Shown here piece after piece: positions 1 through 36,490 of a stretch of 36,490 nt of DNA. Position numbers and translations under genes: made by a program. Source of the DNA: an uncultured Methylococcaceae bacterium. GTDB taxonomy: Bacteria; Pseudomonadota; Gammaproteobacteria; Methylococcales; Methylomonadaceae. The notes beneath the pieces are model-generated. The model made no database searches. It saw nothing but the letters and a program-made list of their open reading frames with translations, and had not been told where the DNA came from. Location: assembly GCA_903945605.1 (NCBI GenBank), contig CAJAWH010000087.1:1-36490 (forward strand). Reading direction: 5' to 3'. Positions within the stretch are counted from its first letter, which is position 1, and the number at the start of each line of letters is the position of its first letter.

Positions 1-76
1 ATTTACCTTCAACTAAATTTTCTTTCAGAATCGACAGCTTATCTTCTAACGACCATGACTTGTTTTTCTTTGACAT
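1..76 (-). CDS. Transposase OrfA-like N-terminus (partial, runs off left edge)
   Basis: Only the first 25 codons are in the window, starting at ATG 76-74 with a good Shine-Dalgarno (GGAG, 5 nt upstream). The peptide begins MSKKNKSWSLEDKLSILKE, which resembles the N-terminal helix-turn-helix of IS3-family OrfA proteins (basic start, then W-S-L-E-x-K and I-L-K-E). The neighbouring toxin gene is cut off about 50 bp further right, which is what an IS insertion would produce. The family call rests on a very short stretch and could be another HTH protein. Confidence 0.45.
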   Translation of the reverse strand, partial: MSKKNKSWSLEDKLSILKENLVEGK

Positions 77-89
77 AATTACTCCGACT

Positions 90-109
90 TCTCTTAAGTT
101 TATAAGAGA
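90..109. repeat. Perfect inverted repeat at the presumed IS end
   Basis: TCTCTTA (90-96) and TAAGAGA (103-109) form a 7-bp stem with a 6-nt loop. It sits in the leader of the transposase-like gene and just outside the truncated toxin. It could be an operator or leader hairpin of the IS, or part of its terminal region. The exact IS boundary cannot be fixed from one end. Confidence 0.4.
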
Positions 110-130
110 GCCAAGTCCAAGTCACGCTGA

Positions 131-289
131 ACCAATACAGGGCCAGGCTACCGCGTGTATTTTTTACAGCGGGGGGTGAATATGGAGTTGATTATTCTGC
201 TGGCGGGCGGAGATAAGTCCACTCAAAAACAAGACATTCAAATAGCACTGCAACTTGCCAATACCATTAGGAAAAGCGATGACAGTTAA
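131..289 (+). pseudogene. 5'-truncated RelE/HigB-like toxin remnant
   Basis: An open frame after the stop at 128-130 reads ...TGPGYRVYF, then [11 protein letters not shown], and ends at TAA 287-289. These are the two conserved C-terminal blocks of the HI1419-type (PF05973, phage-derived Gp49-like/HigB) toxins: G-P-G-Y-R-x-Y and L-L-x-G-G-D-K-S-x-Q. The usual N-terminal half of about 50 residues is missing, and no start codon with a ribosome site precedes the blocks. The remnant overlaps the downstream antitoxin start by 11 nt, the normal arrangement for this pair. The break lies next to the transposase-like gene, so IS insertion is the likely cause. The toxin should be non-functional. Confidence 0.7.
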
Positions 290-590
290 ATTGAAACGGT
301 GGGATTCTGCCGAACACCTAAGAACAGAAGAGGATATTGCCCTTTATCTAGATGCGTGTTTTGACGAGGCGGGCGACGACTCCGCGTTTATTGCCAAAGC
401 ATTGGGTACGGTCGCCCGCGCACGCAGTATGACACAGTTGGCACACGATACTGGCCTAGGGCGTGAGAGTTTGTACAAGGCTTTGTCCGGCGATGGCAAT
501 CCAACTTTTGCCACTATTTTGAAGGTGATGGGGGCGTTAGGGCTAAAGTTGCATGTTGGCGTTGCTGCTAAGGAGCGGACAAGCTTATGA
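279..590 (+). CDS. HigA-like antitoxin (addiction module antidote, HTH)
   Basis: This 103-aa protein starts [14 protein letters not shown] and matches the HI1420-type addiction module antidotes (TIGR02684-like). Its N-terminus has the family pattern W-D-x-A-x-x-L-x-x-x-E-D-I-x-x-Y-L. The C-terminal half is a helix-turn-helix with the turn [12 protein letters not shown] and the following G-N-P-T-F-x-T-I. I chose the ATG at 279, which overlaps the toxin stop, over the upstream in-frame ATG at 255, because the family begins at this point and the coupling is typical. In a complete module the protein binds its toxin and represses the shared promoter. Here the toxin is truncated, so this is probably an orphan antitoxin or free DNA-binding protein. 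Confidence 0.8.
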
Positions 591-676
591 GCATTGCAAC
601 AAACCCATTGCACAACAGCAAACAGCTACAGCCATATTAGCCTCTTTGAGCGTGACAGCGGGTCATATGCCCGCGA

Positions 677-1510
677 TCAGACCTGCCGCAGCAACACATC
701 TAACCAAGCCACCGGCAACAAACGCTTAAGATAGGCAAACAGATAAGTCGGGAAAGTCACATAATAGCGGATTTTAGGCCGTTTCGCCTCCAGTGCATGG
801 GCCACTTTTTTGGCGACCGCTGTAGCCGGTAGGGTAAACGGTGCAGCAGGCCCCTCTTTTTGTAGCCGCGCTGCCATGGCCTGATAAGTATGCCGATGGA
901 AACTGGCTTCGGCATTGATATGCTTGCTGTATTGCCGCATGGCATTGTGCCTGAAATTGCTCAGAATAGGGCCTGGTTCAATCAGGCAAACATGCACACC
1001 CGAATTATGCAACTCCAAGCGCAACGTGTCCGCCAAGCCCTCCAGCGCAAACTTGCTGGCATTATAAGCGCCACGATAAGTCATTGCCACCAGCCCCAGC
1101 ACCGAACTGTTGTAAATGATGCGCCCGTAACCTTGCCTGCGCATAATGGGTATCAGCAAATTGGTCAGCTCATGCGTGCCAAAAAAATTGGTCTCAAACT
1201 GTTCCCGCAATGCATCCCGGCTTAAATCCTCCACCGCCCCCGGCTGCCCATAAGCACCATTATTGAACAGCGCGTCTAGCTTGCCATCGGTCAATGCCAG
1301 CACGGCATCGACGGCGGCATGGATGCTGGCGCTGTCTGTCAAATCCAGCTGCAACGCATCAAAACCACTTTGCGCCAAATGCGCGACATCCTCCGCCTTG
1401 CGGGCGGTGGCAATAACCCGATGCCCGCGCTTTTTCAGCTCCACGGCGGTGGTATGGCCAATGCCCGAAGAGCAGCCAGTGATAAGAATCGTTTTTGGCG
1501 TGGTTGTCAT
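677..1510 (-). CDS. SDR family oxidoreductase, YbbO-like
   Basis: This is a 277-aa classical short-chain dehydrogenase. The NAD(P)-binding motif TGCSSGIG is at residues 11-18. The structural NNAG motif appears as NNGAYG at 83-88. The catalytic serine lies in NSSVLG near 134-136, and YNASK at 149-153 supplies the Tyr/Lys pair. After the Rossmann fold come the I-E-P-G-P-I segment and a C-terminal K-x-x-I-R-Y-x-V-T-F...L-K-R-L-L-P, closely like E. coli YbbO (an NADP-dependent aldehyde/ketone reductase). The substrate cannot be read from the sequence. Its start lies 25 nt downstream of the mpl stop, so it may be co-transcribed with mpl. Confidence 0.88.
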   Translation of the reverse strand: MTTTPKTILITGCSSGIGHTTAVELKKRGHRVIATARKAEDVAHLAQSGFDALQLDLTDSASIHAAVDAVLALTDGKLDALFNNGAYGQPGAVEDLSRDALREQFETNFFGTHELTNLLIPIMRRQGYGRIIYNSSVLGLVAMTYRGAYNASKFALEGLADTLRLELHNSGVHVCLIEPGPILSNFRHNAMRQYSKHINAEASFHRHTYQAMAARLQKEGPAAPFTLPATAVAKKVAHALEAKRPKIRYYVTFPTYLFAYLKRLLPVAWLDVLLRQV

Positions 1511-1535
1511 AATTTTTCCAAACAGACTATTGGGC

Positions 1536-2897
1536 TTAAACCTGTTCCGTTAAAGCCACTTGCAAGCGCGGGTACAGACCGCCGAAATTGCCATTGCTCA
1601 TCAACACATAATGACCGCCCTCGCGGGCATAACTGACCAAATGCCCAATGATACTGTCAAGCGTATGGCAAATGATAATATTATCGGCAAACGGCAACAG
1701 CACTGTCAAATCCCAGTCCAGATTGTCTGGTTGATAAATTATTGCAATGTCGGCATCCTTTAGTGACCCAGCCAGCGTTTCGCTATGTACACCCAAGCGC
1801 ATGGTGTTGGAACGCGGCTCCACTACGGCAATAATTCGTTCGCCACCCACCTTTTTCCGTAAGCCGTCCAGCGTAGTGGCTATGGCAGTCGGGTGATGAG
1901 CAAAATCATCATACAATGTCACACCATTAATGGTGGCGATCACTTCCATGCGCCGTTTCACATTCTTAAACTCAGCCAAGGCGACAACCGCGGCCTGTGC
2001 CGTAACGCCCACATGGTGCGCCGCCACAATAGCGGACAAGGCGTTATAAACATTATGCCCACCGGTCAAATCCCAGTCCACACAACCGCAATCTTGACCA
2101 TCAGCAAGCACCCGAAAGCGGCTACCATCGGCGGTCAGCAACTGTGCTTGCCAAGCCGCACCGTCATTAATAGCTGTGCGCTGCACCGCTGTCCAGCAGC
2201 CCATAGCCAACATATCATTAACATTACTGTCGTTGGCAGGGCAGACAATCAGCCCCTCTCCCGGTATTGTCCGCACCAGATGATGGAATTGCCGCTTAAT
2301 CGCATCCAAATCAGGGAAAATATCGGCGTGGTCATATTCCAGATTATTAACAATAGCGGTGCGAGGGCGGTAATGGACAAATTTTGAGCGTTTGTCAAAA
2401 AATGCCGAATCGTATTCATCCGCCTCAATCACAAAAAAATCTGACTCGCCCAAGCGTGCCGAAACGCCAAAATTCAACGGGATACCGCCTATCAAAAAGC
2501 CAGGCTTAAACCCTTGCGCTTCCAGAATCCAACTGAGCATACTGGTGGTGGTGGTTTTGCCATGCGTACCGGCAACCGCCAACACCCATTTGTTGCGTAA
2601 CACCTGTTCCGCCAGCCATTGCGGGCCGGAGACATAGTTTAGGCCACGGTTTAACACCGCTTCCACTTCAGGGTTGCCCCGTGATAAGGCATTGCCAATA
2701 ATGACGCAATCTGGATTGTCATCCAAATTTTCAGCCCGATAACCTTCCATCAAGCGGATACCTTGCTGCTCAAGTTGCGTGCTCATGGGCGGATAGACAT
2801 TCTGGTCAGAGCCGCTGACTTGGTGGCCCAATTGCCTTGCAATAACAGCAAGCCCGCCCATAAAAGTGCCACAGATGCCTAAAATATGAATATGCAC
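1536..2897 (-). CDS. mpl: UDP-MurNAc:L-Ala-gamma-D-Glu-meso-DAP ligase (Mpl)
   Basis: This 453-aa cytoplasmic Mur ligase recycles peptidoglycan by joining the tripeptide L-Ala-D-Glu-mesoDAP to UDP-MurNAc. The N-terminal Rossmann part begins MHIHILGICGTFMGGLA, which distinguishes Mpl from MurC. The ATP P-loop GTHGKTTT is at residues 110-117, followed by the Mur ligase E-A-D-E-Y-D-x-A-F-F-D-K-R-S-K block and, in the C-terminal domain, Y-D-D-F-A-H-H-P-T-A-I and E-P-R-S-N-T-M. Length and motifs match E. coli Mpl (about 457 aa). The start codon is GTG at 2897. No strong ribosome site is visible there, but the family start fits. Confidence 0.96.
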   Translation of the reverse strand: MHIHILGICGTFMGGLAVIARQLGHQVSGSDQNVYPPMSTQLEQQGIRLMEGYRAENLDDNPDCVIIGNALSRGNPEVEAVLNRGLNYVSGPQWLAEQVLRNKWVLAVAGTHGKTTTTSMLSWILEAQGFKPGFLIGGIPLNFGVSARLGESDFFVIEADEYDSAFFDKRSKFVHYRPRTAIVNNLEYDHADIFPDLDAIKRQFHHLVRTIPGEGLIVCPANDSNVNDMLAMGCWTAVQRTAINDGAAWQAQLLTADGSRFRVLADGQDCGCVDWDLTGGHNVYNALSAIVAAHHVGVTAQAAVVALAEFKNVKRRMEVIATINGVTLYDDFAHHPTAIATTLDGLRKKVGGERIIAVVEPRSNTMRLGVHSETLAGSLKDADIAIIYQPDNLDWDLTVLLPFADNIIICHTLDSIIGHLVSYAREGGHYVLMSNGNFGGLYPRLQVALTEQV

Positions 2898-2962
2898 TCG
2901 TTAGTCCAGAAAATTACAAGGGGGTGGCGAACGGCATACCCGCACTCAAATACTGAGTAATA

Positions 2963-3679
2963 TTAAAATTCAGCATCGTGATAAATGTTCTGCACGTCAT
3001 CCAATTCATTCAACATATCCAAAAATTTTTCAAACAATGCTACATCATCACCACTAATGGCGGTGTTGCCTTTGGGTAAAAATTGGATTTCATCGACATC
3101 AAAATCCACCTCACCAAAGGCATCTATTAACGCTTGCTTGGCTTTAAAGTAATCACCAGGTGGTGTGAACACGGTAATCTTACCGTCTTCGCTTTCCACG
3201 TCCGTCACATCCACATCAGCTGCCAACAAGGCTTCTAAAACCGCATCTTCATCTTCATGCGTGAACGCCAAAATGGTGGTATGGTCAAACATGTGGCTAA
3301 CCGCCCCCTGAATACCAATTTTAGCCTTGGTTTTGGTAAAACACTGGCGCACATCGTTAAAAGTGCGGTTAGGGTTGTCGGTCAGGCAATCGACAATGAC
3401 CATGCACCCGCCCGGGCCAAAACCCTCGTAGCGGGCGGGGGCAAAATCTTCACCACCACCACCTTTAGCCTTGTCGAGCGCCTTGTCAATCACATGGGCA
3501 GGCACTTGGGCCTTTTTGGCGCGTTCCAGCAAACCTCGCAAGGCCAAGTTACCGGCTGGGTCCACGCCCCCCGCTTTAGCGCAGACGTAAAGTTCGCGGC
3601 CGAATTTGCTATAAATTTTAGTTTTCGCGCCGGCCGTTTTGGCCATCGACTCTTTACGGTTTTGGTAGGCTCTGCCCAT
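2963..3679 (-). CDS. yeeN: YebC/PmpR-family protein, YeeN-type
   Basis: This 238-aa protein belongs to the YebC/PmpR/TACO1 family. Members were described as transcriptional regulators and are now mostly viewed as factors easing ribosome stalling. It starts [27 protein letters not shown], the short-spaced N-terminus of the E. coli YeeN branch rather than the M-A-G-H-S-K-W start of YebC. Other family blocks are [22 protein letters not shown] and the C-terminal [13 protein letters not shown] ribosome site precedes the ATG by about 10 nt. It stands alone between ccmE and mpl, with about 120 nt upstream, so it probably has its own promoter. Confidence 0.92.
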
Positions 3680-3798
3680 TGGAAACTTGCTCCATTAAAA
3701 ATATAAAAATACCGATTTTACAGCTAACGGTTCATCTAAGGAAACTTTTAGTCGGTGCCACAAGCGGGAACAGCACTGACCCGCCCGATGTATGGGGT

Positions 3799-4242
3799 TT
3801 ATTCGATAGGCTTGCTGGCGGCTTGCTTTTTTAAGCTGGCTTTCACTTCAGGTGGCATGTAATTTTCATCATGTTTAGCCAGCACCTCATCCGCGACAAA
3901 CACACCACGTCCATCAAGTTTGCCATTGGCAACAATGCCTTGGCCTTCTCGGAACAAGTCCGGCAATATGCCGGTGTATTGCACAGCCACTTCTTTGCTG
4001 TAATCCGTCAGTTTAAAATGCACCGTCAAGCCATCACCCGGACGTTGCACCGACCCCTTGACCACCATGCCGCCTAAGCGGAACAACCGGTCGGGCGGGG
4101 CTTTGCCAGCCAGCACATCACTGGTGGAAAAAAAGTACATCAGGTTTTCGTTAAATGATTTAAGCGCAAAACCAACGCCGGCCCCAATACCTGCCACCAT
4201 CAAGACGATCAGGATTAATCGTTGTCTTCTAATCGGTTTCAT
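3799..4242 (-). CDS. ccmE: Cytochrome c maturation heme chaperone CcmE
   Basis: This 147-aa membrane-anchored periplasmic heme chaperone carries heme from the CcmABCD complex to the CcmF/H ligase. There is a short basic N-terminus, one membrane segment at about residues 9-27, and an OB-fold domain. The covalent heme attachment motif L-A-K-H-D-E-N-Y is present, with His124 as the attachment residue and Tyr128 as the axial ligand. The start overlaps the ccmD stop by 4 nt, so ccmC-ccmD-ccmE are translationally coupled. Confidence 0.96.
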   Translation of the reverse strand: MKPIRRQRLILIVLMVAGIGAGVGFALKSFNENLMYFFSTSDVLAGKAPPDRLFRLGGMVVKGSVQRPGDGLTVHFKLTDYSKEVAVQYTGILPDLFREGQGIVANGKLDGRGVFVADEVLAKHDENYMPPEVKASLKKQAASKPIE

Positions 4243-4406
4243 GGCTTTTGCCGTTTTTGTTTACGGGCAAGCTGGCGTAAAAACTGCCTGCGTTTGCTGA
4301 TACTGATAACAACGTTCGCCACCAACACCAAACAACAAATGCCGTAGCTAGTCCATACATAAAAGCCATAGCCGCCCATGGCAAAAAATGCTTGTAAGTC
4401 CATCAT
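4239..4406 (-). CDS. ccmD: Heme exporter subunit CcmD
   Basis: This is a 55-aa single-pass membrane protein. The sequence MMDLQAFFAMGGYGFYVWTSY and one hydrophobic helix, followed by a basic K/R-rich tail, are typical of CcmD, which helps release holo-CcmE from CcmABC. I placed the start at ATG 4406: it has GGAG about 6 nt upstream and overlaps the ccmC stop in ATGA fashion. A longer in-frame start at 4436 lies inside ccmC and adds residues the family does not have. Confidence 0.93.
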   Translation of the reverse strand: MMDLQAFFAMGGYGFYVWTSYGICCLVLVANVVISISKRRQFLRQLARKQKRQKP

Positions 4407-5164
4407 ATTTGCTCCGCCACGATTTTTTTGACCCAAGCGGATGTCGGTTCGCGCTGTAACAATTCCAGTTGGGCGCGTTTTAGCATGGCAATCAAATAAT
4501 AAAATTTAAAAGCCCCTGCCATTACCAGCAACGGCACCAACATACTGACATGGATGGATGGCTTGTCCATTTTAGTCACGGTGGGGCCTTGGTGCAGCGT
4601 GTTCCACCACTCCACCGAGTAATGGATGACCGGTATGTTGACCACCCCAACCAACGCCAAAATCGCCACCGCTTTCGAGGCTGTGCGTTTGTCGTCAATT
4701 GCGTTATATAAGCCAATCACCCCTAAATATAAAAACAACAAAATCAATTCAGAAGTCAATCGGGCATCCCATACCCACCAAGTGCCCCACATGGGCTTGC
4801 CCCATAGCGAGCCGGTGACCAGGGCGATAAAAGTAAAGCTGGCACCGACCGAAGCACTGCTGATGGCGACAATTTCTGCTAGCTTGATGCGCCAGACCAG
4901 GCCAATCGCGCCAGTGACCGCCATCATCACATAAATAAACAGCGACATCCAAGCGCTCGGCACATGGATATAAATAATCCGATAGCTATCGCCTTGCTGG
5001 TAGTCCGGCGGCGCCAAATAAAGGCCACCGTATAAACCAATCGCCAGCAACACAACAAAAATGGCCACCAACCAAGGCATGAGCTTTTCAGTCAGTGCAT
5101 AAAAATGCGGCGGCGATGCCATGCGGTGATAAAAACGGATAACAGGGGCGGGGATTAAGGCCAT
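4403..5164 (-). CDS. ccmC: Heme exporter/transfer protein CcmC
   Basis: This 253-aa polytopic inner-membrane protein loads heme onto CcmE. The signature is complete: H-V-P-S-A-W before the second membrane helix, the tryptophan-rich heme-handling block W-G-T-W-W-V-W-D-A-R-L-T-S-E-L, and the second histidine region I-H-Y-S-V-E-W-W-N-T-L-H-Q. It is very close to E. coli CcmC in length and order. No ccmA or ccmB lies upstream; the next gene is sspB, 118 nt away. The cluster therefore begins at ccmC and needs its own promoter or read-through from sspB. Confidence 0.96.
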   Translation of the reverse strand: MALIPAPVIRFYHRMASPPHFYALTEKLMPWLVAIFVVLLAIGLYGGLYLAPPDYQQGDSYRIIYIHVPSAWMSLFIYVMMAVTGAIGLVWRIKLAEIVAISSASVGASFTFIALVTGSLWGKPMWGTWWVWDARLTSELILLFLYLGVIGLYNAIDDKRTASKAVAILALVGVVNIPVIHYSVEWWNTLHQGPTVTKMDKPSIHVSMLVPLLVMAGAFKFYYLIAMLKRAQLELLQREPTSAWVKKIVAEQI

Positions 5165-5282
5165 GCAATTTTAACGGGACTAAAAAGTTGGATTAAGCTA
5201 ACCGGTGGCATTGTTCTTAAGTATGGTCGTGGCTGTACTTACAGCACGAAAACTAGAACCCCGATTATCGCGGCAAAAAACG

Positions 5283-5669
5283 CTATTTCACTACCCGCAA
5301 GGTAGGTCTGGCAGGTGGCTTGGCCTCTGGCTCAGGCGTGTTGCCGTTACCGTCATCGTCGTTTTCCGGGTCAAACACCATACCCTTGCCGTTTTCTTTG
5401 GCATAAATGGCCAACACTGCTGAGGTGGGGGTGACAATATGCATGGACACACCGCTAAAGCGTGTGTGAAATTCAATCAGCTCATTGCCTAAGTCTAGCC
5501 CGTGCACTGCTTGCGGACGGATATTGAGCACTATTTTACCGTCTTCGGCGAACTGCAAGGGCAAAATGGCGTTCGGGTTGGTGGCATCCACCAGCAAATG
5601 CGGGGTACACTGGTTGTCAACAATCCAGTCGTACAAGGAACGGATCAGATAAGGCTTAAGGGAGGTCAT
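5283..5669 (-). CDS. sspB: ClpXP adaptor / stringent starvation protein B
   Basis: This protein of about 128 aa tethers ssrA-tagged and other substrates to ClpXP. The SspB fold is recognised from K-P-Y-L-I-R-S-L-Y-D-W-I-V-D-N-Q-C-T-P-H-L-L-V-D-A and A-V-L-A-I-Y-A-K-E-N-G. An acidic, proline-rich flexible linker follows, and the C-terminus T-L-R-V-V-K is the ClpX-docking tail, almost identical to the E. coli end. The linker is shorter than in E. coli (165 aa). The start could be ATG 5669 or an in-frame GTG at 5681. Neither has a clear ribosome site, and coupling to the sspA stop (5690) is likely. Confidence 0.93.
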   Translation of the reverse strand: MTSLKPYLIRSLYDWIVDNQCTPHLLVDATNPNAILPLQFAEDGKIVLNIRPQAVHGLDLGNELIEFHTRFSGVSMHIVTPTSAVLAIYAKENGKGMVFDPENDDDGNGNTPEPEAKPPARPTLRVVK

Positions 5670-5689
5670 GGAAGGCAGCACTAATGGGG

Positions 5690-6325
5690 TTATTTGGGGA
5701 ATTCTGTCATTTCTTTTTCAGCATTGCTTAAGCTGCGTTTGAATGCTGGCCGCCTGAACAGGCGCTGCGCGTAACTGTTGATGGCATCGTCCGGTGTGGA
5801 AACATCAATGCCTATGCTGGGCAAGCGCCATAGCAACGGCGCGATGGCACAATCAATCAATGAAAATTCGTCACCCATAAAATACGGGCGGGCGGCAAAG
5901 ATAGGGGCGGCTGCCAATAGGCTTTCACGCAGCATTTTTTTGGCGCGGGAGGCCTTTTTTTCGCCAGAACCCAATATTTCCTCCAACATTTGATACCAAT
6001 CTTGGTCAATGCGCTTGATGACCATGCGCGAATTGGCCCGTGAAACGGGGTCCATGTGGTGCAATGGCGGATGGGGAAAGCGTTCGTCGAGGTATTCCAT
6101 AATAATCCGCGAATCGTACAGCACCAAATCCCTTTCAATCAAGGTGGGCGATACGCCAGTCGGGTTAAGTTCCAGCAATTCTTCAGGCGGGTTGTTAGGG
6201 TCGTAGTATTCAATATCAGCGGCAATACTCTTTTCGTACAGGACAAAACGGGCGCAATGGCTCATTGGACAAGTCGGGGACGAAAACAATGTCATTACAG
6301 ACTTACGGGTAATAATGTTTGCCAC
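5690..6325 (-). CDS. sspA: Stringent starvation protein A (SspA)
   Basis: This 211-aa GST-fold protein associates with RNA polymerase and is involved in stationary-phase and acid responses. The thioredoxin-like N-terminus reads S-V-M-T-L-F-S-S-P-T-C-P-M-S-H. Then come the family blocks N-P-P-E-E-L-L-E-L-N-P-T-G-V-S-P-T-L and S-R-I-I-M-E-Y-L-D-E-R-F-P-H-P-P-L, and the GST C-terminal domain with D-E-F-S-L-I-D-C. I chose GTG 6325 because AGAGG lies 9 nt upstream. An in-frame TTG at 6334 is unusable as it abuts that ribosome site. The gene is 136 nt downstream of petC and 8 nt upstream of the GTG of sspB. Confidence 0.94.
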   Translation of the reverse strand: MANIITRKSVMTLFSSPTCPMSHCARFVLYEKSIAADIEYYDPNNPPEELLELNPTGVSPTLIERDLVLYDSRIIMEYLDERFPHPPLHHMDPVSRANSRMVIKRIDQDWYQMLEEILGSGEKKASRAKKMLRESLLAAAPIFAARPYFMGDEFSLIDCAIAPLLWRLPSIGIDVSTPDDAINSYAQRLFRRPAFKRSLSNAEKEMTEFPK

Positions 6326-6360
6326 AAATAACAACCTCTTTTAGGCGAAGTGCAGATATA

Positions 6361-6376
6361 AAGCCGCATTATAGCA
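6361..6376 (-). promoter_or_regulatory. Likely sspAB promoter (extended -10)
   Basis: On the minus strand TGCTATAAT (-10 TATAAT at 6373-6368, extended by TGC) lies about 40 nt before the sspA GTG. No good -35 hexamer is visible at 16-18 nt, which is compatible with an extended -10 promoter. It would allow sspAB expression independent of petABC. Confidence 0.45.
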
Positions 6377-6426
6377 TACAAGCCCCTGCAACTTGATAGG
6401 TTGCGCCATAATCATCTGATTCTTAT

Positions 6427-6459
6427 GGCATTTAAAACATCCCTGTTTTAAGATTGCCA
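6427..6459 (-). terminator. Strong hairpin between petC and sspA
   Basis: TTAAAAC/GTTTTAA (6432-6438 with 6445-6451) forms a 7-bp stem with a 6-nt loop. It is extended by TGGCA/TGCCA after small bulges, starting a few bases downstream of the petC stop. No long U-tract follows, so it may be a weak terminator, attenuator or mRNA-stabilising 3' end rather than a classic intrinsic terminator. Confidence 0.45.
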
Positions 6460-6461
6460 AC

Positions 6462-7190
6462 TTAATGAATGTCGCGCCAATACTCCTTCTTGAGCAGATA
6501 GGCAATGACCGTGAACACCAATAAGAACAACAGCACAAACTTGCCCAAGCTTTCACGGTTCACTTTTTCAGGTTCGCCGACATAATCCAAAAAGTTGACC
6601 AAGTCATTGACCATGCGGTCAAACTCATGTTCTGACAAAACCCCGGGTTTTACCAGCTCCAGTTCAGTGTGACCGCCCCAAATGGTTTTTCTGATTTCAG
6701 CATGTTGTTCGCCTTGTTGTTGCCATAGCGGGTTGGGCATGGCAGTGTCAGGGAACACCAAGTTGTTCACGCCAAACGGACGGCTAGCGTCCACATAATA
6801 GCTTTTCAAGTAGCTATATAGCCAATCGGGCCCGCGTGAACGGGAAATCAATGACAAATCGGGGGGTTGTGTGCCAAACCATTTTTCAGCGTCATGCTTG
6901 TTCATGGCACTTTTCAACTGGTCATAAATGCTGGCACCTTCCGGCGCTATATCGCGCAGCACGGTTTTTTCATCAACATGCTCATCCAAGGCGATGCGTA
7001 AGTAACGCATATACTTGGCAGAATGGCAACCTAAGCAATAAGTGACAAAATGTTTGGCCCCACGCAATAGAGAAGCTTTGTCATTAGGGTTGATATTGGC
7101 TTTTTGCAGCTCGACTTGTTCGGCAGCATGGGCGCCGAAAGACAGGCACAGCAACAGTAACAGTAACAGGGTGTTGGTAAATGTTTTCAT
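6462..7190 (-). CDS. petC: Ubiquinol-cytochrome c reductase, cytochrome c1
   Basis: This is the 242-aa c-type heme subunit of the bc1 complex. There is a signal peptide (MKTFTNT, leucine run, AHA cleavage near residue 22). The heme attachment site CLGCH is at residues 52-56. A likely axial Met151 lies in P-D-T-A-M-P-N-P-L, and a C-terminal membrane anchor spans about residues 217-234, ending K-K-E-Y-W-R-D-I-H. It receives electrons from the Rieske protein and passes them to soluble cytochrome c. It starts 1 nt after the petB stop (TGATATG). Its maturation needs the Ccm system, part of which is encoded nearby. Confidence 0.96.
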   Translation of the reverse strand: MKTFTNTLLLLLLLCLSFGAHAAEQVELQKANINPNDKASLLRGAKHFVTYCLGCHSAKYMRYLRIALDEHVDEKTVLRDIAPEGASIYDQLKSAMNKHDAEKWFGTQPPDLSLISRSRGPDWLYSYLKSYYVDASRPFGVNNLVFPDTAMPNPLWQQQGEQHAEIRKTIWGGHTELELVKPGVLSEHEFDRMVNDLVNFLDYVGEPEKVNRESLGKFVLLFLLVFTVIAYLLKKEYWRDIH

Positions 7191-7191
7191 A

Positions 7192-8610
7192 TCAGTCGAG
7201 GCTCTTTTTTATGCTGTTTGCCAAACGGGTTGCAACGTGACGGACACCGCCGAGCTTAGCCCGCCTTGAATAAAAAGACCCTCTGAAAGCGGCGTCGCCA
7301 ATTTCTGGGCGGTCAGGTTTCAGTTCCGTCATTTCTTCAATGATAAGGGGCAACTGCTCTTCAATGTCCTCTAACAAGCTATGGTGATCGGTGACACGTT
7401 TGGGCACCGGTTTGGTTTTTTCCCAACGGGTATATAACGGCATCAACAGGAAGAAGCCAAAGTAAACGGCGGTGAATATCCGTGCAAACAAGGTGGCGGT
7501 CGGCGTGGCAGGTTGTGTACCCAGATAACCCAAACTAACAAAGCTGATGATAAACAGCAACAACGCTTTTTTATACAGCCCACCACGATAACGGATAGAC
7601 CTGACCGGATTGCGGTCTAGCCAAGGCAACAAGAACAGCACTACGATGGCACCGCCCATGCCAATGACACCGGCAAACTTATCAGGAATCGCGCGCAAGA
7701 TGGCGTAAAACGGCGTGAAATACCAGACAGGGGCAATATGTTCCGGTGTTTTCATCGGGTCGGCTGGGATAAAGTTGGCATGTTCAAGGAAATAGCCACC
7801 CATCTCCGGCATATAAAAAATGACGGTGGTGAAAAATATCAGGAACACGCCAACGCCAAACAGGTCTTTAACGGTGTAGTAAGGATGGAAGGGAATGCCG
7901 TCAAGAGGAATGCCGTTGACATCTTTAAGTTTTTTTATGTCGATACCATCGGGGTTGTTGGAACCCACTTCATGCAGGGCGACAATATGCATAAACACCA
8001 GCATCACCAGCACTAAGGGTACGGCAATGACATGGAAAGCGAAGAAACGGTTCAGGGTGGCATCGGAAACCACATAATCACCCCTGACCCAAAGCGACAG
8101 GTCATCACCTATCACCGGAATGGCACTGAACAGGGAAATGATCACTTGAGCACCCCAATAAGACATTTGCCCCCAAGGCAGCAAGTAACCCATAAAGGCT
8201 TCCGCCATGAGGCAGACAAAAATCAACATGCCAAATATCCAGATCAATTCGCGCGGTTGCTTGAACGAACCGTACATAATGCCCCTGAACATGTGCAGGT
8301 AAACCACAATAAAAAACGCCGAAGCGCCGGTTGAATGCATGTAGCGGATCAGCCAACCCCAGTTGACATCACGCATGATGTATTCAACCGAATCAAACGC
8401 GAGTTTGGCATCAGGTTTGTAATTCATGGTCAGCAAAATGCCGGTGGCAAATTGGTTGACCATGACTAGCAAGGCCAATGAGCCGAAAAAATACCAGATG
8501 TTGAAATTCTTGGGCGCGTAATAATGCGCCATGTGGTCGTTCCACAATTGGGCTAAAGGGAAACGGTCGAGAATCCAGTTGCCACTTTGGGCGAAGCGGT
8601 TAAGTTTCAT
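7192..8610 (-). CDS. petB: Ubiquinol-cytochrome c reductase, cytochrome b
   Basis: This 472-aa integral subunit of bc1 contains both b hemes and the Qo/Qi quinone sites. Visible are the two heme-ligand helices (H-S-T-G-A-S...Y-L-H-M-F and F-F-A-F-H...F-M-H-I-V-A-L-H), the P-W-G-Q-M-S-Y-W-G-A-Q-V segment, and the Qo motif as P-V-W-Y (residues 294-297) instead of mitochondrial P-E-W-Y. The membrane part ends around residue 395. A charged cytoplasmic tail of about 75 residues follows, rich in E/D (L-L-E-D-I-E-E-Q-L-P-L) and ending basic, making the protein longer than the usual roughly 400-aa proteobacterial form. It overlaps the petA stop by 4 nt. Confidence 0.96.
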   Translation of the reverse strand: MKLNRFAQSGNWILDRFPLAQLWNDHMAHYYAPKNFNIWYFFGSLALLVMVNQFATGILLTMNYKPDAKLAFDSVEYIMRDVNWGWLIRYMHSTGASAFFIVVYLHMFRGIMYGSFKQPRELIWIFGMLIFVCLMAEAFMGYLLPWGQMSYWGAQVIISLFSAIPVIGDDLSLWVRGDYVVSDATLNRFFAFHVIAVPLVLVMLVFMHIVALHEVGSNNPDGIDIKKLKDVNGIPLDGIPFHPYYTVKDLFGVGVFLIFFTTVIFYMPEMGGYFLEHANFIPADPMKTPEHIAPVWYFTPFYAILRAIPDKFAGVIGMGGAIVVLFLLPWLDRNPVRSIRYRGGLYKKALLLFIISFVSLGYLGTQPATPTATLFARIFTAVYFGFFLLMPLYTRWEKTKPVPKRVTDHHSLLEDIEEQLPLIIEEMTELKPDRPEIGDAAFRGSFYSRRAKLGGVRHVATRLANSIKKSLD

Positions 8611-9206
8611 GCGCTTTTATCTCCAGCAGATTCACCGATAATAATTTGGGTATCGGTTATGTAGCGGTACGGTGGAATTTCCAAGTTGGTGGGCGCAGGC
8701 ACACCACTATAAACACGACCGGCCAAATCAAACCAAGAGCCGTGGCAGGGGCAGAAAAAACCACCTTTCCAACGTTCGCCGAGATCATGGGGGGCAATTT
8801 CGGGACGGAAAGTGGGCGAGCAGCCTAAGTGGGTGCACAGGCCAACGGCAACCAAAATTTCTGGCTTGATGGAGCGGTAAGGGTTTTTGCTGGATTCGGG
8901 CTGGCTGGATTTCTCAGAGCGCGGATCGCTTAGCTCGTTGTCCAACGATTTTAAAGTATCCAGCACGGCTTGGGTACGGTTCAGCACCCACACCGGCTTG
9001 CCGCGCCACTCCACGCGCAACAATTGCCCCGTTTCCATTTTGCTGATGTCAACAGTCACCGGGGCACCTGCAGCCATTGCTTTGACGCTCGGTTGCATCT
9101 GAGCTAAGAACGGGACGGCCAAATAACCGGTGCCCACTGCGCCAACCACGGTCAAGGCCGTGGTCAAAAACTGGCGTTTGGATTTATCGACGCCTTCAAT
9201 ATTCAT
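8607..9206 (-). CDS. petA: Ubiquinol-cytochrome c reductase, Rieske iron-sulfur subunit
   Basis: This is the 199-aa Rieske protein of bc1. The N-terminus MNIEGVDKSKRQFLTTALT is a Tat-like anchor with K-R in place of the usual twin arginine, followed by one membrane helix (about residues 15-33). The 2Fe-2S ligands are in CTHLGC (C124, H126; C129 disulfide) and CPCHGSW (C152, H155; C154 disulfide). I chose ATG 9206 because AGGAG lies 9 nt upstream and the family begins here. The 32 residues that a start at 9302 would add look non-coding. It is the first gene of petABC. Confidence 0.95.
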   Translation of the reverse strand: MNIEGVDKSKRQFLTTALTVVGAVGTGYLAVPFLAQMQPSVKAMAAGAPVTVDISKMETGQLLRVEWRGKPVWVLNRTQAVLDTLKSLDNELSDPRSEKSSQPESSKNPYRSIKPEILVAVGLCTHLGCSPTFRPEIAPHDLGERWKGGFFCPCHGSWFDLAGRVYSGVPAPTNLEIPPYRYITDTQIIIGESAGDKSA

Positions 9207-9366
9207 TGGTAAATTCTCCTGATTGTGCCAGTGCTTGTGCCGCACATTTTTGTTATCGCCAGCCAATATACCATTTAAAGCCAGTGCATTTGAAGCGGTC
9301 AAACCTTTTTGCCCGCATCCTTTTGCAGCCCTTAATGGGCGACCGCCCAGACTTTTGGGCCACTTT

Positions 9367-9372
9367 ATTATA
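9367..9372 (-). promoter_or_regulatory. Candidate petABC promoter -10 box
   Basis: A perfect TATAAT lies on the minus strand about 160 nt upstream of petA, within the 267-nt gap to hisC. The -35 region (around 9390-9395, AATACA) is weak. The rest of the gap shows no gene. Candidate only. Confidence 0.3.
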
Positions 9373-9473
9373 ACCGCATGAACAAACAGTGTATTGTTAA
9401 TTAGTGGCAGAGCAAGCCTAATGCCCCGCTAATTTTATTAAATGTCGTGTTGTTAACGCGAGCCCAGCGGGGA

Positions 9474-10559
9474 TCACCGACCTAACGCATTGCCCAGTGC
9501 CGCTAAGAATGCATTATTTTCCTCAACCGTGCCGACTGTGACGCGCAAGCAGTTTTCCAGCAAGCCGCCTTGCGGGTTGAGGTTCTTGATTAGCACACCG
9601 TGTTGTTTGATAAGCTCAAATATTTGGTCTGCTTGCCCGCTAGGAGTCTTAAATAAAATGAAATTGGCAGCACTCGGGTAAGCATGGATACCCGCAAAGC
9701 TGTTCATTTGGTTAAACAGCCGTTGCCGTTCATTGCATATTGCGGCAGTTTGCTGATCAAACAAGCCTTGTTTCGATAATGCGAACCCAACACTCAATTG
9801 CGTCAAACAATTGATGTTGTATGGCAGCCGGATTTTGTTCAGTTGCCCAATAATATCGCCATGCCCGACCAGATAACCTAAACGCAAACCCGCCAAACCC
9901 AGCTTGGACACGGTACGCATAACCAGTAAATTAGGGTACTCCGCTAGCCTATCCATAAAACTGGCCTGCGCGAAGGGGGCATAAGCCTCATCAACCACCA
10001 CCAGACCCTTGGTGGTCTCCAATAAAGTGATAATGGCCTGTTCGTTAAAAAGATTGCCGGAGGGGTTGTTGGGATAGGCAATAAAAATCAGTGACGGCTG
10101 CTGCTCGGCTATGGCAACCAACATAGCAGGCAAATCCAGCTCAAAACTGTCCGCCAGCAAGGGTACCGGCAGATAGTTTAGCCCCAAGCAATCACTGATT
10201 TGCTTATACATCACGAAGCACGGCGTGGGAGCAAGCACACTGGCGTTGGGTGGCAAAGCCATCAATAGCAATTGGATAAGCTCATCGGAACCATTACCCA
10301 GCAACAGCGCACAATCATCAGCAATCTGGTTTTGTTGCTTTAGGGTGGCGGTCAGTTGTTTGGCTTCGGGGTCCGGATAACGGTTGATAGGGCTATCCCG
10401 CAAACAGGCCAGCCATTCGGTCTTGATGGCTTCAGGCCAACTATAAGGGTTTTCCATCGCATCCAATTTTACCAGCCCCTGTGCATCCGCCACTTTGTAG
10501 GCTGATAGCGCGAGGACTTCTTTACGGAACAACGAGGCGGCAAGGTTTTGTGTGGTCAT
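9474..10559 (-). CDS. hisC: Histidinol-phosphate aminotransferase
   Basis: This 361-aa PLP-dependent class II aminotransferase converts imidazole-acetol phosphate and glutamate to histidinol phosphate. Motifs in order: K-L-D-A-M-E-N-P-Y (31-39), G-N-G-S-D-E-L-I (88-95), Y-P-N-N-P-S-G (162-168), the PLP-pairing D190 and Y193 in V-V-D-E-A-Y, and the Schiff-base Lys219 in T-V-S-K-L-G-L-A-G-L-R-L-G. It lies 33 nt downstream of hisD in the same direction. Confidence 0.95.
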   Translation of the reverse strand: MTTQNLAASLFRKEVLALSAYKVADAQGLVKLDAMENPYSWPEAIKTEWLACLRDSPINRYPDPEAKQLTATLKQQNQIADDCALLLGNGSDELIQLLLMALPPNASVLAPTPCFVMYKQISDCLGLNYLPVPLLADSFELDLPAMLVAIAEQQPSLIFIAYPNNPSGNLFNEQAIITLLETTKGLVVVDEAYAPFAQASFMDRLAEYPNLLVMRTVSKLGLAGLRLGYLVGHGDIIGQLNKIRLPYNINCLTQLSVGFALSKQGLFDQQTAAICNERQRLFNQMNSFAGIHAYPSAANFILFKTPSGQADQIFELIKQHGVLIKNLNPQGGLLENCLRVTVGTVEENNAFLAALGNALGR

Positions 10560-10592
10560 CTTGAATTCGACTTGGATTCGACAGGGATAGGC

Positions 10593-11897
10593 TTATTTAA
10601 TCCGATATTCGGCAGAACGGGCATGGGCGGTCAGGCTTTCGCCACGCGCCAAAACGGAGGCAATTTTACCTAAGCTATCAGCGCCCTGAGCGGAACAATT
10701 AATCAAACTGGTGCGCTTTTGGAAATCATACACACCTAAAGGGGATGAAAAACGCGCCGTGCCAGAGGTAGGCAGCACATGGTTGGGCCCGGCACAATAA
10801 TCGCCTAATGCTTCGGCGGTATGGCGGCCCATAAAAATAGCCCCGGCATGGCGAATTTTCTCGCACAGCGCATCAGGGTTTGCCACGGACAATTCCAGGT
10901 GTTCAGGTGCGATCTGGTTGGCAATATCAGCGGCCTCAGCCAAATTGGCCACTTTAATCAATGCCCCGCGCGCACTAAGCGAAGCACGGATAATTTCGGC
11001 ACGCTCCATGTCCGGCAACAGGGCATCAATGCTGGCAGCCACTGCAATCAAAAAGTCACCGTCGTCACTGATTAAAATGGCTTGGGCATTTTCGTCATGC
11101 TCGGCTTGCGAAAACAAATCCATGGCAATCCAATCTGGCGGGGTTTTACCATCGCAAATCACCAATATTTCCGACGGGCCGGCAATCATATCAATACCGA
11201 CCTGACCAAACACCAGTTTTTTGGCAGTCGCCACATAAATATTACCGGGACCGACAATTTTGGCGACAGCAGGAATAGTCTCCGTGCCGTAGGCCAAGGC
11301 CGCAACCGCTTGGGCGCCGCCAATACTAAAAACACGGTCAACACCGGCAATATAGGCCGCTGCCAGCACCAACGCATTGGTTTCGCCGTTGGGTGTCGGC
11401 ACGACCATAATCAATTCACCAACCCCCGCGACTTTAGCGGGAATGGCGTTCATTAACACCGAAGACGGGTAAGCGGCCTTACCACCCGGGACATATAATC
11501 CCACCCGGTCTAACGGGGTGATTTTTTGCCCCAACACCGTACCATCAGCCTCGGTGTACTGCCAAGATTGCAATTTTTGCTGTTCGGCATAAGCCAAAAT
11601 GCGTGCGGCAGCACCTTGCAGGGCCTCGGCCTGTGCCATGGGCAAAGCGTCCCAAGCGGCTTTTAGCGCAGCATTGGGCAATTCCAGCTCGTCGGCAGTG
11701 CTAATTTGGCGTTGGTCGAAACGCTTGGTGTAATTAATGACCGCCGCATCGCCGTTACTACGGACATCGGCCAGGATAGCCAGAACCCGCTGCTGGATAT
11801 CCAAATCGTCAGAGGCATCCCAAGCCAGCAACTGTTGCAGTTGTTGGTCAAAATCGGGGTGGCTGGCATCGAGTTTTTTTATGATGGTGTTTGGCAT
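10593..11897 (-). CDS. hisD: Histidinol dehydrogenase
   Basis: This 434-aa zinc- and NAD-dependent enzyme performs the last two oxidations of histidine synthesis (histidinol to histidine). Length is exactly that of the family. Key blocks are the [15 protein letters not shown] region, G-P-G-N-x-Y-V-A-x-A-K, the zinc/catalytic segment [15 protein letters not shown], and [17 protein letters not shown]. The ATG lies at the edge of a repeat-containing gap of about 160 bp. hisG, often found upstream of hisD, is not here, so this is a short hisD-hisC segment of a split pathway. Confidence 0.96.
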
Positions 11898-11940
11898 AAG
11901 CTATTAACGTGGGGTTAAATATAATTTGCTTGGTTGCATT

Positions 11941-11990
11941 CCCCTTCGACTTCACTGAGGGAACGATTGGGCTTCGCTCAGGGAACGGAC
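11941..11990. repeat. Dispersed short repeat (CTTCGACTTCACTGAGGGAACG type), two tandem units
   Basis: The hisD upstream gap holds CTTCGACTTCACTGAGGGAA and, immediately after, GCTTCGCTCAGGGAACGG. Related units occur at 27020-27045, 31380-31475 and 32814-32840, always between genes. They look like the short intergenic repeats common in many proteobacterial genomes. Confidence 0.6.
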
Positions 11991-12058
11991 GGCTTAAACC
12001 TCATTGCCAATTAGAGTCCCATGGTAAAGTAGGGCTATTGTATTATGCCTTACTGGCT

Positions 12059-12562
12059 TCAGTTAGACTGGTAAAAAATATAATCTGCCGAATAGCCAAT
12101 ACGTTTTTCACTGCCCAAATGGTTGCCATCACAGCCTTGGATGGGGGGCAAGCCGCCCTGAGTGTTGATGCGCACAATATAGTCCGCTTGGGTGAAAATG
12201 CTGTCGCCTTTATGACCGATAATTTTGACCAACAACCAAGGGATTGCACTGCCTTTGGCAATATCCAGCCGCGCCATAATCTTGCCTTGCACACGGCTAC
12301 CTTCTTTATATTCCCACACTGGGCCTTGATAGTGTTTGCCGACGATATTGCCTGCCAAATCGTAAAGCTGTGCATCAGGGGCTTGTATCTGCCAACTGTA
12401 CTGGCCCTGGTTCAGCGTGCACTGGTAAATCTGTACGCCTTCGCCATACACCGACAAATACGCGCTATGCCCTTCAGGCACTTGAATGGCGGCGGGGATG
12501 TCCACATTGGCGTAAACAGCAGGGGATAACAACGCCGATAACAGCAATAATTTTTTTATCAT
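12059..12562 (-). CDS. DUF3455 domain-containing exported protein
   Basis: This protein of about 167 aa has a signal peptide (M-I-K-K, hydrophobic stretch, cleavage after AVYA). The mature part matches the DUF3455 pattern: I-x-V-P-E-G-H, G-V-Q-I-Y-Q-C, W-Q-I-Q-A-P-D-A-Q-L-Y-D, H-Y-x-G-P-V-W-E, S-A-I-P-W-L-L-V-K, Y-I-V-R-I-N-T-Q-G-G, and two cysteines that could form a disulfide. The family has no established function. An in-frame ATG at 12568 directly follows the upstream SDR stop, while ATG 12562 has GGTG about 7 nt upstream. It probably forms an operon with that SDR. Confidence 0.85.
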   Translation of the reverse strand: MIKKLLLLSALLSPAVYANVDIPAAIQVPEGHSAYLSVYGEGVQIYQCTLNQGQYSWQIQAPDAQLYDLAGNIVGKHYQGPVWEYKEGSRVQGKIMARLDIAKGSAIPWLLVKIIGHKGDSIFTQADYIVRINTQGGLPPIQGCDGNHLGSEKRIGYSADYIFYQSN

Positions 12563-12568
12563 GGTCAT

Positions 12569-13264
12569 TCACCAAGGCAATGGCTGCCCGTCGTATTTAA
12601 GGAAATGGCCAGACTGCGCCAAGCAAAAATCAGCCAGCACGGCACGCATACCACTGACACTGTGTTCTTTTTCTATCAGGGCATTGGGGCCACCCATGTC
12701 GGTTTTTACCCAGCCCGGGTGCAGGGTGATCACGCCAACACCTTGCTTGCCCAGTTCGATGGACAAACTTTTCATGGCTGCGTTCAAGGCCGCTTTGCTG
12801 GAGCGGTACATGATACTGCCACCGCTGCTGTTGTCGGTGATGCTGCCCATCAAGCTGCTGATATTGGCGATCAGTTTGCCGTCGCCTTTTAGCAAATGCG
12901 CCAAAAAGGCTTCTGCTATTTTAACGGGGGCTTGGCTGTTGACCAGCAGATTATTCGCCCAAACGGCGTAATCCAACTGCCCGAAGCCATTATTGGCGTT
13001 GTCGCCATAAACGCCAGCGTTATTAATTAAAAGATCAATAGGTTGTGCAGCCAATTGCCGAGCCAGCGCATCAATTTGGGCAAAATCAGCAACATCTAAG
13101 GTTTGTAATTGAATAGCCTGGTAATTTTTGGCGAGCGCCTGCAATTCGGTCGCTTGTGCGGGGTTGCGGCATGCCGCCAACACCTGCCAGCCCGCTTGCG
13201 CATATTGGCGGCAAAACTCTAAGCCTAGGCCACGGTTGGCACCGGTAATCAAAACAGTGGTCAT
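12569..13264 (-). CDS. SDR family oxidoreductase, C-factor (CsgA)-like
   Basis: This 231-aa short-chain dehydrogenase has TGANRGLG at the N-terminus, NNAG in the middle, a serine in N-I-S-S-L-M-G, and Y-R-S-S-K as the catalytic Tyr/Lys motif. Then come the H-P-G-W-V-K-T-D-M-G-G block, typical of the C-factor-like SDR group, and a C-terminal G-H-F-L-K-Y-D-G-Q-P-L-P-W. The substrate is unknown. I prefer ATG 13264 (MTTVLITGAN) over ATG 13276, which sits against the sodB terminator. Its stop abuts the DUF3455 start. Confidence 0.88.
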   Translation of the reverse strand: MTTVLITGANRGLGLEFCRQYAQAGWQVLAACRNPAQATELQALAKNYQAIQLQTLDVADFAQIDALARQLAAQPIDLLINNAGVYGDNANNGFGQLDYAVWANNLLVNSQAPVKIAEAFLAHLLKGDGKLIANISSLMGSITDNSSGGSIMYRSSKAALNAAMKSLSIELGKQGVGVITLHPGWVKTDMGGPNALIEKEHSVSGMRAVLADFCLAQSGHFLKYDGQPLPW

Positions 13265-13276
13265 GCTTGTCTCCAT

Positions 13277-13316
13277 AAAAAAAGCCTTCCGTAGCCTAGG
13301 GCGCGGAAGGCTTTTT
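13277..13316 (-). terminator. Intrinsic terminator of sodB
   Basis: An 8-bp stem (13284-13291 with 13304-13311, GCCTTCCG/CGGAAGGC) with a 12-nt loop is followed on the minus strand by seven T residues. It lies directly downstream of sodB. The A-rich other flank would also give it activity on the plus strand. Confidence 0.9.
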
Positions 13317-13333
13317 GGTCAGGTGGTGCGAAA

Positions 13334-13915
13334 TTACCCGGCGAAATTGGCTGCGGCAAAATCCCAGTTGACCAAGGCCCAGAATGCTTCCAAATAAGCA
13401 GGGCGGGCATTGCGGTAGTCAATGTAATAGGCATGTTCCCAAACATCGCAAGTCAACAAAGGTTTTTGACCGGTGGTCAATGGGCAAGCGGCGTTGCTGG
13501 TACTGACCAAATCTAAAGAACCGTCAGCATTTTTTACCAACCAGGCCCAGCCAGAACCAAAAGTGGTCACGGCACATTTGGTGAATTCAGCTTTGAAATT
13601 TTCATAAGAACCAAATTTGGCATCAATCGCTTCAGCCAATGCGCCGGTAGGTGCGCCGCCAGCACTAGGGGCCAAGCTGTTCCAGTAGAAAGTATGGTTC
13701 CAAACTTGGGCGGCGTTGTTAAAAATGCCACCAGAAGACTTCATGATGATTTCTTCCAAAGACAAGCCTTCAAATTCAGTGCCAGGCACTAAGTTGTTCA
13801 GGTTGGTCACATAAGTTTGGTGATGCTTGCCATAATGGTATTCCAACGTTTCTTCAGAGATATGGGGTACCAATCTGTTTTTGGCATAAGGTAATGCGGG
13901 AAGTTCGAAAGCCAT
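13334..13915 (-). CDS. sodB: Superoxide dismutase, iron type
   Basis: This 193-aa cytoplasmic superoxide dismutase has metal ligands His27, His74, Asp157 (D-V-W-E-H-A-Y) and His161. The active-site glutamine is Q70, in [13 protein letters not shown], the position used by Fe-SODs rather than Mn-SODs. It begins [13 protein letters not shown], like E. coli SodB. It is monocistronic: a terminator precedes its promoter region and another follows the gene. Confidence 0.97.
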
Positions 13916-13953
13916 TTTGATAATCCTAGGTTGTTGAAATTAAGTTTATTGCA

Positions 13954-13983
13954 TAAAAAAACCAGCTGGGCATTAAACCCAGT
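13954..13983 (-). terminator. Intrinsic terminator of the trmJ-cysE operon
   Basis: CTGGG/CCCAG (13966-13970 with 13978-13982) forms a short stem with a 7-nt loop. On the minus strand it is followed within 4 nt by a run of T residues (13961-13955). It lies about 90 nt past the cysE stop and just upstream of sodB. Confidence 0.7.
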
Positions 13984-14073
13984 GATTTTATAGGCAATAA
14001 CTTTAACATTGCTGGAAAATTAAATAAAGCGGCAAGGCTAATGTCTTGTGTGGCCCTGCCATTATTTGCAAGG

Positions 14074-14844
14074 TCATCTTGCCGACTTGGCATAATCATC
14101 CGCAATCTTGCAGCCTTCCAAAGCGGCAATTTGGGTATTGCTGCAATCAATGCCGCGTTCTGCCAATGCTTGCTGCATCAAAGCGATTTGTCGGTCTTGG
14201 CTGTTGATGTGGTCGAGCATCTGATTAATAGCATAGGCAATGGGGTCGGGCAGGTCGTTGGACGTACCGTAGGCCTCAAAGCCCATTTTGTGAACCAGGC
14301 TGTTCAATCCTCCGGCAGTATCCGGCTTTTTCTTGCCATCAACAATATGTGCCGGTATACCCACTACAGTGGCCCCGGCGGGCACCGGTTTCAGCACCAC
14401 CGAATTTGACCCTACCCGTGCGCCCGCGCCAATTTCAATCGGCCCCAATATTTTGGCCCCGGCGCCGACCACCACGCCGTTATGCAAGGTGGGGTGGCGT
14501 TTACCTTTGTTCCAACTGGTGCCGCCTAAAGTCACGCCATGATACAAGGTGCAATCGTCACCAATGACAGCCGTTTCACCAATGACCACGCCCATGCCGT
14601 GATCAATAAAAAAGCGCCGGCCAATAACCGCACCGGGATGGATTTCAATGCCGGTCAGCCAGCGGTTAAAAAACGACATAAAACGCGCCAGCCATTTCCA
14701 GCCTGCTTGCCAGCAACTATGGCTCAAGCGGTGGATAAGCAAGGCATGGACGCCGGGGTAGGTGGTGATCACCTCAAACACCGAGTGTGCGGCAGGATCG
14801 CGGGCAAATACACAGGCAATGTCTTCTTTAAAATGGCCCAGCAT
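14074..14844 (-). CDS. cysE: Serine O-acetyltransferase
   Basis: This 256-aa enzyme makes O-acetylserine from serine and acetyl-CoA, the first step of cysteine synthesis. The N-terminus [15 protein letters not shown] is of the short EpsC/SrpH type. A left-handed beta-helix follows, with H-P-G-A-V-I-G, the active-site [11 protein letters not shown], and [15 protein letters not shown]. It lies 2 nt downstream of trmJ. In many gammaproteobacteria isc genes follow this point; here the terminator and sodB follow instead. Confidence 0.95.
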
Positions 14845-14846
14845 AT

Positions 14847-15578
14847 TTATTGCCCCTTTTGGTGGTCTTGGGACATTCTTAAAATACCCCGCAATATGTC
14901 CAACTCTTTGGTGTCCAGCTGGATACGGTTATAAATCCGCCGTAAACGGCGCATGATCGATTTGGATTTTTCAGGTTGCGTAATAAAACCGACATCGCAT
15001 AATGCTTGGTACAAATGCTGGTAAAACGATTCCATTTGCGCGGCGGAAGCCAGCGGGCTGGCGTCCTTATCGCCTACCAGTGGCGGCGGTTGGCTACCGG
15101 TGGCGACAAACAGCTCATAACAAACCACTTGCACGGCGGCGGCAATATTCAGCGAACTGTATTGGCTATTGCACGGAATTCTCAGCAAATAATGGCATAA
15201 GTCCATTTCGTGGTTTTTCAAGCCGGAATTTTCCCGTCCAAATAAAATGGCGACTTTCTGCCTGGGTTCATTGGCAACCACTTTCTCGGCACATTCCCGG
15301 GGCGACAATTCCGGCCAGCTGATGGTACGGCAACGGGCACTGCTGCCGATCACCAATTGGCAATCGGCAATCGCTTCTTGCAGGGTGCTGCACACTTGTG
15401 CGTTGGCCAAAATATCATCAGAACCAGCGGCTCGCGAGGTGGCTTCTGCACAAGGGAAGGTTTTAGGCGACACCAAGCACAGGTGCGCCAGCGACATATT
15501 TTTCATGGCGCGGGCGACCGCGCCAATATTGCCGGGATGGGTGGTTTCCACCAATACAATTTTAATATGCGACAGCAA
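14847..15578 (-). CDS. trmJ: tRNA (cytidine/uridine-2'-O-)-methyltransferase TrmJ
   Basis: This 243-aa SPOUT (TrmH-family) methyltransferase modifies position 32 of tRNAs. The N-terminal block is [22 protein letters not shown]. The SAM-binding knot reads [12 protein letters not shown] and [17 protein letters not shown]. The C-terminal helix ends [21 protein letters not shown], typical of TrmJ. It is divergent from suhB across about 87 nt. Confidence 0.95.
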
Positions 15579-15665
15579 GGCCGAAGTTCCTGGAAAAAAG
15601 CCGAAATTCTAACAAAAGATTTGCTATGCTATGATCTTTTCTACATATATTTAAAGAAATACCCT

Positions 15666-16460
15666 ATGCAACCCATGTTAAACACAGCCATCCGTGCCGC
15701 AAGAAGCGCGGGTGATTTGATCTTAAGGGCATCCGATGATGTCGGGCAGTTGCGCGTTGACCAAAAAGGACGGAACGATTATGCCAGTGAGGTGGATCGT
15801 ATGGCGGAGCGGGAGATTATCCACATCATTAAGACCGCTTACCCAGAACACGCCATTTTGGCGGAAGAAAGCGGGCAACATGCAGGCAATGACTTTACTT
15901 GGGTCATTGACCCGTTGGATGGCACCACCAATTTTTTGCATGGGTTTCCACAATGGGCCGTGTCCATTGCCTTAAAATACAAAGGCCGCTTGGAAGTTGC
16001 CGTGATCTACGACCCGATGCGCGACGAACTGTTCACCGCCAAACGCGGCGGCGGGGCCATGCTCAATAGCCGCCGCTTGCGGGTCACCCAGCCCAACACC
16101 TTAAAAGGTGCTTTGATTGGCACCGGTTTCCCGTTTAAGACCGACACCCACCTGGATGCCTACACCGCCATGTTCCGTGCCTTGACCACCGAATGCGCGG
16201 GCATTCGCCGTGCGGGTGCAGCAGCCTTGGATTTGGCTTATGTTGCAGCGGGCCGCTTGGATGGCTTTTGGGAAATCGGTGTTATGGAATGGGATATGGC
16301 GGCCGGCATTTTGCTGATTAAAGAAGCGGGTGGGGTAGTGACAGATTTTTCTTTTAATGACCAATACATGCAATCCGGCAATGTGATCGCCGGAAGCCCA
16401 AAGATGCATCAGCTCATGTACCAGCTGATCGGGCCGCATGTGACCGATGCCCTAAAATAA
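15666..16460 (+). CDS. suhB: Inositol-1-monophosphatase / NusB-linked factor SuhB
   Basis: This 264-aa Mg-dependent phosphatase has the metal-binding blocks L-A-E-E-S-G, W-V-I-D-P-L-D-G-T-T-N-F and W-D-M-A-A-G of the inositol monophosphatase fold. In E. coli SuhB also joins rRNA antitermination complexes. I start at ATG 15666 because the family begins at M-x-P-M-L-N-T-A-I-R-A-A-R. The open frame continues upstream to 15357 but lies opposite trmJ there. A TATGAT box at 15630-15635 is a possible -10 with only a weak -35. Confidence 0.95.
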   Translation: MQPMLNTAIRAARSAGDLILRASDDVGQLRVDQKGRNDYASEVDRMAEREIIHIIKTAYPEHAILAEESGQHAGNDFTWVIDPLDGTTNFLHGFPQWAVSIALKYKGRLEVAVIYDPMRDELFTAKRGGGAMLNSRRLRVTQPNTLKGALIGTGFPFKTDTHLDAYTAMFRALTTECAGIRRAGAAALDLAYVAAGRLDGFWEIGVMEWDMAAGILLIKEAGGVVTDFSFNDQYMQSGNVIAGSPKMHQLMYQLIGPHVTDALK

Positions 16461-16474
16461 CCCGCGACCACACT

Positions 16475-18097
16475 ATGGCAACCAACACCCCCCTGTTGTC
16501 GGTAGAACAGTTGTCCGTTGCTTTTAACGCACAACACAAGGTTGTGGACGGCATCAGCTTTGCCATTTATCCGGGCGAAACGTTTGCCTTGGTAGGTGAA
16601 TCGGGGTCTGGCAAATCAATAACGGCATTGTCGGTGTTGCAGCTATTACCCGCCAATGCGCGCCTGACCGCCCAAGCCATCAGGTTGGGCAGCCAAGATT
16701 TACTTAAACAATCGGAACAGGCCCTCTGCAAAATTCGTGGCAGGCGCATTGGCTTGGTTTTTCAAGACCCGATGTCATCACTGAATCCGGTGATGACCAT
16801 TGGGGCGCAAATTGCCGAAGCCATTACCCAGCATTTTTCATTGCCCGCCCCAGCGGTCAGGCAGCGGGTGTTGGAGCTGATGGCGCAAGTCGAAATCCCA
16901 CAGCCCGGCAAACGCTACCACGACTATCCCCATCAACTGTCAGGCGGTCAGCGCCAGCGAGTGATGATAGCCATTGCCTTGGCGGCGGAACCCGATTTGC
17001 TGATTGCCGATGAGCCTACCACGTCTTTGGACGTGACCATCCAAGCGCAAATATTGGCGTTATTAAAAAGCCTTCAGCAACAGACCGGCATGGCTTTGTG
17101 GTTAATCAGCCATGACTTGGCTTTGGTGTCCACCCTAGCCGATCGGGTGGCGGTGATGCAACGCGGCAAAATTGTCGAGACCGGCACTGCCCAGGGCTTT
17201 TTTGACGCGCCCCAGCACCCCTACACGCAACAATTGCTCAATGCCCTGCCCTCACTAGCCAATGCCGGAAAACGTAGCGGACAAGAAGCCTCCCTGCCCG
17301 CCGCCGCCCCGCTGTTGCAGGTGGAGGATTACAAAGTTTATTACCCCATCCGTAAGGGCCTGTTCAAGCGCGTTGTCGATCATGTCCGAGCAGTTGATGG
17401 TGTCAGTTTTAGTATCGCCCACGGCAAAACCTTGGCTTTAGTTGGCGAGTCCGGTTGCGGCAAAACCACATTAGGCAAAAGTTTGTTGAATTTATTGCCC
17501 AGCAGCGGTCGGATGCTAGTGGATGGGGTTGCATTGGGCCGCTTATCAGGCAAAGCATTGCGGCAGCACCGCGCCAAACTGCAAATCATCTTCCAAGACC
17601 CCTTTTCTTCCATGAACCCGCGCATGTTGGTCGGTGACATTATTGCTGAAGGTTTGTGTGCCTTGCGCCCTGATTTGTCGGTCAATGAGCGGAATGGCCG
17701 AGTATTGGCCCTGCTTGCTCAAGTTGGCTTACCCGAAGCATCGGCATTATGTTATCCCCATGAGTTTTCCGGTGGCCAGCGGCAACGTATCTGTATTGCC
17801 CGCGCCTTGGCTGTCGGACCTAAGCTGATTGTTTGCGACGAACCCACCAGTGCCTTGGATGTGTCAGTGCAAGCGCAAATCATCCGTTTACTAAAAACCT
17901 TGCAACAGCAGCAAGGCATCAGCTACTTGTTCATCACCCACGATTTGGCGGTGGTTGCAGAAATGGCCGATGAGGTGGCGGTCATGTACCAAGGCAAAAT
18001 AGTCGAGCGGGGCGAAGCTGGGCAAGTCCTAAAAAGGCCGCAACATGCTTACACCCAAAAATTGTTGTCGGCAGCCCCCCAGATACCCGCCCGCTAA
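16475..18097 (+). CDS. Double-NBD peptide/oligopeptide-type ABC ATPase, YejF-like
   Basis: This 540-aa protein has two complete ABC ATPase halves of the Dpp/Opp/nickel class. NBD1 has Walker A G-E-S-G-S-G-K-S (41-48), [10 protein letters not shown], the signature L-S-G-G-Q-R-Q-R (155-162) and Walker [12 protein letters not shown]2 repeats this with G-E-S-G-C-G-K-T (324-331), F-S-G-G-Q-R-Q-R (from 431) and L-I-V-C-D-E-P-T. The layout equals YejF, the ATPase of the YejABEF microcin C/peptide importer. No permease or binding-protein gene is nearby, so its partners must be elsewhere. It follows suhB by 14 nt. Confidence 0.9.
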
Positions 18098-18107
18098 GGG
18101 GGCTGCC
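18070..18107 (+). terminator. 10-bp GC-rich inverted repeat spanning the ABC ATPase stop codon
   Basis: GGCAGCCCCC (18070-18079) pairs perfectly with GGGGGCTGCC (18098-18107). The 18-nt loop contains the last codons and the TAA stop. No U-tract follows, so it is not a standard intrinsic terminator. It may protect the 3' end of the mRNA. Confidence 0.5.
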
Positions 18108-18305
18108 CATTTGAATGTTTAATCATAATTTACCAATGGCATAAATTGGCCATTATTGTTAACCAAAAATAACGATAGCTAAATGGCCACTTAGGCAATT
18201 TTTTGGGCAAAAACATATTAACCACATTTGTTTTTAAAAATGGCGGCTTAGCTTTAAAAAACCAGACTGGAAAAGCCCAGGGAAGTAAAAATACCAAGCG
18301 AAAAC

Positions 18306-18335
18306 TTGACCGGATACCCATTCTCATGTTAAAAA
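18306..18335 (+). promoter_or_regulatory. Candidate sigma70 promoter for the 69-aa protein
   Basis: TTGACC (18306-18311) is a 5/6 match to the -35 box. Eighteen nt later TAAAAA (18330-18335) is a 4/6 match to the -10 box. It would give a leader of about 105 nt before the ATG at 18448. Confidence 0.35.
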
Positions 18336-18389
18336 TCACATCGTTGTTTCGATTCAATAAAACAACCGGCTCATACACTGAGTGGGCTG

Positions 18390-18408
18390 CCCCTTTAGAG
18401 GAAAGGGG
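18390..18408 (+). repeat. Leader hairpin upstream of the 69-aa protein
   Basis: CCCCTTT (18390-18396) and AAAGGGG (18402-18408) form a perfect 7-bp stem with a 5-nt AGAGG loop, about 40 nt before the start codon. The loop sequence resembles a ribosome-binding site. No U-tract follows. It could stabilise the message or control its translation. Confidence 0.45.
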
Positions 18409-18447
18409 GGATAACTATTATTTACAATAACCAGAGAGGATATAAAA

Positions 18448-18657
18448 ATGTCTGAAGTTAAAGAAAAAGATAACATGTGGTTTATCGTTGGCGCTTGCAT
18501 CGTTGGTATGCTTGTTGTTGTATTCTTCCTGAAAAGCGAAAAATCTGCCCATTTGGAAAGCGGTGCAGTACAACAATTGCAAACCGAAACCTTTTCTAAC
18601 TTAGAAAAAAGAAAAACTAGCAACAACGCAACTGAAGCGCAAAAATCAGGTAAATAA
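18448..18657 (+). CDS. Small single-pass membrane protein, unknown
   Basis: This 69-aa protein is preceded by AGAGAGG about 8-9 nt upstream, a strong ribosome site, and followed by an intrinsic terminator. Residues 1-9 are charged. Residues about 10-28 (from M-W-F-I-V-G-A to V-F-F-L) are one hydrophobic helix. The remaining 40 residues are hydrophilic, rich in K, E, S, N and Q and probably disordered, ending A-Q-K-S-G-K. Positive-inside considerations are ambiguous. I do not recognise a family. A complete, solitary transcription unit argues that it is real and probably well expressed. Confidence 0.75.
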   Translation: MSEVKEKDNMWFIVGACIVGMLVVVFFLKSEKSAHLESGAVQQLQTETFSNLEKRKTSNNATEAQKSGK

Positions 18658-18664
18658 TACGAGT

Positions 18665-18704
18665 CCCTCCGATATTTTATATAATAATGTCGGAGGGGTC
18701 TTTT
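18665..18704 (+). terminator. Intrinsic terminator after the 69-aa protein
   Basis: CCCTCCGA (18665-18672) pairs with TCGGAGGG (18690-18697) in a perfect 8-bp stem, followed by GTCTTTT. It begins 8 nt after the stop codon. Confidence 0.85.
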
Positions 18705-18998
18705 ACGGCTTCCCACTCGCCGGTGCGCCTTTGGTCGGTTCGTCCGTTATGCCTGAACCATAAAGATTTAAAGCAATCGCAACCCTATCTATTGCCGTTA
18801 CGTATTAAGGTTTGCAAGCAGTGCTGCCTTTGCACAGTCTGATGTAGCATAAGCAACCCTTCAGATGCCCTACCAAACAACCCCAGCTGGACTTTATGGA
18901 ACGCCGCTAGGCAATAATATAACCAAGTTTTTCATTGCCATTGTCGGGTCAGCGTTAAAATAGTTTTTTGCCTAAAACACCGTAAGGGGAATCTGCAA
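18705..18998. other. Intergenic region with nothing recognised
   Basis: Just under 300 nt between two small membrane-protein genes. I see no open frame with a ribosome site, no RNA gene and no clear repeat. It must hold the promoter of the downstream small gene if that gene is real. Confidence 0.4.
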
Positions 18999-19220
18999 GT
19001 GTCCATAAATTTCGCCGATATTCTCTCCCAGATATTGCTGTCCACTGCCCACGGGCTGAGCTTGGAGCATATTGAAAACATGATTGTATCCAGCCTTATC
19101 CACGGCTTGGTTTACGGTGTCATTTTCAAATTGTTCCATGCCCTGCCGCTGCCGCTAACCATCCTTGTTGCTATTCTTGGCGTGGGCGGCATTTGGTATT
19201 ATTTTAAAAGCAGGCGGTAA
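18999..19220 (+). CDS. Small membrane protein with two hydrophobic segments, unknown
   Basis: This 73-aa protein starts at GTG 18999, with AAGGGGA about 9 nt upstream. An amphipathic N-terminal part (I-N-F-A-D-I-L-S-Q-I-L-L) is followed by hydrophobic stretches at about residues 30-46 and 50-68, and a basic end Y-Y-F-K-S-R-R. It is probably an inner-membrane protein. It converges on the acetyltransferase at the end of the glycan operon (22 nt between stops). No family is recognised. Confidence 0.6.
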   Translation: MSINFADILSQILLSTAHGLSLEHIENMIVSSLIHGLVYGVIFKLFHALPLPLTILVAILGVGGIWYYFKSRR

Positions 19221-19242
19221 GTGCTTTGCTCTATGACACATA

Positions 19243-19797
19243 TTAGCCTTTATTGACCGTTTTTATAACCTTGGCAGGGTTGCCAACGGCAACTGAAAAA
19301 GGCGGCACATCCTTCAAAACAACGGCATTGGCACCAATAACGCTGTCATGCCCAATCCTGATTTTCCCCAGCAGGCAAACACCTGCCCCAATATCCACCC
19401 TATCTTCTATGATGGGCAGTTCAAAATTATGAAATAGCCTAACAATGCCCATTGTGGTGTTGTGCCGGATATGCACATCGTCACCGATGGATTCAGCATG
19501 TAATATCATGCCGCTGTGATGCCAAATCCTAACCCTACGGCCCAACTTTACGGTATAGGGCAGGGTGATTCCACAAGTCCATTCAACAAACTTAAAAAGA
19601 AAGGTATAAAGCACCGTCATAGGGGCGCGTAATAATTTGGTCTTTATGCCCATGCGCCAATTACCGAACCGATGCACGGCAATAGCCCATAGGCCTTGCT
19701 CAAGAATATCCTTGTCATGGGTGATAAAATCTTCCTTAAGCAAAGCGAGGAAGCTAATATCCTTAGGATTCTCATTAGTTGAACCGTGAATTTTCAT
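19243..19797 (-). CDS. Hexapeptide-repeat O-acetyltransferase (serine acetyltransferase-like)
   Basis: This 184-aa protein has the domain order of serine acetyltransferase-like polysaccharide acetyltransferases. An N-terminal helical part (L-L-K-E-D-F-I-T-H-D-K-D...G-L-W-A-I-A-V-H-R-F-G-N-W) precedes a left-handed beta-helix with I-W-H-H-S-G-M-I-L, I-R-H-N-T-T-M-G and V-D-I-G-A-G-V-C-L-L-G-K-I-R-I-G-H. The end V-A-V-G-N-P-A-K-V-I-K is the usual acetyl-CoA-site closing motif. As the last gene of a glycosyltransferase operon it more likely acetylates a sugar than serine. ATG 19809 is an alternative start; I favour ATG 19797 for its GGTG upstream. Confidence 0.85.
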   Translation of the reverse strand: MKIHGSTNENPKDISFLALLKEDFITHDKDILEQGLWAIAVHRFGNWRMGIKTKLLRAPMTVLYTFLFKFVEWTCGITLPYTVKLGRRVRIWHHSGMILHAESIGDDVHIRHNTTMGIVRLFHNFELPIIEDRVDIGAGVCLLGKIRIGHDSVIGANAVVLKDVPPFSVAVGNPAKVIKTVNKG

Positions 19798-19834
19798 ACC
19801 CATCACCATATTAAGTGGTTAGCAAATCAGGTGG

Positions 19835-21070
19835 CTATTCAGCCGCCGCTAGCCGTCCGCCCAGCACGGCGGCAAGATGCTGGCTGTTGCGTTGCAGGTC
19901 GTAGCGTTCGCGAGTGCATTGGCTGCCCGCCAAAGCCAACTGTTGGCGCAGGGCAGGGTCATTACACAAACGGGCGATAGCGTCTGCCAATCCGTCACTA
20001 TCAGAGGCGGCAACCAGCAAGCCATTTATGCCATCGTCCAGCAACTCAGGAATACCGGCAATGCGTGTGCTGATGCACGGAACAGCCATCGCCATTGCTT
20101 CCATCAACACCACCGGCAAACCTTCGGCAAAACTAGCCAACACAAAAATGTCCGCCTGTTGGTAATAAGGCAAGAGATGATCCTGATCGACCGCTCCGGC
20201 AAATTCAACCGCATGGGCAATTTGCAAGCGTTCCGCATGGGCCTGTAATGAAGCCAAGTCAGAGCCGTTGCCAACCAAGGTCAAACTGACCGGATAGCCG
20301 CGCGCCAGTAATAATTGGACGGCATTAAGCAAAATGTGCTGGCCTTTGGCAGGTGTCAACCGACCGACACACAACAAACTGATTTTATCTGCCGCCGTTG
20401 CGCCATTATTGGCAAGTGCTTGGAAACGGTTATGATCGACACCCAAGCGGCAAAGTTCAAATTTATCCCAATCGCTGATGGGTGAAAGTTTCATTAATTG
20501 GCTACGAGCGAAATGGCTAATGCAGCAGATAAAATCGGCGGCGGCAATTTTTTCGGGCAGATTAAGTCCCGGTGCATCATAAAATTCGTCCGGACCGTGG
20601 ACGGTCATTGAAAAGCCAACCGCAAACACGGTTTTTACCAGCATCCCGACCGAAGCGGCAGGGGTAGCAAAGTGGACATGTAGGTGACGATAGCCATGAC
20701 GGGCCATCCATTGCCCAATCAGCACCGCTTCCAGCAGATAGAACAACTGGTACGCTTGGCGTTTGGCATCCCAACCGCCCAGCCGGAAACCCTGCGATAA
20801 TGCCTTGCAGACCCCCAACGGACGTTGGCAAAGGGTTTTCAGCAAAGCCCAGCCCGCTCCCTTGGCCCCTTGTTTTTTTACATAAAAAGTCTGCCGCGCT
20901 TCCTGATGTTCTTCAACGGTCAGGCTGCTTAAAGGCCGGTCAGGGGGGTTAATCGAGGCGACATCAATGCGGAAGCCCAAAGCCCGCAATTGCTGCACTT
21001 CCCTTAGGATAAAGGTATGGGACACCGCCGGATAGCGGCTAATCAGGTAGGCAATGGCAATAGGCTTCAT
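19835..21070 (-). CDS. Glycosyltransferase family 4 (EPS biosynthesis)
   Basis: This 411-aa GT-B glycosyltransferase begins MKPIAIAYLISRYPAVSHTFILREV, the N-terminus of exopolysaccharide GT4 enzymes of the WcaL/EpsE type. The C-terminal nucleotide-sugar domain has L-C-V-G-R-L-T-P-A-K-G-Q-H and the retaining-enzyme E-x7-E motif in F-A-E-G-L-P-V-V-L-M-E-A-M-A. I chose ATG 21070, which overlaps the upstream GT stop in ATGA style and has a G-rich ribosome site. Residues from the longer frame do not resemble the family. The sugar added is not readable. Confidence 0.9.
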   Translation of the reverse strand: MKPIAIAYLISRYPAVSHTFILREVQQLRALGFRIDVASINPPDRPLSSLTVEEHQEARQTFYVKKQGAKGAGWALLKTLCQRPLGVCKALSQGFRLGGWDAKRQAYQLFYLLEAVLIGQWMARHGYRHLHVHFATPAASVGMLVKTVFAVGFSMTVHGPDEFYDAPGLNLPEKIAAADFICCISHFARSQLMKLSPISDWDKFELCRLGVDHNRFQALANNGATAADKISLLCVGRLTPAKGQHILLNAVQLLLARGYPVSLTLVGNGSDLASLQAHAERLQIAHAVEFAGAVDQDHLLPYYQQADIFVLASFAEGLPVVLMEAMAMAVPCISTRIAGIPELLDDGINGLLVAASDSDGLADAIARLCNDPALRQQLALAGSQCTRERYDLQRNSQHLAAVLGGRLAAAE

Positions 21071-22320
21071 TGCCCCCCCTGTAACAATTGCCGGTAAATG
21101 GTCAGTGCTTGGGTAATCTTGGCATCCCAACTGAACTCCCGCAACACCCGCCGTTGCCCCGCCAAGCCCCGCTGTTGCCAAACTTGCGGGTTACGGACAA
21201 CATCAGTGAGCGCATCACGCAAGGCGGCAACCACATCATCCCTACCGGTGGCGGGCAGTTTTAGCCCCACCTCCTCATCAACAATTTCTGCCGGCCCGCC
21301 AAAGTCCACGGCAATTACCGGGCGACCCACCGCCATTGCTTCCAGCAACACCGCCCCGCCCGATTCGCGCACCGAAGGCAAACAAAACACATGTGCCTGC
21401 TGCATATAAGCGGCAACTTGCGCCAACGGCTGGTCACCGGCAAAAACCACTTTGTCCACCAGCCCCAGTTGTTGGCATTGCTGTTCCAATGCCACTCTTT
21501 CCGAACCATCGCCGACAATCACCAACTGGAAAGGCAGTGTCAGTTGCGCCACTGCCTGCAACAACATAGACACCCCCTTAAAGGGCAACAAGCGGCCAAC
21601 AAAGACAATTTTGAGCAATTGCGCGACATCCTGCTGAGGCCATTCGGCGGGCGTGAACAAGGTGGTATCAACGCCATTTTCCAGCATCGGCCGGCATTTA
21701 GGTTGATAACGTGGTGCTATCGCATTGAAAGTGGACGCGGTGGCGGTAAGAATCAAGCTGACGTGGCGGCTGGTGCCAACTAACCAATCAATCACATGGC
21801 CTAAGCGGCGAATGGGATAAAGCCACGCGGATTCCGCCCGCATAATGTCAGGGAAGGTGGTGGGCGACTTTAGCCCGCCATTCCAAGGCCCGACAATCAG
21901 CGGAATGCCCAGCCGGTATAAACGGCTGGCAGCCAACGGCGACACTGGAGTGACCGCATGCACCAAATCCCACTGGCTGCCTTGCCGCTGCATGAGTTGC
22001 AACTGGCGCAACGCCAGCCAGTCATACACATAAAAATCCAGTGAAGAAATCAGGAACACTGGTTGTTGGCTGCGCGGGAACAGTTTTGATGCCAGCCGGT
22101 ACAACGGGCCGGCAAACCATTCACTATCAATATAAACCACCTCGCTGCCGGGCAACGGCGCACCGGCCTGTTCAAGGGCGGCCCGATTGCGGCAATGCGT
22201 CACCAAGGTGACCGGTACTTGCTTGGCAAGACGTTGATACCATTCCCAACCAATTTGCGAAACCGAACCCATACCCGGGCCACATTGATAGGCCGATACT
22301 AACACGCGAGGTGATGTCAT
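21067..22320 (-). CDS. Glycosyltransferase family 4
   Basis: This 417-aa GT-B protein begins MTSPRVLVSAYQCGPGMGSVSQIGWEW, resembling the GT4 group whose N-terminus reads A-Y-x-C-x-P-G-x-G-S-E-x-x-x-G-W. The C-terminal domain shows F-V-G-R-L-L-P-F-K-G-V-S-M-L, L-V-I-V-G-D-G-S-E-R and the E-x7-E motif R-E-S-G-G-A-V-L-L-E-A-M-A-V-G-R-P-V-I-A. Start ATG 22320 has GGAG 9 nt upstream. A longer frame to 22521 overlaps the upstream gene. The Gly-Ser-Val where most relatives have Gly-Ser-Glu may affect acceptor choice. Confidence 0.9.
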   Translation of the reverse strand: MTSPRVLVSAYQCGPGMGSVSQIGWEWYQRLAKQVPVTLVTHCRNRAALEQAGAPLPGSEVVYIDSEWFAGPLYRLASKLFPRSQQPVFLISSLDFYVYDWLALRQLQLMQRQGSQWDLVHAVTPVSPLAASRLYRLGIPLIVGPWNGGLKSPTTFPDIMRAESAWLYPIRRLGHVIDWLVGTSRHVSLILTATASTFNAIAPRYQPKCRPMLENGVDTTLFTPAEWPQQDVAQLLKIVFVGRLLPFKGVSMLLQAVAQLTLPFQLVIVGDGSERVALEQQCQQLGLVDKVVFAGDQPLAQVAAYMQQAHVFCLPSVRESGGAVLLEAMAVGRPVIAVDFGGPAEIVDEEVGLKLPATGRDDVVAALRDALTDVVRNPQVWQQRGLAGQRRVLREFSWDAKITQALTIYRQLLQGGQ

Positions 22321-22324
22321 TGCT

Positions 22325-23449
22325 TTATTCTCCAAGGAGCTTGCTGATAACGGGATGCATATCGCTGAGGAATTGCTGTTGGCTAAAATAAGCCTTGATA
22401 AACGCGAAGGCATTTTGGGCAATAGCCTCCCTTTGTTGCGGATGGGCCAAGTAATAATCCACCTTTTCGGCAAAATCCGACAAGTCCCATGCCAGTGGCA
22501 CATAGGTCTCATAAGGGACATAAATCTGCGGCGAGCAGTCCAAGTGGGACATATCCGGCTTTAATAACAAGCTGCCGCTATACATCGCCTCAAAATCCCG
22601 CCAGCACACTTCGCCATAACCGAACGGGCTAAAGCACAACCGCGAAGCCAACAACTCTTTACGGTATTGGCTGCCGGGTACCATGCCCAAGCTAGCCGTG
22701 CTGATAGATTTGGGCAAGGCCTGCACCGCATCGTATGCCTCTTGCCGCATCTGGCTATACCAAGGCGTGCCTTTAGTGGCAATACGGGCGTGTACATCGA
22801 GAGTGCGTGCCGTGGCGGGAAAATGACCTAAAAAACGTGGCATAATATGTGCCGCAAAAGCAAAATTACTGCCCATAGCCACTTTGGGCCAGAAAGAATC
22901 CGGCACCGGATAATTGACAGTCACCTCGTCCAAACCAAAGCGGCGGGAATAGAAATCCGTTAAATTAGTGTCGCCGAGGGTCGCTTGCCCATACTGGTCG
23001 CGCTCTTTAAGCAAATGTTTTTTTAGGTAAAGGTCGATGTCGTCATTAACAATGGCGGCATAACGCAAATCGGTGGGTGCAAACCAGTCAAAATAAGCTA
23101 AGCGGCAGCTGGGGTAGGTTTCACGAATCTGGGTGACAATGGCCTGTAATGCTGCCGGACTGTCAACATACCCTGTTTGCAGACATACTGCGTCCACCCG
23201 CTGCCGGTAAGGATGATTGCCGGATTGCCAGCGTTCCAGCGGCACTTCCCGCAGTTCCAGGCTATAGCGCGAAGCCAGTTCAGCACGGTGATAAAAAAAC
23301 GGGAATAGCTGGGTGTTCGGCAAATCGCCATAGGCACTGATCATTAAAACACGGCGTTTAGCACTATCCGAAGAGAACGGCGATAGTACCCTTAACCGAT
23401 CTTGAAGGACGCGCTGTATCTGCCAACCAACAATACGCTTATCGATCAT
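22325..23449 (-). CDS. Glycosyltransferase-like protein (Glyco_trans_1_2 C-terminus)
   Basis: This 374-aa protein has a Rossmann-like N-terminal half (R-R-V-L-M-I-S-A-Y-G-D-L-P-N-T-Q). The C-terminal segment Y-G-E-V-C-W-R-D-F-E-A-M-Y-S-G-S-L-L-L-K-P-D-M, then W-D-L-S-D-F-A-E-K-V-D-Y-Y-L-A-H-P, resembles the PF13524 type of glycosyltransferase group 1. No transmembrane segment is seen. It lies 4 nt upstream of one GT4 and 3 nt downstream of the methyltransferase, so it is mid-operon. Whether it is an active transferase cannot be told from the sequence. Confidence 0.75.
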   Translation of the reverse strand: MIDKRIVGWQIQRVLQDRLRVLSPFSSDSAKRRVLMISAYGDLPNTQLFPFFYHRAELASRYSLELREVPLERWQSGNHPYRQRVDAVCLQTGYVDSPAALQAIVTQIRETYPSCRLAYFDWFAPTDLRYAAIVNDDIDLYLKKHLLKERDQYGQATLGDTNLTDFYSRRFGLDEVTVNYPVPDSFWPKVAMGSNFAFAAHIMPRFLGHFPATARTLDVHARIATKGTPWYSQMRQEAYDAVQALPKSISTASLGMVPGSQYRKELLASRLCFSPFGYGEVCWRDFEAMYSGSLLLKPDMSHLDCSPQIYVPYETYVPLAWDLSDFAEKVDYYLAHPQQREAIAQNAFAFIKAYFSQQQFLSDMHPVISKLLGE

Positions 23450-23452
23450 GGG

Positions 23453-24517
23453 CTACACCCTCCTTGCAGTGACAATCAGCTCTTCACCGGCACAAGGGTC
23501 GCTCATGCTTAAACGGTCGATCGTACGGATTTCACTGGACAATGCCGCTTTGTCCAAGCTCCGCCCTGCCGTATCGGCTTCAGTGGCGGCAATTTCTTGA
23601 CTGGCCCGATAAAACCAAGCACTGACCGGCCCGGGGCATTGGAAGCGGATATCGCCAAAGCCTGCTTCTTGGAGCGAGCTTTGCAGTGCCTTGGCAGAAA
23701 ACAACGCCAAATGCCGTGGCGGCTCCAACCCGCGCCAATAAACGCCAAAGCGGCGATGACCCGTAGCCAAGGCATTGGGGGTGGACAGCCAGAAAAACCC
23801 GCCCGGCTTTAAAATACGGTTTATCTCATGCAAAGCCCGCACCGGCTGATGCAGATGCTCAATCACATGGCTAAGGGAAACGGCATCAAAGTGATCACTA
23901 GGCAAGCCGGTGTCTGGCAAAGCGCCTTGGGTGACATTGATATGTTGCCGCTGGGCTTGTTCGACCGCCTGAGGGTCAAATTCCAGCCCCTGTGCCTGAT
24001 AGCCCAACAGCTGGGCGAGTCTGACAAAACTGCCGCTGCCGCAGCCGATATCGACCAGCCGTGCATCTGTCAAAGGCGTGGGCAAATGGCGCACATCGCG
24101 TTCCAACAGCACCCGCGCTGTTGCATTGCGGGCCAGCAATTGCCCGCCCAGCAGGTTTGCCGGTTGCCCGGCATAAGCAGGAAAGCGCCGCTTTATATAA
24201 CCAGAACGCCAACTGGGCAAACGCTGGGCCCAAAAACTAGCGTCAGACAACCATGATTCGTTAATGTCATGGGTGTAATATTCGCTATAGGCCAAACCAA
24301 TTGAAGCCTCATCAGGGCGGGGGTCAAGATAGGCACAGCCGCAGTCTTGGCAACTAAACATTGTCCAGCTACCCGGCGCGCAGAAAAAAATCCGGTCTTG
24401 CAGGTTATTATGCAGAACCTCGGCTAAACTGCCTTGGCAAACAGGGCAATGGCCCAGCCTTTGCAAATGCTGTTCAGGCCAAAGTGCGATGATGTCAGAA
24501 AGGGAGTTTTTCGCCAT
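23453..24517 (-). CDS. Class I SAM-dependent methyltransferase with N-terminal CxxC pairs
   Basis: This 354-aa protein has two N-terminal cysteine pairs (C-P-V-C and C-Q-D-C) that look like a zinc-binding ribbon. The methyltransferase fold follows: motif I V-D-I-G-C-G-S-G-S-F-V, the acidic motif G-L-E-F-D, then F-D-A-V-S-L-S-H-V-I-E-H-L and L-K-P-G-G-F-F-W-L-S-T-P-N. This is the class of enzymes found in surface-glycan and NDP-sugar clusters. It is the first gene of the five-gene minus-strand operon. Start ATG 24517 is preferred over 24583, whose extra residues do not fit. A perfect minus-strand TATAAT at 24619-24614 is a possible -10. Confidence 0.88.
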   Translation of the reverse strand: MAKNSLSDIIALWPEQHLQRLGHCPVCQGSLAEVLHNNLQDRIFFCAPGSWTMFSCQDCGCAYLDPRPDEASIGLAYSEYYTHDINESWLSDASFWAQRLPSWRSGYIKRRFPAYAGQPANLLGGQLLARNATARVLLERDVRHLPTPLTDARLVDIGCGSGSFVRLAQLLGYQAQGLEFDPQAVEQAQRQHINVTQGALPDTGLPSDHFDAVSLSHVIEHLHQPVRALHEINRILKPGGFFWLSTPNALATGHRRFGVYWRGLEPPRHLALFSAKALQSSLQEAGFGDIRFQCPGPVSAWFYRASQEIAATEADTAGRSLDKAALSSEIRTIDRLSMSDPCAGEELIVTARRV

Positions 24518-24702
24518 AGTGATACGAGCCTTAATAAATAGATAGAAAAACCGCAACAACCATTTTGTCCGATTATATATCAACTAATCCGGTAAAATTC
24601 CAATTATTTGTAGATTATACTATAGCCAATAAAATTTTGAGTTATTACCGCTGCTATGGTAGGGTTAAATAAAAGTGGCTTGCTAGCGCCAAACCACTCT
24701 AC

Positions 24703-24714
24703 AGGTGTACACCT
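24703..24714. promoter_or_regulatory. Perfect 12-bp palindrome AGGTGTACACCT, candidate operator
   Basis: The palindrome lies in the 309-nt divergent gap between the methyltransferase and the GT2 gene, about 113 nt before the GT2 start. An imperfect inverted repeat AGTGG...CCACT (24674-24698) lies immediately left of it. Such symmetry in a divergent promoter region suggests a dimeric regulator site. The rest of the gap shows no gene. Confidence 0.45.
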
Positions 24715-24826
24715 TACAGCATGACTTTCCAAACCCATTGCTTAGGGCGAGCTGCCAGATTGAATGGCAAATTTAACCCATTACCCACACTTTTCCTATC
24801 CACCAAATCTAATTAGGGTTGTATAA

Positions 24827-26023
24827 ATGGCATATTCCACCATGGGTCTTGTACTATCGGTTATCGCCACAGCGTTAGCGATTTTTCTTCTGCCCGGTAG
24901 CTTAGAGTTGTTAATCCTAAGCATTGCCGGTGTGTTAAAACAGCCCAAAACACCCTGCCAGGCCAAGACGTTGCCAAAAATGGCCATCATAGTCCCTGCC
25001 CATAACGAGGAAGACGGTATCGCCGACTGCATCGATAGCCTACGCAACGGCATAGGCACGTGCAAGGACACCGATATTGTGGTCATTGCCGACAATTGCA
25101 GCGATGGCACTGCCGCCCGTGCCGACGCATTGGGAGTGCGGGTACTGGTCAGGGAAAATACCGAGCAACGCGGCAAAGGCTACGCGCTCGACTTCGCGTT
25201 CCGGCAACTACTGGACGAAGGCTACCAAGGCTTTGTCATCGTCGATGCCGATAGCCGCGTAACAGCGGGGTTCGCCAGCACTTTCCAGCAAGCCTTAGGT
25301 AGTGGCCTTGATGCCCTGCAATGCCGCTATCAATTGCTTAATGCGCAGACCTCTTGGCGCACCTCGTTACAACACATTGCTTTGCTCGGGTTCAATGTCC
25401 TACGCTTGCGCGGAAGGCAAAAACTAGGGCTTTCAGTGGGTATCTTAGGCAACGGTTTTGCCCTCAGCCGTGACACCTTGCTGGCGGTGCCTTATGATGC
25501 CACCTCTATTGCTGAAGATTTGGAATATCACTTGCGCTTAGTGCGTGCTGGCAGAAAAGTAAGCTATATTGACACCGTCACCGTATTGGCTGCCGCCCCC
25601 ACCCAGCAGCAAGGCGCCAGCGTGCAACGTAGCCGCTGGGAAGGTGGGCGCTTCCGGCTGATAGCGGATGAAGTGCCGGGGCTAATCCGCGCAGTGTTGG
25701 CTGGGCATTGGCTATTACTGGAGCCGCTGGCGGAGTTATTGCTCTTGCCTTTGGCATTCCACGCGCTTTTAGTTGCCGTGCTGCTGTTGCTGCCCACTGG
25801 CTTGGCAATAGCCGGAGGCCTGTTATATTTGACTGTATTGCTGCTGCATCTGATTGCCATTTTTATAGTCGGTCACTGTGGCTGGCGCGAATTGAAAATA
25901 TTGGCCTCCGTGCCCTTTTATTTAATCTGGAAACTGGCCCTATTACCGCGCCTATGGCGCAGCATGGACAAAAATGCCGCATGGGAACGTACTGTAAGGG
26001 AGACTAATGACCATGAAAGCTGA
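24827..26023 (+). CDS. Membrane-associated family 2 glycosyltransferase
   Basis: This 398-aa processive-type GT2 has an N-terminal membrane helix (about 7-35). The GT-A domain contains I-I-V-P-A-H-N-E-E, the metal-binding D140-A-D142 (V-D-A-D-S), A-E-D-L-E-Y-H with the catalytic acid, and Q267-R-S-R-W271 (QxxRW). Two or three hydrophobic helices follow (about 295-350). The full D/DxD/ED/QxxRW set is that of cellulose/NAG-polymerase-like enzymes. It starts a two-gene rightward unit that ends in the overlapping GT2. Confidence 0.9.
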   Translation: MAYSTMGLVLSVIATALAIFLLPGSLELLILSIAGVLKQPKTPCQAKTLPKMAIIVPAHNEEDGIADCIDSLRNGIGTCKDTDIVVIADNCSDGTAARADALGVRVLVRENTEQRGKGYALDFAFRQLLDEGYQGFVIVDADSRVTAGFASTFQQALGSGLDALQCRYQLLNAQTSWRTSLQHIALLGFNVLRLRGRQKLGLSVGILGNGFALSRDTLLAVPYDATSIAEDLEYHLRLVRAGRKVSYIDTVTVLAAAPTQQQGASVQRSRWEGGRFRLIADEVPGLIRAVLAGHWLLLEPLAELLLLPLAFHALLVAVLLLLPTGLAIAGGLLYLTVLLLHLIAIFIVGHCGWRELKILASVPFYLIWKLALLPRLWRSMDKNAAWERTVRETNDHES

Positions 26024-26984
26024 ACTATCGATCATCATCGTTTCCTACAATACCCGCGATAGCTTGCTGGCTTGCTTGCAATCGGTGGCAGACCAAGATT
26101 ATCAAGGCAAAATCGAAACTGTAGTCATAGACAATGCTTCTCGTGATGGCTCCGCCGATGCCGTGGCTCGGGCTTTCCCCAGCGTCAAGCTGATACGTTC
26201 CGACACCAACCTAGGATTTGGCAACGCCAACAACCGGGCGCTTGACCAGGCCAGTGGACGCTATATAGTATTACTTAACCCCGATGCGCTGTTGGCTCCT
26301 GATGTCATCAGAAAAGCCGTACTGGCAATGGATGCCGATACCCGCGTGGGCATGGCAGGTGCCCGCCTGATTGGCACTAACGGCGAATGGCAACCTTCAG
26401 CCCGCATGTTCCCATCCCTGATCAACGAAATGTTAGTGTTGACCGGACTGTCTGGGCGTTATCCTAACTCGCGCTGGCTGGGCCGTGTTGACCGTAGCTG
26501 GGCAGACCCATTGCAAGCAGCTGATGTAGACTGGGTGACGGGGGCGTTTGGCATTATCCGGCGCGGGCTTATCGACCAACTGGGTTTTTTTGACCCACGT
26601 TATTTCTTGTATTATGAAGAAGTGGACTTTTGTCGCCATATCCGTCAGCAAGGCTGGCGTATTTGCTATTGGCCGGAATTGGTGGTCACCCATCTGGGCG
26701 GCGAGTCGGCAAAAACCGTCACCCACGTCGAATTCAACAGCAACGGTAGCCAGATAGACCTCTGGCGCATGTACAGCCAGCTGCTTTACTACCGCAAATG
26801 GCACGGGGCATTGGCGGCCTGGTCAGTCAAGGCATGGGAACAACTCTGGCATGCCATCCGCGTCGCCAAAAACCAGCGTAGCGCACCCGCCAAAGCCGCC
26901 GCATCAAAAGCCATCATCCAAAAATGGCGGCAGGCTTGGCAAGACACCCAAGGCGGACAACAATCGCCCCCGCAACCGTGGTAA
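26007..26984 (+). CDS. Family 2 glycosyltransferase, WbbL/rhamnosyltransferase-like
   Basis: This 325-aa soluble GT-A enzyme begins L-S-I-I-I-V-S-Y-N-T-R-D-S-L-L-A-C-L, followed by V-V-I-D-N-A-S-R-D-G-S, N-L-G-F-G-N-A-N-N-R and L-L-N-P-D-A (the DxD-equivalent region). The W-V-T-G-A-F...I-R-R block and F-F-L-Y-Y-E-E-V-D-F-C-R-H-I-R-Q are the rhamnosyltransferase-like catalytic regions. It overlaps the previous gene by 17 nt, so the two are coupled. In-frame ATGs at 26007 and 26013 are both possible starts. Confidence 0.9.
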   Translation: MTMKAELSIIIVSYNTRDSLLACLQSVADQDYQGKIETVVIDNASRDGSADAVARAFPSVKLIRSDTNLGFGNANNRALDQASGRYIVLLNPDALLAPDVIRKAVLAMDADTRVGMAGARLIGTNGEWQPSARMFPSLINEMLVLTGLSGRYPNSRWLGRVDRSWADPLQAADVDWVTGAFGIIRRGLIDQLGFFDPRYFLYYEEVDFCRHIRQQGWRICYWPELVVTHLGGESAKTVTHVEFNSNGSQIDLWRMYSQLLYYRKWHGALAAWSVKAWEQLWHAIRVAKNQRSAPAKAAASKAIIQKWRQAWQDTQGGQQSPPQPW

Positions 26985-27019
26985 GTCGCTCCGCATCCGT
27001 TCAGCGAAACCGTTATCCG

Positions 27020-27045
27020 TCCCCTGAACGAAGTCAAAGGGATGT
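27020..27045. repeat. Dispersed short repeat copy (CCCCTGAACGAAGTCAAAGGG)
   Basis: Read on the minus strand this is CCCTTTGACTTCGTTCAGGGG, the same family as the units at 11941-11990 and 31448-31475. It lies between the last GT2 gene and the hybrid kinase. Confidence 0.5.
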
Positions 27046-27057
27046 AATCGGGCAAAC

Positions 27058-27093
27058 GCTGTAGGAGCGGGCCATGCCTGCGATCAGCAGGCC
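27058..27093. repeat. REP-like palindromic element
   Basis: The sequence TGTAGGAGCGGGCCATGCC, then GCCTGC-GATCA-GCAGGC (6-bp stem, 27076-27092), has the form of the REP elements beginning GTAGGAGCGGGC known from pseudomonads and other gammaproteobacteria. Only one clear unit is present here. Confidence 0.55.
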
Positions 27094-27164
27094 AATCACC
27101 GTGGCTTGTCGTGACCGCACCCCATAATTAAATAAAACGATGGGCTACTGACCACAGAAAACTA

Positions 27165-30100
27165 ATGATGACCCCCGACCCCAACCAGCAAAACGAGCTA
27201 AAATCTTCGCCAGTACCCCGTTTAATGAACCTGCTTTTTGCAGCTTTAATCTTGGCATCTGGCTTGGGGCTAACCTATTACCTGCAAAAACAAGCTATTG
27301 AAGCAGAGCAAACGCTCTTGCAAACCATTTTCGAAAAAGAGAGCAGCACATTCATTGCACTGACCAGAGAACAGCTTACCGACTACCTGTACCTGCTGAG
27401 AAGCATCAATGCTCTGTTCCAGGCTTCTGAAAATGTCACCCACGAGGAGTTAAGGCAGTTTGTCAGCCAACTGAAACTGGCCGAACATTTGCCGGGCATA
27501 TTTGCCATAAATTACATCACCCCGATCCACCATGCACAGAAAAATGCTTACACCAAAGCTATCAGACAGACCTATGACCCTGCCTTCACCATTTTTCCCG
27601 ATGGTGAACGCCCTTTTTATGCACCTATCACCCATATAGAACCTTTAAACGAGGCCAATTTATGGGTGCTGGGGTTTGATACCTTTACCGACACCAGCCG
27701 ACGCAAAGCCTTGGAAGCGGCCCGCGACAGCGGCGAAGCCAAACTGACCGGCAAACTGACCTTGGTGCAAGATACCCGCCAACAATATCCCGGTATTGTC
27801 TTTTACGCGCCGATTTACCACAACAATGCCCCCCATGCCACGCTCAGCGAACGCCGTAGCCAACTCATCGGCTGGAGTGGCATAGCCCTGTACATGAAAG
27901 ACCTCATGGCGGGTGTCAGCCAATACCCTGGCCAAGGCAAGCTGGCGTTTGAAATATTTGACGGCACAGAAGCCACGCCGCAGTCCTTGCTGTATAGCTC
28001 TGAAACCAACCCTACCCGTACCATTGGGCAACACGCCCTGTTTACGGGCAGCGAGACAGTCGCTTTTTTTGGTCGGACCTGGACAATCAAAAGCCACTCC
28101 CTGCCAGCGTTCGATGCCCAACAAAGCTTTTTGAAAGCTTACTTGATTAGGGCGCTAGGTGTGCTTGGCAGTCTGCTCGTCACCTTGTTGGTTTGGCGCT
28201 TCAACCGCAACCAGCTTAAGCTTAAAGGCGCCAGCCAACAATTGCAAGTCAAGGCATTACAAGCGAGCTTGGCAACCGATGAATTGGATATTCAAAAATA
28301 TGCGTTAAATCAACATGCCATTGTTGCCGTCACCAATAGGGCTGGCATCATAACTTATGTCAATCCGAAGTTTTGCGAAATCAGCGGCTATGCGGAACAT
28401 GAACTGCTCGGGCATACGCACCGCATAGTCAACTCAGGCTACCACTCACGTGAATTTTTTGCGGAAGTGTATGGCTGCATAAGCCAAGGCAAGGTATGGC
28501 AAGGAGAACTCTGCAACCGCAAAAAGTCCGGCGAGTTGTATTGGCTGTTGACCACTATCGTGCCGGTTTTGGACAGTGCCAAAAAACCAATCAAATATAT
28601 ATCCATCCGCACCGACATTACCCGGCGGGTAGAAACGGAAAAAAAACTGCAACTCAGCTACCTGGCCTTAAGGGAAATTTCCCAAGGCGTGATGATCACA
28701 GACCATCAGCAACACCCCCTATGGATCAATAAAGCCTATACCCAAATAACCGGTTTTACCCTGCATGATTTGCAGGCATGGCAAGGCTCTGCTATCGGAC
28801 ACTTGGGCATTGAGCAGACCGTGGCGGAACGCATCAATCGGGCACTAGACCACGGACGGACTTTTACAGAAGAATGCCTTTGTCACCGCCAAGACGGCGG
28901 TGAGTTCTGGAACGATTTGTCCGTCACCGTCATAGCCGGTAACCAAGGGCAACCGGATCACCATATTGTAGTGGTGCATGATATTAGCGAGCGTAAAAAA
29001 GCCGAATTCGACCGCCGCGACAGTCAACTATACCTTAGCAACATACTTAATCTTAGCCCTATCGCCGTCAGGATAGCCATCCGACAAGGCCGTCAGGTGG
29101 TGTTTTACAACAAAAACTATGCCAAATTGGTGAACCGTGCCGACCCCACCGACATCGACCCTGCCAGCTATTATGCCAATATAGGCGAATACCACACCAT
29201 CCTGGCCGAACTGGCCGACGGCAATGCCATCATCAACCGCGAGCTGGAGCTGCTCAGCCCCGGTTATGACGAAACAAAATGGGTTTTGGCATCGTTCATT
29301 AACACCCATTATCAAGGTGAACAAGCGGTTTTAGGCTGGTTTTACGATATCACCGAAAAGCACCAAGCTGCCAAAGCGCTGCAAATGGCCAAAGAATTGG
29401 CGGAAGAAGCGACCCAGGCAAAATCAATGTTTCTGGCCAATATGAGCCACGAAATCCGCACCCCCATGAACGGCGTATTAGGGATGCTGGATTTGCTCAG
29501 CGGCACATCATTGACCAATCTTCAGCAAAGCTGGGTGTCAACCGCACACAATTCGGCACATGCGTTGGTGGCGATCATCAATGACATATTAGACCTATCC
29601 AAACTGGATAATGGTGAATTGACACCGGAGCGGATTGATTTTAACTTAATCGAGCTGGTGGAAGATGTGTGCGCCTTATTGTCCCACCGCGCCCATGAAA
29701 AAAACTTGGAACTCAACTGTTTGCTACCGGTCACATTGCCATCGCACTGGCAAGGCGACCCGCTGCGCATCCGGCAAATATTGACTAATTTAATTGGTAA
29801 TACCATTAAGTTCACCGAACAAGGCGAGGTCAATGTCAGCGTCACTGTCATTAATGCGGATACTAATAAAGAAGCATCGTTGCATTTTGCTGTGCAAGAC
29901 ACCGGCATTGGCATTCCGCAATCTACCCAACCACTACTATTTAAAGCGTTTTCCCAGGCCGACAATTCAACTTCCCGTCGCTTTGGCGGCACCGGCCTAG
30001 GCTTGTCCATCAGCAAAAAATTGGTGGAATCAATGGGGGGGGCAATGGGGCTGGACAGCACGGAAGGACAAGGCTCCTGTTTTTGGTTCAATCTGCCTTT

Positions 30101-31337
30101 GCCGCTAGGCAAACAAGCCGCCCCAGCTATGCCCCCACCCTCTGCATTAGTAGGCAAAAAGCTGTTGCTTGTTGATGCTAACACCACCCATTGTGCCAAC
30201 TTGAACCACTATCTTAGCCATTGGGGCTGCCAAGTCACACTGGCCAATAGCACCACCAGAGCACTGCTGGCATTACAAGCCGTGGCAACCCCGGCAACTG
30301 CTTATGACCTGATTGTGTTGGATAGGAAAATGCTGGTCGACGAAGGTGGAAATTTGGCGCAACACCTTGCTCAACTGCCGGCTTCAGCAAACACCCCCAT
30401 CATGCTATTATCGGAAGGCGGGGCATTGGACAGCACCGAATACAAAAACACCCGCATCGTCCAGCATTTATCAAAACCCGTCCGGCCTGCACAACTGCTG
30501 GATGCCATACATGATGCACTAAACGGAGACACCCTCAAGCGTAGCAAAAAGCCTATGCCAACAATGCCATTGCCTAGCTATGAGGGCAAAAAAATACTGG
30601 TGGTGGAAGACAATGCCATTAACCAAAAAGTTATTGTCGCCAAGTTGGCAAATTTCAAAATTATTCCGGAAATTGCCTATAATGGCCAACAAGCCTTCGC
30701 CACTTTAACCCACAACCGTTACGATTTGGTCTTGATGGATTGCCACATGCCGGTCATGGATGGCTACACTGCCACCCAAAAACTACGCGCCCATGAAGCG
30801 CGGCTAGGCTTGCCACGCCAACCGGTGATAGCCTTGACAGCCAACGCCATGTCAGACGAACGCGAAAGATGCCTTGCCGCCGGCATGGAGGGTCACCTCA
30901 CCAAACCGATTATAGACAAGCAGTTACAAGAAATTTTATTTTTATATTTAGGCGGACAAATGACAACAATTGCAGCGGGGACACCAGCCCCTAGCGTATG
31001 GAACGAAGCGGCGGCATTGCAATATGTCGAAGGCGATAAAGAATTATTGTGCCAAATGGCCACTCTATTTTTATTGGAAATACCCAAGGAGCTTGACACT
31101 TTGGCCTTGGCTCAACAACAAAGCGATTTGCTTTTGCTCGCCAACACCGCCCATTTGATAAAAGGCATGCTCGGTTATTTTTTTGCAGTGACGGCTATTG
31201 AATGTGCCAGCCAACTTGAAAAAAACGCACGCAATGGGGAAACCGTCGATTATCAAAGCATGGTCAATGCCCTGATAGCAGCGATCACAGCGTTAAGTGC
31301 TGAATTGCGAAGCTCGCAATATTTTAAACCGGAATAG
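27165..31337 (+). CDS. CHASE-PAS3 hybrid histidine kinase with two receivers and Hpt
   Basis: This 1390-aa membrane sensor kinase has TM1 at about 20-41, a periplasmic CHASE-type domain at about 75-300, TM2 at about 327-348, and three PAS domains at about 373-490, 500-615 and 625-740. HisKA has phosphoacceptor His762 in M-S-H-E-I-R-T-P-M-N-G. The HATPase has N-x-x-G-N, D-T-G-I-G-I-P and G-T-G-L-G-L-S. Receiver 1 (Asp1053) has lost one acidic-pocket residue (V-D-A-N in place of V-D-D/E-N). Receiver 2 is canonical (V-V-E-D-N, Asp1192 in L-M-D-C-H-M-P). The C-terminal Hpt has His1330 in A-H-L-I-K-G-M-L-G. The complete phosphorelay His-Asp-His in one chain points to a separate response regulator, plausibly the PP2C protein next door. 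Confidence 0.93.
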   Translation: MMTPDPNQQNELKSSPVPRLMNLLFAALILASGLGLTYYLQKQAIEAEQTLLQTIFEKESSTFIALTREQLTDYLYLLRSINALFQASENVTHEELRQFVSQLKLAEHLPGIFAINYITPIHHAQKNAYTKAIRQTYDPAFTIFPDGERPFYAPITHIEPLNEANLWVLGFDTFTDTSRRKALEAARDSGEAKLTGKLTLVQDTRQQYPGIVFYAPIYHNNAPHATLSERRSQLIGWSGIALYMKDLMAGVSQYPGQGKLAFEIFDGTEATPQSLLYSSETNPTRTIGQHALFTGSETVAFFGRTWTIKSHSLPAFDAQQSFLKAYLIRALGVLGSLLVTLLVWRFNRNQLKLKGASQQLQVKALQASLATDELDIQKYALNQHAIVAVTNRAGIITYVNPKFCEISGYAEHELLGHTHRIVNSGYHSREFFAEVYGCISQGKVWQGELCNRKKSGELYWLLTTIVPVLDSAKKPIKYISIRTDITRRVETEKKLQLSYLALREISQGVMITDHQQHPLWINKAYTQITGFTLHDLQAWQGSAIGHLGIEQTVAERINRALDHGRTFTEECLCHRQDGGEFWNDLSVTVIAGNQGQPDHHIVVVHDISERKKAEFDRRDSQLYLSNILNLSPIAVRIAIRQGRQVVFYNKNYAKLVNRADPTDIDPASYYANIGEYHTILAELADGNAIINRELELLSPGYDETKWVLASFINTHYQGEQAVLGWFYDITEKHQAAKALQMAKELAEEATQAKSMFLANMSHEIRTPMNGVLGMLDLLSGTSLTNLQQSWVSTAHNSAHALVAIINDILDLSKLDNGELTPERIDFNLIELVEDVCALLSHRAHEKNLELNCLLPVTLPSHWQGDPLRIRQILTNLIGNTIKFTEQGEVNVSVTVINADTNKEASLHFAVQDTGIGIPQSTQPLLFKAFSQADNSTSRRFGGTGLGLSISKKLVESMGGAMGLDSTEGQGSCFWFNLPLPLGKQAAPAMPPPSALVGKKLLLVDANTTHCANLNHYLSHWGCQVTLANSTTRALLALQAVATPATAYDLIVLDRKMLVDEGGNLAQHLAQLPASANTPIMLLSEGGALDSTEYKNTRIVQHLSKPVRPAQLLDAIHDALNGDTLKRSKKPMPTMPLPSYEGKKILVVEDNAINQKVIVAKLANFKIIPEIAYNGQQAFATLTHNRYDLVLMDCHMPVMDGYTATQKLRAHEARLGLPRQPVIALTANAMSDERERCLAAGMEGHLTKPIIDKQLQEILFLYLGGQMTTIAAGTPAPSVWNEAAALQYVEGDKELLCQMATLFLLEIPKELDTLALAQQQSDLLLLANTAHLIKGMLGYFFAVTAIECASQLEKNARNGETVDYQSMVNALIAAITALSAELRSSQYFKPE

Positions 31338-31601
31338 CAGGCACTACGGCAACCCGCTTACTGGGTGCAGAGCCGGACTTAACCACAGCCCGTTCGCTGG
31401 GCGTAGCCGAAGTGCGTTGGCTGGGTGCACGAAGCCTTGCCCATCGCCCTTCGACTGCGCTCAAGGAACGCAAGGCTTTGTTCTGAAGTGATTCAGCATT
31501 GCCCTCGGCATACGCTATATGGTGCAGGCATTAGCGTCGATAATCAAACCCGACCGATGTTGACGGTAGTCACATCTTAACTACGGACACCCGATTGAAT
31601 T
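31338..31601. repeat. Intergenic dispersed-repeat cluster
   Basis: The gap between the kinase and the response regulator carries several related units: GCTTACTGGGTGCAGAGCCG, CGTTCGCTGGGCGTAGCCGA (from about 31390), CGTTGGCTGGGTGCACGAAG (from about 31413) and CCCTTCGACTGCGCTCAAGG (from 31448). They are degenerate copies of one short module in both orientations. No gene is seen. Confidence 0.55.
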
Positions 31602-32810
31602 GTGCTTATCCTTATTGTAGAAGATAACCTTATCACCCGCACCCTATTGCAAAACTATTTGGAAAAATGGGGTTATGATGTTGTTTCAGTAAACAATATC
31701 AATTCAGCCATAGAGCTGATCGAGGCACAAAAAATTCAGCTGGTGATCACTGACTGGATGATGCCGGGCGGTAATGGCATCCAGCTTTGCCAGCATATCC
31801 GTAGCTTAAAACAGCCGTTTTATACCTATGTGATAATCATCACCTCACTTGAGGAATCACAATTTGCCGCCGAAGGGTTGCAATCCGGTGCCGATGACTT
31901 TATCAGAAAACCACTGCAATTTGATGAGTTAAAGGCAAGAATCAAAGCGGGTGAACGGATTTTGGAGTTGGAAAGGAATCTTCAGGAAAAGCATGGGCAA
32001 TTGCTCGAAACCAGCGATAAATTACAAGCGGCAAGTAAGCTGATCAACAAAGACCTAGGTTTGGCAATGATGATGCAACGCAGTTTATTGCCAAGCATTA
32101 CCCACCACTATTCGGGAGTCAGCATTGACTGGTTATTTGAGCCTTCCACCCATTTGTCAGGTGATATTTTCAATTGCTTTGCACTGGGCGAACACCATGT
32201 CGGCTTTTATATTTTAGATGTCGTGGGGCATGGTATCGCTTCCGCCATGCAATCATTCACCTTGAGCCAGCTACTGGCCATGAAGTCCAACAACATTTAT
32301 CCGCCACCCTGTACGCCGACCCAGCTACCGCCTTGCATAGCACCCTCTGCCCGTACCATAGTGACCAACCTGAACCGTAACTTCCAGACGGATGCCATTA
32401 ACATACTTTATTTTACGATGATTTATGGCGTTATTGATACGCTGAATGGTAGCGTGGACTTATGCCAGGCCGGTCATCCCCATGCCCTTTATCTTAAATT
32501 GGGCGGCACGGCAGAATTTATTGCCAAGAGCAATCTGCCGGTAGGCATTAAGCCCGATATGGACTATGAGTCAGTGTCTTTTAGCTATGCCACGGGCGAC
32601 CGCATCATTATCTATTCTGATGGCATTACCGAATGCCAAAATAAGGCTGGTGAAATGTTTGGTAGCGGGCGTTTACAGGCATTTATCAATACCACAGGGC
32701 ATTTAAAACTGGCCGATGTCATTCTTGCCCTAAAAGGGCATTTGAACGAATGGCGTGGCGGCGATGGCTTTGATGACGATGTTTCCCTGCTGATGCTGGA
32801 GTTCAATTAA
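31602..32810 (+). CDS. Response regulator with PP2C/SpoIIE phosphatase output (RsbU-like)
   Basis: This 402-aa protein has a receiver domain at residues 1-120: acidic V-E-D-N, phospho-Asp51 in V-I-T-D-W-M-M-P, and Lys103 in I-R-K-P. A helical linker of about 115-165 leads to a PPM-type serine phosphatase. Its metal ligands are Asp188 (L-S-G-D-I-F), Asp206 (L-D-V-V-G-H-G), Asp340 (Y-S-D-G-I-T-E) and the D391-D393 cluster (F-D-D-D-V). Such proteins dephosphorylate STAS anti-anti-sigma proteins, one of which lies 57 nt away on the other strand. The start is GTG 31602 with a weak ribosome site, but it fits the receiver N-terminus. Confidence 0.93.
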   Translation: MLILIVEDNLITRTLLQNYLEKWGYDVVSVNNINSAIELIEAQKIQLVITDWMMPGGNGIQLCQHIRSLKQPFYTYVIIITSLEESQFAAEGLQSGADDFIRKPLQFDELKARIKAGERILELERNLQEKHGQLLETSDKLQAASKLINKDLGLAMMMQRSLLPSITHHYSGVSIDWLFEPSTHLSGDIFNCFALGEHHVGFYILDVVGHGIASAMQSFTLSQLLAMKSNNIYPPPCTPTQLPPCIAPSARTIVTNLNRNFQTDAINILYFTMIYGVIDTLNGSVDLCQAGHPHALYLKLGGTAEFIAKSNLPVGIKPDMDYESVSFSYATGDRIIIYSDGITECQNKAGEMFGSGRLQAFINTTGHLKLADVILALKGHLNEWRGGDGFDDDVSLLMLEFN

Positions 32811-32813
32811 AAT

Positions 32814-32840
32814 CCCGTTGGCTGGGCGGAGTGGAAACCT
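32814..32840. repeat. Dispersed repeat copy between convergent genes
   Basis: CGTTGGCTGGGCGGAGTGGA lies between the PP2C and STAS stops and matches the units at 31390-31430. It is probably the same short intergenic element. Confidence 0.45.
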
Positions 32841-32867
32841 AGACTTAGCCTAATTTGTCACTAAAGC

Positions 32868-33197
32868 TTACATCGCCTCCAACGCGGCATCTTGATTAGG
32901 AAAAATTTCAAAAATGGTATGCAGGCGGGTCAATTCTATCAACGATTGTACTGACGGACTGGTCACCAACACCAGTCGCCCCGCCTTTAACTGCAAGCTT
33001 TTATAAGCGGCAACCAGAACCGCACAGCCACTTGAATCAATAAAAGTTACTTTCTCCATATCAATGAGCAGCTTGCCATGGCCTTGGTTGATCAAATCCT
33101 GTATGGATAGGTTGATCTCCCCACAATCGGCCATGGCGAAACGCCCGGATAATTGCACGACATCAATGTCGTTATGGCTTCGATGTTGTAATATCAT
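32868..33197 (-). CDS. STAS-domain anti-sigma factor antagonist
   Basis: This 109-aa single STAS domain resembles SpoIIAA/RsbV. It has V-V-Q-L-S-G-R-F near the start, and the phospho-site T-F-I-D-S-S-G-C-A-V-L with Ser55/Ser56 as the kinase target. AGGA lies about 8 nt before the ATG. In known partner-switches the unphosphorylated form binds the RsbW-type ATPase and releases that protein's other partner. Here the next gene upstream (33267-33740) is such an ATPase, and the PP2C phosphatase converges from the other side. Confidence 0.92.
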   Translation of the reverse strand: MILQHRSHNDIDVVQLSGRFAMADCGEINLSIQDLINQGHGKLLIDMEKVTFIDSSGCAVLVAAYKSLQLKAGRLVLVTSPSVQSLIELTRLHTIFEIFPNQDAALEAM

Positions 33198-33266
33198 TAA
33201 AAATTCCTATCTATTGCTATTAATTGATTAACATAAAATGCTCTTGCGCCAGCAAACCGCTCGTCG

Positions 33267-33740
33267 CTAATAATGTTTAATTAACGTTAAGATATTGGCC
33301 TTTTCTGGGGAGGTGACAGGCTTACCCGTTTCCGGCCCGGCGTTTTGTGGGTCACAGAACACAACTTTATAATCGTATTCATCCACGCAAGCATTAATGA
33401 TCCACCATCCACGGCCATTTTCAGCGTCCCATGGGGCTAATTCAGGTATTGGCGGTGCTGTCATGGAATCGCCAAAATCCGTAATCTCAATACGCAACTG
33501 ACGATTTTCGTTGTTCCATTTCACAGTGATCGGATTGCCCTTGCGGTTGTGGTAAGCATGTAACACAATATTGTTAATGGCCTCAATCACCGCCAGCTGC
33601 ATTTGTGAAGCGCATTCTGTGCTATCGGTGGCATACAGGCACAGCGAATGGATTGCCTCCCCTAATGGCGAAATACAGGGTATAGAGCTGTCAATTTGCA
33701 ATGTCAGCATAACTGGCGGAATCTGGAAATTTGTTACCAT
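33267..33740 (-). CDS. RsbW/SpoIIAB-like serine kinase (HATPase_c anti-sigma)
   Basis: This 157-aa GHKL ATPase has its N-box in A-V-I-E-A-I-N-N-I-V-L-H-A-Y (E53 to N57), its G1 box I-T-D-F-G-D (D88-G90) and its G2 box E-N-G-R-G-W-W-I-I (109-111). This layout is that of anti-sigma serine kinases without a HisKA domain. It has an extra C-terminal tail of about 30 residues after the ATPase fold (...P-E-T-G-K-P-V-T-S-P). It would phosphorylate the neighbouring STAS protein. No sigma factor is encoded in the window, so the final target is unknown and may not be a sigma factor. Confidence 0.88.
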   Translation of the reverse strand: MVTNFQIPPVMLTLQIDSSIPCISPLGEAIHSLCLYATDSTECASQMQLAVIEAINNIVLHAYHNRKGNPITVKWNNENRQLRIEITDFGDSMTAPPIPELAPWDAENGRGWWIINACVDEYDYKVVFCDPQNAGPETGKPVTSPEKANILTLIKHY

Positions 33741-33821
33741 GGCGGTCTCTTAGTTAAATGATCACAGGGCAAGCCATTATGCAAAAACTGTCCGCACCTA
33801 CTTGCCGCTATTGTTGCTAGC

Positions 33822-35276
33822 TTAGCCAACCCACGCTTTTCGGGTCATTAATGCTTGTAGGGATTGTAATAAACACAGTGCATTGGCCTTGCCGCTGTAA
33901 TTGGCGGCATAAACACAATCGCTCAATAATTTCTCTTCGTCGGAGGCAGCAATGGGCAAATTCAACTGGGTGGGGCCAAGCAACCCCGCAGGCGCTTGGT
34001 CTGCCAGCTTTTCCCACTGGTCACGGCGTTTTTCGGCGGCGGCCAGGCTGACCGGCAACGAACCGACAAGCCGCAAATCACCACTGATCACCGCCAATAT
34101 ACGCGGCAGATAACGCAACACGGGGGGTTTTACCTGCCATTCCCCCGCCTTAAATGCAGTCCTTTGCAATACCCCCAAATCATCCATAAGCCTCTTATTG
34201 CCACGCAAAATCTGTACACTGTACATTTTTCCACGATTTTGCGATAAAGCAAGCACCAAAGCCAACAACCACAGCGGCAAACTCAGCAACAGCAGTAGTA
34301 CGCCAGCAAGCCGGTTGATGGTGGCTTCCAAGTCTTTATTCAACACGCCGGTGTTTTTTAAATCATCCAGCAACACCGTATCGCTAATTTTTAGGATGGC
34401 CAAGGTATCAATACGGATAAGATCGTTGCCCCGGACAATGGCGTTACGCAGGTCAACCAGCTCGCCAATATAGCTGTGCGGCAAAACGACGGTGGATTCA
34501 AGGCTGGCTTGGCTGCCAATAATCACGTTGTCACCAATCACCACCTCGCCGCTCAGTGCAACGGTGGGGTGCAAGTGGCAATTTGAGCCAATCAAGGCTA
34601 TGCCTTGTGTCAAATTTTGCGGGTTGGCCGTCGTGTTGCGTCCTAGCGTCAGCCCCACGGCGGCTTGTCGCCCAGGGATCAACAATCCGGCAATCCGTCC
34701 GGCAGCGGCATCCAGATTGGCTTGGTGGAAAGCCGCCAACGAATCCAAACGGGCAACGCAACCGTTGATGTCAATGGCGTGGCTAGCGGCAAACGTCGGG
34801 CTGGCAACCGTCCAGTCCAAGCAATGCAGTAATGGCTCCAATACATTCCGGCACACCAATAAATAGGCATTGGCACCATTGAATAATGCCGGTACAACGG
34901 GGATGTCCGCCGTTTCGGCTTGCAGCAAAAAATCTTTTAACGAACGGCTACGCACAACATCACCGCGCATCACTAAAAAAGGTGTCTTGGGCTGCTGCTT
35001 TAGCCTACGCAGTTCCGCCAAGGCAGAACCCTCGCCACGGCTCGTACTGTAGCTTAAGGTCATGCCCCAACGTTTGCCATTCCCTAAAGCCTGTTTGACC
35101 TGTTCGGCAAACGGCGACAAAATAATATGTGCTTGCCGAAAACCAGCATCGACCAAATCTTCCAAAGTATGTTCAATAATCAGCTTTCCGGCCAGTGGTA
35201 ATAGCGGCACACAAGTCTGGTCGGTCAGCGGCAATAATTCCTGCCCTTTACGGTCAGCAAAAATGATAACATCCAT
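33822..35276 (-). CDS. Nucleotidyltransferase-like / beta-helix / sugar-phosphate transferase-like fusion, probably degenerate
   Basis: This 484-aa protein has three parts. Residues about 1-220 have the sugar nucleotidyltransferase fold, but the G-x-G-T-R-L-x-P-L-T loop reads A-D-R-K-G-Q-E-L-L-P-L-T and the K-P motif reads V-P. Residues about 225-300 are a hexapeptide left-handed beta-helix (I-G-S-N-C-H-L-H-P, V-I-G-D-N-V-I-I-G-S). Residues about 320-480 follow the bacterial sugar-transferase (PF02397) plan, with one hydrophobic segment and S-G-D-L-R-L-V-G-S-L-P. There the catalytic Asp-Glu (normally L-D-E-L-P-Q) is R-Y (L-R-Y-L-P-R), and P-R-P is S-L-P. ATG 35276 has GGAG 7 nt upstream; an in-frame TTG at 35282 is less likely. 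It is probably regulatory or structural. Confidence 0.8.
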   Translation of the reverse strand: MDVIIFADRKGQELLPLTDQTCVPLLPLAGKLIIEHTLEDLVDAGFRQAHIILSPFAEQVKQALGNGKRWGMTLSYSTSRGEGSALAELRRLKQQPKTPFLVMRGDVVRSRSLKDFLLQAETADIPVVPALFNGANAYLLVCRNVLEPLLHCLDWTVASPTFAASHAIDINGCVARLDSLAAFHQANLDAAAGRIAGLLIPGRQAAVGLTLGRNTTANPQNLTQGIALIGSNCHLHPTVALSGEVVIGDNVIIGSQASLESTVVLPHSYIGELVDLRNAIVRGNDLIRIDTLAILKISDTVLLDDLKNTGVLNKDLEATINRLAGVLLLLLSLPLWLLALVLALSQNRGKMYSVQILRGNKRLMDDLGVLQRTAFKAGEWQVKPPVLRYLPRILAVISGDLRLVGSLPVSLAAAEKRRDQWEKLADQAPAGLLGPTQLNLPIAASDEEKLLSDCVYAANYSGKANALCLLQSLQALMTRKAWVG

Positions 35277-35321
35277 CAGCAAGCTCCACAGCTTAATCGT
35301 TACGGTCGGTAAAGGGATATC

Positions 35322-35344
35322 CGTTAAGGGGGCATCCCTTAACG
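35322..35344. promoter_or_regulatory. Perfect 9-bp inverted repeat CGTTAAGGG/CCCTTAACG
   Basis: This hairpin or palindrome (5-nt spacer GGCAT) lies in the 137-nt gap between the partial hybrid kinase and the fusion gene, about 46 nt upstream of the latter's start. There is no U-tract on either side. It is either a regulator-binding site for the fusion gene or a 3'-end structure of the kinase mRNA. Confidence 0.5.
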
Positions 35345-35413
35345 TGCCAGCCAGTCTGGCTACAAAACTTGCTGCTAATCTAACACGTCACCGGTTGTTA
35401 GCCCAACGCCATT

Positions 35414-36490
35414 TCATCGGGACACGACCAACCTTGCCAAACAATCGGCCAATTGCCCGGAATCCAGTGGTTTCGACAAATGGCCATTCATACCCGCCTC
35501 CTCACAGGCTTTAATGCATTCTTCGGTCACCGAAGCGGTCAGTGCGATAATGGGGATGTCTTGGCCTTCCGGCAAACTGCGGATTTGTCGGGTGGCCTCA
35601 TACCCATTCATGCCGGGCATTTGGATATCCATCAATACCGCAGCAAAGGTTTTTTTGCTTACCCATTCAATAGCATCCGGGCCGCTGTTAGCCACTGAGG
35701 CCTGCAACCCCTGCTTTTCCAAAAATCCTCGGGCAACCAATTGGTTGACGCGGTTGTCATCGACCACCAGAATTTCCAACCCCTGTAGGTTGCTGGCTGG
35801 CTGGTTAGTAATGAGGGGTGGTGGCGCCGGCAAAAACTCAAGGCTAGGGCGATCAAACCCAGCAGTGAACGTAAAAGTGCTGCCTTGACCCAGCACACTG
35901 GTCACGCTAATATCACCGCCCATCAGCTCGACCAACTTTTTGCAAATGGCCAAGCCCAAGCCAGTGCCACCAAAACGTTGGCTGATGGTGTTGTCGGCCT
36001 GAACGAACGACTGGAACAAGCGTTGCTGCTGTTGCTCGGACAAGCCAATGCCGGAATCGGTGACGCTAAAACGGAGTTTGACTCGCGCAGAAAGCTTACC
36101 CGACAACTGCTGGTTTGACCCGCTAATGTTCTCAATTTTAATGCCAATAGTGCCGTTCTGGGTAAACTTCACCGCATTGCCCAGCAAATTATTGAACACT
36201 TGGCCTAGCCGCATTCCGTCACCGACGAGCTGCAGCGGCACATTATCGGCCACTTCGGTCTGTACTGTTAGGCTTTTTTCTTTAATGGCAATATAAAACA
36301 AATCCAAGCTTTTTTCCAGTTCGTCCAACAATGAGAACGGCTGGTGGTTGAGCGACAAATGCCCAGCTTCAATTTTTGAAAAATCCAAAATATCGTTGAC
36401 CAGATTCAGTAATATTTTGCCTGAGCTATTAATCTTGTTGGCAAACTGGCTTTGCTGTGCATCCAATTCGGATTGTTGCAGCAATTCGGA
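35414..36490 (-). CDS. Hybrid histidine kinase, C-terminal part (runs off right edge)
   Basis: The visible 358 residues begin inside the dimerisation helix (L-V-N-D-I-L-D-F-S-K-I-E-A-G is the second HisKA helix), so the phospho-His lies beyond the window. The HATPase shows N-N-L-L-G-N-A-V-K-F-T, D-S-G-I-G-L and G-T-G-L-G-L-A-I. A receiver domain follows, with V-V-D-D-N and phospho-Asp in L-M-D-I-Q-M-P-G (codon 35629-35627) and Lys in L-S-K-P-L. There is no Hpt after the receiver. The frame is open to the last base, so an ATG/TTG near 36484 is not a true start. It is the upstream gene of the fusion-ATPase-STAS series on this strand. Confidence 0.92.
   Translation of the reverse strand, partial: SELLQQSELDAQQSQFANKINSSGKILLNLVNDILDFSKIEAGHLSLNHQPFSLLDELEKSLDLFYIAIKEKSLTVQTEVADNVPLQLVGDGMRLGQVFNNLLGNAVKFTQNGTIGIKIENISGSNQQLSGKLSARVKLRFSVTDSGIGLSEQQQQRLFQSFVQADNTISQRFGGTGLGLAICKKLVELMGGDISVTSVLGQGSTFTFTAGFDRPSLEFLPAPPPLITNQPASNLQGLEILVVDDNRVNQLVARGFLEKQGLQASVANSGPDAIEWVSKKTFAAVLMDIQMPGMNGYEATRQIRSLPEGQDIPIIALTASVTEECIKACEEAGMNGHLSKPLDSGQLADCLARLVVSR

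Follow-up and report, generated by a model that had tools for sequence, protein, structure and literature searches.

We analysed a stretch of 36,490 nucleotides, here called the window, from an uncultured Methylococcaceae bacterium (assembly GCA_903945605.1, contig CAJAWH010000087.1, positions 1 to 36,490). It contains a short transcription unit with the following features.

18306–18335, + strand: promoter, with TTGACC (−35) at 18306–18311, a 17-nt spacer and TTAAAA (−10) at 18329–18334, inside CATGTTAAAAAT / CATGTTAAAAA
18336–18450, + strand: conserved leader in full, as far as the start codon, recognized by covariance model R1 at E 2e-16, the same sequence having been among those from which the model was built
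18343–18366, + strand: leader hairpin 1, arms 18343–18349 and 18360–18366, from the fold of the leader and covariation
18367–18389, + strand: leader hairpin 2, arms 18367–18374 and 18382–18389, from fold and covariation
18390–18408, + strand: leader hairpin 3, arms 18390–18396 and 18402–18408 (CCCCUUU-AGAGG-AAAGGGG), from fold and covariation
18433–18441, + strand: ribosome site AGAGAGGAT, with AGAGAGG at 18433–18439 and the family-typical GAGGAT core at 18436–18441
18448–18657, + strand: ORF for a 69-aa single-pass membrane protein of class A, from homologues and dN/dS
18665–18704, + strand: intrinsic terminator, arms 18665–18676 and 18686–18697 (one mismatch), then GTCTTTT and a T-rich tail

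The original prediction had described promoter boxes, a leader hairpin, a ribosome site, a single small ORF and a terminator in this interval, and every one of these elements could be located. The perfect hairpin it had spotted (loop AGAGG, followed by A) is indeed present, but it is the third of three tandem hairpins, the first of which lies a few bases 3′ of the expected transcription start. Downstream of the 69-aa gene we find a second small hydrophobic ORF (18999–19220, + strand, 73 aa, GTG start) that resembles DUF2955 only weakly (E 0.0038, below cut-off). The interval 19243–27000 holds glycosyltransferase-like ORFs and a hexapeptide acyltransferase and is apparently a surface-polysaccharide locus, as judged from its ORFs and one Pfam match.

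As a single sequence, the window provides weak evidence for such a unit. The 83-nt leader alone folds with a z score of −2.23 (3 of 200 shuffled sequences fold as well), and all three hairpins are found in both the minimum-energy structure and the centroid; a 95-nt fold that includes the ribosome site reaches a z score of only −1.05. The terminator of the 69-aa gene consists of a G+C-rich hairpin followed by a T tract. Generic scans of the window returned 6 promoter-like sites (4.2 ± 2.2 in shuffles) and 3 terminator-like sites (4.1 ± 1.9 in shuffles), neither count being above chance, and they pick up neither the promoter nor the terminator of the 69-aa gene. Because these scans perform no better than shuffles they are not counted as evidence, and together with the weak z score of the longer fold they leave the window sequence unconvincing by itself. 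Comparison with relatives is decisive: we accept the unit because its hairpins covary, its promoter pattern and ribosome site are nearly private to one gene family, its terminator recurs in relatives and its ORF is under purifying selection.

At E ≤ 1, a search with the single protein matched 82 of the 101 relatives. A profile search that covers all paralogue classes (E ≤ 0.01) places the protein family in 81/101 genomes, namely in 60/61 of family f1, 11/11 of f4 and 10/10 of f6, and in none of the 19 genomes from five other families of Methylococcales. When one genome from each of 84,980 species was scanned with a sequence pattern, 75 loci were returned, which carry methanotroph names (Methylovulum, Methylobacter, Methylotuvimicrobium, Methylomonas, Methylococcus, Methylocaldum and Methylothermaceae, among others), a few of them with broad or doubtful labels. 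One locus labelled Methyloversatilis (L131) has neighbour clusters in common with a Methylocaldum locus (L129), and we presume that its genome is mislabelled. Among 369 genomes sampled from the class, convincing matches are confined to three Methylococcales; three matches outside the order (E 2e-4 to 7e-4) fall within longer open frames (205–420 aa), and we regarded them as chance. In a sample of 398 genomes from the phylum, the sole match at E ≤ 1e-4 came from the window's own genome, and searches of plasmids and viral contigs returned no relative of the 69-aa protein.

A search for homologues had been proposed as a check of the original prediction. Homologues are present in 81/101 relatives. 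For class A, 20 of 21 gene pairs have a dN/dS of about 0.08–0.25, the remaining pair having no computable dS, with the caveat that the pairs share sequences and that some dS values are near saturation. By this comparison the 69-aa ORF is a real gene, with class A under purifying selection. We scanned 17 family members against Pfam and NCBIfam and obtained no match above cut-off, the profiles of known small oxidase subunits in these libraries included. A PDB sequence search yielded no credible relative of the family; weak matches to amyloid-precursor transmembrane entries (best E 0.026) were judged to be chance. Our literature search returned nothing that could be tied to the 69-aa gene.

The 69-aa protein has one hydrophobic stretch (residues 10–28, mean Kyte-Doolittle value 2.76), and AlphaFold2 predicts a single long helix, which is confident only around residues 10–30 (pLDDT is about 51–61 after residue 30). 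The membrane helix of the original prediction is thereby recovered, but its disordered charged tail is not, as AlphaFold2 models this part as low-confidence helix. A topology with the N terminus outside and the C terminus inside is weakly favoured, because the N-terminal flank is more negative (net charge −1 to −3) than the C-terminal flank (−1 to +1) in six proteins.

Members of classes A and B are about 60–70 aa long, carry the leader, and have a motif near E-K-D-N-x-W and one helix, which is mostly followed by E-T-x-H-L and then by a charged tail. Class C (about 54–67 aa, SSEHxKY-like) and class D (NEKFAPIKQQ...NIRVLN-like) have the N-terminal motif in common with A and B, and no leader of the A/B type was seen upstream of the class C and D members that we read. 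In a 17-row family alignment, no cysteine or histidine is invariant, nor is any methionine other than Met1, though members of classes A and B commonly have a histidine following the helix. Class D paralogues are found at L226–L230, L234, L237, L240 and L244. A small thioredoxin-like gene ends just upstream of L226, and the upstream sequences of L227, L228 and L244 look alike.

The leaders were collected with TTGAC 100–200 bases upstream as selection criterion, which kept 57 of 70 loci. Since this choice favours the leader, conservation of the −35 box within the 57-locus set is circular. We aligned 36 of the 56 distinct leaders, preferring complete ones, which favours structure; rows L001 and L002 are shifted by one column in hairpin 3 and were not realigned. 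RNAalifold predicts the three hairpins unaided from these 36 sequences. In a closely similar 17-pair structure, 93.6% of the cells pair, and 12 of the 17 pairs show double-sided changes (31 cells), with 3/5 such pairs in hairpin 1, 7/7 in hairpin 2 and 2/5 in hairpin 3, leaving 5/17 pairs with no double-sided change. None of 500 shuffled alignments equals the real one in pairing, double changes or covariation score, and 2/500 equal it in the number of further pair types; these figures are not probabilities, because the leaders are related and were picked for completeness. When the partners were shifted, pairing fell to 38–56% (maximum 56.0%). This slide control and the number of covarying pairs carry the argument for structure.

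Hairpin 1 is mispaired at one position in 5/36 leaders, and no hairpin 3 was called in 6/57 (L008, L009, L039, L046, L048 and L060). Five leaders folded singly all form three hairpins (z −2.23 to −4.51). Conservation of the leader hairpin, the other comparison proposed with the original prediction, thus extends to three covarying hairpins across relatives, and on this comparative evidence the leader is a structured RNA, with compensatory changes beyond chance, upstream of its gene. Nothing in the window reaches an Rfam gathering score; ranked by E-value, five weak Rfam matches occur in four loci, all far below gathering scores. Leader and protein family are absent from the family libraries searched (Rfam, Pfam and NCBIfam).

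The genome search with covariance model R1 and the whole-genome search with the promoter pattern are both independent of the TTGAC-based selection of loci. R1 has 66 matches in 51/101 genomes at E ≤ 0.05, all within f1 (51/61 genomes). Each of the 59 best matches (E ≤ 0.0023), 36 leaders having built the model, lies directly upstream of a family member. R1 leaders in G021, G044 and G048 led to divergent family members to which the single-protein search had given a weak score or none, and a match in G030 (E 0.006) also belongs to a family member. Of the six other matches beyond E 0.0023, the five that were read belong to different genes, and the sixth is G041:C73. A weak match at L179 (E 0.004) stands upstream of a gene for a small exported protein in which G-K-C motifs are repeated, and is possibly due to chance. 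In families f4 and f6 the protein is retained, but the three-hairpin leader is absent.

The strict promoter pattern TTGAC-N-CATGATAAAAA occurs 7 times in 6 whole genomes, always at class A/B promoters and each time adjoining an R1 match; the window's promoter is one base off this pattern and is not counted among the 7. The pattern TTGAC...CATGnTAAAAA is found in 27 stretches of at least 10 kb, all chosen for containing a family gene, and always just upstream of that gene. GAGGAT forms the ribosome site in 52/57 family leaders versus 2/337 other ORFs, the latter a low estimate given guessed start codons (AGGA was found at only 109) and a slightly shorter stretch examined than for the family; GGA is present at the ribosome site of all 57 leaders. 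Promoter, leader and ribosome site are, by these searches, almost private to the family.

A G+C-rich hairpin with a T tract begins no more than 30 nt past the stop codon at 52/58 class A/B loci, compared with 3/290 shuffles, and at 1/12 loci of the other classes. The conservation of promoter, leader and terminator in relatives supports a self-contained unit, as the original prediction had it. To estimate expression we compared codon adaptation with same-genome 65-codon windows from other ORFs, using as reference the ribosomal-protein region of each genome and picking ribosomal and background ORFs by length, not by annotation. At least the 96th percentile is reached by 11 of 14 class A/B genes, with backgrounds of only 7–23 windows for G006, G010 and G016, and, where the background comprises 81 windows or more, by 6 of 7. 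The exceptions, with ordinary values, are the G046 gene (70th percentile), the class B gene of G007 (73rd) and the class A gene of G006 (70th). Measured against windows from the ribosomal region, the 14 genes range from the 24th to the 97th percentile, and all but one exceed the 50th. We infer high expression of the 69-aa gene because codon usage is mostly at the level of ribosomal-protein genes, and the dedicated covarying leader suggests regulated expression; these sequence features support the original prediction of high or regulated expression. Four of the ten genes most highly expressed in Methylomonas sp. DH-1 encode hypothetical proteins (PMC6373157), which have not been tied to the family.

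Class C differs in its upstream sequence. Among strictly matched genes, TTGATnnnnnTCAA, which we take to be an FNR-type box, lies within 170 bases upstream of 6/12 class C genes versus 0/70 genes of classes A and B, and 7/12 class C genes have a gene for an FNR-type regulator at a distance of 3 kb or less; the class C pattern was strict and missed members, and L027 has too little upstream sequence. The boxes and the nearby regulator genes suggest that class C proteins may be oxygen-dependent isoforms. Class C paralogues are found at L061–L068 and L117, several with both an FNR-type box and an FNR-family regulator gene nearby.

Our best explanation, to which we assign a probability of roughly 0.6, is that the locus is a monocistronic unit with strong expression, whose product is a small inner-membrane protein that is abundant in Methylococcales methanotrophs. 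In the genomes compared, promoter, three-hairpin leader, A/U-rich stretch, GAGGAT, a predicted 60–70-aa single-helix protein and terminator are kept together in one family. Transcription would start just upstream of hairpin 1, so that the mRNA would begin with a hairpin. A 5′-terminal hairpin is a known means of resisting 5′-end-dependent decay, as in ompA, and it is moderately likely that the 5′ hairpins shield the present mRNA in the same way and so allow high output. Like our leader, that of E. coli ompA has 5′-terminal hairpins and an open ribosome site on a short mRNA for an envelope protein; here, however, three tandem hairpins covary across genera, and their stabilizing role is presumed. 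The A/U-rich stretch before GAGGAT would keep the ribosome site open. With lower likelihood, two GGA motifs, one in the hairpin 3 loop and one in the ribosome site, could act as binding sites for a repressor of the CsrA/RsmA type and provide growth-phase control. The protein would insert with its N terminus outside and its tail in the cytoplasm, and may serve a membrane complex or the internal membranes as an accessory or structural part. Oxygen-dependent isoforms would be provided by paralogues under different regulation, of which one class often has an FNR-type box.

The alternative that survives best, and that we regard as a serious though not a favoured possibility, is an ordinary small membrane protein without special control, whose leader is merely a strong expression cassette. 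The TTGAC −35 box, A/T-rich upstream sequence in many relatives (by eye), the open ribosome site and the codon usage would all suit such a cassette, but double-sided changes in every one of the 7 hairpin 2 pairs and the near-private promoter, leader and ribosome site exceed the needs of a generic strong cassette.

Somewhat more doubtful is a translational switch of the CsrA/RsmA type. CsrA dimers can bridge two GGA sites, and in the present leader a dimer would join the GGA of the hairpin 3 loop to that of the ribosome site and block translation. CsrA binds GGA motifs and represses translation (PMC4894983). By script, GGA is found in or at the edge of the hairpin 3 loop in 36/57 leaders and is missing from the loop in 21/57, a few of which were overlooked by the script as judged by eye. 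These loops, together with a GAGGAT ribosome site that is common in the family and rare at other ORFs, and with csrA in the window's genome and in 53/61 genomes, would fit a CsrA target. However, the stem often persists where the loop has no GGA, in several lineages, which argues that the structure matters by itself and that CsrA binding would not be its only role; covariation is also seen in hairpins 1 and 2, whose loops have no conserved GGA (by eye). The leader resembles CsrA/RsmA-repressed leaders in its hairpin-loop and ribosome-site GGA and in the presence of csrA, and departs from them in that the loop GGA is not universal and two extra hairpins have no conserved loop GGA.

What the protein might associate with is a separate question. 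Lineage and codon usage make particulate methane monooxygenase (pMMO) a natural guess, in which the protein would be an unassigned accessory helix of the enzyme or of its membrane arrays; we consider this unlikely. The family is restricted to one lineage in the samples searched, and its codon usage is within the range of the pmoCAB region. Among the 101 genomes, 71 have both a PmoA-family match and the family, 15 have PmoA only, 10 the family only and 5 neither, so that the family is missing from 15 of 86 genomes with a PmoA-family match. For 12 of these 15, which belong to other families of the order, the PmoA match is divergent (E 1e-85 to 1e-114), but G038, G068 and G074 have a strong match (E below 1e-120) and no family member; the 10 genomes with the family and no PmoA match perhaps reflect assembly loss. 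Given these 15 PmoA-only genomes, three of them with strong PmoA, and the 10 family-only genomes, the association between family and pMMO is incomplete, and it is confounded by phylogeny. In G040, two paralogues are located about 1.8–2.3 kb from the operon that we take to be pmoCAB (pmoA assigned by PF02461, its neighbours by their sequence), but they converge on this operon with another ORF between and are not part of it. The locus L225 (G040:C112) holds tandem paralogues at 247 and 742 with the same last 25 residues and a similar stretch upstream of each. A supernumerary helix in native pMMO was reportedly described in 2025; in the literature searched we found no paper that joins the phrase 'supernumerary helix' with pMMO. 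Extra densities in native pMMO are reported to be left unfitted by the model (PMC9445010), but no PDB chain matches the family in a library that excludes chains of unknown residues.

Other small membrane proteins offer partial parallels. CydX and CcoQ, which are small single-pass accessory subunits, are like the family in size, in having one helix and a charged tail, and in their several paralogues; in contrast to them, our proteins reach the cut-off of no Pfam or NCBIfam profile, and no oxidase operon was noticed beside five loci inspected by eye. We take the protein of PMC6189053 to be PmoD. PmoD is likewise a small methanotroph membrane protein outside the catalytic trio (PMC6189053, PMC8764830), but it is a copper protein, whereas the family has no invariant cysteine, methionine or histidine beyond the initiator in the 17-row alignment. 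In the gene neighbourhoods, there is no neighbour common to the whole family that would point to a partner, and most shared neighbours are confined to one clade. The leaderless f4/f6 copy adjoins a ychF-like GTPase gene at 9 loci (L110, L123, L132, L135, L136, L143, L233, L235 and L243), in genomes of the Methylococcus and Methylothermaceae types. This neighbour links the leaderless copies with one another. A ychF-like gene is found at none of the class A/B loci of 5 kb or more, and it is therefore no general partner.

A metabolite- or ion-sensing riboswitch is highly improbable: a covarying multi-hairpin leader bound to one gene family in 51/101 genomes would suit it, but the conserved positions are mostly those of stems, loop GGA and ribosome site with no conserved junction or pocket (by eye), hairpins 1 and 2 have loops of variable length and sequence, and Rfam gives no match at gathering score.

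To return to the strongly expressed unit that we favour, the covarying leader and the orphan family of methanotroph membrane proteins define, by sequence comparison, a conserved dedicated cassette, which probably serves high expression. At its furthest, and we rate this as quite unlikely in full, the finding would mean that a previously undescribed cis-regulatory RNA of three hairpins, with a GGA loop and GAGGAT, controls order-specific abundant membrane proteins that act as oxygen-regulated accessories of methane-oxidation membranes (pMMO arrays or internal membranes). Isolated pMMO is less active than whole cells, which suggests missing components (PMC6189053). An order-restricted, conserved and apparently highly expressed orphan membrane protein is a concrete candidate for functional study in these methanotrophs, and its leader and promoter may provide a strong native expression part.
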